Shown here: positions 1 through 50,711 of the stretch, piece after piece
Layout: each line of letters opens with the position of its first letter
Position numbering within the stretch: the first letter of the stretch is position 1
NCBI GenBank assembly: GCA_022822085.1
Contig: JAJECK010000077.1
Location: 1-50,711, forward strand
DNA from: Candidatus Poribacteria bacterium
GTDB lineage: Bacteria; Poribacteria; WGA-4E; WGA-3G
Direction of reading: 5' to 3'
DNA length: 50,711 nt
Program-made: the position numbers and the translations under genes
The notes under the pieces: generated by a model
Told to the model about the DNA's origin: nothing
Database searches by the model: none
The model's input: the letters and a program-made list of their open reading frames with translations, nothing else

Positions 1-164
1 TGTAGACAAATATGGAATAAAAACCTTAAACAGTGCTATAATTTGTTGCATGGGTGATTGTCCTTCAAAGTTATTTGGAATTGTATATAACTTTAGGACA
101 TCTGCCCACTTTAATCAACTATTTTTGGCGAAGGTATTGAATTAACCGATATTTTGTAGCGTGA
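1..164. other. Left-edge stretch without a confident gene
   Basis: Plus-strand frame 2 is open from the window edge to a TAA at 143-145 (about 47 codons, with a Cys-Cys-Met-Gly-Asp-Cys cluster). It could be the tail of a gene starting outside the window. There is no recognisable domain and the stretch is too short to judge by codon use. I see no RNA gene or promoter that I would defend here. Confidence 0.2.
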
Positions 165-335
165 ACTTCCAGTTTGCGCTCTTATGACACAAACTGGATG
201 AAGATTAGGAAAATAAATCAGTAATTTGGCGAGGTTAGGAAACCTCGCCAGCAGAGGAGGGAAACCTGCCTCGTACGGATAAAAAAGGACCGAATTAATA
301 AATTAATTTTCATGAAGTTTGTGCTACGTAGGTGG
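165..335. repeat. Composite hairpin repeat: GGCGAGGTT element nested in an older CAAACTGGA hairpin
   Basis: The outer repeat has arms ACTTCCAGTTTG (165-176) and CAAACTGGA (190-198), and its tail TGCTACGTAGGTGG resumes only after about 313. Between them sits an element of about 115 bp with ends like TGAAGATTA and TTAATTTTCA and a central perfect 9-bp hairpin GGCGAGGTT/AACCTCGCC at 228-249. The uninterrupted outer repeat is seen at 8765-8826, where the right arm runs straight into TGCTACATAGGTGG. Copies of the inner element occur at 26657-26832 and 40123-40234, with a half copy inside 49932-50218. No ORF is present, so this is a non-autonomous repeat. Confidence 0.7.
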
Positions 336-396
336 CAACTTAGGTTAAAATAACTCAAACAATTGCTATTATGACTATATAGTTGGAATTAAGAAG

Positions 397-993
397 ATGG
401 CGCGACAACTTAGAATGGTACGACCCAATCTTAAAGATTTACCGAAATTAGAACTGCCATTGGGATACCAATTGCGAACCTATCACGAAGGGGATGAAAC
501 ACATTGGGCAAACATCATCAGTGATTCATTCGGTGGTAGAGCACGCACGGCACAAGACACACAAAACGAAATTACTAACCGAGATGTCTTTGTTCCCGAT
601 GGTCTCTTCTTCATCACACATCAAGATGTGCCTATAGCCACTGCGTGTGCATGGCGACAATCTGTTGATGAGACTGATGTTGGATATGTCCACATGGTCG
701 GGGTTGTTGGTGAACACACCGGGAAAAAACTCGGTAAATGGATATCGCTTGCCGTTCTCTTCTATTTTAAAGGGAATGGGTTCACCTGTTCTATGCTTGA
801 CACAGACGACTTTCGCATCCCCGCAATCAAAACATATCTCAACTTAGGGTTCATTCCAGTCTACGTTGACAATACTCAGGCAAAACGGTGGCAAGATATA
901 TTTAAAACACTTAAACTCCAACCTATGACATCACAAATTGCCCAAGTCCGAGAATTACTACCTGCCGAATTGTGGGCAAAAGTGTCGCGTTAG
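397..993 (+). CDS. GNAT-family N-acetyltransferase
   Basis: This 198-residue protein has the GNAT fold signature: a hydrophobic strand (DVGYVHMVGVV, near residues 92-102) followed by the acyl-CoA pyrophosphate loop GEHTGKKLG and a helix, then the C-terminal segment AIKTYLNLGFIPVYVDN, which is the usual 'A..Y..LGF' end of the domain. Such enzymes move an acetyl group from acetyl-CoA to an amine; the acceptor cannot be read from sequence. The general look is that of the mycothiol-synthase/MshD-like branch, but there is only one domain. The stop at 993 lies 7 bases before the ATG of the membrane glycosyltransferase, so the two are probably co-transcribed. The ATG at 397 is the first in frame; no strong Shine-Dalgarno site is visible. 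Confidence 0.8.
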   Translation: MARQLRMVRPNLKDLPKLELPLGYQLRTYHEGDETHWANIISDSFGGRARTAQDTQNEITNRDVFVPDGLFFITHQDVPIATACAWRQSVDETDVGYVHMVGVVGEHTGKKLGKWISLAVLFYFKGNGFTCSMLDTDDFRIPAIKTYLNLGFIPVYVDNTQAKRWQDIFKTLKLQPMTSQIAQVRELLPAELWAKVSR

Positions 994-1000
994 CGAAAAA

Positions 1001-2599
1001 ATGAAATTACCTAACTCGCTAAGAAATTACATATCCTACCTGAATATCCTCTTGATGCCTATCCTTCTTGTAGCCGGTTTTGTGATACGCATCCTTGGTA
1101 TCGGTGCTGGTCTACCCGATACTTCAGATCCTCGTGAAACCCTAATTGCAGAAGACATCATAAATCTCATCAATTTCACCTCACCTCCAGAAATCTATAA
1201 TTGGCCCGGAACAGCATGGTTCTATCTGATTGCCCTCGTTGGAAAAGTCCTTTCAATCTTTGGATTGGATATAACAGAAACACGTGTGATATGGTTAGCA
1301 AGGTTTATCAACGTGGTTTTATCCACCTGCACAATCTGGCTAACGTATTGTCTCGGTATGAGGTGTTACAACAAACGTGTCGGGCAGATTGCTGCTGCTT
1401 TCTTAACGGTGGCTATGTTACACGCGACGAATGAATCCTGTTTTGCTCTCGTTGACATACCAGCGACTTTCTGCGTCACATTATTCCTCTGGTTCGCTGC
1501 AAGAGATACCGATCTGACTTACCGATCATGTATATGGCTTGGGGTAGTGAGCGGTATCGCTATCGCAGTGAAGTTCCCAACTGTCTTTGTCCTTTTATCT
1601 CTTGCGGTTTTTATTCGGACAGAACACTTTCTTTGGAAGTTCACCACAATAACCGGTCTTTGTGCCCTGACCTTCACGATTATATGTCCGTATTGGTTGA
1701 TTGATGTAGTGTCAGCAGAATGGAATTATTTCTTTGATGGCTTTTGGTATGAATCCAAACACTATCAAAGCGGGCATTTCGGATTGTTTGCAGCAGGTGA
1801 TACAGGATGGATAGATCGGTTTCTGTATTTGTGGACACTTTTGAAATGGGGTGTCGGTTTGCCACTTGCTATACTTGTTAGTTGTAGTGTCGTGTATACT
1901 TTAGTTCAGTTGATTGTTTCACAGAAAATATTATCCGTTCCAAATGAAAAAATACAGACAGGAATATTTATACTTGCTTTTGTTATTCCGTATCTACTCT
2001 TTATAGGAACATTAAAGGTTTCCTTCAGCCGTCATCTGCTGATTCTCTATCCAGTACTTACCATTCTTGCAGCATCACTTCTAATCGCAGTTGACAAAAG
2101 GATTGGTGTTTTTGTCGGAGGAGTTGTATGGCTATATTCATTCGTCTATACTGTTGCATTTGCTTCGGTAATGATGTCGCAACCAACAAGACAAGAAGCA
2201 TCTGAATGGGTATCGGAAAATATCTCACACGATAGTTCAATTTCTCATGCACCAGAGATTCTATTTGATTGGCTCATGCCAGACTTTGATATAGAACTAA
2301 CTGATGAAGAGGATGAGTGGTCTTTAGTCATCTATCCAAACTTGCAAGTATTCCAAAAATATGAACAGAATCCCAACGCGTATGAAGAAATAGATTGGTA
2401 CCCACTTAATGCAGTAGATATTGAAGGGACACTACAATATTATGAAAAGATTTTAGGGGAGAGCAGTCGCTATGAAGGACAGAAGACATTCCAACGCGTA
2501 CCGCAGTTTTTAGGAATAAGAATCTCTGATGACAATGCACCATTTCCCATGCGTGCACTGACCCATCCTGAGATACGGATTTATCGTAGGACTAAATGA
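1001..2599 (+). CDS. GT39/PMT-like membrane glycosyltransferase
   Basis: A polytopic protein of 532 residues with about 10 hydrophobic segments, the first (residues 10-32) followed by a short loop holding acidic residues (LPDTSDPRE), as in the dolichyl-phosphate-mannose/ArnT-like GT-C superfamily, where an Asp in the first periplasmic loop is catalytic. The C-terminal 100 residues are soluble. Such enzymes transfer a sugar from a polyprenyl-phosphate donor to protein or lipid on the outer side of the cytoplasmic membrane. I place the start at ATG 1001, directly after the preceding stop, rather than at an upstream in-frame ATG (938) inside the acetyltransferase gene; 1001 gives a clean positively charged N-terminus ahead of the first membrane helix. 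Donor and acceptor are unknown. Confidence 0.75.
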   Translation: MKLPNSLRNYISYLNILLMPILLVAGFVIRILGIGAGLPDTSDPRETLIAEDIINLINFTSPPEIYNWPGTAWFYLIALVGKVLSIFGLDITETRVIWLARFINVVLSTCTIWLTYCLGMRCYNKRVGQIAAAFLTVAMLHATNESCFALVDIPATFCVTLFLWFAARDTDLTYRSCIWLGVVSGIAIAVKFPTVFVLLSLAVFIRTEHFLWKFTTITGLCALTFTIICPYWLIDVVSAEWNYFFDGFWYESKHYQSGHFGLFAAGDTGWIDRFLYLWTLLKWGVGLPLAILVSCSVVYTLVQLIVSQKILSVPNEKIQTGIFILAFVIPYLLFIGTLKVSFSRHLLILYPVLTILAASLLIAVDKRIGVFVGGVVWLYSFVYTVAFASVMMSQPTRQEASEWVSENISHDSSISHAPEILFDWLMPDFDIELTDEEDEWSLVIYPNLQVFQKYEQNPNAYEEIDWYPLNAVDIEGTLQYYEKILGESSRYEGQKTFQRVPQFLGIRISDDNAPFPMRALTHPEIRIYRRTK

Positions 2600-2607
2600 A
2601 GGTAGTA

Positions 2608-2631
2608 GGCACGCTCCGCGTGCCGTCCGTT
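2608..2631 (+). terminator. Candidate intrinsic terminator after the glycosyltransferase
   Basis: A perfect 7-bp stem GGCACGC/GCGTGCC with loop TCC lies 9 bases after the stop codon, followed by a short T-rich run (GTCCGTTTTC). The hairpin may also be a dispersed genomic repeat that doubles as terminator. Confidence 0.5.
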
Positions 2632-2690
2632 TTCTCCGAATAAGACGCTTATGGTGGGGTTTTCAATCACACCTACCACACTCGGGTTCT

Positions 2691-2828
2691 AATGAACTTT
2701 GACAATCAAAATCGGTAGTTGAATACGTAGGGGTTGGGTTCCCCAACCCGCTTGGTTTGTGAGTTTCCGTCCATCGGGTGTGGAAACCACGCCCGGACGA
2801 ATACCCAACTTGAACGTCAAAATTCATT
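2691..2828. repeat. Inverted-repeat element of 138 bp
   Basis: Ends are AATGAACTTTGAC (2691-2703) and GTCAAAATTCATT (2816-2828), a 13-bp inverted repeat with one mismatch. Inside lie a perfect 8-bp hairpin GGGTTGGG/CCCAACCC (2731-2749) and a 6-bp hairpin GTTTCC/GGAAAC (2763-2787). No coding capacity. It occupies most of the gap between convergent genes; the remaining bases of 2600-2900 show nothing else apart from the terminator hairpin. Confidence 0.55.
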
Positions 2829-2900
2829 AGGCCGTGTTAAAAATTCGCAGAAAAAACTCAATACTAAATCACCCTAAAATTTTAATAAGTAATTGAAGAA

Positions 2901-3569
2901 TTACATTTTCGGAGGAGAAAAGCACTCCTTCTGAATCGGAACGAGGGCACTTAGTATTTGATTCAGCACATCTGCTGGAATTGTGTCGGCATCAATAATT
3001 CTTACCAACTCTTGTGGATAGTGGTCGATAATCGGTTCGGTAAACTGTTTATAATAATCCCATCTATACCGAACAACGAATTCATCTGAATCGTCATTGC
3101 GATGTTCTTTGATGGCGCGTCCGCGGATGCGTTCAAACATCACTTCACGGTCTTCACATACCATGTAAAGCACTTTAAGCACTCTAATGTGTGGAGATAA
3201 TAATTCAACTTGTTCTATGTTCCGAGGAATACCATCAAGAATAAGTAGATCAGTTTCAGGATTATAAACTTTTTGTTTCACTTTGTTGTTGACGTATCTC
3301 TGCCAAGTTTTAACTGTAATATCGTCTGGGACTAACTTGCCGTGTGTAGCATAATCATGGAAGATCTGTCCTAAATCGGAATTTACATCAAGTTCGCGGA
3401 ACATATCTCCACTGGAAATGTGAAATATGCCTGGGATTTTTGATAATAGTTTACCTTGAGTTCCCTTACCGACACCTGGTGGACCGACTAGGACTACAGA
3501 CCTATACGAGTGTTCTAATTCTGGTAAGACAAGTTTCTCCTTGCATATAGGCGGATTATCTGCTCTCAT
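2901..3569 (-). CDS. Adenylate-kinase-family nucleotide kinase
   Basis: A 222-residue P-loop kinase. The Walker A loop GPPGVGKGT sits near residues 29-37, followed by the AMP-site motif ISSGDMFR and the motif LILDGIPRN (normally DGFPR), which is the standard adenylate-kinase order. A basic segment RIRGRAIKEHR replaces the long zinc-binding LID, so this is the short-LID type. About 25 extra N-terminal residues precede the P-loop. Adenylate kinases interconvert ATP + AMP and 2 ADP, but divergence (I for F in DGFPR, N-terminal extension) and the lack of the usual secY/infA neighbours suggest an accessory paralogue rather than the housekeeping Adk. An AGGA sequence lies about 12 bases before the ATG. 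Confidence 0.75.
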   Translation of the reverse strand: MRADNPPICKEKLVLPELEHSYRSVVLVGPPGVGKGTQGKLLSKIPGIFHISSGDMFRELDVNSDLGQIFHDYATHGKLVPDDITVKTWQRYVNNKVKQKVYNPETDLLILDGIPRNIEQVELLSPHIRVLKVLYMVCEDREVMFERIRGRAIKEHRNDDSDEFVVRYRWDYYKQFTEPIIDHYPQELVRIIDADTIPADVLNQILSALVPIQKECFSPPKM

Positions 3570-3662
3570 TCTTATTATTTTCCTGCCATCATTTATTTCT
3601 AAATTCTGTTCGTTATATTTTGAAATATCTATTGTAATACAGTACCCACTTTCACATCAATC

Positions 3663-4706
3663 TTATTTTCCAAGCAGATGTTCAAGAATATAAAAATCTA
3701 AACCTTCATAATCTCGTGCTGCAATAAATTCCTGTTCCACTTCTCTATCAAGCGTCCTCACTTTTTCAAGCAAATTTAGAAATGTTCTACGGCTACTCAA
3801 AAGGTGCTTCGTAGAAATTTCACGAGGCTGCGTCCGCATCACTTTGACATCTAATCCCACGAATTCACCATTACTACCGTATCCGTTCTCTTCAAGAACA
3901 CGAACTTGATTGAACGCGCGTCGTAAATTAGCGGATCCAAACGCTTTATCCTGATCGAATTTAAGTCCGTTCTGGTCATTCAGATGTACGCTCCAAAGTT
4001 TCTTATGGAAAAGGGCATACCCCATCTCGTCTGATGGTTCTAATCCAGCAAGGATAGCATGGGCACTTTCAATTAATCCACCAACACGATCAGGGTCTGT
4101 ACTCGCGTAGGCTAAACCGATTGCATGTCCAATTGTCGGTATATAGGCAATATCCATCGGTTCATTCGGCTTAGGTTCAATTAGAATACGGATTTCTGGA
4201 TCGTAGTCAAGTAGAACGTTAATCGCATCTAAAATATGTCCTACTGCGTTTGCTGAGTGCTTTGTTTCACGGATATAAGTGCCTTCCCGAGCAAGCCATA
4301 ACACAAAATTTTTACAACCGAGAACATTGGCAATATCAATACATCGTTTTGAACGTTCAATCGCGTAATGTCGCTCTTCTGCCGAATTTGAAGTGAATGC
4401 TCCATCTATCGTCAGAGGTGATTCCCATAACCGTGGGGCAATTACCTCCGTCGTCAAACCTTGTTCATCAAGTTGTGTCTTAACACTTTTTGCGCGTGAG
4501 ATTAATTCTGTGTGTGTCTTATCGTCAATGTCAGGCACGACATCATCGTCATGAAATTGAATGCCAACAAAACCGAGATCCCGGTAAAAACTAACCTTTT
4601 CATCAAAACTAAAAGACTCACGAACAGGAGGTCCAAAAGGGTCACTACCCTCGTGGATATTCCAAGGACCGAAAGAGAAACGATATTCTGTAAGCGAATT
4701 GGACAT
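3663..4706 (-). CDS. Xylose-isomerase-family TIM-barrel protein
   Basis: This 347-residue protein aligns from memory almost without gaps to the short actinobacterial-type xylose isomerases: FGPWN and DPFG near the N-terminus, FHDDD (catalytic His54/Asp57 in Streptomyces numbering), EPKPNEP (Glu181, Lys183), ESAH (Glu217, His220), NGLKFDQD (Asp255, Asp257) and LDVK (Asp287). The metal-1 ligand Asp245 is His here (SVHLNDQ against FHIDLNGQ) and His243 is Ser, so substrate or metal preference may differ from true XylA. Family role: metal-dependent aldose-ketose isomerisation in the cytoplasm. GGAG lies 10 bases before the ATG. It is separated by about 90 bp from the downstream kinase-like gene and is divergent from the outer-membrane gene. 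Confidence 0.75.
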   Translation of the reverse strand: MSNSLTEYRFSFGPWNIHEGSDPFGPPVRESFSFDEKVSFYRDLGFVGIQFHDDDVVPDIDDKTHTELISRAKSVKTQLDEQGLTTEVIAPRLWESPLTIDGAFTSNSAEERHYAIERSKRCIDIANVLGCKNFVLWLAREGTYIRETKHSANAVGHILDAINVLLDYDPEIRILIEPKPNEPMDIAYIPTIGHAIGLAYASTDPDRVGGLIESAHAILAGLEPSDEMGYALFHKKLWSVHLNDQNGLKFDQDKAFGSANLRRAFNQVRVLEENGYGSNGEFVGLDVKVMRTQPREISTKHLLSSRRTFLNLLEKVRTLDREVEQEFIAARDYEGLDFYILEHLLGK

Positions 4707-4820
4707 TTAATTATTACTCCGTGATAGCAAATATGTGAATGCACTCCCTTGATTGTGTTGTAACTTATCTGTACGTTAACGATTATATCTATTTACAGTT
4801 ACTCAATTTAAACAAACATC

Positions 4821-4850
4821 TTGACTTTAATAATAAGTATAAAGTATTAT
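4821..4850 (+). promoter_or_regulatory. Candidate sigma-70 promoter for the Omp85 fusion gene
   Basis: TTGACT (4821-4826), an 18-base spacer, then TATTAT (4845-4850). A start of transcription near 4857 would leave a 5' leader of about 130 bases before ATG 4990 and argues against translation from GTG 4858. Confidence 0.5.
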
Positions 4851-4989
4851 ATTATATGTGTCAAGTCCTTTTAAACGTGGGAAGAAAATAGGTTATGTCT
4901 GGTGTTGTTGCAGACAACATAACACATTCCATCAAATATCATATCTGTTTTCATATTCTCCTCTTCGTCTCATCACCCGATTCACTGCT

Positions 4990-7900
4990 ATGTTACTATC
5001 AATGATTACATTAGGTTTTTGGCGATGGATTATTTCTCTTGTCTTGTTGGTCCTATGTGTTGCTATTAATCCAGTACTTGCGGACAACGGTATCCGAATT
5101 GATACAGAGAAATCTACAATACTCCCTGAACAATCGGAAAGCGACCTAACACAAACTCCTACCCCACAACATACAACGAAGTCATTTAACTTTGCAGATG
5201 TCTACAAAATAGAACTCCATTTAGATATTCCCGGAAATATTAAAATAGTTGCCCTTGACAGTAACGTGGAAGTCAAAGACACCATTAGTGTTACACTTGA
5301 AAAACGGGTGCTTAACGAAAATCCAATTCTTACGAACATATACCTGGAAAACATCACGTTAACAAGCACACAAAAGGATGGTGTGCTTCAGTTGAATTCG
5401 CAGTTGCCTGAAGACACACCCAATCAAACAAGTAAAGAAACAGACATATCCGATACAAAAAATGATCTCCAATTGAACTATGAAATCAAAACACCACCAG
5501 ATATATCAGTTGACCTCAGTATTAAAGTTGGCGATATATACATTCATCACTTACGCGGTAAGATTAAAATTACCAATGAGTTAGGGAACGTCCATTTAGA
5601 TGAGACCACAGGAAACTATCAAGTGGAAACCTATAGCGGACGCATTCACGGACAGATATTATTGGCGACAGGGCAGAACGGGATAAAGACTCAAAACGGT
5701 TCAATTGACCTTTCTGTGCTTGACGAACTTGCAGCTCCACTTGATTTAACGGCATATGGTGGCAATATAAGGTTACTCCTTCCGAACAATTATCCTGCGG
5801 ATGTAGAATTAAACAGTGAGAAACGACAATATCTTATCAATCTTCCTTCGGAAATAGAGGATAACTTCGGAGTCATCAACGAGGGTGGTCCGTTGCTTCG
5901 CCTAACTGCAATGGATACGATCTCAATTCTACAGAACCCAAGATTAAAGAGCAAATCTGATGAAACTGAAAAGGAAGGTGAACAAGAAGTACTATCATCT
6001 GATGTTGAATTGTCTGTTCCATTTGTCACACAATCCCCAACAATTGATGGCAATTTATCCGAAATGCCTTGGCTATATTCAAATTCCCTCTCCGCCTTTC
6101 AGAATCCTGCGGGGACAGAACCTGTTGAAAACCAAACAGAAGTCTATCTAATATATGACGCAGATCACTTTTATGTCGGTGTTAGGGCATTCATACAGAG
6201 TTCGCAAGTACCACGTGTATCACAAACACAACTGGATTCGCCAATCTGGGAAGATGAGTCTATTGAAATTCTACTTGATATGGACCCAAAAACGGAAGCA
6301 TATTCGCATCTTATCATAAACCCAATTGGCGGGATGTTTGATCAAATGGTTACAAAAGTAGGGTTCCCAAATTTCCGATTTGCCCCACGTGGTGTGAAAA
6401 GAGAAAAACCTGATAAATCAGTAGTGCAATTCAAGGCGGATAGTTCATGGAATTCAAACGCAAAAGTTGCGACTAAAATCAACGCTAATTATTGGAGTTT
6501 GGAAGCAGCTATTCCACGTAAAACAAATAAAAAAGAAGGTGATGAAACTTGGCTCCTTAACGTCTTCCGCAATTCCCAATTGAAAAAAGATGTAGGCGAT
6601 GATATGAACCCAGTTGTACATCGTGAGTATAGTTACTGGTTGCCTATGTATGACGAGAAATATCCTTGGTGGCCACACTGGAAAGAAGGAATGGGAAAAT
6701 TAAAATTAGCCGAAAAACAACCATTCCCAAAATCGTTTGATGTGAGGGACAATTTCATAGTGAGTGCTATTGATATTGAAGGGAACAAAACTATTCCCCA
6801 TGATGTCTTGTTGGAGAAAATTCCGATCACAATTGGGGCTACGATTACAAACGAACAATTAACACGCTTGTTTTCTGAATTAGAAAACTGGGACTGGTTT
6901 GAGAAGGTAGAATTGAAGACGGCTGCTGTAGACTCAGGTGAAACTAATTCCACGAATGATAAGGATGCAACGAATAGTGTCGATAGCGCAAAAAATGAAA
7001 GCGTTCTGGAAAACGGACTGTTAAAAGTATCTGTGCAAATCAGTGTAACCGAAACACAGGTCCAATTTGCAGACAAAACAAAAATTCGCGGGAATAGAAG
7101 TTTTCCAGAACTATTCATCAAACGTTGGTTTGATCTATTTCCAGGTTATTATCCAGTTAAAAATATAAACCTGAAGCAGCAGATGATGCGCGATTTCTAT
7201 CTAAACCGTGGATTCTCTTTTGCTAAGGTAACCCACGAATATGCAAACGACCTGTTACAGTATAATATAAGCGAAGGGAGCATTGATGAAATTCGTTTTA
7301 CTGGCAATCACCGTATCCCAGAGGCTGTCCTAACTGCTGCGTTAGATTTGGATAGCGAAGGTATATATTTCCACTCTTTAGGACAAAACAAGATCAATAG
7401 CATGCAGAAAACACTGACAAAGAGTAACGATGCCTTCAAATCAATCGGGGATTGGCAGGCACAAAGAGAAGGTGGCAAAAATGTCTTGATTATAGATATA
7501 ATTGAACATCCATTTGTAAAATCCGGTTGGTTTCCAATAATTGGTTTCAACCGCGTTCATGGATTGGTCTTGGGCGCGGGGGGTAACCTCTCAACACATC
7601 TACTTAATGAAGAACATCTGTTCGGTTCTGTAAGTCTCGGTGTTTCAAGTCGGACTTTGAACTACCAAGTTGGTGCTGAAAACACCTTTTTCACTCGTTT
7701 CCCTTTGACTATTGGGATCGGCTCATTCAAGTTAACAAATAAAAGCATAAACGACTTTCGTAGACTACCCGCTGAATTCAGTCTGAGCGATTCATTTTAC
7801 GGCACTTCTATAGACCATTTCTATCAGAATCAAGGGGAACATATCTGGATTGCAAAGAAGTTTGGACAATCATCTCAATTGCGGCTTGAATGGACACATG

Positions 7901-8658
7901 AGAATCATGATAATTTATTCAAATCAACAGATTGGAGTTATTATAATAGAGGCAAAGTCAAACTCGGTAATCAACGGATAGAAACTGGTTCACAGAACAT
8001 CGTTTCATTACGATATACTTTTGATACACGAGATCATAAGTCTACGCTTGATGGGGCTGATAATCTTGCGAGTCAGATGATTCTAAGGCCTAATCCGCTC
8101 ACAAGGAAAGGTTGGAGAGGGAATATCGGATTAGAAATAGTTGGGGGACGTCTCGGCGGAGATTGGACATATAACACATACCATTTTGAATTGATACGAT
8201 ACACACCATTAATTGGAAAACATAACCTAAATGTTCGGATTCTTAGTGATTTCTCAGATGCACGATTACCAACACAACACCTGCTTTATCTTGGCGGGTT
8301 ACCGAATCTTCGTGGCTTTAGACACAACGCTTTTGCAGGGGATAAACGGTTTGTGCTGAATGTTGAACACCGATTTGTGGATATAACCTATATTGAAGGG
8401 TTTTCAGATGTATCACTCGGATGGGCACTCAGCACATTTATTGATGCTGGACAAGTATGGTGGCATGATGAAAACCCCTTTACCAATTTTTCTTTAAATG
8501 ATTTCAAACTATCTGCCGGTATTGGACTATCAATTTTTGTCCGTCCACCTGGTGTTAATTTGCCTCTAAACTCCGTGTTTGAATTTGCACTTCCACTCAA
8601 TGTAGAATCTTCGGCACGGAAACTCTTAGTTCTTTGGCGATTGGAACAGATGTTTTAA
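4990..8658 (+). CDS. DUF4097-like / CBM9-like / POTRA / Omp85 outer-membrane fusion protein
   Basis: A protein of 1222 residues from ATG 4990 (signal peptide ending near VLADNG). Approximate order: 77-290, beta-rich adhesin-like repeats of the DUF4097 type (GDIYIHHL, GNVHLDETTG, GRIHGQ); 347-576, a CBM9/DOMON-like domain (PTIDGNLSEMPW, YVGVRAF, DESIEILLDMD); about 584-841, three POTRA-like units (IDIEGNKTIP, IRGNRSFPEL, IRFTGNHRIP), the first interrupted by a Ser/Asn/Asp-rich linker; 843-1222, a 16-strand-type barrel with the loop-6 motif LRGF (Arg1108) and a terminal Phe as expected for a BAM recognition signal. Omp85 proteins insert or translocate proteins at the outer membrane; the two extra periplasmic or surface domains are not part of canonical BamA/TamA/FhaC. 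An in-frame GTG at 4858 would add 44 Cys-rich residues before the signal peptide and is rejected. It is a single gene without an evident operon. Confidence 0.85.
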   Translation: MLLSMITLGFWRWIISLVLLVLCVAINPVLADNGIRIDTEKSTILPEQSESDLTQTPTPQHTTKSFNFADVYKIELHLDIPGNIKIVALDSNVEVKDTISVTLEKRVLNENPILTNIYLENITLTSTQKDGVLQLNSQLPEDTPNQTSKETDISDTKNDLQLNYEIKTPPDISVDLSIKVGDIYIHHLRGKIKITNELGNVHLDETTGNYQVETYSGRIHGQILLATGQNGIKTQNGSIDLSVLDELAAPLDLTAYGGNIRLLLPNNYPADVELNSEKRQYLINLPSEIEDNFGVINEGGPLLRLTAMDTISILQNPRLKSKSDETEKEGEQEVLSSDVELSVPFVTQSPTIDGNLSEMPWLYSNSLSAFQNPAGTEPVENQTEVYLIYDADHFYVGVRAFIQSSQVPRVSQTQLDSPIWEDESIEILLDMDPKTEAYSHLIINPIGGMFDQMVTKVGFPNFRFAPRGVKREKPDKSVVQFKADSSWNSNAKVATKINANYWSLEAAIPRKTNKKEGDETWLLNVFRNSQLKKDVGDDMNPVVHREYSYWLPMYDEKYPWWPHWKEGMGKLKLAEKQPFPKSFDVRDNFIVSAIDIEGNKTIPHDVLLEKIPITIGATITNEQLTRLFSELENWDWFEKVELKTAAVDSGETNSTNDKDATNSVDSAKNESVLENGLLKVSVQISVTETQVQFADKTKIRGNRSFPELFIKRWFDLFPGYYPVKNINLKQQMMRDFYLNRGFSFAKVTHEYANDLLQYNISEGSIDEIRFTGNHRIPEAVLTAALDLDSEGIYFHSLGQNKINSMQKTLTKSNDAFKSIGDWQAQREGGKNVLIIDIIEHPFVKSGWFPIIGFNRVHGLVLGAGGNLSTHLLNEEHLFGSVSLGVSSRTLNYQVGAENTFFTRFPLTIGIGSFKLTNKSINDFRRLPAEFSLSDSFYGTSIDHFYQNQGEHIWIAKKFGQSSQLRLEWTHENHDNLFKSTDWSYYNRGKVKLGNQRIETGSQNIVSLRYTFDTRDHKSTLDGADNLASQMILRPNPLTRKGWRGNIGLEIVGGRLGGDWTYNTYHFELIRYTPLIGKHNLNVRILSDFSDARLPTQHLLYLGGLPNLRGFRHNAFAGDKRFVLNVEHRFVDITYIEGFSDVSLGWALSTFIDAGQVWWHDENPFTNFSLNDFKLSAGIGLSIFVRPPGVNLPLNSVFEFALPLNVESSARKLLVLWRLEQMF

Positions 8659-8764
8659 TTTCATGACTTACGCATTCCCCTCGAATGAAGATTATAGTAA
8701 AATCCAAAAATATATGCACACTTTTGGTACGTTAAACCTAAACCGCAAGACTGTGTTATCCCAC

Positions 8765-8826
8765 AAACTTTCCAGTTTGTGCAGTAGTGTGTGTGCAAAC
8801 TGGAAAGTTTATGCTACATAGGTGGG
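8765..8826. repeat. Perfect 15-bp hairpin repeat with TGCTACATAGGTGG tail
   Basis: Arms AAACTTTCCAGTTTG (8765-8779) and CAAACTGGAAAGTTT (8796-8810) pair perfectly around a 16-base GT-rich loop, followed by TGCTACATAGGTGG. It is the intact version of the repeat interrupted at 165-335 and lies about 105 bases downstream of the Omp85 gene. The rest of 8659-9075 shows no gene or clear signal. Confidence 0.65.
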
Positions 8827-9075
8827 CAGGTAATTATAGATTCCACTATAATATGGTGTGCAAGGTGGTAAATAAATAACAAAACTAACCCGCCTTGAGA
8901 ACTGTCAATATCTACTCAGCATACCTACTAACTATACCTTACTTACTTTGCAGACCACTGTGAGAAATTTAGTCATGATCAGATAAAAACGAATTGTGGG
9001 ACTACAACCGCTGTAACGCATGATACGAGCAAATTGCGTCTGTCCTGTTTATATTTGTTGAGCAACAATTATTTT

Positions 9076-9103
9076 TTGATTTTATCTATATTTATGTTAT
9101 AAT
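9076..9103 (+). promoter_or_regulatory. Candidate sigma-70 promoter for ygfZ
   Basis: TTGATT (9076-9081), a 16-base spacer and a perfect TATAAT (9098-9103). Transcription would start near 9110, giving a leader of about 180 bases. Confidence 0.55.
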
Positions 9104-9107
9104 TGGA

Positions 9108-9288
9108 CCATAGACTTTCTATGGTGAAACATAGAAATAGATCAACAAAATCTAATGGGGCCTGCAGTTTGTCCTTGAGCAATTCATTGAGCTGCTTACG
9201 TTTACTGGTCCGATCGGTTTCCGAACCGTTCTGACAAAGTGTCCACTTAATTCTAAATTCTACCATAATAGGTTAACATAAGAAGAAG
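9108..9288 (+). other. Structured 5' leader upstream of ygfZ, function unknown
   Basis: Between the predicted promoter and the start codon there are about 180 non-coding bases. They begin with a perfect hairpin CCATAG/CTATGG (9108-9124) and contain a second, CGGTT/AACCG (around 9214-9227). It does not match the glycine, TPP or other riboswitch consensus sequences I know. A minus-strand open frame (9069-9266) covers it but has no recognisable domain. Confidence 0.3.
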
Positions 9289-10377
9289 ATGAAATACACA
9301 CCACTTTATAAAACACATGAGGCACTTGAAGCAACCTTCGTTGAATTGCATGATGGTTGGATTTTACCATTAGTTTATACAAATCCTAACCATGAAAAAA
9401 ATATGGTTAGATATGAGTTCGGAATAGTAGATATATCATACCTTAGCACACTGTGTTTAACGGGTGAAGATCGTGCGAAATTTTTGCACCGTATCATATC
9501 TAACGATGTTGAAAACCTATCTGTTGGAGAAGGAAATTACGCCACACTCTTAACAAATCGTGGTAAAATCATCGCGGATCTCAGGGTATATATATTTGAG
9601 GATAAAATCTATATCAGTACTGCCCCCGAATGTGAACAACAGGTCTACACAGAATTGGATAAATACATTATCGCTGATGATGTAGAACTATCTATTGAAA
9701 CAGGGAATGTAGGTGCTATTGCAGTCTACGGACCACATTCAACGAAACTTATGGAATCGGTATTAAAAATAGAAGGACTCAGCACATTACCAGAACATCA
9801 TTCTCGCACCTGCAAGATTGATGGCCAATGGATTGCTTGTGTCAGTTCACATTACGTTAAAGAGTACGGATATCATCTTTATACATCTTCAGATGCCTTA
9901 GTATGGCTATGGGACAAAATAATGGTTCAGAGGGAGTACATCGTTCCAATAGGATGGGAAGCACTTGAAACACTACGGATTGAGGCGGGTACGCCGAGAT
10001 ACGGAACAGAGCTGACAGATTCAATTTTCCCGCTTGAAGCAGAATTAGAACACGCAATCGATTTTGAGAAAGGATGTTATATCGGACAGGAAATAGTTGC
10101 ACGCATGAAATATCGTGGACATCCGAATAGATTGTTACGTGGTTTCGAAATACATGCTGATGAACCTGTACGGCAAAAATCACCTATTATCGTTGATGAC
10201 AAAGAAGTAGGATGGATTACAAGTTCAGCTTATTCATCTGAGCTTGATAAATACATTGCATTGGGATACATTAGAATGGCACACACTGAAGAGGGGTGCT
10301 CTATTCAAATTAAGACATTAGACGGTAAGGTTGACGGGACAGTTGTTAAATTACCTTTTGTATCTCATATAGATTAA
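9289..10377 (+). CDS. ygfZ: YgfZ/GcvT-family folate-binding protein
   Basis: A 362-residue protein of the aminomethyltransferase fold. The decisive motif is KGCYIGQE around Cys263, the K-G-C-Y-x-G-Q-E signature of YgfZ, whose Cys is needed for its role in maintaining Fe-S enzymes with tetrahydrofolate. The N-terminal half (GIVDISYLSTLCLTGEDR, FLHRIISNDV, GNYATLLTNRGKI) is typical of the GcvT N-domain. It ends with a short C-terminal barrel (SPIIVDDKEVGWITSSAYS). There are no glycine-cleavage genes nearby, supporting YgfZ over GcvT. The ATG at 9289 follows an AAGAAGA stretch. The universal-stress gene follows about 190 bases later on the same strand. Confidence 0.85.
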   Translation: MKYTPLYKTHEALEATFVELHDGWILPLVYTNPNHEKNMVRYEFGIVDISYLSTLCLTGEDRAKFLHRIISNDVENLSVGEGNYATLLTNRGKIIADLRVYIFEDKIYISTAPECEQQVYTELDKYIIADDVELSIETGNVGAIAVYGPHSTKLMESVLKIEGLSTLPEHHSRTCKIDGQWIACVSSHYVKEYGYHLYTSSDALVWLWDKIMVQREYIVPIGWEALETLRIEAGTPRYGTELTDSIFPLEAELEHAIDFEKGCYIGQEIVARMKYRGHPNRLLRGFEIHADEPVRQKSPIIVDDKEVGWITSSAYSSELDKYIALGYIRMAHTEEGCSIQIKTLDGKVDGTVVKLPFVSHID

Positions 10378-10564
10378 ACGTTATAACATCCAATGAATTT
10401 GGAATACAGTCCCATTTATAAAATTACATTCCCTTTAAGAAATAGTTGGTTCGATGTGAATGTCGGATGCACATTCACCAAGGGCAATTCATAGAGCCTT
10501 GGACATTCCATTTCAAAAAGGAAAATCATTATTAGAATTGGTAAGAAAGGAGGTATCCCTCACA

Positions 10565-11404
10565 ATGGGAAACCCGGATTTTGCAAAAATACTGTTGGGG
10601 TTAGATGGTTCAACTTACGCTGAAGCAGCAAAAAGATATGCCTGTGAAATCGCAGAATCACAAAATGCAACAATTACAGGAGTCGCCATCATAGATCTTC
10701 CCGGCATCCAATCCTCAAGTGGTCCTGTTCCACTCGGAGGCGCACACTATGAAGTACAACGTGAGGAACATCTGCTTGAAGAAACAGAGAAAAAAGCAAT
10801 AGCAATCCTTGAGGAATTCGCACATACCTGTGAATCACGAAATATCAAATTCGAGTTGCGTGCTGATACTGGTAGTCCATTCTCTGAAATCATAGAGGAA
10901 TCCAAGTTCCACGACTTAACTGTTATTGGTAAAAAGTCATTTTTCGGATATACTGACCATGAATCCTTCGGCACGCTTGAGAAAATATTGAAAAATGGAC
11001 TTACACCTGTTCTCGCTGTTCCCGATACGGTGCGTCCAATTAAAAAGGTTGTAATTGCGTACGATAATAGTGTTCCGGCTGCAAAAGTCGTCCACATGTT
11101 TCTTTTACTCGGTATATGGAATGATTGTGATATCACACTGCTACATGTCCGTGATAATGTTGAGGAAGCAGAAAAACTATTGGATAATTTAAGCAAATTT
11201 TTTCAAGGGTACGGTATCCAACCGCAAGCCGTCACACAGAGTGGTATTCCAGATCCAGTAATAAAATCTTATATTTCTGAAAATGATATTGATCTTTTAG
11301 TGATGGGAGCTTATGGCAGAAAAAGTGTTCGTGAATTTTTCGTTGGTAGTGTTACACAACACCTTATTCAAGAGACTGAAATTCCACTTTTTCTGTCCCA
11401 TTAA
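10565..11404 (+). CDS. Universal stress protein with two UspA domains
   Basis: A 279-residue protein made of tandem Usp domains (about 5-145 and 150-279). The first begins KILLGLDGST and ends TPVLAVPD; the second begins KKVVIAYDNS and carries the ATP-binding pattern G-x2-G-x9-G-S (GAYG...VGS), so domain 2 probably binds ATP while the first has a degenerate loop. I chose ATG 10565 because a strong AAGGAGGT lies 10 bases upstream; the longer frame from 10460 would put that site inside the gene. Its placement just before a TRAP receptor pair is suggestive, since Usp proteins such as TeaD are linked to TRAP transporters. Confidence 0.85.
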   Translation: MGNPDFAKILLGLDGSTYAEAAKRYACEIAESQNATITGVAIIDLPGIQSSSGPVPLGGAHYEVQREEHLLEETEKKAIAILEEFAHTCESRNIKFELRADTGSPFSEIIEESKFHDLTVIGKKSFFGYTDHESFGTLEKILKNGLTPVLAVPDTVRPIKKVVIAYDNSVPAAKVVHMFLLLGIWNDCDITLLHVRDNVEEAEKLLDNLSKFFQGYGIQPQAVTQSGIPDPVIKSYISENDIDLLVMGAYGRKSVREFFVGSVTQHLIQETEIPLFLSH

Positions 11405-11444
11405 GGAAGAAGACAATTCTATTATAGGGGGTAATTCAATACTT

Positions 11445-12353
11445 ATGATATTCAACAATTATTACACTCATATAGTGTCCATACTTCTACTAACTTTATT
11501 ACTTAGTGGGTGTGGTTTAAGCAAGTTATCCAGTATTCAAAAGGAAGGTGACTTAGAGGTCGTAGAGACCACGCTTGAGAAAAATCTGAAAACACTTGAA
11601 CGATTAACAAAATTAGGTAATAAGTCATTGATTGTTAAGACTTCACGCGCTTTTTCTTCATATAGCGGTTTTCTTGAAGATAGGATGGAGGAGGCAGAGA
11701 TAGCAGGCGATTTTGAAACTGCGGATGAAATGCGTAACAAGGCTATAGAACACTATGCGCGTTCTGAAATGTACGCATTCAAGGCTTTGTCAAAATCAGA
11801 TAAAACCTTCAAAAATGCAAGAACAGTTGATCCAGACACATTTGAAAAAGCAGTACAGAAGGTGAAAAAGAAGGACGTTGAACCGCTGTTCTGGGCAGCT
11901 TATTCGGTCGGACGCGGTATCAGTCTACAAAAACACGACCCGATGCAGGTGATTGACCTTGACCGCGTTGAACTGATGATGAAACGTGTCTTAGAATTGG
12001 ACGAATCCTTCTATTTCGGTAGTGCTCACCTATTCTATGCAGTTTATTGGGGGGACCGATCGCCTGCAATTGGCGGGGATCCCGATAAGGCAAAGGAACA
12101 TATTGATCGTGTAGATGAAATCAATAATGGCAAGTTCTTAATGAGCAAGTTCTATTTGGCAAAATACTATGCTTATCCGAAACAGGACGTGGAACTATTT
12201 AAGAATGCTTTGCAAGCAGTGATTGACGCGCCAAACGACATCTATCCTGGCGAAGATGCAGCGACTTCACTTGCAAAAGCTCGATCACAACGATTACTAT
12301 CACAAGTTGATACACTCTTTGATTTGGAAATTGAGGAAGGAGAGGTTGAATAA
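11445..12353 (+). CDS. TRAP transporter T-component lipoprotein (TatT-like)
   Basis: A 302-residue lipoprotein: signal peptide with lipobox LLLSGC, then helical TPR-like repeats. The stretches LFWAAYSVGRGISLQ, ELDESFYFGSAHLFYAVY and GGDPDKAKEHIDRVDEI match the TAtT (TP0956-like) family, periplasmic lipoproteins that associate with TRAP substrate receptors. ATG 11445 is preferred (GGGGG about 12 bases upstream and a clean signal peptide); the longer frame from 11313 overlaps the stress-protein gene. The stop codon overlaps the next ATG (TAATG), so it is translationally coupled to the receptor gene. Confidence 0.8.
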   Translation: MIFNNYYTHIVSILLLTLLLSGCGLSKLSSIQKEGDLEVVETTLEKNLKTLERLTKLGNKSLIVKTSRAFSSYSGFLEDRMEEAEIAGDFETADEMRNKAIEHYARSEMYAFKALSKSDKTFKNARTVDPDTFEKAVQKVKKKDVEPLFWAAYSVGRGISLQKHDPMQVIDLDRVELMMKRVLELDESFYFGSAHLFYAVYWGDRSPAIGGDPDKAKEHIDRVDEINNGKFLMSKFYLAKYYAYPKQDVELFKNALQAVIDAPNDIYPGEDAATSLAKARSQRLLSQVDTLFDLEIEEGEVE

Positions 12354-13402
12354 TGAGAAATATGCAAACAAGTAAAATAAGATATGCTACGAATGTTCTA
12401 TGTGCGATTATATTAATAGTCGGATTACTATGTCTACCAGCGAAACTTCTTGCGGTTGAGTCTATTAAGTTCGCTACACTCGCACCGAAAGGTTCTACTT
12501 GGATGAACAACTTCGATGCAATGGCGAAAGAAATTCAGGCAAAAACGGATGGAGGAATCAAATTCCGTTTCTACGCAAATGGCATACAAGGGGACGAACT
12601 TGATGTAATCCGTAAAATGCGAACCGGATTGCTACATGCTGGGGCGATGACAGCAACAGGACTTGGTGAAATCAATCAAGAGGTACTGATCTTTCAACTT
12701 CCCCGTATGTTCAGAAACTACGAAGAACTTGACTATGTTCGAGAGCATCTCCGTGAAGATTTATACAATGTGTTCTTAGAAAAAGGATATGTACTGATCG
12801 GCATGGGAGACATCGGTTTCTATTACATCTTCAGTAGTCACCCGATCAGAAACATCAAAGACCTTCAATCCCCAAATGTCAAGATGTGGGCACGAACAAC
12901 TGACAAGATTGCCCAAGTGTTTTACAAGAACGCAAACATCGCAACTGTACCCAAAGAAGTCACACAAGTCCTACAAAGTCTATACTCCGGACAACTGAAT
13001 ACGGTTACAGCTTCTCCTTACGTTACAATAGCACTGCAATGGGTAAGGTCAAGAAGATTCAAATATATGACCGAACTACCCGTTAATATCGGTGTCGGGG
13101 CAACGATAATCACGAAAGAGAAATTTGATAAACTGACCCCAACCCAACAGAAAGTGATATTGGATGCTGGTGACAAATATCAGACTGAGTTGATGAAGAA
13201 TATTCGGAAAGATAATGAGACATCCTTGGAGGCACTTGTGCAAAAAGTCGGAATTCAGATTGTCAAGTTTGAAGATGATGCGTTAGAGGCATGGGATGCC
13301 ATCGCTACTAAAACACATCAGGAACTGGTCGGAGAAATATATTCTCAAGAGTTCCTTGACAAGATTAACAAACTTCTAAGTGAATATCGGGAGAAGAAGT
13401 AG
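12353..13402 (+). CDS. dctP: TRAP-type solute receptor (DctP/TatP family)
   Basis: A 349-residue periplasmic binding protein with a Sec signal peptide (hydrophobic run then PAKLLAVESIK). Family marks include FATLAPKGSTWMNNFDAMAKEI at the mature N-terminus, the helix VIRKMRTGLLHAGAMTATGL, and NVKMWARTTDKIAQVFYKN with the Arg that usually salt-bridges the substrate carboxylate. TRAP systems import carboxylates with ion gradients and need a DctQM membrane partner; none follows, because a terminator and convergent restriction gene come next. The substrate is unknown but likely an organic acid. Confidence 0.85.
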   Translation: MRNMQTSKIRYATNVLCAIILIVGLLCLPAKLLAVESIKFATLAPKGSTWMNNFDAMAKEIQAKTDGGIKFRFYANGIQGDELDVIRKMRTGLLHAGAMTATGLGEINQEVLIFQLPRMFRNYEELDYVREHLREDLYNVFLEKGYVLIGMGDIGFYYIFSSHPIRNIKDLQSPNVKMWARTTDKIAQVFYKNANIATVPKEVTQVLQSLYSGQLNTVTASPYVTIALQWVRSRRFKYMTELPVNIGVGATIITKEKFDKLTPTQQKVILDAGDKYQTELMKNIRKDNETSLEALVQKVGIQIVKFEDDALEAWDAIATKTHQELVGEIYSQEFLDKINKLLSEYREKK

Positions 13403-13433
13403 GGTTGGTTTAGGTTATAGTTAACAAATCTGA

Positions 13434-13461
13434 AGGCGGGTTGTTCAAATCCGCCTATTTT
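13434..13461 (+). terminator. Intrinsic terminator after the TRAP receptor
   Basis: Stem AGGCGG (13434-13439) / CCGCCT (13451-13456), then ATTTTCGTTT. It lies 32 bases after the dctP stop and just before the convergent res stop, so it may serve both strands. Confidence 0.6.
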
Positions 13462-13470
13462 CGTTTCGTC

Positions 13471-16400
13471 TCACGGTTGAATTCCTACCTTCTCAAACAT
13501 CAAATCTAAATACGATTTCTCATCATTGAAAAGGCGACTTGAGGAACCTTCTTCTTTTTTATCGTGCCAGTCCAAGCGTAGAATGTTATATGGCAACATA
13601 TTTTCTGTAATCCAGTTAACATCTTCTCCCTTTCCTAACTCAGAACTATCCCGCAATAAAAGAAATGAATCGAGTTGAAATCTCTGCTCCTGTTCGGTCT
13701 CTAACTTCTTTCCAAGTGTAATTAGCGTCTGATCCTCGGATTTTTGTGCAAGTTTCACCTTCGGATGTATCTTATAATCGCCTCTTGTCCCACCAATTAT
13801 CTCCCGCTCACCTTTAGGATCAATAAAGATTATACGTGTAATCTCTTGTTCTTTATCAAGCACCCATAACACAAAATCAGGATAATAACTTCCTGAATCA
13901 CTTTCCAAATAAATGCCAATCTTCTGAACATTCCGCATAAGATAGAATTCATACCTTTTGTTATGACTATAGTTGCGCTTAATATACTCTGTCAGATCTC
14001 CAACAAATTTCTTTTCGCCAATATTTAATCTATCTGGTGATACTTTTAAATCACGGTACATGCTTTCAACATCTTCCTGGGGAAGTATAAGCGGTTTGTA
14101 GATGTGTCGGTGTCCTGGTTCTAACAATCGTCCTAATTTTCGCCGCATCAATGCCTCGGGGTGTATACGTTCTGCCTTTGCTTTGTCAATTTCATTTTCT
14201 GCCTCTTTAATTTTCTCAAGAAACTCGTCATATTCATCTTGGGATTCAAACTCTTTCGTCACCGTATATTCATAGATCAAATCATCATAATTCAACGGTT
14301 CATAATCATAGTTTTCCTTATTGATATGCGCGTTAATACGGTTATGCAGTTTACGGGTAACATCAATCACTATTTGGCGATTGAGTCTGTCTGTCCACGC
14401 AATTGGGTCTGTCGCCTGTTTCCGATATTGAATTTCACCAACAAGTGGTAGGAAATCAGCAATAGTAGGTATGCCATTATCCTTACTAAAAAGTTGTAGC
14501 TGGTTTTTCTCTGCCTCACGATAAATTACGGATGCAAGTTTTGCCCTATTCAGATAGCATGCATACCTTTCATTATTTTGTCGCAGATCCACAGAAACAT
14601 CTGGTACGTCTCTTTCTTTATCCGTTCGGTAATCTAATGTCAACGCTCGCCAATTATTGATTGAACCATCTTCTTTTTTGCCATCCTCATAGTAGGTATA
14701 ATTAATTTCTTTTCCGTTGAGAATGACACGCTTATAGCCGCTTCCGTAAGTGTTACCCTGTTTAAAGATTGGTAATTTTTGCCGGTAGTCGTCAAATTTA
14801 ACTGACGTGTTCCCATTCACTTCAAATAACATTGGATTAACAGGGATCTTGAAAACGTGTTTTAAAGTGACTCCTCCTTTACGCACCTCATCAAGAAACT
14901 GTTCAAGGTAACTTCGTTTCAAACTATAAACGGTTAAGGTCTCCAATCTGCTGATATTGGATTCTTTACTGTTATCAAGTCCGTGGTAATCCTGTATATG
15001 ATCAATTTTCTGTCGTTTTCCATCACCACCTTTTCCACGTAGGCGGACACCACGCCCAAAAATCTGTATAATCAGATTACCCTTAGAACTTCCCAAATTA
15101 ATCAGACTGATTACGGATAGTCGGTAAGAATTCCACCCCTCAGCAAACTTACGACTTCCAATTAATACGTTTATCGGACAAGACTCGTCATCAAGGTTTT
15201 CAAATTGTAGTTTTGGATCTACGATTACCTCATCACGCGTATCAATACGGTCGTTTTCAATGCTGTTGAAGAAACTTGATGCATCCCCTACGTTAATCAT
15301 GCCCCATTTTTCTCCATCACCATAGGATAGTAAAAGTTCACTACTGTTTTCAGGATTACGTGCAACGACCAATCGTCCAATAATACTATTACCAAAAATG
15401 TGTCTGTACTTTTGACGTTCTACATCACTCAGTGCAGCAAAATAATCAAGCACTTTTTGAATATCAGAAACTTCGTCTTCTTCCCCTTCCTCTTTTGGAT
15501 TTTCGACCGTGTGTCCCATAAATGCCATTAAAGGGCGATGTGCAGTCAAATCACTGTCATATTCCTCATCATTTCGGACTATTTCGTAGGTTTGTAACTT
15601 TTCCTCCATGACTCCAAGACATTCGTCCAAATTGTCTTTAATTTCTCCCTCGGATTCAGCATCCACTATATCTGTTGCTATCGGCTTAAAGAAATGGTCT
15701 TTGCCATACCCATCACCATAAAATCGGGCATAATCATAACGGTAGATAATGGAATTATCGTACTCGTCCTTTATTTCTTTAGCCACATTGTGAAAGGTAG
15801 CTGAATACTCAAATAGAAAGGAGTTACGGACATTTAGGCGTGTACGGAGTTCTTTAAATTTACCCGCTTCTCCAGTTGTCAAGCCTATATGTGCTTCGTC
15901 TACTAAAATCAGTCTACGAATTTCTCCGCCATCTGGCAATTTGAAATAATCTTTATCTTTCTGTAAAAGCCCTTGTGTCGTATCAATTATGAGTTCAATT
16001 CTATTGTTATAGGTTTCGTTAAGTTGACGCACGTAGGGTTCCAATTCGCGTTCATGCTGCTTAATCAGATTTGCCAAAGGGGTTGTTAGGAAAATTTGAA
16101 GTCGGAGCCCATCATTTTTACAGAAATGATGTAAATACTGAAGAATGTTAAGATGCATGACGAGGGTTTTACCGCTCCCCGTCGCCATCCAATATGCCAA
16201 CATCCGCTGCTTGTTTTCACCGTTATCCAATTCAGACCCATTTGTGAGTGTGTAGTCAGCAAAGAACTGTTCCGTGAAAAGCAGTGCTAATACTTGAAAG
16301 TAACGGAGTCTAAAGGTGTTTTTTGTGAGGATATTATAATTATCAACGAAATCTTGTATCCGTTCTAAAGGTTCAACGGGAAGTCCTAAAACCTGTTCTG

Positions 16401-16497
16401 TATAATAATGCTCAATGTCCCATTTTATGCCGTCATTTGTTATGTCAATTCCGTTTTCGGTTAGGTTTTTTGCTGCGTATTCTTGATATAGTGCCAT
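13471..16497 (-). CDS. res: Type III restriction enzyme Res subunit (SF2 helicase plus PD-(D/E)XK nuclease)
   Basis: A 1008-residue protein. Walker A is MATGSGKT (residues 105-111), the Walker B box is VDEAH (DEAH 200-203), and motif VI is QIFGRGVRLRGKG. The C-terminal nuclease signature is YPDFVLW ... FIDPKGER near residues 870-893, matching P-D-x(n)-D-x-K. Res subunits translocate along DNA and cut only together with Mod at unmodified sites. The length fits Type III Res proteins (about 900-1000). It is the last gene of the minus-strand island mod-vapB-vapC-res, 42 bases after vapC. No frame damage is visible, so cleavage activity would depend on whether the mod gene is in frame. Confidence 0.85.
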   Translation of the reverse strand: MALYQEYAAKNLTENGIDITNDGIKWDIEHYYTEQVLGLPVEPLERIQDFVDNYNILTKNTFRLRYFQVLALLFTEQFFADYTLTNGSELDNGENKQRMLAYWMATGSGKTLVMHLNILQYLHHFCKNDGLRLQIFLTTPLANLIKQHERELEPYVRQLNETYNNRIELIIDTTQGLLQKDKDYFKLPDGGEIRRLILVDEAHIGLTTGEAGKFKELRTRLNVRNSFLFEYSATFHNVAKEIKDEYDNSIIYRYDYARFYGDGYGKDHFFKPIATDIVDAESEGEIKDNLDECLGVMEEKLQTYEIVRNDEEYDSDLTAHRPLMAFMGHTVENPKEEGEEDEVSDIQKVLDYFAALSDVERQKYRHIFGNSIIGRLVVARNPENSSELLLSYGDGEKWGMINVGDASSFFNSIENDRIDTRDEVIVDPKLQFENLDDESCPINVLIGSRKFAEGWNSYRLSVISLINLGSSKGNLIIQIFGRGVRLRGKGGDGKRQKIDHIQDYHGLDNSKESNISRLETLTVYSLKRSYLEQFLDEVRKGGVTLKHVFKIPVNPMLFEVNGNTSVKFDDYRQKLPIFKQGNTYGSGYKRVILNGKEINYTYYEDGKKEDGSINNWRALTLDYRTDKERDVPDVSVDLRQNNERYACYLNRAKLASVIYREAEKNQLQLFSKDNGIPTIADFLPLVGEIQYRKQATDPIAWTDRLNRQIVIDVTRKLHNRINAHINKENYDYEPLNYDDLIYEYTVTKEFESQDEYDEFLEKIKEAENEIDKAKAERIHPEALMRRKLGRLLEPGHRHIYKPLILPQEDVESMYRDLKVSPDRLNIGEKKFVGDLTEYIKRNYSHNKRYEFYLMRNVQKIGIYLESDSGSYYPDFVLWVLDKEQEITRIIFIDPKGEREIIGGTRGDYKIHPKVKLAQKSEDQTLITLGKKLETEQEQRFQLDSFLLLRDSSELGKGEDVNWITENMLPYNILRLDWHDKKEEGSSSRLFNDEKSYLDLMFEKVGIQP

Positions 16498-16539
16498 GGG
16501 TTCCTCTGGAAGGCATCGATCTAGGGCGGGGTCCTGGTC

Positions 16540-16935
16540 TTACCAACGTTCTGTCTGCAGAGATTCAACTTCATCAAAATGTGCATCTCGTGTAACGAGA
16601 GTTAGTCCATGCTGCATTGCGATTGCTGCGATCCATATATCATTATCCGGTATGGGACGACCTTTCCTCCGCAACTGATCTTTGATATTTCCGTACCATC
16701 GCGCGGTTTCTAAATCACAAGAGAAAAGTGGAAATCGTTGCGTGAGCCGGTTAACTTTCGCGAAATTTTCTGTAGGCCTACTCGATTTACACGCACCATA
16801 GCAAAGTTCACCAATAACGGGTGAACCCAGGAATATTTTATCTATATTTTGCATTTTCTCTTGGATCGCCTTGACCCCGGTAAACATTCCGATAATGATG
16901 TTGGTATCTAAAAGGTACTTACCATTCTGACTCAT
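16540..16935 (-). CDS. vapC: VapC-type PIN-domain toxin
   Basis: A 131-residue PIN-domain ribonuclease. The acidic catalytic residues are in place: Asp10 (LLDTNI), Glu43 (VIGELCYGA), Asp99 (IPDNDIWIAA) and Asp117 (VTRDAHF). VapC toxins cut tRNA or rRNA and are neutralised by the cognate antitoxin. The start overlaps the 3' end of the antitoxin gene by 17 bases, the usual VapBC coupling. It sits between the methyltransferase and restriction genes and is transcribed with them. Confidence 0.88.
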   Translation of the reverse strand: MSQNGKYLLDTNIIIGMFTGVKAIQEKMQNIDKIFLGSPVIGELCYGACKSSRPTENFAKVNRLTQRFPLFSCDLETARWYGNIKDQLRRKGRPIPDNDIWIAAIAMQHGLTLVTRDAHFDEVESLQTERW

Positions 16936-17149
16936 CTACCTGTCCACAGTCTTCCTCAATTGCCTGTTTTATTTCTTCCAAGTCTTCAGGCGGGAACAAG
17001 CCAACAAATTCAAGTAGTTCTTTACCAGAAATTCCTTTTGGAGATTCTCCTGACAACTCTAATGTGAAGTCTAAGACCTGTCTCTGTTGTCCAGGGGAAA
17101 GGTTTTCTAATCGCTGTACAATCTCTTGAATAGTGGTTGATTTTTCCAT
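16919..17149 (-). CDS. VapB-like antitoxin (DUF2281-like)
   Basis: A 76-residue acidic protein: an N-terminal helical segment (TTIQEIVQRLENLSPGQQRQVLDF) typical of DUF2281-type antitoxins, a middle KGISGKELLEFVGLFPPEDL, and an acidic tail (EEIKQAIEEDCGQVDESEW) suited to wrapping a PIN toxin. The start ATG 17149 has AAGGAG 9 bases upstream, better than the longer frame from 17236. It lies 96 bases after the methyltransferase stop. Confidence 0.75.
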   Translation of the reverse strand: MEKSTTIQEIVQRLENLSPGQQRQVLDFTLELSGESPKGISGKELLEFVGLFPPEDLEEIKQAIEEDCGQVDESEW

Positions 17150-17245
17150 TGTGTTGTCTCCTTTTGGTTGGAATATGACAAGGTTTTGCACTAAACGAAC
17201 TTCTCCAAGTTTATCATAAACTGTTATCAAAATCAATGCTTATTG

Positions 17246-20200
17246 CTAAGTCTCAACAGGATCCCACACAGACCCCGAGTCAAAATCCGAAGTCGTTATG
17301 ATATGAATTTTCTTAAGTTCCGAACTAACTTTTAGGTCATTCTTCTTGGCATCATGGTTAATGTCCAATTGCGTAACACCTTCTAACCTTTCATCACCAA
17401 GAATCTCCAGCAGCTGCGCTGTATCGTCCATTCCATCAGACACGTTACGAAATACAACTGCACGTTTACCGCTTAAGACAACCCGATAGACCCGATCCTC
17501 AAAATCAAACCGCAGCCACCGTTGAATTGGGAGTCCTTTGAGATAACAGTAAGTTTCTAACACGTCAACAAAACCTTCTGTGCTATCCTTGCCGTAAGTA
17601 ATCCGATTAGTAAACGGGGTGCTCAAATCCATCATCAACCGAATTTCCTGTTCCTCTGGCCGGTAGAGATATTGAATTGGAAGTTCTGCATCAGTGTCAC
17701 CGTTCAGTGGTTCGGTCGTGAGATTATTGAGGACATCTTCATACTGTTCCAGACGTTGATACTTGACGATGCCAACGGTACCGTCAATCTTCTTACTTTC
17801 ATCCGGTTTTCCATTTTTCCAATTTTCAGAAAACATAACGCGACGAATCCGTTCCTTCAAAGTGGTTTCAAAATAATCTCCCATCTCAACGAGAATGAAT
17901 TTTCGGTTTCCTGTTTCACTTTTGTTAAGAGTTCTCTTTTTACCCTTATTAAGATTGAGGATTGCGTGTCCTGTTGTACCACTCCCCGCAAAGAAGTCAA
18001 GAGTTATGCCTTTACCGTCCGGAATAGATGACCATATAAGATGTTCATACAAACCAACAGGATGGCAAAAAGGGAACGTTAATCCTAATACTTCTATTTG
18101 TTGTTTACCTTTTTCACCTGAAACTATGTGTGACGATAGTTCAACTACAATATGGTCTTTCAAATAGTATTTTCGTTGTGGCTGGGTTCTTTCATCAGGA
18201 CCAAAAGAGATTTCTTTTCTATCTAACAACCCTTGCATAAAGTCTGGAGTATTTCCCCAACCACTTTTAGGAACAGGACAAGGCTTATCTGTGATCGGAT
18301 GAATTAAAGGTTTGAAAAACTTGGGATCAGTTCGAAGTTCAGGTGCTCCCATATGGACGTTACGAAAAACCGAACCATTTACATCTATGTTAGAATATGC
18401 CCGATCACCTTCTGTAAATTCAATAGGTTTCTTAATCCAATTTTTAAATTCCTTACAACATTCCTCAGTTGGGCCGTTGTGCTTTTTTATTAATGCCGCT
18501 GATTTTTTAAGGATTACTTCTCTATTTTGACTATAGTATTGCAGTTTTATTTTACCTTTTGAACGACAAACTACGTATTCATGCTGACTAGGTATACGAT
18601 TTGCTCCACTTACAGGATTCCTTTTATCCCAAACAATAGTACCCTGATTTTGCATTCGCATCGCATTAAAAATGTGGAACAGATTTTTATATTCGTTTTC
18701 GTCAATATGACAAAGAAAGCAGCTATCGGGTGCCATCAACTGCTCGGCAAGGGATATGCGATTCTCCATCATTGTTAACCAACTGGAATGTCGATAATTG
18801 TTTTTGTATAGGAAATCCCTATTCATGGCGTTATATGGTGGATCAATGTGAACACATCTAATTGTACCGCGGTATTTTTCCATTAGTAGGTCCAACGCCT
18901 GAAAGTTTTCACTGCTCAGAAGCACACCATTAATTTGCTCTTCTAAATCGTCAAAAAGGGAAAGGAGAGAGTCTATAAATGACTCATCTTTTCTAAAATG
19001 TCGGGTATCCAAAGGCAATGTGCGGCATTCTTCAATAAACAAAGGTGGTTGTTCTTTAATATCAACACCGAAGGTATCTCGCCAGTCATCAAGTTGTGCA
19101 TCGTTCTCCAAAATTTTGGTAAAGATCTCTTCCCGTAGGTCAGTGTCATTTGTCGTTACTTCAGCAATTTTACCAATAGAGATAAGATAATCGGTAGAGA
19201 CAACCTTTTTCTTCATCAGGAAAAGCTGCTTTTGGAACGTTTCCACTGCTACAAGGAGGGCAATGACATCGTCGGTGACGTTACGAAATGCCGTCGCTAT
19301 TGCAAACGCAGGATTGTCAGAATTGAGATTGAGGAGTGTGTCTAAATCGCCAAGGATGGTGTTTTGAATGTAACGACGTTGCTCGGTCTTAAGGAATTTA
19401 TCTAAATCTTTATGGATAAAGTAGTCGGAATCCATGCCAACAAAGAAGGTGTTTAGGTTTTTATCGAAGGTATGAAATCTTTGGACTTTTGGACTGATTT
19501 CAAGTTTCGCCTGCCGCTCTGTTTTATTTTTACCAAGTTCCTTGAAGTCAAGGTGGGTTGCCAACTTCTCTGCGTATTTTGTCAAACTAACATTTAAAGT
19601 TTTAATGCCTTGTAATCTACCATCTCTGACCTTGTCATAAGTATTTGCCAAGTCTTTAAAGACCGGTTTCCCTTGTTCTTCATCTTTCTTTGCACTTTCA
19701 TGCAGATAGATACTGACATCGTCTGTCTCACCGAAAATCTGCGCGTTCATCTGACTGTACATCTCAACTTTCGGTGTTGATGTTTCTGCCAAGTGGAGTA
19801 TAACGTGCCATGTCTGTTCTGCATCTCCAGATTCGCTGGGGGGGGGGTGATTCTATCCAGCCGGTAGTGTTTGAAATCGTCTCGGTTACTGTTTTGTGCC
19901 ACAGAGGAATTTGTCTTTCCCTCTAACCGATATTCAATTCTTTTTCCTTCTACCTCAAATGCCACGCTATTGAAACCCGTTGCAGTTTTCACATAATAAC
20001 TGTCTCGACATTTCCAATGAAAAAGGACATCAGAACCGTTATAGTCAGTTTCATCTGGATAGTCCACCTTATATTGTGCTGTGCTCCTATCGTTATAGCC
20101 AAAGTCACCGTCTCGGTAATATCCTTCAAAAAAACTGTGGATGTGGTTATAGACCTTGAAAGCGAGTTGGGATTTGAGTTTGTCAGGGGCGGTTTTCAAT

Positions 20201-20553
20201 GGGGTAGCGAGTTCTTCCTTATCCTCAGACTGGAGAAATTCTATAAGTGTTTGTGCTTCTTCAGCAATGTTGTCAAGACATTCTCTAAGTCTTCTACTAC
20301 CATTTTCATTGACGTATTCTTTGACTTGTGTTAGTTGAGTTTCGTAAAGTTCCTTTGCTACATCTGTTAGGGCATCATCAACTATGGTTGTTAACTTTTC
20401 ATCTATGAATTGACTTACTTCTTCACGCTTGATTTTAAGGATACGGAAGATACCAAAGTCAAGATCGGAATGTGAAAATTGGAACATTTCACATAGTTTT
20501 TCACGGAGGGTGTTGAGTGCTTCAATTGTAGGATTTTTCTCATCTAATAACAT
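17246..20553 (-). CDS. mod: Type III-like adenine methyltransferase (Mod), out of frame at a C10 tract
   Basis: Two overlapping frames form one gene. The upstream part (20553 to 19747) ends as FEGYYRDGDFGYNDRST...YRLDRITPPP, then runs out of frame; the downstream part (to 17246) holds motif IV DPPYN (residue 317 counted from TTG 19792) and motif I FAGSGTT (residue 601), the order of beta-class N6-adenine enzymes. The frames meet at ten C's (19838-19847). Eleven or eight C's would join them without a stop through SESGDAEQTWHVILHL, giving about 1102 residues; with ten C's the product stops after about 268. The protein would give sequence specificity to Res. ATG 20553 is a safe start; TTG 20568 with a closer AAGGA is an alternative. 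The frame change could be phase variation or an assembly error. Confidence 0.8.
19838..19847. repeat. Poly-G/C tract (10 nt) inside mod
   Basis: Ten consecutive G's on the plus strand (C10 in the coding strand), read as ATC-ACC-CCC-CCC-CCA. Such a run is out of character for this AT-rich window, where I noticed no other comparable G/C homopolymer. It lies exactly where the two halves of mod change frame. Confidence 0.95.
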
Positions 20554-20635
20554 ATTTGAATTAACCAACTTTTCCTTTTAAAGTTTCAAATTTAACCGTA
20601 CATTGTCCATATTACCCAATACTATAAATCAAGAC

Positions 20636-22090
20636 TCACTCACCCTCGAACTTCACATAATCCGCAATTTCAAGTTTTTCCTTCCTTACCCATCGCTTCA
20701 GCATACTTCCTTCTTTTGGAGTTGGCAACCGATTCCTCTTACCACGAGCTTGCCGGACAAGTTTTTCAGCCATTAACACCTCAATCGTCAAAACATTGTT
20801 TCTACCATATTCATCTTCTGTTTCCATTGACCATATAGAGATTTTTCCGGTAAAACATGATTGTGAATAAGAACTAACACAGTGTTTCATGGCTCTACCT
20901 TCCTTAATGAGTTCGTCTGTACTTAGCAGTTCTCGAATACGCCAATATTTAGGTGTAGAATTGTCCATTCGTTGCTCTTTTAAAACGAAATCACCGATTT
21001 CTGAATGTTCCCACTCATAGCTTCCCTGTCTTGCCTCCTTACCAAGTTGACGATGCCAATCATTAACTTGCTGTAGTAATTTCCTGGGTGTCCTCCCTTG
21101 CATACTGAAATTGGGTTGTGGCGGTCCAATTTCCTCCATGACTCCTCTTTCAACAAATACGCGTTGATTTGCGAACTTATGATTCCAGATGAAATCTACT
21201 ATTGGATTGACATGTCTAACATCCAACATCGGATTTTCTATAAAGAAACGGACAACATTTATCCAGAAATCATCGTGACTATAATCTGTGATGAGTCGTG
21301 TACCACGAAGAGCATCTACCAAACGTTGGTCCCCACCGAGTGCTTGAACTTGCCCCCATCTTAGCGCCTCGTCAACGTTATAATTTTTCGGCGCACTCAG
21401 AAAATGATGTGCCATCTTTTTCGTAAGTGTAATAGGAATCTCAGGAGCTGTTCGGATATTTTGTCCAGAACCAATATGTATATACCAATTCTGATGTGTT
21501 TCGTTCTCAGTGAACCACACACGATCCATGAATGGTGGAATATCATACTTAGCAAAAAGGTGGCGAAGAAGTTGGGAAAATTGCCAATCCCGATTATGTC
21601 TTTTCACAAACCACGACTCAAGCGGACGAATCCAACTATCCGCATGATTGGCAATCATCTCAATCCCCTTAATATACGAGATTTCTTTCAACAAATCAGA
21701 GTTTTCTCCAATATACAGCATGAGACGGAGTAAATCCTCTCGACAATTACTTCTTTCAAAAGCAAAGGCAATCTCTTTTGCAATCGGGTTTCTAAGATTT
21801 TCTCCGTCCAATTTTTCTTTGTATATTTTCGGAATTACCTCCTTCAAATTCCGACTTTTTTTCTCATTCGACATAATCTCAGATACATTTATTGATGAGA
21901 AAGTAAATAACTCCTCTGAACGTTGACGAACATTCTTGTTCAATCCACAACTGAAATTATGTTGACGACACCAAAGTTTATAATCCTCAACCGTTGAAAA
22001 CCCAAGTTTCCGTAAATGATAACGCATTGCCCCAGACAAACAGGCGAATTCATATTCAGGAGTGACTTCTTTCTTCTTCTTTTTAGCCAT
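20636..22090 (-). CDS. PcfJ-like protein
   Basis: A 484-residue basic soluble protein. The C-terminal part carries the PcfJ-like pattern: GRAMKHCVSSYSQSCFTGKISIWSM (conserved H-C-V-x-S-Y), then VLTIEV and VRQARGKRNR. PcfJ was named from the enterococcal pCF10 conjugation region; its biochemical role is not established. The N-terminal 300 residues are helical and unassigned. It is co-directional with mod, ending 82 bases before the mod start, so it may belong to the same mobile or defence unit. The N-terminus MAKKKKKEV is strongly basic. Confidence 0.65.
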   Translation of the reverse strand: MAKKKKKEVTPEYEFACLSGAMRYHLRKLGFSTVEDYKLWCRQHNFSCGLNKNVRQRSEELFTFSSINVSEIMSNEKKSRNLKEVIPKIYKEKLDGENLRNPIAKEIAFAFERSNCREDLLRLMLYIGENSDLLKEISYIKGIEMIANHADSWIRPLESWFVKRHNRDWQFSQLLRHLFAKYDIPPFMDRVWFTENETHQNWYIHIGSGQNIRTAPEIPITLTKKMAHHFLSAPKNYNVDEALRWGQVQALGGDQRLVDALRGTRLITDYSHDDFWINVVRFFIENPMLDVRHVNPIVDFIWNHKFANQRVFVERGVMEEIGPPQPNFSMQGRTPRKLLQQVNDWHRQLGKEARQGSYEWEHSEIGDFVLKEQRMDNSTPKYWRIRELLSTDELIKEGRAMKHCVSSYSQSCFTGKISIWSMETEDEYGRNNVLTIEVLMAEKLVRQARGKRNRLPTPKEGSMLKRWVRKEKLEIADYVKFEGE

Positions 22091-22364
22091 TTAACACCTC
22101 CGATTTAACACAGTTCCGGATGCACTTCTATAAAATAATAGTTTGAAATATATAGCGAATTGTAAAAATAAGTTGACACTTATGGGCGGAGGTCCCTGTG
22201 CCCGCCTTGTCCGAAATAGGACTTACCAAATTAACAGGACGAATGCGCGTATGGCATTCACCAGATTACAAGGATGACCAGGATTGGCTCTATCAACGTC
22301 TGTTTCTTAGTCTGAATGCCTCAGTGACACAGACAAGTAGATAAATAGAATTGAAAACTATAGG
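22091..22364. repeat. Gap with hairpin repeats between PcfJ-like gene and ABC permease
   Basis: Contains a GC-rich stretch (GGGCGGAGG...CCCGCC, about 22189-22206) and a perfect 6-bp hairpin GAATGC/GCATTC around loop GCGTATG (22241-22259). The same loop, read on the other strand as CATACGC, recurs in the hairpin GCATGC/GCATGC at 26725-26743. No ORF or promoter that I can support. Confidence 0.45.
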
Positions 22365-23609
22365 CTATTTCTTAACCGCCCCAAACGTAACACCGCGCAA
22401 GAGATGGCTTCGCATTAAGAACGTAAAAATGGCAACAGGCAAGAGAAAAACGAAAGTGGACGCAGCGATTTTACCCCAATCCATTCCCGCAGAACCAGTA
22501 GCACTGGTAATAGAAGGCGGAGATGTTACCGCTACACCGCCAACATTTGTTAGCACAAGCGCAAATGCAAACTCGTTCCACGCTGTAATCAAGCAGAACA
22601 CCGCAGTGGCAGCAATTCCTGTAACAGACTGTGGCAAAACCACCTTCAAAAATGTTTGAAAACGGGTATAACCATCAACAAGTGCAGCATCTTCATATTC
22701 CCTTGGAATCTCGTCAATGAACCCTTTCATAAGCCAAACAGCAAATGAGACATTGAAAGTCGTATAAAGTAAAATCAAACCAAAATGGGTATCCAATAGT
22801 CTAAGCGAAATATACATCAAATAGATTGGAATAACAACTACAACCGGCGGCAGCATCCGTGTGCTGAGGATAAAGAACAGTAGATCGTCCTTGCCAGCAA
22901 CTTTGAACCGAGAAAAGGCATAAGCGGAAATAGTCCCTAAACCGACAGCAAGAATTGTGCTACCGCCACCGATAATGATACTGTTGAGTAACTGATAGAA
23001 ATATTTAGAACCGTCATTTGCAAGAGCAATACAGATTCCAATGGTTGCAAAGATAACTGGAATGATAAACGCTAACTTCTCCCTTTTATTTGGGAGCGTG
23101 GTACCATCAGCACTTGTCCTAACAGAATAGATCTTTTTCTTCCATGGTATAGTTATAAGATAAGCTATCGCACAACAGACTATCAACGAAAAAAAGTGAA
23201 ACCGTACATCAACTTTCAACCGTGAATGCGGCACTGTGCTGAAAAAACCGTACATACAAGTTAATATAAAAAGGACGTTCCAGAAAAAGCCGATTGCCCG
23301 AAGTGATATACGCCGCAGCAGTTGTGTATTGACAAGCGAAAAGAACGCAAATAGAATCAATCCAGAAAGTATTTGACCAATAAACAGATATGTTACGGTA
23401 GAAACTTGCCCCTCAGGCATCAACTTTCGATAACTTTGCAACGATATTTCAAAGATGAACTTCGGTAGTTTTGTGTTGATATCTGACGGTGCTTTCAGCG
23501 ATGTCACCACAATCCAATAAATCGGGATAATGTAGACAATAACAGCGAATAAGATAATCGCCATTATGATGGCAAATACAATCAGTTTCCAAATTGAATA
23601 CGTTCTCAT
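22365..23609 (-). CDS. ABC sugar transporter permease (MalG family) with a large insert
   Basis: A 414-residue inner-membrane permease; usual MalG-type proteins have about 270-300. TM1 lies at 8-30. The conserved core resumes near residue 200 (YFYQLLNSIIIGGGSTIL...AYAFSRF), with the ATPase-docking EAA loop at 305-326 (EYEDAALVDGYTRFQTFLKVVLP) and the typical end LLRGVTFGAVKK. Between about 70 and 198 is an extra region with about four hydrophobic segments. The gene follows the MalF-like gene by 5 bases and should form a heterodimer with it. An ATPase subunit is not encoded here; many sugar systems share one from elsewhere. Confidence 0.85.
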   Translation of the reverse strand: MRTYSIWKLIVFAIIMAIILFAVIVYIIPIYWIVVTSLKAPSDINTKLPKFIFEISLQSYRKLMPEGQVSTVTYLFIGQILSGLILFAFFSLVNTQLLRRISLRAIGFFWNVLFILTCMYGFFSTVPHSRLKVDVRFHFFSLIVCCAIAYLITIPWKKKIYSVRTSADGTTLPNKREKLAFIIPVIFATIGICIALANDGSKYFYQLLNSIIIGGGSTILAVGLGTISAYAFSRFKVAGKDDLLFFILSTRMLPPVVVVIPIYLMYISLRLLDTHFGLILLYTTFNVSFAVWLMKGFIDEIPREYEDAALVDGYTRFQTFLKVVLPQSVTGIAATAVFCLITAWNEFAFALVLTNVGGVAVTSPPSITSATGSAGMDWGKIAASTFVFLLPVAIFTFLMRSHLLRGVTFGAVKK

Positions 23610-23614
23610 ATAGA

Positions 23615-24544
23615 TTATGTTTCTCCCTTAACACGATTGAGATATTTCACATAGATGTTGCTTAGAGCAACGATGATTATAAGGAGGATATACGCCATAG
23701 CACACGCCTTACCTGTGTCAAAGTTTCGGAAGGCAAGCCTATAAAGATTCATAGAAACAGTTTCGGTAACAGTCCCCGGACCACCCTCACGGGTAAGCAC
23801 GTAGACAATATCAAACATCTTAAATGCGTCCATAGTGCGAAACAACAAGGCTATCAATAGTAGTGGGGACACCAACGGTAAAGTAATCCAACGGAATTTA
23901 AACCATGCAGAAGCCCTGTCTACATCTGCTGCCTCATAGAGATATTTAGGTATAGCACTCAGACCTGCTAAGGCAATCAACATCATGAACGGTGACCACA
24001 TCCACGTATCAACAATGACAACAGAAATCATGGCAATCTTCGGATCGGTAGTCCACTCAATAGGTGGATCGAAAATAGCTCTTATTCCCGGCAAGTTTAG
24101 AAGAGGACTTAATAGATAGTTAAGCAAGCCTCCGTCATCTGATGCAAGAATAAAACGCCAAAACAGAGCCACGACTACAGGCGATAACATCATCGGGAGA
24201 AGAAGTAACGTCGTCACCACACCTTTAGCAGGAAAAGTACGGTTAAGCAAAAGAGCTAAACCGAACCCTATCAGAAATTGCGCAGTGACTGCCAAAATTA
24301 CGAAATATGCTGTAGTGCGAAAATATCCCCAAATATCAGGATCCGTAAGGACATCTATGTAGTTTTTTGCACCAATATATTTTGGAGCCTTTGGCATGTT
24401 GGCATTATAGTCGTGGAAACTCAAATACAGGGACCACAAAAGCGGAAAGATGTTCATCAGGATGAGTAAAATCATCGTTGGCATGATGAATGCCATCTTA
24501 ATCTGGTAATCGCTCATCCCACGAGAGAAACGGTTGTGCTGCAT
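23615..24544 (-). CDS. ABC sugar transporter permease (MalF/UgpA family)
   Basis: A 309-residue permease with about six membrane helices. The EAA loop is YLYEAADVDRASAWFKFRWITLPL, where the usual Gly after Asp is Arg. The C-terminal segment DIVYVLTREGGPGTVTETVSMNLYRLAF is characteristic of this family. It forms the translocation path with the MalG-like protein and receives sugar from the binding protein encoded upstream. The gene is separated from the binding-protein gene by 224 bases that contain an inverted-repeat element, and from the MalG gene by 5. Confidence 0.88.
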   Translation of the reverse strand: MQHNRFSRGMSDYQIKMAFIMPTMILLILMNIFPLLWSLYLSFHDYNANMPKAPKYIGAKNYIDVLTDPDIWGYFRTTAYFVILAVTAQFLIGFGLALLLNRTFPAKGVVTTLLLLPMMLSPVVVALFWRFILASDDGGLLNYLLSPLLNLPGIRAIFDPPIEWTTDPKIAMISVVIVDTWMWSPFMMLIALAGLSAIPKYLYEAADVDRASAWFKFRWITLPLVSPLLLIALLFRTMDAFKMFDIVYVLTREGGPGTVTETVSMNLYRLAFRNFDTGKACAMAYILLIIIVALSNIYVKYLNRVKGET

Positions 24545-24617
24545 ATTTTATAGGACGTAATTATAGGACACAATTGAATAGTACATAGATGAAAAGGCAG
24601 GTGTAGTAAATGTAAAT

Positions 24618-24725
24618 CACCATAGGTATCAATTAGTGAAAAAACTCTCCACACATTGCAAGGCTGAGACTCTGCGCCCCCGCCTATGTCTGAACCAGGA
24701 TTATACTATATTGACACCTATGGTG
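24618..24725. repeat. Inverted-repeat element of 108 bp inside the sugar-transporter operon
   Basis: Left end CACCATAGGTATCAATTA (24618-24635); right end TATTGACACCTATGGTG (to 24725), which is its reverse complement with two or three mismatches. There is no coding capacity. It lies between the binding-protein gene and the permease genes, in the transcribed strand of the operon. Confidence 0.55.
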
Positions 24726-24768
24726 TAGTTCCCAAAGTGTCGACCATTGTGATGAAGTCCTACAGATT

Positions 24769-26085
24769 CTATTCTTCTGCAGTATCCTTCATCGCTTCCG
24801 AAAAGATTTCCTCATGTTTCTGAGCAATAGCATCAAGTGCCTCCTTTGATTCCTTGATACCAGTGATAGCCTCACTCCAATTAGTCTGACATGCTGATAA
24901 GAGTTGGGCATATTCAGGAACTGCCCAGAAGTCACGAAGATAGGGGAAACTTGCAGCAAACGCTTCATTATAAGGCGTTGCTTTCTTAAACGTATCTGAT
25001 TCTAATACCTCTTTCAACGGTGTGAAACCACCCAGTTTTGCCCACTTCTCCTGCACAGGTTTCTGCATAAACCATTTCAGATATTGCTTCGCAATGTCCT
25101 GATTTTTGGAATAGGAGGAAATTGACATACCTTGTCCACCGATACTAATATAATGACCTTTGGGGCCCTTAGGTGCGATAAAGAAACCACTCTTGTCATG
25201 TGAGATTTCGTTTGTGTCTGCATCAACAACACCTGGGAAAAACGCGAAGTAATTCATCGCCATTGCAACTTTACCCGTAATATAAGCATCAAGTGTTTCA
25301 GTCCAATAGTAGTTTGGCGCATCAGGAGGTGCAAATTTAAGTAAATCTCTATAATAATCAAGTGCCTTGACTGCATCTTCCGTGTTTATATAACCATCAA
25401 CCTTTTTCGTTTGTGTGTCTCCATAAGAAGCACCAAAACTCCACATGACTTGTTGGAATCCCATCGTTATGCCATCATATTCTTTACTATACCACGTTGC
25501 AATTCCAAAGAGATCATCATCTGGACGCGTGAAGAATTCCGCAATATCGCGCAGTTGTGCATAAGTCGTTGGAGGGGCAAGTGCATAACCGTATTTTTCT
25601 TGGAACGCTGACATTTCATCAGGATCTTCAAATAGGTCTTTCCTATATACATATCCTGCCGCATCCACTTCAGCAGGCAATGCCCAATACTTACCACTCC
25701 CTTTCGGGTACTCTGCAAAAGCAGTCATTGCAGGTCCATAAATTGCAGGCACATCTATATTCTCATTTATCCACTCTGTCAAGTCAATGTAGTGTCCACC
25801 CACAGAGTTTCTCCCAAGCCATTGACTATCTCCTATCACAATGTCATATAATTCGCTTTTCCCCACAAAGGAATTGTCAATCTTATCTTGGAAAGTAGGC
25901 CACGGCACTTGGACTACATCAACCGCAATTCCTGTTTCAGTTGTAAAATCTTCAGATAACTCTTGTAAGTAATTAGCTGGGTCCCATTCTGCCCAGACAA
26001 TCGTTAATGTTTGTTCATCTTTTTGGCCGCACCCTACTGTAACTATCAACATTAAAAGAATAAAACATATAGACAAACGTCTCAT
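24769..26085 (-). CDS. ABC sugar-binding lipoprotein (family 1 extracellular solute-binding protein)
   Basis: A 438-residue substrate-binding protein with a lipoprotein signal (LIVTVGC lipobox, mature Cys19). The mature region starts TLTIVWAEWDPANYLQEL, typical of MalE/UgpB-like receptors, and has the family patterns YDIVIGDSQWLGR, YWALPAEVDAAGYVYRKDLF and GKVAMAMNYFAF. It captures a sugar or sugar derivative in the periplasm for the MalF/MalG-like permeases encoded downstream. The sugar cannot be named from sequence. Confidence 0.88.
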   Translation of the reverse strand: MRRLSICFILLMLIVTVGCGQKDEQTLTIVWAEWDPANYLQELSEDFTTETGIAVDVVQVPWPTFQDKIDNSFVGKSELYDIVIGDSQWLGRNSVGGHYIDLTEWINENIDVPAIYGPAMTAFAEYPKGSGKYWALPAEVDAAGYVYRKDLFEDPDEMSAFQEKYGYALAPPTTYAQLRDIAEFFTRPDDDLFGIATWYSKEYDGITMGFQQVMWSFGASYGDTQTKKVDGYINTEDAVKALDYYRDLLKFAPPDAPNYYWTETLDAYITGKVAMAMNYFAFFPGVVDADTNEISHDKSGFFIAPKGPKGHYISIGGQGMSISSYSKNQDIAKQYLKWFMQKPVQEKWAKLGGFTPLKEVLESDTFKKATPYNEAFAASFPYLRDFWAVPEYAQLLSACQTNWSEAITGIKESKEALDAIAQKHEEIFSEAMKDTAEE

Positions 26086-26422
26086 TTCTATAACTCCTTA
26101 TAATTCTATAACTCTTTTGATCGATACCAAACGTCCCTTCTGGTTCGTTCAGGCAAACCAACAATCCCAATTTGAAAGAGAATTATATCAAAATGAACAC
26201 AATTTAGCAAACAAATTTATAATTCAGATAATCGTAATATCTATGACTTTTAATTCGTATAGTAATTCACCGATAATATTATTTTCATTTTACGGTTTAA
26301 ATGAACCTGAACTGACAAGAAAAATTATGCGAATTAAATACATAGTAAACACTATCAAGCAACAAGGAATCAGCAGGCTGTATAAGCACCCTACAAAACC
26401 TGATTTATAGTAAAGTTTAGAA
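26086..26422. other. Intergenic stretch, nothing assigned
   Basis: AT-rich. An open frame of 97 codons (26117-26410, +) has no recognisable domain, atypical composition and no ribosome-binding site, so I do not call it. The promoter of the minus-strand binding-protein gene presumably lies at its left end. Confidence 0.4.
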
Positions 26423-26656
26423 TTAATAATACATATTTATGACTTCATCTATGGATATATCGGCATTGTATTCACGGAGGCGTTTGATATTGGCAAAGTC
26501 GTGTTCAATCGGATTGTAGTCCGGCGACTAATGCGGTTCAAACAATATCTCTGCTCCCGAGACTTCTATCAACTCACGCGTCCGACGTGTCTTGTGGAGC
26601 TTCACATTGCCAAGAACAACTTCTTTCGTTTGAATTAATTTTAACATATCGTCCCT
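26423..26656 (-). pseudogene. IS630-family transposase remnant (C-terminal part)
   Basis: The minus strand reads MLKLIQTKEVVLGNVKLHK, TRRTRELIEVSGAEILFEPH, stop, SPDYNPIEHDFANIKRLREY and then a normal terminal stop at 26423. This is the IS630/Tc1-like DDE domain: VVLDN..FHKTRRTRELI then LPPYSPDYNPIEH..ANIK. A TAG replaces the Tyr of the PYSPD block, and the catalytic Asp of LDN is Gly. The N-terminal two thirds are missing; the fragment abuts a GGCGAGGTT repeat element at 26657. It is a decayed, non-functional copy. Confidence 0.85.
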
Positions 26657-26832
26657 AATGAAGATAAAGAATTTTATCGGATAATTGGCGAGGTTAGGAA
26701 GAAATCAACGGTATGAATCATGGAGCATGCCATACGCGCATGCTTCTTTAGGCATTCCCCGCCTCGCCAGCGGAGGAGCGAGACCTGCCTCGTACGGATA
26801 TAATATTACCGAATTAATAACTTAATCTTCAT
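26657..26832. repeat. GGCGAGGTT-family repeat element, expanded copy
   Basis: Ends are ATGAAGATAAAG and ACTTAATCTTCAT. The core starts GGCGAGGTTAGGAA (26687) but, compared with the copy at 198-313, carries an extra block of about 60 bases containing the hairpin GCATGC-CATACGC-GCATGC (26725-26743). The right half (CTGCCTCGTACGGAT) matches the first copy. The remainder up to the acs promoter (26833-26985) shows nothing I can assign. Confidence 0.65.
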
Positions 26833-26985
26833 ACGGAACTGAAGAGCGTTACTCGTACCCTCATAGCCTTGAGTTTATCTCATGGGTTTTGCTAAGCCGG
26901 ACTTGACCAGCGATTTTAACTTTTAGTAAAACACAAAAGCGATAATTCTTAAAACTAAATAACCCTGATTTCCTATCCATATACG

Positions 26986-27012
26986 TTGACAGATTCACTG
27001 TTATACTATAAA
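26986..27012 (+). promoter_or_regulatory. Candidate sigma-70 promoter for acs
   Basis: Perfect TTGACA (26986-26991), a 15-base spacer and TATAAA (27007-27012), about 55 bases before the acs ATG. Confidence 0.5.
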
Positions 27013-27071
27013 ATGTTATCAAGAATTAGACTAAATATGAGTATTGTTGCAGTTCATATAGGAGAGAATAG

Positions 27072-29015
27072 ATGGCTACTAATGTATTTCCACCGAAGGA
27101 GACTACATATCCTATCAGTGAAGCACACGTCAGCAGTTTAGAAGCGTATCAAGAACGGTATGATGAATCAATTAAGGACCCAGAAGGATTTTGGGCAACT
27201 GTTGCTGAGCGATTGACGTGGGACCAACAATGGGATACGATTCGAGATTACGATTTTGTTGAGGCACAGATAAAATGGTTTGAAGGCGGAAAATTAAATG
27301 CTTGTTACAACTGCCTTGATAGACATGTTGAAGATGGATACGGTGATGAAACAGCAATCATTTGGGAAGGGAATGACCCTTCCGAAGATAAGACATTCAG
27401 TTTTAGTGAACTACTTGCTGAGGTGAAAAAGTTTGCTAATGTTCTGAAAGCACAAGGTGTGGAAAAAGGTGATCGTGTCTGTATCTATCTACAGATGGTA
27501 CCAGAATTGGCAATTGCTATGTTAGCATGTGCAAGGATTGGAGCAATTCATTCCATCGTGTTTGGTGCATTTTCAGCTGAATCCCTTAGAGATCGGATTA
27601 ACGATTCGTCATGTAAACTTTTGATTACACAAGATACTGCTTTGCGTGGTGCGCGTAGCGATATTCCAATGAAAGCTAACGCTGATGCAGCCGTTGTAGA
27701 TTGTCCTTCTATTGAAAAAACAGTTGTCGTCCAACGGACAGGGGATAAAGTTGATTTTGATGCAAACCGAGATGTGTGGTGGCACGAAGAAATGGCTACG
27801 GCAGATCCAGAATGTCAACCTGAAGTGATGGATGCAGAAGATCCGCTTTTTATACTCTATACCTCAGGATCAACTGGAAAACCGAAGGGTGTTTTACATA
27901 CTACTGGTGGCTATTTGGTGTATACATCGTATACGCATCAGCAGATATTTGACTACCACGAGGGAGATGTCTATTGGTGTACTGCTGATATTGGTTGGAT
28001 TACGGGTCATTCATATATCATATACGGTCCATTTGCCAATCGTGCAATTACTGTTATGTTTGAAGGTGTGCCGAACTACCCAGATTATGGACGATTTTGG
28101 CAGGTAGTTGAGAAGCATAAAATCAATCTATTCTATACAGCACCGACTGCCTTGCGTGCCTTGATGAAAGAAGGAGATACATGGGTAGAAAAATATGACA
28201 GGTCAACACTCAGATTACTTGGTACAGTGGGTGAACCTATTAAAGAACCTGAATGGCTCTGGTATTATAATGTTGTAGGAGAGAAAGGATGTCCGATTGT
28301 TGATACATGGTGGCAGACAGAAACTGGTGGAATTCTGATTACACCTTTACCCGCAGCAACACCATTGAAACCCGGCTCTGCAACCTTCCCATTCTTCGGC
28401 ATTGAACCTGTGATTCTTGATGAAGAAGGTAAAGAAGTGGAAGGAAATCCTGCCACTGGTTATCTCTGTATCAAGACCGCGTGGCCGGGTATTATGCGAA
28501 CAGTCTATGGTGACCATGAACGGTTCATTGATGTTTATTTTAGGCGATTCCCCGGCTATTATATGACAGGTGACGGTGTGTTAAGGGATGAAGATGGATA
28601 TTATTGGATTACTGGACGTGTTGATGATGTGCTGAATGTATCTGGACATAGATTAGGCACTGCTGAGGTGGAAGGTGCTATTGGTCAACATGATGCAGTT
28701 GCTGAAGCGGCTGTTGTAGGATACCCGCACGACATAAAAGGACAAGGTATCTATGCGTATGTCACACTGATGACGGGTGAATCTGCATCTGAAGATGTAG
28801 AGACAGGTATTAAACAAGCGGTACGACGACATATCGGTCCTATAGCAACACCTGATAAAATCCAGTTTACACCTGCATTACCGAAAACACGTTCAGGTAA
28901 GATTATGCGGCGTATTCTCCGCAAAATTGCAGAAGGGGATGTGTCAGATTTGGGTGATACTTCTACACTTGCTGACCCGACTGTGGTTGATGCATTGGTT
29001 GAAGGAAGACAGTAA
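27072..29015 (+). CDS. acs: Acetyl-CoA synthetase
   Basis: A full-length 647-residue AMP-forming acetate-CoA ligase. Visible motifs: the N-terminal [11 protein letters not shown] block, [14 protein letters not shown], the phosphate loop [35 protein letters not shown], the hinge [22 protein letters not shown] and the C-terminal catalytic Lys in [12 protein letters not shown], the site controlled by acetylation in Acs enzymes. It makes acetyl-CoA from acetate, ATP and CoA in the cytoplasm. GGAGAG lies about 9 bases before ATG 27072. It is the first gene of a plus-strand run (acs, TPP-enzyme half, moeA, hydrolase). Confidence 0.95.
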
Positions 29016-29051
29016 TTTAGAGAATAAGTGCATTATATCGTGAAATAATTT

Positions 29052-29073
29052 GGGTAGGTGTTTATCCCTACCC
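29052..29073 (+). terminator. Weak terminator-like hairpin after acs
   Basis: Stem GGGTAGG/CCTACCC (29052-29058 with 29067-29073), followed by ATTTCTA rather than a long T run, so termination is probably partial. Confidence 0.4.
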
Positions 29074-29096
29074 ATTTCTATGAATGAGGAGCATAA

Positions 29097-29591
29097 GTGG
29101 CATCAGCACAAAAAATCGTCCATGCATTGAAAGAACAGAATATCACTCACGCAATAGGTGTGCCTGATAACGGCAGTGCGCGTATCTATGAACTCTTACG
29201 TGAAGAACAGAACATTGAGGTGATCACAGTAACTCGTGAAGGAGAGGCGTTTGCAATTGCTGCGGGTTTGGACATCGGTGGAAAGAAACCGGTGATAATT
29301 ATCCAAAATACAGGTTTTTTAGAATCTGGGGATGCATTTCGTGGCACCGTATTTAATATGCAAATTCCTGTTGTAGTATTCATCGGATATCGTGGTTATC
29401 ATAATCGGGATGAAGATGGAAAATGGGTTGACTCTGTTGCTGCGTTCCTTGAACCGACTCTTAAAGCCTGGGACTTGCCGTATCAAAAGTTAGAAACGGA
29501 TGACGATTTAGATAGTATTGAGTGGGCTTATGCTAAGTCTGAAGAGACTTCATCCCCCGCAGCTGTGTTACTTATAGGACATGCGAAATAA
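29097..29591 (+). CDS. Thiamine-diphosphate enzyme, PYR-domain half (sulfopyruvate decarboxylase alpha-like)
   Basis: A 164-residue stand-alone PYR domain. The motif VTREGEAFAIAAGLDIGG carries the Glu that activates ThDP, and GVPDNGSARIYELL and VIIIQNTGFLESGDAFRG are typical of sulfopyruvate/phosphonopyruvate decarboxylase alpha subunits (ComD-like). These work with a separate PP-domain subunit, which is not in this window. The start is GTG 29097, with GAGGA 7 bases upstream. Which 2-oxo acid it acts on is not readable; sulfopyruvate (taurine/sulfolactate or CoM metabolism) is the closest family guess. Confidence 0.7.
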   Translation: MASAQKIVHALKEQNITHAIGVPDNGSARIYELLREEQNIEVITVTREGEAFAIAAGLDIGGKKPVIIIQNTGFLESGDAFRGTVFNMQIPVVVFIGYRGYHNRDEDGKWVDSVAAFLEPTLKAWDLPYQKLETDDDLDSIEWAYAKSEETSSPAAVLLIGHAK

Positions 29592-29643
29592 GAATAGAAA
29601 ATGTAGAATAAATCAGAATAGAACGAGCATTGGAGTGAAATAA

Positions 29644-30846
29644 ATGCTAAGTGTTGAAGAAGCAAGACAACAGATGTTAGAGACCATCCCTGTTTTGGGA
29701 ACTGAGAAGCGTGATATATTAGATTGTTCAGACTATGTCCTCGCTGAGCAATTAATTGCATCTGAAAACATACCTCCGTTTGACAATTCTGCGATGGATG
29801 GTTTTGCTGTCCGTTCTGAAGATGTGAAAAATGCATCCAATAATAAGCCAGCTGCGCTTTCAGTAGTTGAGACAATTGCTGCAGGGAATGCACCTCAAAA
29901 AAATGTTACAGTAGGACAAGCAGCACGGATTATGACTGGTGCAATGATGCCAGCGGGTGCAGATGCTGTGGTGATGCAGGAGGTAACCGAACTCAAGGGA
30001 GATAAGGTTACAATCTTAGATAGTGTTGAAAAAGATGAAAACGTTCGGTTTACTGGTGAAAGTGTAATGCAAGGGGATAGTGTTATGTCCGCCGGAAAGG
30101 TGCTTCGTCCTCCAGAAGTATCAATGCTTGCGTCACTCAATTGTGCCGAGGTATTAGTACATAGAAAACCCACCGTTGCTATTGTATCAACTGGAGATGA
30201 ACTGACACCTCTTGGGGAACCACTGACACCGGGGAAGATTCGTGATAGTAACAGATATGGTCTCTATGCACAGGTACAGAATGCTGGTGGTTTCCCAATT
30301 GATATGGGTATCGCACCTGACGATGAAGTTGAAACTGAACGTATATTCCTTGAATCTGTTGCTAAAGCAGATGCGCTCATCACAAGCGGTGGAGTTTCGG
30401 TAGGTGAGCACGATGTTGTTAAGAATGTCCTTATGAAACTGGGTGAGATGAACTTTTGGCGCGTCGCAATGAAACCCGGTAAACCCCAAGTTTATGGGAA
30501 AATTGATGGCAAACCAATCTTTGGTTTGCCCGGTAATCCTGTGTCTTCACTTGTAGTGTTTGAACTCTTTGTGCGACCTGCGCTTCTAAAGATGGCTGGA
30601 CACTCAGACCTCTTACGTCCAACTTTTAAAGCGGTATTGGAAGCAGATGTCACGAATAAAGATGGTCGTGTTAATTTTATGCGTGCGATACTCACAGAAC
30701 AAGATGGGCAATATACCGCCAAAACTACAGGTCCTCAAGGATCTGGGATCCTTCATTCTCTTGTGTTAGCAAACGGTTTAATCACAATTCCATCTGGTGC
30801 ATCCTTACGTGCGGGCGAAACAGTGGATGCGCAATTCTTGCACTAA
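29644..30846 (+). CDS. moeA: Molybdopterin molybdenumtransferase
   Basis: A 400-residue MoeA. Domain marks: PPFDNSAMDGFAVRS near residue 45, IMTGAMMPAGADAVVMQE, AIVSTGDEL, SGGVSVGEHD (MPT-binding loop) and GLPGNPVSSLVVFELF, followed by the C-terminal beta-barrel domain IV. It inserts molybdate into adenylylated molybdopterin, the last step of molybdenum cofactor synthesis. No other mo- genes are adjacent. It is followed 10 bases later by an alpha/beta hydrolase gene on the same strand. Confidence 0.93.
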   Translation: MLSVEEARQQMLETIPVLGTEKRDILDCSDYVLAEQLIASENIPPFDNSAMDGFAVRSEDVKNASNNKPAALSVVETIAAGNAPQKNVTVGQAARIMTGAMMPAGADAVVMQEVTELKGDKVTILDSVEKDENVRFTGESVMQGDSVMSAGKVLRPPEVSMLASLNCAEVLVHRKPTVAIVSTGDELTPLGEPLTPGKIRDSNRYGLYAQVQNAGGFPIDMGIAPDDEVETERIFLESVAKADALITSGGVSVGEHDVVKNVLMKLGEMNFWRVAMKPGKPQVYGKIDGKPIFGLPGNPVSSLVVFELFVRPALLKMAGHSDLLRPTFKAVLEADVTNKDGRVNFMRAILTEQDGQYTAKTTGPQGSGILHSLVLANGLITIPSGASLRAGETVDAQFLH

Positions 30847-30856
30847 ATTCAATGCT

Positions 30857-31591
30857 ATGTCCAAGATGTCGGACCTGAACACCTATTGGGGTGAGATGGC
30901 TTATTCCAATTCTGTTGGCACTGGTTATCCGCTACTTTTTTTACATGGAACAGGTTGTGACTCTATGGATTGGATGTCGGTGACTGATAAATTTCCGACT
31001 CATCTGGGTCATATTACTCTTGATTTTCGCGGACATGGTAAGAGTGCTGTACCTACCGAACCTTTCACAATAGACGACCTGGCAAACGATGTTATTCTTA
31101 TGATAGCATCAATCGGTATTCAAAGACTTATTCTCGTCGGACATAGTCTTGGCGGAATGGTTGCAATTTCAGTTGTCAATCGATGTCCGCAGGTTGCTGG
31201 TCTTGTTTTACTCGAAGGATGGACAAGTCTCTCATCTGCGGGAAGTGCCTTTGACGATAGGCGGTTTTACGGTTCACTTTCAGATGCAGAGATATCAGAA
31301 ATACAACAGAAATCCAATGTAACACGAAATCGGTTTAAGACTGATGTTTGGAATAGTTTTTGGAATTCTGTCAGAGAATTTGACGGGTATAGTTTTCTTG
31401 AAAATGCGTCAATTCCTATATTTGAAGTATTCGGTGAGATGGGAAAAAATGAATATACTGAACAGAAATTACGTATCCCACCTAACCCGAATATTCAAAT
31501 AATATGGGTGCCAAATGCAGGGCATTACCTACCACAGGAATGTCCAGCAGAAGTTGCTGATATATGCACTAATTTATTAGAAACAATATAA
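30857..31591 (+). CDS. Alpha/beta-hydrolase fold protein
   Basis: A 244-residue hydrolase. The oxyanion motif LLFLHGTGCDS, LDFRGHGKS, the nucleophile elbow GHSLGG and a terminal His in NAGHYLPQE define the family; the acid is probably in the strand EVFGEMGKNE. The substrate is unknown (ester, lactone or similar). I start at ATG 30857 (or 30866), since the longer frame from 30797 lies within moeA. It ends 3 bases before the convergent rhodanese stop. Confidence 0.8.
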   Translation: MSKMSDLNTYWGEMAYSNSVGTGYPLLFLHGTGCDSMDWMSVTDKFPTHLGHITLDFRGHGKSAVPTEPFTIDDLANDVILMIASIGIQRLILVGHSLGGMVAISVVNRCPQVAGLVLLEGWTSLSSAGSAFDDRRFYGSLSDAEISEIQQKSNVTRNRFKTDVWNSFWNSVREFDGYSFLENASIPIFEVFGEMGKNEYTEQKLRIPPNPNIQIIWVPNAGHYLPQECPAEVADICTNLLETI

Positions 31592-31593
31592 CG

Positions 31594-32427
31594 CTATTCT
31601 TCAGGAATTTCGACCGGCAAATCCAGCCGGTCACCCCATTCTTTCCAAGACCCAATATAGTTGCTAACCATCGTATAGCCGATGAGCCGCAATGCTAAAT
31701 AGGTCTGGGAAGAACGGTACCCACCCTGTCAGTAGCACATGACCTTTTTCTCATGTGTGATACCTGCATCTGCATACATTTTTTGGAGTTCATCAGCAGG
31801 TTTGAACGCTCCATTCTCATCAAGATTATTGACCCATTCTATGTGAATAGAACCCGGTATTGCCCCTGCGCGTTCAGCACGTGCTACTTTTCCAAAATGT
31901 TCGTCATCTGTACGTGTGTCAAGGCGGACGAAGTCATCTCTATTCAGGATATCATGTATGCTGTCAGCATCCATGTGCGTATTAAGGTTTGGATCTATAG
32001 GAAATTGTGGCACTTTAGGTGGTTCAACGCCATCTATGCTGACCGGACCATCCGCTGCTAACCATGCTTTGTAGCCACCATCCAATACACGAGATTTTGA
32101 ATGACCTAAGTATTCACAAAACCAAAATCCTCGTGAAGCATAGATACCAGAAATATCTTCATACCAAATTATAGTTTTTGAATGGTCGAGACCACGTTGT
32201 TGGAATAGATATGCTATCATCCACATAAATGGACCAAATGTCTGTTGACGAGTATCAATTAGACTTATACCAAATAAATCCAGATGAAGTGCCCCTGGAA
32301 TATGTCCTTTTATGTATTCATGTGTTGGACGTGTATCCACGATACAATATGAATCGTCATCAAGGTTGTTTCGCAACTCCTCTGTAGATATAACAAGTTC
32401 AGGATTAACATAACCTTTATATGCCAT
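31594..32427 (-). CDS. Two-domain rhodanese (sulfurtransferase) with probable selenocysteine at the active site
   Basis: Read through an in-frame UGA at 31729-31731, this is a 277-residue tandem rhodanese of the thiosulfate/3-mercaptopyruvate sulfurtransferase type. The N-domain (CIVDTRPTHEYIKGHIPGALHLDL) has no Cys at its loop (WYEDISGIYASRG). The C-domain (VRLDTRTDDEHFG, GAIPGSIHIEW) reaches its catalytic loop as VMCY-U233-QGGYRSSQT, where U233 stands exactly where rhodaneses have Cys (C-x-x-G-x-R). After the UGA the frame continues with a normal tail (LALRLIGYTMVSNYIGSWKE ... EIPEE) to a TAG at 31594. A plain nonsense mutation is the alternative. A MATE exporter gene lies 38 bases upstream on the same strand. 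Confidence 0.82.
31701..31727 (-). promoter_or_regulatory. Possible bacterial SECIS hairpin just after the UGA
   Basis: Starting 1 base after the UGA, the RNA can pair AGG/CCU, then U-GGG with CCC-A, across a small internal loop, closing an apical loop CCGUUC that holds a GU pair, the feature bacterial SelB recognises. The loop lies about 12-17 bases from the UGA, slightly closer than in the E. coli formate-dehydrogenase SECIS. Hand-folded only. Confidence 0.4.
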
Positions 32428-32465
32428 TTTCGGACTACCTTTCTGGTAGAATTGACTCTACCATT

Positions 32466-33818
32466 TTATATTGTTTTTATTCTTTTCCATATACCAGTTC
32501 TATACCAAATCCACATAGCAGCACCTTGCACTACATTAGACAGTGCTATACCGATCCACACACCAATCAGACCGATAAAATGTGATAATATAATCACAAG
32601 ACATAATCCTACTCCGATCTGTGCTACGAGTGTTATTATCATCGGTGATAAGGTATCACCTGCACCATTTAATGCTTTTCCCAATACTAAAGAAAATGCG
32701 ATAAATCCAAATGTCAGTGACAAAAATTGTAGATAGACAGCTCCAATTTTGATGACTTCTGAATCATCGGTGAAAATTCGTATAAACATCTGTGGTAAAA
32801 CGAGGAATAGGATACCGATGCCTGCCATGACCGAAGTGCCGACGATATTTCCTATTTTCGCAGAATCTTCAGCGCGGTCTATCTGATTTGCCCCTATGTT
32901 TTGTCCAACTAAAGGTGCAACAGAGTTTGCTATTCCGAATCCAGGATTCATAACAAGGATCCTTAACCGCATACAAATTGTGTATGCTGCAACGGCGAAT
33001 TTTCCATAAGGTCCTATCACCCATAAGAACCCGAGTCGGGACAGATGTCTCCAGAAACCTTGCATAGAACTAAATATCCCCAACCTAAATATGTCAAGCA
33101 TTTCCACAAGATCAGTCCGGAAGGGTACGTTCCGTAGAGAAATCGGTGCACGTCCACTGAAACAGAGAACAAGCAAAATTAGCACACCGATTCCTCTGCC
33201 TATGAGGGTTGCTAACGCAGAACCTGCGACACCGAGTTTAGGGAAAATCCATAATCCAAATATTAACATCGGATCGAGTCCAATGTTAATCAGAGTTGAG
33301 AATACTAACACTACCATAGGTGTAACGGCATCCCCACCTGCTCGGAAGATTGAACCGAGTGTCATAGATAGGAACATCGTGCTGATACCGACAAGTATAA
33401 TTTGCATGTAAGTTGTACCGAGTTTTATCACCTCTGGCTCTGTCATTCTGACAGAACGTAACCCAAATTCTGCTAAAGGGTATCCAATTATCGCGATACC
33501 GATAGCGAAGAAAATAGCAAGCAGGATAGCTTGCATGGCGACGTGTCCCGCTTGTGCGTAATTCCTTGCCCCCAGGTATTGTGCAACCAGTATCCCTGCC
33601 CCTGTTGAAATACCGAGGGAGAAAACTCCTATTAACCTCAGTAAATTCCCACTTACACCAACTGCAGCAATCGCAGCAGGTCCCAATCTTCCAACGAAAA
33701 TCATATCAACGATATTGAAAGCGTCTTGGAGAATATAGCCGCATGTAATTGGCACTGCAAGATTTATAAGATGTTTTAATAGATTTCCTTGAGTTAAATC
33801 ACCTCGTTTATTCTTCAT
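32466..33818 (-). CDS. MATE-family multidrug/metabolite exporter
   Basis: A 450-residue protein with 12 predicted membrane helices in two homologous halves. The N-terminal segment GNLLKHLINLAVPITCGYILQDAFNIVDMIFVGRLGP is the standard MATE opening; NPGFGIANSVAPLVGQNIGA in the second half is the conserved family block. MATE proteins use Na+ or H+ gradients to expel organic cations and other small molecules. AAGGAAATGA stands directly before the ATG. It is followed by the rhodanese gene on the same strand. Confidence 0.9.
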   Translation of the reverse strand: MKNKRGDLTQGNLLKHLINLAVPITCGYILQDAFNIVDMIFVGRLGPAAIAAVGVSGNLLRLIGVFSLGISTGAGILVAQYLGARNYAQAGHVAMQAILLAIFFAIGIAIIGYPLAEFGLRSVRMTEPEVIKLGTTYMQIILVGISTMFLSMTLGSIFRAGGDAVTPMVVLVFSTLINIGLDPMLIFGLWIFPKLGVAGSALATLIGRGIGVLILLVLCFSGRAPISLRNVPFRTDLVEMLDIFRLGIFSSMQGFWRHLSRLGFLWVIGPYGKFAVAAYTICMRLRILVMNPGFGIANSVAPLVGQNIGANQIDRAEDSAKIGNIVGTSVMAGIGILFLVLPQMFIRIFTDDSEVIKIGAVYLQFLSLTFGFIAFSLVLGKALNGAGDTLSPMIITLVAQIGVGLCLVIILSHFIGLIGVWIGIALSNVVQGAAMWIWYRTGIWKRIKTI

Positions 33819-33879
33819 TCATTTCCTTACTGATCAACTAACAGACATTTTTCTCCATTACTTCATATCAATTTTACAC

Positions 33880-33908
33880 TTGCAATATATGTCCGCCTGA
33901 TTTATACT
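33880..33908 (+). promoter_or_regulatory. Sigma-70-like promoter for the M55 peptidase gene
   Basis: TTGCAA (33880-33885), a 17-base spacer, TATACT (33903-33908), about 40 bases before the GTG start at 33949. Confidence 0.6.
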
Positions 33909-33948
33909 CAAGCAATAATATGATAAGAATTGAGAAAGGAATACACAA

Positions 33949-34764
33949 GTGAAAGTATTGATCATGTCTGACATGGAGGGAGTCAGTGGGATAGTGGTGT
34001 GGGATCAGGTTGAAGGCGGTGCTGCGATGTTTGAAGAAGGCAGACTCCTTTATACTGAAGAGATTAACGCTGCGGTGCGTGGTGCTAAAGCCGCTGGTGC
34101 TACTGAAATTGTCGTTGTTGATTGCCATGGGGCAGGAAAGGGTTGGACGTTTAATTCGCTTATCCCCGATAAAATAGACCCAGACTGTGAATGGGTTGCA
34201 CATCACGGTTGGGGACGTTTTGATGATATGTGGAAAGGTGGATGCGACGCATGTTTGCTTATCGGTATGCATGCCCGAAATAACACTCCTGATGGTGTCC
34301 TGTGTCATACAATTTCTTCAGTCCGATATCGTAACCTTTGGTTCAACGACGATCTTGTCGGTGAAACTGGGGTGAACGCAGCCCTCAATGGACACTACGG
34401 TGTACCGATTGCATTGGTCACAGGTGACTCAGCTGTTTGTAAAGAAGCAAAGGAACTACTCGGTAAAAATCTACCAACAGTCGCTGTTAAAAAAGGGCTT
34501 AGCCGATACAGTGCAAGACAAATTCCACCTGTTCGCGCTCGTGAGATGATAGAACAGGCAGCTAAGGATGCTCTATCTGATTTAACGAGAATTCAACCTT
34601 ATGTTCCCAAAAAACCAACAACAATCAAGATTGAAGTGTCAAGTGTTGACAAACTTGCTGATTTTAAAGGACGATATGGTGTTGAAATCACAGGTCCCGT
34701 CACAGCAGAAAGTCGCGCTGAAGATTGGATGACAGCGTGGGATCAGTTCTGGCCTTTTGTGTAG
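33949..34764 (+). CDS. dppA: M55 family D-aminopeptidase (DppA-like)
   Basis: A 271-residue zinc peptidase. The metal and catalytic residues of Bacillus DppA are present at matching places: Asp8 and Glu10 (MSDMEG), His60 (VVDCHG), His108 (LIGMHARN) and Glu139 (VGETGVN). DppA is a cytoplasmic decamer that releases D-amino acids from D-Ala peptides, so a cell-wall peptide salvage role is likely. The start is GTG 33949, with AAAGGA 9 bases upstream. No dipeptide transporter genes are adjacent, unlike the Bacillus dpp operon. Confidence 0.88.
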   Translation: MKVLIMSDMEGVSGIVVWDQVEGGAAMFEEGRLLYTEEINAAVRGAKAAGATEIVVVDCHGAGKGWTFNSLIPDKIDPDCEWVAHHGWGRFDDMWKGGCDACLLIGMHARNNTPDGVLCHTISSVRYRNLWFNDDLVGETGVNAALNGHYGVPIALVTGDSAVCKEAKELLGKNLPTVAVKKGLSRYSARQIPPVRAREMIEQAAKDALSDLTRIQPYVPKKPTTIKIEVSSVDKLADFKGRYGVEITGPVTAESRAEDWMTAWDQFWPFV

Positions 34765-34805
34765 TCCTTTATAGATATCTGCAGGAATCTAATTCTCACC
34801 TTAGA

Positions 34806-35228
34806 TTAGGATTCCTCAAGGACATCAAGTGGATCCCCTGCAGCATCCTTGCGTTCTAACAGTTCTACTTCATATCCATCAGGATCAGTGATAAATGCCA
34901 TTTTCATGCCACCCGATGTAAACTGTTTACGCCATTCATCTGGCCAAATCTCCAATCCTGCTTTCTCCAAACCGTCGCAAAATTCGACAATATCAGGAAC
35001 ACCGATTGCAAAATGCATCAAGTCTTCCTGTACCTGTAGATCAAAATCTGGTGAATAGGTTAATTCTAAAGTGTGCGCGTTACCCGGTAGTTCAAGATGG
35101 ACGATCTGGTTGCCTGCGGGTGATTTATCGCTCCGACTTAGAACTTTGAATCCCAGATGCTCACAATACCATTGAATAGAATGATCAAGATCGCTGACGC
35201 GAACTCGAGTGTGTAGAAATACTGCCAT
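34806..35228 (-). CDS. Glyoxalase I-like metalloprotein
   Basis: A 140-residue vicinal-oxygen-chelate protein with four metal ligands of glyoxalase I in place: His6 (FLHTRVRV), Glu55 (HTLELTY), His72 (MHFAIGV) and Glu122 (GYEVELLE). The pattern SIQWYCEHLGFKVL matches the family opening, and length fits the bacterial Ni-type enzyme. It would isomerise the glutathione-methylglyoxal adduct to lactoylglutathione, though some VOC relatives use other thiols. No operon partner is obvious. Confidence 0.8.
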   Translation of the reverse strand: MAVFLHTRVRVSDLDHSIQWYCEHLGFKVLSRSDKSPAGNQIVHLELPGNAHTLELTYSPDFDLQVQEDLMHFAIGVPDIVEFCDGLEKAGLEIWPDEWRKQFTSGGMKMAFITDPDGYEVELLERKDAAGDPLDVLEES

Positions 35229-35342
35229 TTAATTCTCCTTAAATTCGTAATGTTATATGTTCAATCAACTCTGTGATAATACTACCATACCTGTTTTATT
35301 TTTGCAAGAATTTTAGATGAACTCGTTTACTCATAATTTTGA

Positions 35343-38003
35343 TCATTGCCTATAACTATTCGTGTGTTCGTGTATTTGCTGACGTTCAGTGTTGGCATGG
35401 GGGTCTGCGCGACGTGCAATACCCGTAATCTCATCTACCGATTCATCTGCCTTAAAACGCAGATATAGTTTTTCTGATTTCAATGCCATGACTTTGTTTT
35501 TTAATGCCCGGTAACATCGCATCATGTTGTAATGTGCATCTAAATCTTCGGGGTCAACTTCAAGTGTTTTCTGAAAATGGACTAATGCGGTCTCATAGTC
35601 ACGTTTAAGAAAGTACATACGTCCCAATACATTTCGAACTCGGGTATCACGTGGGAATTGCGATGCAGCGTGTTGTAGATGTTGTATTGCTAAATCATAG
35701 TTTCCAAACGCCTCTTGAACAAGCGCGTAAAAGTAGTGAACCTTTGCACGGTGTGGATTTTCAGATGCTAAAGTTCTTTGTATTTCGAACGCTTTATTTA
35801 GCATCGCTTCAGCACTTTTCATGTCCCCCTCTTTTATGTTACACCGTGCTATATTCACCCATCCGTCCATATAATCAGGGTCGATTTCTGTTACCTTCTT
35901 GAATGCAATTTGTGCTTTTCTTAGGTCCCCTTGTAAGAGAAGACCGATACCGTAGTCGTTCCATCGTTCACGTGCATTTCCATCAACTGGTTTGTTTATT
36001 GATGTAATCGCAGAATCAGACTTAACGTGCAGAGTTGCATTTATATCCGCCATCATGACAATCGGTAGGTTTGGAATGGACTTGATCTCCCCTGCGACAT
36101 CAGATGTATCGCCAGTCCATACCCATTTACCATCGTCATATCCTTTATCTACCTGATAGTCTGTATCTTCAGGATCCCGCACACCTGCATAAGCCCATTG
36201 TGTATGCCACCAGTTGAATTTACGATAGTTGAGTTTTGCTTCTAATTTGAGTATTTGTCCGCAATCCTCAGGGATATTAATCCGGTATCTCACGGTATCT
36301 GCTGCACCGGGAGGAATGGTACGAGAATATAAGACGGTTCGCATTGCCCATGCGTTACGCTTGTTGATTAAGTTTCCGTGTCCATCTAACATATAAGCGC
36401 GATAGAAATGTGCACTTGGATCTACAGGTCCGTTGCCATCAGGTGCAGCGATCTGACCATTCCAGAACACAATCTTTCCGTTCTCATCAGTAGCTTTCAC
36501 CTCAAGCCATATATCAAATGCATCAATTGTTCCAGCAGGGAATTGATGACCTACGCCGCGTGTGCGAACTACAACTTCGATTAACTGGGCTTCTCCTCGT
36601 TTGACTGAAACACCGTCTTTTGGAATAGGTTTGCCGTTGGCAAACATATCTAATGTAATCACATCATTCTGTAAGAAATCTATTACTGTTTGAAGTTGTT
36701 TTTCGTGTTTATTTACGAAAGGAAGTGCTGTATTCGCTGCTGGGAAACGATGACTGTGAACTTTACCTTTGATATTACCTGCATCGTTAGAGGCAACAAG
36801 TGGCATGTGGCAGTCAACGCATTTCTTTGCTTTTTCTGGGTAGTAGAATGAGAGTGCACCTTGATGGGATACGCCACTTTTCTGCCATTGATCATAGTCG
36901 TTAAAACCACGCACCCATTTGAAATTGTTAACTGGGAAGTCGAGATGAACTTTGTGGCACGTTGAACAGAATTCTGCTGTATTTTTTCTATGAAATGGCT
37001 TAAGAAAACTTTTCCGATGGGGTTCTGGGTCAAGGCGAATCAGATAATTGTGTAGACTTCGGATCAGACGATTGTCGCTTGATGCTAAATCATGTAGTGG
37101 TGGATATTTTATGACATATCCACTATTCCCCATCGTATCTTTCACACGTTCAATAGAGTGGCATGCAGTGCATGCCAATCCTGCTTGGGCTGCAGGTGTA
37201 TGAAGGTTTTCTCTAATCGGTTTGTCCATGATTCCGTTTAGTAAGATTGCTGGGTCATGGCACCCACCACACCATTTTGAAGGTTGAATTCCGTTCACTT
37301 CCTGCATATAGATAATAGATTTTCGGTACCACTGATTGTTGAACGATGAGAAGTGGTGTGCTGATTCGTTCCATTGCTGATAGATATCTGGATGGCAACC
37401 TTTTGCGGCACACGTTTCCGATGTTTCAAAGAAGTCTGTCGGAATAAGGTTTCCTGTTTCAGTTTCAACAGATGCGGGGAAAAAGTTACCTGTTGTTCCA
37501 CCGCCTTCTTCATACATACTTGTTGGCGGAAGTGCGGGGTTTTTGACGATATAATCTTTGTTTGGAAAAATGTGTTGTGATAGTTTAGCTCCGATAGGAA
37601 AAAATACGACACATATTAGAACGCCGATCATCGTATTTTTTAAAAATTGTGATATATTGTCGCTATATTTCAACAAGTGAAGGCTGAATAGAATACTTCC
37701 TGAACTAATGCTGACAATATGCGTTATGAGTAGCCAACGGTATGGAGTAGTTGCTCCGACTATCATTAGATATCCACCTGAGATTATACCGATGATCAAT
37801 CCGATTACCCCCACTTTACCTACATTTGATAGTGTCTTGATATGTGTATATAGATAGAAACAGAATGGGATAAGTAGAATTATACCCAGTGCAATATGGA
37901 TAAGGATATTTGAGATGTAGAAGAGGGTAGGTTCGCCAAAACTAAATAGGTAAGCACTATTTAGGAGTAATAATAAAAAAGCAAAAAGGGATAGTTTCCG
38001 CAT
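35343..38003 (-). CDS. Membrane-anchored pentaheme c-type cytochrome with C-terminal TPR repeats
   Basis: An 886-residue protein. Residues 1-145 hold about five hydrophobic helices. Five covalent haem sites follow: an unusual CX4CH (C198-H204), then C245GGCH, C278TACH, C346STCH and C395VDCH. CHPDIYQQWNESAHHFSS resembles the cytochrome c554/multihaem family. A beta-rich region (about 450-640) and at least five TPR units (about 665-860) complete it. Haem sites should face the periplasm, receiving or delivering electrons; the TPR region probably binds a partner. The enzyme activity is unknown. It is monocistronic, with an inverted-repeat element upstream of its start. Confidence 0.82.
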   Translation of the reverse strand: MRKLSLFAFLLLLLNSAYLFSFGEPTLFYISNILIHIALGIILLIPFCFYLYTHIKTLSNVGKVGVIGLIIGIISGGYLMIVGATTPYRWLLITHIVSISSGSILFSLHLLKYSDNISQFLKNTMIGVLICVVFFPIGAKLSQHIFPNKDYIVKNPALPPTSMYEEGGGTTGNFFPASVETETGNLIPTDFFETSETCAAKGCHPDIYQQWNESAHHFSSFNNQWYRKSIIYMQEVNGIQPSKWCGGCHDPAILLNGIMDKPIRENLHTPAAQAGLACTACHSIERVKDTMGNSGYVIKYPPLHDLASSDNRLIRSLHNYLIRLDPEPHRKSFLKPFHRKNTAEFCSTCHKVHLDFPVNNFKWVRGFNDYDQWQKSGVSHQGALSFYYPEKAKKCVDCHMPLVASNDAGNIKGKVHSHRFPAANTALPFVNKHEKQLQTVIDFLQNDVITLDMFANGKPIPKDGVSVKRGEAQLIEVVVRTRGVGHQFPAGTIDAFDIWLEVKATDENGKIVFWNGQIAAPDGNGPVDPSAHFYRAYMLDGHGNLINKRNAWAMRTVLYSRTIPPGAADTVRYRINIPEDCGQILKLEAKLNYRKFNWWHTQWAYAGVRDPEDTDYQVDKGYDDGKWVWTGDTSDVAGEIKSIPNLPIVMMADINATLHVKSDSAITSINKPVDGNARERWNDYGIGLLLQGDLRKAQIAFKKVTEIDPDYMDGWVNIARCNIKEGDMKSAEAMLNKAFEIQRTLASENPHRAKVHYFYALVQEAFGNYDLAIQHLQHAASQFPRDTRVRNVLGRMYFLKRDYETALVHFQKTLEVDPEDLDAHYNMMRCYRALKNKVMALKSEKLYLRFKADESVDEITGIARRADPHANTERQQIHEHTNSYRQ

Positions 38004-38115
38004 TGGTTTGTTCGGGATATATAAAATTGATGTAATATGATTATAATTTAAGGGCTGTTGTCAATCCAGAACAGAAATCAACAGTGTCATTTAGTTTCAA
38101 TATTTTTGATTATTA

Positions 38116-38229
38116 TACCATTTCTATTAGATTTTCTCTCATTACCGACTTTTATAGATGAAAATGTCCAGAGCACAATCTGGAAGAATGTGCTACAAAA
38201 TAAAGCAACATTTTCAATTAGAAATGGTA
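38116..38229. repeat. MITE-like element, TACCATTTCTAATT family
   Basis: Length 114 bp. Left end TACCATTTCTATT, right end AATTAGAAATGGTA, inverted repeats with one mismatch. It is flanked on both sides by TTA (38113-38115 and 38230-38232), a likely 3-bp target duplication. No coding capacity. The same ends are found at 49932-50218 and, shortened, at 44082-44132. Confidence 0.75.
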
Positions 38230-38253
38230 TTATTTATTATGAGTCATGATAAA

Positions 38254-39003
38254 TTAACCGGCAGTATAACCTCCATCAATGGGTAAAGCGATTCCCGTAA
38301 CAAATGCAGATTCGTCTGATGCGAGATATAACGCACCGTAAGCGATCTCTTCGGGTTGACCGAGCCTACGCATTGGATGCTTATCCGCGAGTTTCTGGTA
38401 TTCATCAGGTGTTTTGATGACACCCGCGACTAAGGGTGTTTCTACAAATCCTGGGCAGATACAATTGACCCGGATATTGTCCTTAGCATAATCAAGTGCC
38501 ATTCCGCGTGTTAGGTTTGTAACTGCTCCTTTGGATGCAACATACGCTGCCCTAACATCTGCTCCTACTATCCCATAGATGGAGGACATATTTATGATAG
38601 AACCACATCCATTCTTTTGCATAGCAGGGATTGCTGCTTTAGCACAGAGAAAAACACCATTCAGGTTGACATCTAAGCAACGGTGCCAATCATCTTCAGG
38701 GAGTTCTTCAACGGGTAGACGCATTGCGATGCCAGCATTGTTGAAGAGAATATCAAGTTTTCCATAGGTGTCTACTGTTTGCGCGACAACATTTTGTGTA
38801 TCAATTTTGTTGGTCACATCTGTTTTTATAAATTTTGCTTCATTCCCTACTTTCTGAATTTCAGTAACAGTCTCTTTTCCTCCGTGAATATCTATGTCTG
38901 CAACGACTACTCTTGCTCCGTGTTCTGCGAAGAGGACTGCAGTTGCTTTCCCAATTCCAGAAGCTGCACCTGTGATGATGGTTACTTTGTTTTTAAGTCT
39001 CAC
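38254..39003 (-). CDS. Short-chain dehydrogenase/reductase
   Basis: A 249-residue classical SDR. Visible are the nucleotide loop TGAASGIG (11-18), NNAG (88-91), Ser140/Ser141, the catalytic pair Tyr154-x3-Lys158 (YVASK), the PGFVETP block and the terminal GIALPIDGGYTAG. An acidic Asp36-Ile-Asp after strand 2 suggests NAD rather than NADP. I choose GTG 39003, two bases beyond the FAH stop with AAGGA 13 bases upstream; TTG 39024 would overlap that gene. It is coupled to the FAH gene, so the pair may oxidise a sugar lactone or acid and hydrolyse or dehydrate its product; substrate unknown. Confidence 0.88.
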   Translation of the reverse strand: MRLKNKVTIITGAASGIGKATAVLFAEHGARVVVADIDIHGGKETVTEIQKVGNEAKFIKTDVTNKIDTQNVVAQTVDTYGKLDILFNNAGIAMRLPVEELPEDDWHRCLDVNLNGVFLCAKAAIPAMQKNGCGSIINMSSIYGIVGADVRAAYVASKGAVTNLTRGMALDYAKDNIRVNCICPGFVETPLVAGVIKTPDEYQKLADKHPMRRLGQPEEIAYGALYLASDESAFVTGIALPIDGGYTAG

Positions 39004-39005
39004 AG

Positions 39006-39956
39006 TCAAACTTTTTCCTTCCAAGCAGCGGGATTCTGTTCAGGTTGTCCGATCTGATTTCTTAGGACACCTATATTTTCAACTTCTAACTCGATTACGT
39101 CACCTGGTTGAATCCATCTATCTAACTCCCAGCCACATCCTTTACCGACAGTGCCAGAACCCAAAAATTCACCCGGGAAAAGTGTCTCAGACTGCGATAC
39201 AAAAGAGATCATCTCTTCAAAGGTATAATACATATCGGATGTAGTGCCTTCTGACCAGACTTCTCCGTTGACTCTTGCTGTCATTTTTAGGTTATATGGA
39301 TTACCGATATCGTCAGGTGTGACAAGATATGGTCCCATAATATTGCTGTTGTCAAAGTCTTTCCCTTTCGCAGGTCCGAGTGATAATGTCATGTGTCGAA
39401 ATTGAATATCGCGTGCACTAATGTCGTTGTATATGGTATAGCCAGCAATATATTCAGATGCTTCTTCTATTGGTATATTTTTCCCAGACTTACCGATATA
39501 TACCCCCCATTCCAGTTCAAAATCAAGTTTTTCAGTGTAGTTTGGCCAAGTAATAATAGCATCATGTCCTGCAATAGAGGCTGGACTTGTGCTGCCTCTA
39601 TAGTAATTCGGAAGTTTGTACCATTCGTGTGATATTTCTTTTCCAGTTATTTGAGATGCAGCATCCATGTGGGTTTTAAATACACCGAAGTCACGCAAAC
39701 TTGCAGGATGCGGAAACGGTGCAAGCAATTCAATATTTGCTATATCATATAATATATCAGACATATTCTTACCATTATTCAGTTGTGTCTGATATGTCTC
39801 AATCTGTTTTTGTGTATCCTCTAAACAATTCTGTTCAAAGAATTGAGTCATGTCTGTTACATCAAGATTTAGATCAACGACTTTGTTATCGCCAATACAT
39901 GCTCCGATTGTGTTGTTGTCATGGTTAGATGGTTTTCTGAAAGTTACAAGTTTCAC
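39006..39956 (-). CDS. Fumarylacetoacetate-hydrolase-family protein
   Basis: A 316-residue FAH-fold protein. The metal site residues are in LDFELEWGVYIG (two Glu) and the following YTIYNDISARDIQ (Asp), with the terminal block FLGSGTVGKGCG and QPGDVIELEVENIG typical of the family. Members hydrolyse or decarboxylate 2-oxo acid compounds, or cleave acylpyruvates, with Mg or Mn. The best start is GTG 39956, preceded by GGGAGG with 7-base spacing; an ATG at 39971 would include that ribosome-binding site in the gene. It is the first gene of the FAH-SDR pair. Confidence 0.85.
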   Translation of the reverse strand: MKLVTFRKPSNHDNNTIGACIGDNKVVDLNLDVTDMTQFFEQNCLEDTQKQIETYQTQLNNGKNMSDILYDIANIELLAPFPHPASLRDFGVFKTHMDAASQITGKEISHEWYKLPNYYRGSTSPASIAGHDAIITWPNYTEKLDFELEWGVYIGKSGKNIPIEEASEYIAGYTIYNDISARDIQFRHMTLSLGPAKGKDFDNSNIMGPYLVTPDDIGNPYNLKMTARVNGEVWSEGTTSDMYYTFEEMISFVSQSETLFPGEFLGSGTVGKGCGWELDRWIQPGDVIELEVENIGVLRNQIGQPEQNPAAWKEKV

Positions 39957-39985
39957 AAGTAGTCCTCCCATATTGCTATTGTAAT

Positions 39986-40014
39986 TTTATACTACAAAAG
40001 CATTCAAAAGTCAA
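39986..40014 (-). promoter_or_regulatory. Sigma-70-like promoter for the FAH-SDR pair
   Basis: On the minus strand: TTGACT (40014-40009), a 17-base spacer, TATAAA (39991-39986), about 30 bases before the GTG start. Confidence 0.6.
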
Positions 40015-40122
40015 GGATATGTTGGATGCTGCGGGTTATTTATTTTTCAATATTTTTGATAATATTTTGCTATTCCGTTAATGTTATATTTCGGAATATT
40101 GTCCGTGTCTTTAGTCCCGTCC

Positions 40123-40234
40123 GAAGATTAAAAAATAATTTCGGTGATGTGGCGAGGTTAGAAAACCTCGCCAGCAGGAGGACAACTGCCCTTACCCAGT
40201 AGGAAAAGGACTCAATTAATAAGTTAATCTTCAT
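40123..40234. repeat. GGCGAGGTT-family repeat element
   Basis: Length about 112 bp. Ends are GAAGATTAA and TTAATCTTCAT, and a perfect 9-bp hairpin GGCGAGGTT/AACCTCGCC sits at 40151-40172. Its left third (CCCGTCCGAAGATTAAAAAA and onward) is repeated in inverse orientation inside the element at 49932-50218. It lies in the divergent gap between the FAH and TPR genes; the rest of that gap holds the two promoters. Confidence 0.7.
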
Positions 40235-40287
40235 ACAGTTTGCGGTATAATAGTCCGATTAATTATATGTTTCACTATAAAAAGTGA

Positions 40288-40316
40288 TTGACATATAAAA
40301 AAATAGTAGTTATCAT
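40288..40316 (+). promoter_or_regulatory. Sigma-70-like promoter for the TPR/FGE/FG-GAP operon
   Basis: Perfect TTGACA (40288-40293), a 17-base spacer, TATCAT (40311-40316), about 40 bases before the first gene. Confidence 0.65.
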
Positions 40317-40355
40317 TAGATATTGGTAATCAATCTGATATGTTAGGAAATTTCG

Positions 40356-41549
40356 ATGCGATTATGGTTGAAAATGTTGGTTATACTCTGTTTATGTATA
40401 CCAATAACTGAAACCCAAGCAGAAGAAGATACACATGCAAAATATGTAGAATTTGTAGAAAAAGGTTTCCGTGCCCTGTTTCAAGGTGATAATCCGGCAA
40501 CAATAAAAGCCTTCAATTCAGCACTTGCTATTGAACCGAATCACTATGAAATTCTACATTATTTAGGTATGATTTATGCAGAAGACTCTTCTTGGAATAA
40601 AGCCGTTGAGGTATATCAACGTTCTCTGGAATTGCAGCCTGAGAACGTTGAAGTGCTTTATTCTTTAGGTATTGTGTATTTCAAACTAAATCAGTGGGAA
40701 GATGCGTTAACTCCACTTCAGAAGGTGGTATCACTATCACAGCAACATGCGCGTGGGTATGAAGTTCTTGGAAAAGTTCATGTCAAACTCCGTCAGTATG
40801 ATAAGGCAGTTGAAGTCCTAAACAAAGCAATTACATTAAAACCTAAAGCAGCAGGAAATTACAATGAACTCGGTACTGCATATCTTAATTTAAAGTCTTA
40901 CGATGATGCTATCAAGAACTTTAAGAAAGCAATTGAATATGGTCCTCCCGATTTCGCAGAGCCACATTTCGGTCTCGGCACTGTATATCAGCGTTCTGGA
41001 AATCAACAGAAAAGTAGAGAAGAGATGCAGATATACCAAAGATTACAAAAGGTTGCTGCTGACCATGAGCGTTTTACTCGGTTAACCCGTGTGGATCCAG
41101 ACAATCTTGAGGGTTGGGTTGGGTTGGCGAAAGTGTTGATGCAGCAAAGGAAATATAAGAGAGTGATACCTGTATTCCAAAAATGTATTGAACTTGCCAA
41201 GACACAAAATGCATCTGCTGCAACCATCGCAAGTTTTCATCATGGACTAAGTCAAACTTTCATAAATCTAAAGTATCCAAAGTTAGCAATCAATTCTGCC
41301 CAAAAAGCTGTTGAACTCGTGCCAAAGCATGATTTATATTACAATACTCTTGGCAGTGCTTATGCAATGATGGGAGATGTTCAGAATGCTATAGCAGTTT
41401 TTCAAAAAGCCGTTTCGCTAAATGAGGAACAACCTTATTACCACCTGAATTTGTCCAAACTCTATGATAGCATTGGTCAACAAAAACTTGCTAAACAGCA
41501 TTATCAAGCATATCAACTATTTTTGTCTAAACAGAAAGCGAAAAAATAA
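40356..41549 (+). CDS. Exported TPR-repeat protein
   Basis: A 397-residue protein with a Sec signal peptide (MRLWLKMLVILCLCIPITETQA) and about eight to nine TPR units through the mature part, for example YEILHYLGMIYAEDSSWNKA, VEVLYSLGIVYFKLNQWEDA and AAGNYNELGTAYLNLKSYDD. TPR arrays are protein-binding scaffolds; nothing catalytic is seen. An AGGAAA sequence precedes ATG 40356. It is the first gene of a three-gene set with the FGE-like gene (21 bases later) and the FG-GAP gene, all exported, suggesting a shared periplasmic or surface complex. Confidence 0.85.
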   Translation: MRLWLKMLVILCLCIPITETQAEEDTHAKYVEFVEKGFRALFQGDNPATIKAFNSALAIEPNHYEILHYLGMIYAEDSSWNKAVEVYQRSLELQPENVEVLYSLGIVYFKLNQWEDALTPLQKVVSLSQQHARGYEVLGKVHVKLRQYDKAVEVLNKAITLKPKAAGNYNELGTAYLNLKSYDDAIKNFKKAIEYGPPDFAEPHFGLGTVYQRSGNQQKSREEMQIYQRLQKVAADHERFTRLTRVDPDNLEGWVGLAKVLMQQRKYKRVIPVFQKCIELAKTQNASAATIASFHHGLSQTFINLKYPKLAINSAQKAVELVPKHDLYYNTLGSAYAMMGDVQNAIAVFQKAVSLNEEQPYYHLNLSKLYDSIGQQKLAKQHYQAYQLFLSKQKAKK

Positions 41550-41570
41550 TACACAAACCTGGATTTAGTC

Positions 41571-42389
41571 GTGCTTAAAAAATATCGTTATTTTACATCT
41601 ATCCTAATCATTATGTGTTGTGTGAACGTAACTTTCTGTATGTTGGCAGAAGAAGTAAATAACGAGATGATATTAGTTCCTGCTGGTACTTTTACAATGG
41701 GAAGTAACTTCCGTTCTGCAGATGAGCAACCTGGACATAAAGTTCACCTTTCAGGGTACTATATCAGTAAATATGAGGTTACAAACGCAGAATATTTTGA
41801 ATTTTGGCGTAGTCTTCAAGAAAAAGGTGTTATCAAACACACACCTGAAAGTTATTCACATCTACCTCAAATTGGGACCTGGCCTGAGCGCGCATCTAAA
41901 TTTCCTGATCATCCTGTTGTTGGGGTTTCTTGGCAAGATGCGAAGGCTTATGCTGATTGGAAAGGAATGCGACTTCCAACAGAAGCGGAATGGGAAAAGG
42001 CTGCTCGTGGCTATACAGACAGAATATGGCCCTGGGGTAATTCAATGCTACCCCATGCAAACACATCTGAAGAAAATGATGGATTTGAGAATAGTATTGC
42101 ACCTGTAGGAAGTTTCCCGAAAGGCAAAAGTTACTATGGAGCAATGGATATGGCAGGTAATGTGTGGGAATGGACAGCAGATTGGTATAGCGATGTTTAT
42201 TATTTACACAGTCCAAAACAGGACCCTAAAGGCCCCGATGTTGGCAGTTGGCGTGTCCTGCGAGGCGGATCATGGATAGATAAACTACCTCGGTGTAGTA
42301 CAACCTTCCGTTTTTATCTTTATCCAACATTAAAAACATCTTTTGTCGGTTTTAGGTTGGCAAAAACCGCAGAAACTGACAAGAAATAG
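41571..42389 (+). CDS. Formylglycine-generating-enzyme-like (SUMF1/FGE) protein
   Basis: A 272-residue exported protein. After the signal peptide it shows the FGE-sulfatase fold: MILVPAGTFTMGS, YYISKYEVTNAEYFEF, VVGVSWQDAKAYADWKGMRLPTEAEWEKAARG, DMAGNVWEWTADWY, WRVLRGGSW and SFVGFRLAK. True FGE enzymes use a pair of copper-binding cysteines near the C-terminus; only one Cys is visible there (PRCSTT), so it may be a non-catalytic or differently acting family member. The start is GTG 41571. It lies between the TPR and FG-GAP genes, with no sulfatase in the window. Confidence 0.82.
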   Translation: MLKKYRYFTSILIIMCCVNVTFCMLAEEVNNEMILVPAGTFTMGSNFRSADEQPGHKVHLSGYYISKYEVTNAEYFEFWRSLQEKGVIKHTPESYSHLPQIGTWPERASKFPDHPVVGVSWQDAKAYADWKGMRLPTEAEWEKAARGYTDRIWPWGNSMLPHANTSEENDGFENSIAPVGSFPKGKSYYGAMDMAGNVWEWTADWYSDVYYLHSPKQDPKGPDVGSWRVLRGGSWIDKLPRCSTTFRFYLYPTLKTSFVGFRLAKTAETDKK

Positions 42390-42416
42390 TTGTCAACCCA
42401 CCATAGAGTAATCCTC

Positions 42417-44081
42417 ATGTCAAAATACAATTCTGTTTTAGGTACAATGTTCTTCTTATGTGTCATATATTGCTTTGCAGAAGAACTGCCAGTTTATGTT
42501 GACGTTACTCAGGATGTAGGAATAAACTTTAAGCATAATAACGGCAAAACGGATCACAAACACATTATTGAAACAATGGGGTCAGGTGCAGTATTTTTTG
42601 ATTATAACTTAGATGGTAATGTTGATCTCTATTTTGTAAATTGTGGTCCTGTCCCAGTTGAAGGGATTTCTAAAGACATAATAGCAAAGGAAGCAAAAAA
42701 TATACTCTATCAAAATGATGGGAATGGACAATTTTCGGATGTAACTGATAGGACAGGTAGTGGCGATACTGGCTATGGGATGGCTGCTTCTGTAGGAGAT
42801 ATAGATAATGACGGCGATCCTGATCTATATGTTTGTAACTATGGACAGGACCATCTTTATAGAAATAATGGAGATGGCACTTTCACCAACATAACAAAGG
42901 CTGCTGGTATTGATAATACTCATTGGAGTATCGCAGCGGTTTTTTTAGATTATGATATTGATGGAGATTTGGATATTTTTGTTGTCAACTATCTCATATA
43001 CGATCTGTCAATGCCTGTGACATTGTATAAAGGGATTGTAGGTTATGGACATCCTCGCAGTTATTCTGGGACTCCTGATGTTCTTTATAGAAACAACGGA
43101 GATGGCACATTTACTAATGTGGCAGGAGATGCGGGTTTAGTAAATTACACCGAAGGACGAGGTATGGCTGCTGTGGCTTTTGATTATGATAAAGACAACT
43201 ATCCAGACATCTATGTGGCAAACGATACAAGTCGGAACTTTTTATATCATAACAATGGAGATGGTACATTTACTGATGAAAGTCTGTTTCTTGGTGTTGG
43301 CTACGATGAAAATGGTATTGCAGAAGGTTCTATGGGGGTAGATGTCGGAGACTATAATCACGATGGTTTATCAGATATCATCGTTGCAAATTCAGAGAAA
43401 GCTACGCTTTATAAATTACAAAGTTCTGGTGGTAACGGTTATTATTTTACAGAAGCCACAGTGGAAAGCAAGTTGCAACAACCTACTTTACCACTTGTAG
43501 GATTTAGTCCATTATTCTTGGACTACAATAATGATGGACATATTGATATTTTTTGTGCAAACGGTCATCCGCAAGCTGTGATAGAGCAATTGACAGATTA
43601 TGAGAAGTATGCACAACGAGATCAACTTTTTTACAATAATGGGGATGGTACATTCACAGAGGTATCAAAACATTCTGGGGCATATTTTACTAAAGAACTT
43701 GTTGGAAGAGCAGCTGCATCAGCAGACTACGACAATGATGGTGATATTGATATTGTAATTATGAATTCAAATCAACGTGCAGTATTGCTAAGGAATGAAG
43801 GTGGAAATCGAAATAATTGGATTAGTATTAGATTAATAGGAAAACAGAACAATCGAGATGGAATTGGATCCAAAGTAATTGTGAATGCAGGAGGGATCAC
43901 TCAGATTGCTGAAGTAAAGAGCGGATCAAGTTATGCATCAGGTAGTGATCTGCGTTTGCTGTTTGGTATCGGGAGAGCGGAAAAAATTGAGAGTATTTTG
44001 GTTAATTGGCAAAATAGCACTGAACAGAAAATAGACAATGTTGGTATTAATCAGTTTTTAACGATTACTGAATTGGAGTAA
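42417..44081 (+). CDS. FG-GAP/VCBS repeat protein with ASPIC/UnbV domain (CRTAC1-like)
   Basis: A 554-residue exported protein. After the signal peptide there are about seven FG-GAP-like calcium-binding repeats of the D-x-D-x-D-G-x-x-D type (FDYNLDGNVDLYFVN, GDIDNDGDPDLYVCN, LDYDIDGDLDIFVVN, LDYNNDGHIDIFCAN, ADYDNDGDIDIVIMN), which form a beta propeller. The C-terminus (NNWISIRLIGKQNNRDGIG, VKSGSSYASGSDLRLLFGIG) is the ASPIC/UnbV domain. Such proteins are extracellular and probably adhesive or structural. ATG 42417 begins a proper signal peptide; the TTG at 42390 abuts the preceding stop. It is the last gene of the TPR/FGE-like/FG-GAP set. Confidence 0.85.
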   Translation: MSKYNSVLGTMFFLCVIYCFAEELPVYVDVTQDVGINFKHNNGKTDHKHIIETMGSGAVFFDYNLDGNVDLYFVNCGPVPVEGISKDIIAKEAKNILYQNDGNGQFSDVTDRTGSGDTGYGMAASVGDIDNDGDPDLYVCNYGQDHLYRNNGDGTFTNITKAAGIDNTHWSIAAVFLDYDIDGDLDIFVVNYLIYDLSMPVTLYKGIVGYGHPRSYSGTPDVLYRNNGDGTFTNVAGDAGLVNYTEGRGMAAVAFDYDKDNYPDIYVANDTSRNFLYHNNGDGTFTDESLFLGVGYDENGIAEGSMGVDVGDYNHDGLSDIIVANSEKATLYKLQSSGGNGYYFTEATVESKLQQPTLPLVGFSPLFLDYNNDGHIDIFCANGHPQAVIEQLTDYEKYAQRDQLFYNNGDGTFTEVSKHSGAYFTKELVGRAAASADYDNDGDIDIVIMNSNQRAVLLRNEGGNRNNWISIRLIGKQNNRDGIGSKVIVNAGGITQIAEVKSGSSYASGSDLRLLFGIGRAEKIESILVNWQNSTEQKIDNVGINQFLTITELE

Positions 44082-44132
44082 TACCATTTCCAATTATCAA
44101 ACTCGCGTTAGTATAATCAATTAGAAATGTTA
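44082..44132. repeat. Short relic of the TACCATTTCTAATT element
   Basis: Left end TACCATTTCCAATT (44082-44095), right end AATTAGAAATGTTA (44119-44132). The TAA stop codon of the FG-GAP gene stands directly at the left border, where other copies show a TWA duplication. Only about 50 bases remain and the right border is imperfect. Confidence 0.5.
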
Positions 44133-44159
44133 ATATATGCCTATAAAAGAGGTGAAATA

Positions 44160-44182
44160 TGCGGTTTATCCGCACGCTTTTG
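44160..44182 (+). terminator. Candidate terminator hairpin after the FG-GAP gene
   Basis: Stem TGCGG/CCGCA with loop TTTAT (44160-44174), followed by CGCTTTTGA. A second small hairpin TGCAC/GTGCA lies at about 44193-44208. No gene is seen in 44133-44336. Confidence 0.4.
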
Positions 44183-44336
44183 ACGATGTAGCTGCACCAA
44201 AAAGTGCATTGAGATGTGAGGCTGCACAAAAAAGGACATTTTCGGTGTAGGATAGAATATCCGTCTCTTTGAATATTTCAACTGTTTGCTGTACAGTCGC
44301 CTTGAGTTGTCATTTCCACCCTCTGTTCATTAAATG

Positions 44337-44364
44337 TTGGCATAAAATTTGCTTAATATACATT
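44337..44364 (+). promoter_or_regulatory. Candidate promoter for the alpha-2-macroglobulin gene
   Basis: TTGGCA (44337-44342), a 16-base spacer, TACATT (44359-44364), about 25 bases before ATG 44389. The -10 box is weak. Confidence 0.35.
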
Positions 44365-44388
44365 ATATTAAGATTGTGGAGGCATCAA

Positions 44389-47300
44389 ATGAAATTCATC
44401 ATCTACCCAAAACGTGTCATTGGTATTTTCTTATTCGCTGTACTTCTTCTTTCAACACATATTGTGAGTGCGGAGGAAGAAACAGAAACAGAATTCACCG
44501 TAAAGTCCTTTACATCAAGAGAGCATAACCGCGGCGTTGCTGATTTCTTGATAACATTTTCTAAAAATGTCATTGATAAAGAACTCCTTTACACTGCATT
44601 ACCGAAAGACGCAATTACGATTACGCCATCAGTAGAAGTAAAAGCAAGATGGGTTACAAGGTATAATATCGGTATCTTTTTAGAGGGTACATTAGGACCT
44701 TCAAGTAATTATGTCTTTGAGATTTCTAAGGATATAGACACATCTGGGACTCTCGTCCTCACTGGACAGCGAAAGTTCAATCATGTAACAAGTTCTTTCA
44801 AAGTGGAGCAGGCTAAGATAGACTTTCGATACGACACAGATCTGAAAAAAGCGATGGCTGTTGGCACCGTTACATTTAACTATCCTGTTAAAGTCGATGG
44901 TTTAGAGAAATATCTTTCGATTATATCTGGAAGAGATGTTGTAATCCCTTATTCTTTCCAACCTCAAAGTGCTGTTACAAGAACTGTACTGATTAAGACC
45001 GAAGAGTTTCAACCGCTTCTTGAAGGCCGACTTATTCAAGCAAAGATTGGTAAAGGATTCAAATGTGCAGGCACAGAAATCGGACTTCAAAAGGACAGTG
45101 TCGCACCAATACAGATTGGTAATTATCAGGAACTTCGAATTGAACAGACAGACTTCTTACAGAAAGATGGTAAACTATTTCTCAGATTCAGATTTAGTTC
45201 GCCAGTCACAGTTGACATGTTTCAAGACCAGATAAGTGTTGAACCTAAGCTGCCATTTCGGTTAGTCGCGAACAGTACCTATTTGGAAGTTCACGGAGAT
45301 TTTGCGTTTCGTTCTGAGTATAGGGTCACAATTAATAACGGTATTGCATCTGCAAACGGGTTTTTAAGAAACGCTTATGTGCAAACTGTTACCGTGCCTG
45401 ACTTGCTACCAAGGATACATTTCACTGACGAAACCTTTTTCCTACCACGTAAGAGTGACTTGAATCTCAACATCGTAACATCCAACATAGAAAACGTAGG
45501 AATAGGCATTTCGAAGGTATATCTTTCAAAATTACCGACACTTGTTCACCACGGTGAGCTGGCAATTGCGTCGACATTAAACGAGGTAATCACAACAACG
45601 ATACCCCTAAAGGAATATTTGACTGACAAACATGCGGGTGTTTTTAAGGTCGTGGTGCATTCGGATAAGGGTAGAAAAGGATATGCTGAGCGATTAGTGT
45701 TGATTACTGACCTCGGTATTGTCGCAAAGAGAATTGATAAAGAGATATATGTATGGGTGAATTCACTTGATTCTTTAGAACCGATTCGGAACGCGACTGT
45801 GCGACTCATCAATAATCAAGATAAGCAAGTCCTCCTCAGTAAAGAAACCGACCCTGCTGGTCATGTTCGGTTTGACTTAGAACCTGATCTTCTTGAAGAC
45901 AGCCCTGAATTTCTACTTACTGCAACGAAAGACGACGATTTCTCTTTACTGCAATTACAACGTCACGAGTTTTCTACAAGCGGTTTTGATGTTTATGGTA
46001 TCCCCTATCTAAAGGATGGACATGAAGCATTTCTTTATACAGACCGTAGTATTTATCGTCCTGGGGAAACTGTTAACCTCGTTGGGATTGTTCGTGGACA
46101 GAACAGCCAAGTTCCAACTGCACTCCCGGTTCGGATTGAAATCTTATACCTATCCGATGCAAAGTTCCAAGAGATTGAAATAAAAACCGATGAAGAAGGC
46201 GCGTGTGAAGTGCAGATACCGCTGCCCGCACACGTTCCAACAGGTAAGTATTACGCGAGAATGTATTCAGGTAAAGAGCAACTCGGCTATGATTTTTTCC
46301 AAGTGGAAGAGTTTATGCCAGATCGAATGAAGGTGTCGGTAGAAACTGATAAAGATGTTTATATGCTTGGAGATGAAGTTAAGGTGGAAGTTAAGGCGAT
46401 GAATCTGTTCGGCACACCCGCGGTAGGAAGGAAGGTTAATGCGGACTACGATCTTGACACTATGTGGTATACACCTCCGAATTCTTATGTGCCAGTCAAG
46501 AAATGGAGTGAGTTCAATTTCACTGATCCCACGCGAACGTTCCAACACAAAAAGGTTAATCTGAATGAAACCGTAACCGACATAGAGGGAAAAGCAACAT
46601 ACCAATTTACACTGCCAGAAGAATTGAAACCGCCTATAACCTTAGAGGGATACATCCAAACCACTGTACAGGAAGTTGGTGGACGCGCAGTTACAATTGG
46701 AAAACTGCTCACGATTCATCCTTATTCACATTATGTCGGTATTAAACAGCAGAAACCGGGAACAGTCAAACGGCATGAAAAAACAAAATTCGACTATATT
46801 GTCATTGATACGGATGGAAATCCTACTGCTAATCGAACTTTGCAGATAACTATTTCCAAAATTGATTATCCACACCGATGGAGAACACGAACCGATCCTA
46901 TAGTGGAGGAGTTGGAATCCTTTACTTTGAAGTCAGATTCGGATATTGCTGATTTCAGTTTCACGCCTATTTCGCTCGGTGTGCATCGCGTAGAGATAGA
47001 GGATCTGGAGGGCGGTGCCAAGGTTTCCATGCAATTCTATGTGTCTGAGTGGAGTGGTGTGCCGTGGTCAGTGGACAATCCGAATACACTTGATATGACA
47101 CTTGATAAAAAGTCATATCGTCCTGGTGAAGAAGCCAAGTTAGAGATCAAACCCCCTTTCCCAGGCAAAGTACTCCTCACAATTGAGCGTGACAAAGTAT
47201 TGAGCCATCAGACCTTTATGGTGAATGAGACATCTGCAACCTTGACGATTCCTGTTGAGGACTCCTTCGCCCCAAACACATATCTTTCTGCTATGTTAAT

Positions 47301-49911
47301 TCGTTCAACCAAATCGTTAGACAGAAATGCTCCTGCACGAGCATTCGGAATCGTGCCGTTAACCATTGATACCGAAATGCACAAGTTGCAAGTTGAAATT
47401 GATGCCCCCAAACAGATTCGTCCAAACACCGAGATAGACATAAAGTTTCTGGTGCGTGGTGAACGGAGGGGAAAACCGTATAGAGTTACCATCGCAGCCG
47501 TAGATGAGGGTATCCTTCAACTCATCAATATGCAAACCCCAGACCCACACCCGCATCTATATCGGCAAAGGAGACTTGAGACCACATCTTATGAATTCCA
47601 TCAGGCAATCACAAGCGATGACCAATTTCCTATCAATCCTATTGACTCCCTTGATGATTTGTTGAATTTGGCAATTTCAGAATCCGATAAGAGAGGAATG
47701 ATGGCAAAACAATTAATGGTGGAGGAACACCTCGGTCAAAATATTAGTTACTCAAGGGATTATGTGGGGATCGACTTGGCAGGTGGTAGGGTAATAGCTG
47801 ATCGAATCGCATTGAGAGGAAGAGCCTTAGGACGACTTAATGCTGATGCCGTAGTGCGTGTAACCTCGGTAGCGATGTGGTCAGGTTTATTGGAAACTGA
47901 TGCAGATGGACATGGCAGCGTCCGTTTTAATGTGCCGCAATTCAACGGCACATTACGGGTGATGGCAGTTGCTTTCTCCGGACCAGATTACGGGTCTGCA
48001 ACAGAGCAGATTCTGGTGCGGGAGCCAATGGTGTTAACGCCGTCATTCCCGCGTTTCCTTTCAGGTGGTGATCAGATTCGTGTGCCAGTTTCAATCTACA
48101 ATGGCACTGACAAGAAAGTCAACTTCAAAGTCAATCTGCAGGCAACGGGTCCAGTCCAATTGCTTACGGATTTTGGAGATTTTGTCAAAAGGGATTCCCT
48201 TCAAAAAGGAATAGAGATTGGTTCTAACAAGGAGGGTCATCTTTATTTTGATGTAATTGCACACGATGCAGTTGGCGTTGCAACGTTTAATCTGTCGGTA
48301 TCTGGTGATGGTGAGGAGATACAGCATGCGCCGATCCGTTTGCCACTCCGTTCCGCTGCGCCCCCTGTTACCAAGACAGGATTCGGTATTGTCCGAGAAG
48401 GTGAACCAGATGATTTCATCTTCCCATCAAATTTCAGGGAGGACACCTCTGAATTTATGCTTACTATTTCACCGCTTCCCACGCTCAGATTTGCGAGTGG
48501 ACTTCGGTATCTGATTCAGTATCCGCACGGGTGTCTTGAGCAGACAACAAGTCGTGTCTTTCCTTTACTCTATCTGAGCGACCTTGCAAAAATTGTGGAA
48601 CCGTCTTTGGCAGAAGATAATAAAATAGACGAGTATATTATGGCAGGTATCACAAGATTGGAAGATATGCTTCAACCAAATCATCATTTTGAATACTGGC
48701 AAGGTAGGTCTACCGTGAACAATTGGAGCAGCATCTACGCATCACACTTTCTCGTAGAAGCACGGAAAGCAGGTTACAAAGTCTCTGAGCTTGTTTATAA
48801 CAGGATGTTGGAAGGTTTGAGAATCCAAGCCAAACAGGGTGGGACCATCAACAGACCAATAGAAAAGCCTGATGGATACACCCTCACACAAGCAGCTTAT
48901 GCATGTTATGTGTTGGCAGCAGCGAGCCAACCAGAAAAAGCGGTGATGCATTACCTCAGAAATAACAGATTGAGCGAACTTCGTGATTACAGCCAATTTC
49001 ATCTTGCAGGCGCATTTGCACTGATTGGCGATCTTGATATCGCACTGTCAATGCTCCCTGATGAAATAGACATTGAAGACACAACACGGAGAGATACAGG
49101 ACGCAATTTTGACTCGTCTATTCGCGCACAAGCCATCATTTTAGACGTGCTGGTAGAGATCAAGGAAAACCATCCTACAGTCCAAAAGCTCGTGGAGAGT
49201 CTCACCAACGCAGCGTCAAAAGGACAACGATGGGGTACTACACAGGAGAACGCCTTCGCTTTTCTTGCTCTCGGTAAGTTCTTGAAAAAACAATCGCGCC
49301 AGAAATTTACCGGAACAATCAACCGAAACGATGCACATTTTGCTAACTTCGATTCATCAGGAAAACAATTTATCGGCTCAGACTGGGATGGATCGCAAAT
49401 GAAGCTTTCAGTGAAGGGCAAAGGCACATGTTACTATTATTGGGAAGCATTCGGCATTAGCAGAGATTCGTATATTGAGGAATATGGACGAGAATTACAT
49501 ATAAGCCGCCGCTATCTCACACCAGATAAATCACAAGTCAAAAACGTCTTTAAGCAAGGTGAATTGGTTGTTGCTGAGGTAAGTGTGAAGGCATTGACAA
49601 GCGATCTTGAAAATGTCGTTGTGATTGATATGTTACCTGCGGGTTTGGAGATTGAGAATCCGCGTTTGGTTTCTCGCGCAAGCACGCCATCTATGGAACA
49701 ACAGGAGTTCAAACCTGATTACATAGATATTCGAGATGATAGATTGCTATTTTATGGAACGTTTCAATACCAAAGAGAGCAGATATTTTACTATCCGCTG
49801 CGGGTAGTGACGGAGGGGAGATTTACAGTGCCACCTGTTTCTGCTGAAGCAATGTACGATCCATCAAAATCAGCGGTTGCTTCAACTGGAACAATTCAGG
49901 TGGTGAAATAA
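44389..49911 (+). CDS. Bacterial alpha-2-macroglobulin with thioester motif
   Basis: An 1840-residue exported protein with a Sec signal peptide ending near IVSA-EEE, without a lipobox. A string of macroglobulin-like domains includes AFLYTDRSIYRPGETVNLVGIVR (MG domain), YRPGEEAKLEIKPPFPGKVLL and VAAVDEGILQL (the A2M middle block). The thioester site is C1382LEQ in YPHGCLEQTTSRVFP, followed by the alpha/alpha toroid. Bacterial A2Ms trap proteases in the periplasm through the thioester. In E. coli-type loci the gene adjoins pbpC; here there is no such partner. ATG 44389 has a strong GGAGG 8 bases upstream; the longer frame from 44269 adds an implausible Cys-rich leader. It is monocistronic. Confidence 0.92.
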   Translation: MKFIIYPKRVIGIFLFAVLLLSTHIVSAEEETETEFTVKSFTSREHNRGVADFLITFSKNVIDKELLYTALPKDAITITPSVEVKARWVTRYNIGIFLEGTLGPSSNYVFEISKDIDTSGTLVLTGQRKFNHVTSSFKVEQAKIDFRYDTDLKKAMAVGTVTFNYPVKVDGLEKYLSIISGRDVVIPYSFQPQSAVTRTVLIKTEEFQPLLEGRLIQAKIGKGFKCAGTEIGLQKDSVAPIQIGNYQELRIEQTDFLQKDGKLFLRFRFSSPVTVDMFQDQISVEPKLPFRLVANSTYLEVHGDFAFRSEYRVTINNGIASANGFLRNAYVQTVTVPDLLPRIHFTDETFFLPRKSDLNLNIVTSNIENVGIGISKVYLSKLPTLVHHGELAIASTLNEVITTTIPLKEYLTDKHAGVFKVVVHSDKGRKGYAERLVLITDLGIVAKRIDKEIYVWVNSLDSLEPIRNATVRLINNQDKQVLLSKETDPAGHVRFDLEPDLLEDSPEFLLTATKDDDFSLLQLQRHEFSTSGFDVYGIPYLKDGHEAFLYTDRSIYRPGETVNLVGIVRGQNSQVPTALPVRIEILYLSDAKFQEIEIKTDEEGACEVQIPLPAHVPTGKYYARMYSGKEQLGYDFFQVEEFMPDRMKVSVETDKDVYMLGDEVKVEVKAMNLFGTPAVGRKVNADYDLDTMWYTPPNSYVPVKKWSEFNFTDPTRTFQHKKVNLNETVTDIEGKATYQFTLPEELKPPITLEGYIQTTVQEVGGRAVTIGKLLTIHPYSHYVGIKQQKPGTVKRHEKTKFDYIVIDTDGNPTANRTLQITISKIDYPHRWRTRTDPIVEELESFTLKSDSDIADFSFTPISLGVHRVEIEDLEGGAKVSMQFYVSEWSGVPWSVDNPNTLDMTLDKKSYRPGEEAKLEIKPPFPGKVLLTIERDKVLSHQTFMVNETSATLTIPVEDSFAPNTYLSAMLIRSTKSLDRNAPARAFGIVPLTIDTEMHKLQVEIDAPKQIRPNTEIDIKFLVRGERRGKPYRVTIAAVDEGILQLINMQTPDPHPHLYRQRRLETTSYEFHQAITSDDQFPINPIDSLDDLLNLAISESDKRGMMAKQLMVEEHLGQNISYSRDYVGIDLAGGRVIADRIALRGRALGRLNADAVVRVTSVAMWSGLLETDADGHGSVRFNVPQFNGTLRVMAVAFSGPDYGSATEQILVREPMVLTPSFPRFLSGGDQIRVPVSIYNGTDKKVNFKVNLQATGPVQLLTDFGDFVKRDSLQKGIEIGSNKEGHLYFDVIAHDAVGVATFNLSVSGDGEEIQHAPIRLPLRSAAPPVTKTGFGIVREGEPDDFIFPSNFREDTSEFMLTISPLPTLRFASGLRYLIQYPHGCLEQTTSRVFPLLYLSDLAKIVEPSLAEDNKIDEYIMAGITRLEDMLQPNHHFEYWQGRSTVNNWSSIYASHFLVEARKAGYKVSELVYNRMLEGLRIQAKQGGTINRPIEKPDGYTLTQAAYACYVLAAASQPEKAVMHYLRNNRLSELRDYSQFHLAGAFALIGDLDIALSMLPDEIDIEDTTRRDTGRNFDSSIRAQAIILDVLVEIKENHPTVQKLVESLTNAASKGQRWGTTQENAFAFLALGKFLKKQSRQKFTGTINRNDAHFANFDSSGKQFIGSDWDGSQMKLSVKGKGTCYYYWEAFGISRDSYIEEYGRELHISRRYLTPDKSQVKNVFKQGELVVAEVSVKALTSDLENVVVIDMLPAGLEIENPRLVSRASTPSMEQQEFKPDYIDIRDDRLLFYGTFQYQREQIFYYPLRVVTEGRFTVPPVSAEAMYDPSKSAVASTGTIQVVK

Positions 49912-49931
49912 CGACACGATTTTGTAGGTAA

Positions 49932-50218
49932 TACCATTTCTAATTTATAATGGACCCTTTTTCTTCTGTAGGGCGGGTAGAGGCACGAAACCCGACCTGT
50001 ATTGATTGTGGCTATCATGTCGGGTTTCTTCCTAACCTCGCCACATTACCTAAATTATTTTTTAATCTTCGGACGGGACTAAAGAGGGTTTCTGCATTTG
50101 AAAATTCCTTAAGTTGACACCCGCTGAATGCCAAAAAGGCATTCATAGCGTTGATTTATGGGTTTCGTGCCTCTACCCGACGGACGGAAGAATGGTCCAA
50201 AAATAATTAGAATTGGTA
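49932..50218. repeat. MITE-like element of 287 bp with 60-bp inverted ends
   Basis: Left end TACCATTTCTAATT... to ...GGCACGAAACCC (49932-49993); right end GGGTTTCGTGCC... to ...TTAGAATTGGTA (50160-50218), inverted repeats of about 60 bp with scattered mismatches. It is flanked by TAA on both sides (49929-49931 and 50219-50221). The centre carries, in reverse orientation, part of the GGCGAGGTT family (CCTAACCTCGCC, TTTTTTAATCTTCGGACGGG) and a hairpin GAATGCC/GGCATTC. No ORF is present. It starts 20 bases after the macroglobulin stop; the rest of 49912-50314 shows nothing else. Confidence 0.8.
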
Positions 50219-50314
50219 TAATAATGTCTCATCGTTAGTTGAAGTAAATTAATCTGAGAACTGGGTTTCCTTTTATCATGGCGTGCATGTATGAAACTAA
50301 TTTCTGAATATGTC

Positions 50315-50711
50315 TCATCTAATTTTGAGTTTGCCCCAAGTCGTAGCAAGTTTTGATCGGGGGGCAACATCAAATGGCTTTCCTGGACCACCATTTGGAA
50401 TGTTATCACCAGTAATCTCTACATTATCAAATCTTGCTTTTGCATCACCGACTACAAGTCCTACCTGACCGCCACTTAATGGCGGTGGATCAAATACTTC
50501 AAATACTTTGTCATTGATTCGGAATTCAAGTGTGCCATCCTCTTTTACAGTTGCGGTTAGATCGTACCAGACACCTTTTTCTGCGACAAAGAGAAATGGA
50601 ATTGCCACAAATCCCTCACCAATAACGTCCTTAATTATTCTTGCAATGTTGTTTACATAGTCAATAGTAAATACATATCGACTATTTTGATCACTTCTAT
50701 CGTGCAGGGTC
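50315..50711 (-). CDS. LamG/DUF1080-like domain protein, C-terminal part (cut by the window edge)
   Basis: The minus-strand frame is open from the window end to a TGA at 50315, giving 131 visible residues with the N-terminus outside. It reads as a concanavalin-type jelly roll: SRYVFTIDYVNNIARI, GVWYDLTATVKEDGTLEFRI, NDKVFEVFDPPPLSGGQVGL, then AKARFDNVEITGDN. This is the pattern of the DUF1080/3-keto-disaccharide-hydrolase-like and LamG domains, in which a strand pair ends with F-D-N-V. The tail GGPGKPFDVAPRSKLATTWGKLKIR resembles the 'LATTWGSLK' ending seen in some large secreted proteins with a reading region before it. Overall function cannot be given from a fragment. Confidence 0.65.
   Translation of the reverse strand, partial: TLHDRSDQNSRYVFTIDYVNNIARIIKDVIGEGFVAIPFLFVAEKGVWYDLTATVKEDGTLEFRINDKVFEVFDPPPLSGGQVGLVVGDAKARFDNVEITGDNIPNGGPGKPFDVAPRSKLATTWGKLKIR

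What the first reader, a model, noticed from the sequence alone, without database searches (positions are those of the whole stretch)
31594..32427. Rhodanese with UGA at the catalytic cysteine: probable selenoprotein
Seen: the minus-strand frame meets a single TGA (31729-31731) in VMCY-[UGA]-QGGYRS and continues in frame for 44 codons of typical rhodanese C-terminus to a TAG. Known: active rhodaneses have Cys at exactly this loop position (C-x-x-G-x-R), and UGA replaces catalytic Cys in selenoproteins. The chance that a random nonsense change hits this codon and leaves the rest intact is low. Inference: selenocysteine insertion; the N-terminal rhodanese domain lacks a Cys, so the Sec would be the only redox centre. 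Automatic annotation would truncate the gene at residue 232.
Basis: partly seen in the sequence, partly recalled or inferred. Interest (0 to 1): 0.85.

Follow-up and report, generated by a model that had tools for sequence, protein, structure and literature searches.

The report
Selenium rhodanese with displaced insertion signal
A sulfur-transfer enzyme of sponge-associated Poribacteria almost certainly carries selenocysteine at its catalytic position, and the RNA signal that tells the ribosome to insert it appears to sit about 100 bases away, brought close by a long-range RNA fold, rather than right next to the codon as in the textbook bacterial case.

Summary
The gene (31594-32427, minus) is a two-domain rhodanese with one in-frame TGA (31729-31731) at the catalytic Cys position. 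Its genome has selA, selB, selD and tRNA-Sec(UCA). In 58 of 59 genomes of its family the orthologue has exactly one TGA; more distant homologues have TGC. dN/dS is equally low before and after the UGA. Sec lies nested among Cys homologues, with later returns to Cys. Rhodanese-related (COG2897-type) selenoproteins were already reported from the Sargasso Sea, so the protein is a new member of a known kind. The unexpected part is the recoding signal. No conserved hairpin of the standard bacterial SECIS type lies 16-37 nt after the UGA. Instead 77 of 77 Sec genes form an 8-bp helix between nt 14-21 and 88-95, and 75 of 77 a 7-bp hairpin at 99-119 with an invariant UGGA loop. Both show compensatory changes, exceed the codon-resampling expectation, and are missing or decayed in Cys homologues. 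I propose a split SECIS: the long-range hairpin loops out 82 nt and puts the GG-loop hairpin at an effective spacing of about 21 nt. No experiment has tested this.

The parts
31594..32427 (-). two-domain rhodanese (SseA/COG2897-like sulfurtransferase) selenoprotein gene, 277 residues with Sec at 233
   Evidence: PF00581 125 bits, 2 stretches; AlphaFold pLDDT 92.6, best PDB match CysA3/Rv3117
31729..31731 (-). in-frame UGA, selenocysteine codon at the catalytic-loop position (U-Q-G-G-Y-R)
31711..31727 (-). proximal 7-bp hairpin with triloop (nt 4-20 from the U of UGA); its 3' arm is the 5' arm of the long-range helix, so the two are mutually exclusive; probable alternative or transient conformer
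   Evidence: 6.85/7 pairs in 62 Poribacteria genes against 4.35 by synonymous resampling
31710..31717 (-). 5' arm of long-range helix H1 (CCGYUCYU, nt 14-21)
31636..31643 (-). 3' arm of long-range helix H1 (ARGARUGG, nt 88-95); helix core in the minimum-energy fold of 77/77 Sec genes, covarying at 17x92 and 20x89
31636..31717 (-). hairpin A: the 82 nt closed by H1, folded along its length
   Evidence: inside of H1 folds better than synonymous resampling: mean z -3.4 Poribacteria, -1.6 other phyla, +0.3 Cys homologues
31612..31632 (-). hairpin B (H3): 7-bp stem with invariant loop UGGANNU (nt 99-119); proposed SelB-binding SECIS hairpin
   Evidence: single copy in each Sec relative searched, no match in the Cys-form genomes G109 and G110

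Best explanation
The gene encodes a sulfurtransferase of the two-domain rhodanese fold whose catalytic nucleophile is selenocysteine (U233), inserted at UGA by SelB and tRNA-Sec. Insertion is directed by an extended two-part SECIS within the last 120 nt of the coding sequence. Hairpin A (nt 14-95) starts about 11 nt after the UGA, closes with an 8-bp long-range helix and loops out 82 nt. Hairpin B follows 3 nt later and presents a 7-nt loop with GG at positions 2-3 to SelB. The raw distance from UGA to the hairpin B loop is 103 nt; minus the 82-nt hairpin A it is about 21 nt, inside the accepted 16-37 nt. Shown by sequence: conserved UGA, Sec machinery, purifying selection after the UGA, and a conserved covarying RNA structure tied to Sec rather than Cys. 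Inferred: SelB binds hairpin B, Sec is actually inserted, and the enzyme moves sulfane sulfur through an Se-S intermediate on U233. My separate estimates: selenoprotein 0.97; conserved Sec-linked RNA structure reaching nt 119, 0.95; hairpin B is the SelB site, about 0.7.
For: Machinery. Conservation of the single TGA. selB over cut-off in 24 of 26 genomes of distant relatives; the two without belong to Cys-form members L126 and L127. dN/dS 0.056 upstream and 0.054 downstream of the UGA. RNA: RNAalifold on 77 genes, and separately on 53, gives H1+H3 as consensus. 98.7% of cells paired, 30 double-change cells, covariation above all 500 shuffles; 64.8% paired in 7 Cys homologues. Synonymous resampling z: H1 13.8 and H3 17.6 in Poribacteria, 6.9 and 5.8 in other phyla, 1.7 and 1.1 in Cys homologues. 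Minimum-energy folds contain the H1 core in 77/77 and the H3 core in 75/77 Sec genes, and neither in any of 7 Cys homologues. The loop codon is CTG (Leu) in 77/77 Sec genes while Cys homologues vary in amino acid (H, E, T, A, D, L), so the constraint is on RNA. Out of sample: 5 of 5 unseen Sec genes have both helices, and one unseen Cys gene has lost both. The Cys gene L120, nested in the Sec clade, keeps H1 but has a broken H3.
Against: No Sec has been measured in the protein and no SelB binding tested. The 103-nt raw spacing breaks the published bSECIS model (16-37 nt; PMC13188914). Related sequences inflate the z-scores; phylogenetically independent compensatory events are few per site, though all are concordant. 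The proximal hairpin competes with H1 and is also conserved in Poribacteria, so the active conformer is not settled. selD in the same genomes has an ordinary SECIS 16 nt after its UGA, so the displaced form is gene-specific. Most genomes are MAGs.
Confidence: 0.8

Rival explanations
1. Selenoprotein with an ordinary local signal: the real SECIS is the proximal hairpin at nt 4-20, and the distal structure does something else (mRNA stability, pausing, translational control).
For: The proximal hairpin is strongly conserved in Poribacteria and bacterial SECIS elements usually lie immediately downstream (PMC13188914).
Against: It has a triloop without a conserved G, 8 nt from the UGA, so it fails both bSECIS loop and spacing rules, and it would lie in the ribosomal mRNA channel when UGA is in the A site (general knowledge). 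It is weaker outside Poribacteria (6.07/7). The distal hairpin meets the loop and stem rules and is also lost with Sec.
Confidence: 0.12
2. Selenoprotein in which the apical loop of hairpin A itself (GGNUAY region, about 49 nt after the UGA) is the SelB site, hairpin B being accessory.
For: Hairpin A starts 11 nt after the UGA and in many minimum-energy folds its tip is a G-containing loop near nt 52.
Against: The Gly-Tyr that encodes this loop is conserved in Cys homologues too, so there is no RNA-specific constraint; the loop varies between folds and some sequences form two loops instead. Hairpin B has the invariant RNA-constrained loop.
Confidence: 0.1
3. UGA reassignment (Trp, Gly or another residue) in these genomes rather than selenocysteine.
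For: UGA is read through.
Against: Several window genes still end at TGA (searches compared). Family members have exactly one TGA, always at the catalytic Cys, and the only other in-frame TGA examined is at the known Sec site of SelD. tRNA-Sec, selA, selB and selD are present.
Confidence: 0.01
4. Nonsense mutation, sequencing error or pseudogene.
For: One stop codon in one gene.
Against: The same TGA is found in 58 of 59 family genomes and in further phyla; dN/dS after the stop is 0.054.
Confidence: 0.005

Closest known systems
Rhodanese-related sulfurtransferase selenoprotein (COG2897, SseA type; 'rhodanese-like form 4', motif UxxG) of the Sargasso Sea metagenome (PMC1088965; tabulated in PMC13188914 and PMC9312934)
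   Same: Two-domain SseA-type sulfurtransferase annotation; Sec motif UxxG fits UQGG; Cys homologues widespread; predicted by Cys/UGA pairing.
   Different: Those papers place the SECIS immediately downstream, as for all families, and no held paper joins selenoprotein and Poribacteria. Their sequences could not be fetched here, so identity of the two families is probable, not shown.
Bacterial SECIS (bSECIS model of Zhang and Gladyshev, as given in PMC13188914)
   Same: Hairpin B has a 7-bp stem (4-16 allowed), a 7-nt loop (3-9 allowed), and G among the first two loop bases followed by G.
   Different: Loop lies 103 nt from the UGA instead of 16-37; a long-range helix closing an 82-nt hairpin restores an effective spacing of about 21 nt.
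selD SECIS of the same genomes
   Same: Hairpin with a GG-containing loop and compensatory stem changes (GCUC/GAGC, GAUC/GAUC).
   Different: Standard position, 16 nt after its UGA; no distal element found.
Sec rhodaneses L135 and L136 (genomes from the phylum-level search around G081, whose record is titled Deltaproteobacteria)
   Same: UGA at the same catalytic position (YUQSGVRS, YUHSGVRS) in a two-domain rhodanese.
   Different: About 37-39% identical to the Cys query L127, on a separate branch, with an ordinary hairpin about 24 nt after the UGA.
Cys thiosulfate sulfurtransferases CysA2/CysA3 and SseA of Mycobacterium, Thermus rhodanese, Azotobacter RhdA
   Same: Fold and two-domain layout (phmmer 5e-39; Foldseek E 3e-23).
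   Different: Cys nucleophile and different active loop (CRIGER in CysA3, against UQGGYR here).

Membership tests
Bacterial selenoprotein | In-frame UGA aligned with a conserved Cys in homologues | tested here: met
   TGA in 77 distinct genes, TGC in 8
Bacterial selenoprotein | selA, selB, selD and tRNA-Sec in the genome | tested here: met
Bacterial selenoprotein | Coding selection after the UGA | tested here: met
   dN/dS 0.054 after, 0.056 before
Bacterial selenoprotein | Selenium or Sec detected in the protein | not testable with these tools
   needs mass spectrometry or 75Se labelling
[quoted passage not shown]
   hairpin B: 7-nt loop UGGANNU, 7 bp
Canonical bSECIS (PMC13188914) | loop 16-37 nt from the UGA | tested here: not met
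   103 nt raw; about 21 nt only if hairpin A is looped out; no conserved canonical hairpin in that interval
Two-domain rhodanese / SseA (COG2897-type) sulfurtransferase | two PF00581 domains, nucleophile in the C-terminal active loop | tested here: met
Thiosulfate (CRKGV) or mercaptopyruvate (CG[ST]GV) sulfurtransferase subtype | subtype active-loop signature (from general knowledge) | tested here: not met
   loop is UQGGYR; NCBIfam MST model 104.7 bits, cut-off 250
NF041203 rhodanese-related (seleno)protein | score over curated cut-off 115 | tested here: not met
   35.9 bits
TsoB (NF045694) rhodanese/DsbD selenoprotein | score over curated cut-off 805 | tested here: not met
   21.3 bits
Sargasso Sea COG2897 selenoprotein family | UxxG at the catalytic loop of an SseA-type protein | tested here: met
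   UQGG; table entries
Sargasso Sea COG2897 selenoprotein family | direct sequence similarity to MCY3690685.1 or AACY01016424 | not testable with these tools
   accession MCY3690685 not held

The most novel reading that the evidence does not exclude
A bacterial selenocysteine insertion element can be split: the SelB-binding hairpin lies about 100 nt from the UGA and is brought to working distance by a long-range helix that loops out 82 nt of coding sequence. bSECIS models that scan only the 16-37 nt interval would miss such genes.
Probability: 0.68. Interest if true: 0.75.

Novelty: new variant of a known kind. Interest (0 to 1): 0.65.

Why it matters
The protein shows Sec rhodaneses in several phyla (Poribacteria, Latescibacterota, Gemmatimonadota, Nitrospinota, as the records are titled), and the gene is truncated by standard annotation. 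More important, the recoding signal is not where the bacterial model says it must be. If confirmed, the spacing rule for bacterial SECIS becomes a rule about three-dimensional distance rather than nucleotides, SECIS predictors need to allow long-range helices, and some 'atypical SECIS' selenoproteins may be explained. Natural Cys revertants that lose the structure provide a ready comparison set.

Tried and rejected
Single-sequence folding of the first 52 nt showed nothing (z 0.85), and RNAalifold limited to 75 nt found only the proximal hairpin; both were misleading because the element extends to nt 119. Helix 38-42/67-71 inside hairpin A was considered and kept only as a possible part: 93% paired with many breaks. 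A model of hairpin B alone found no second gene with it; other hits are at or near chance level. Rfam has no family there. Viral contigs has no relative. Conserved neighbours (MATE transporter, alpha/beta hydrolase, MoeA) hold only among the closer Poribacteria and were not pursued as a functional clue. Literature: no held paper joins Poribacteria and selenoprotein, and none found describes a long-range bacterial SECIS; most subscription papers are not held.

Full report
Observation. The minus-strand frame 32427-31594 reads 277 residues with one TGA at codon 233 (31729-31731) and ends at TAG. Table 11 truncates it at 232 aa. It is a two-domain rhodanese (PF00581, 125 bits). AlphaFold gives pLDDT 92.6 and the best solved match is Mycobacterium CysA3. 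U233 is the catalytic-loop position; position 233 is the only Cys/Sec column invariant across 23 diverse family members.

Selenoprotein. The window's genome (its closest named relatives are titled Candidatus Poribacteria) holds selB, selA, selD and tRNA-Sec(UCA), the tRNA directly beside selB. In its family 58 of 59 genomes have the orthologue with exactly one TGA; the exception, G033, is 81% complete. Ten more TGA forms (one a fragment) and three forms without TGA occur in the same order. Across public genomes TGA also occurs in records titled Latescibacterota, Gemmatimonadota and Nitrospinota; TGC occurs in two Poribacteria records, Acidobacteria, Deltaproteobacteria and one unclassified bacterium. 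All 18 TGA-form genomes tested have selB over the cut-off; the two genomes without it carry the Cys form. dN/dS is 0.056 before and 0.054 after the UGA. A paralogue with Cys (CRIGER loop, 32% identity) is also present, so the Sec enzyme does not simply replace the Cys one.

Evolution. With the catalytic column masked, the tree places the Sec clade inside Cys homologues; the Sec/Cys label needs four changes in all, three of them within this family. The simplest reading, given the outgroup, is one gain of Sec and returns to Cys in L114/L117 and in L120. L216 is probably another return, but it was not placed on the tree. The Sec rhodaneses L135/L136 lie on a separate branch.

The missing canonical SECIS. 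The first 52 nt after the UGA do not fold better than shuffles, and no conserved hairpin with its loop 16-37 nt from the UGA appears in 77 Sec genes. Two facts showed that the signal lay elsewhere. Synonymous codons around the UGA are fixed (TAC 62/62, TCT 62/62), and a window around nt 99 is far more stable than codon resampling allows (z about -25).

The element. Counting from the U of UGA as 0, H1 pairs nt 14-21 (CCGYUCYU) with 88-95 (ARGARUGG): 99.8% paired, CGC/CGU covarying with GAG/GAA and UCU/UCC with AAA/AAG. H3 is a hairpin at 99-119 whose stem changes in compensation (GACCGGC/GCCGGUC, GAUCGGC/GCCGAUC, GAUAGGC/GCCUAUC) and whose loop is UGGANNU throughout. RNAalifold finds H1+H3 unaided. 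In minimum-energy folds the H1 core is present in 77/77 and the H3 core in 75/77 Sec genes, and neither in any of 7 Cys homologues. Codon resampling gives z 13.8 and 17.6 in Poribacteria, 6.9 and 5.8 in other phyla, and 1.7 and 1.1 in Cys homologues. Independent compensatory changes are few but always concordant.

RNA-level, Sec-linked constraint. The loop requires the codon CTG at residue 268; all 77 Sec genes have it, whereas Cys homologues carry H, E, T, A, D or L there. The Cys gene L120, inside the Sec clade, keeps H1 but has a mismatch in H3. Out of sample, five unseen Sec genes have both helices, and the unseen Cys gene L216 has lost both. A covariance model of H3 finds it once in each Sec relative searched, at the place of this gene, and not in the Cys-form genomes G109 and G110.

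Mechanism. The bSECIS model asks for a loop of 3-9 nt with G in its first two positions, a 4-16 bp stem, and 16-37 nt from the UGA (PMC13188914). Hairpin B meets all but the spacing: its loop starts after 103 nt. Hairpin A, closed by H1, occupies 82 of these; without it the spacing is 21 nt. I therefore propose that hairpin A is a looped-out insert and hairpin B is the SelB site. Hairpin A begins about where the ribosome's mRNA entry would be with UGA in the A site (general knowledge, inferred). A proximal hairpin (nt 4-20) uses the same strand as H1 and cannot coexist with it; it may form before the ribosome arrives. Controls: selD of the same genomes has a standard SECIS 16 nt after its UGA with its own compensatory changes, and L135/L136 carry a standard hairpin. 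So the displaced arrangement belongs to this gene family, not to the organisms' machinery as a whole.

Enzyme. By analogy with rhodaneses, U233 would attack a sulfane-sulfur donor and carry the sulfur as an Se-S intermediate; the loop UQGGYR matches neither the thiosulfate nor the mercaptopyruvate signature, so the substrate is unknown. This part is inference.

Novelty. Rhodanese-related COG2897-type selenoproteins were predicted in 2005 (PMC1088965) and are listed with motif UxxG (PMC13188914). The protein is a new member. The split, long-range SECIS is, within the papers held, undescribed: a new variant of a known kind.

Limits. Everything is comparative; nearly all genomes are MAGs; related sequences inflate z-scores; the role of hairpin B in SelB binding is not shown.

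Noticed in passing
L021 (G000:C140:29818-30744): selD of the same genome is itself a selenoprotein gene (CAG-U-AS) with an ordinary SECIS, loop CGGGU, 16 nt after the UGA; relatives show compensatory stem changes.
   Followed up: yes
L135 and L136: Two rhodaneses on a separate branch (about 37-39% identical to the Cys query L127) carry UGA at the same catalytic position with a standard SECIS-like hairpin about 24 nt after it.
   Followed up: partly
L120 3001-3816: Cys form nested in the Sec clade, in a genome that has selB; it keeps the long-range helix but the distal hairpin is broken: apparently a recent Sec-to-Cys reversion.
   Followed up: partly
L216: Cys form, 66% identical to the Sec gene L116 and found in the same phylum group, with both RNA helices lost; probably another reversion to Cys.
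   Followed up: partly
window 13471-20568: Looks like a type III restriction-modification cluster; the methylase region is split over two overlapping ORFs in different frames (17246-19792 and 19747-20568), possibly a frameshift.
   Followed up: no
window 4858-8658: Long ORF (1266 aa) that by eye joins a CBM9-like sugar-binding region to POTRA/Omp85-like outer-membrane sequence.
   Followed up: no
window 32466-33818 and 29644-31591: MATE-type transporter upstream and alpha/beta hydrolase plus MoeA downstream of the rhodanese are conserved neighbours only among Poribacteria.
   Followed up: partly
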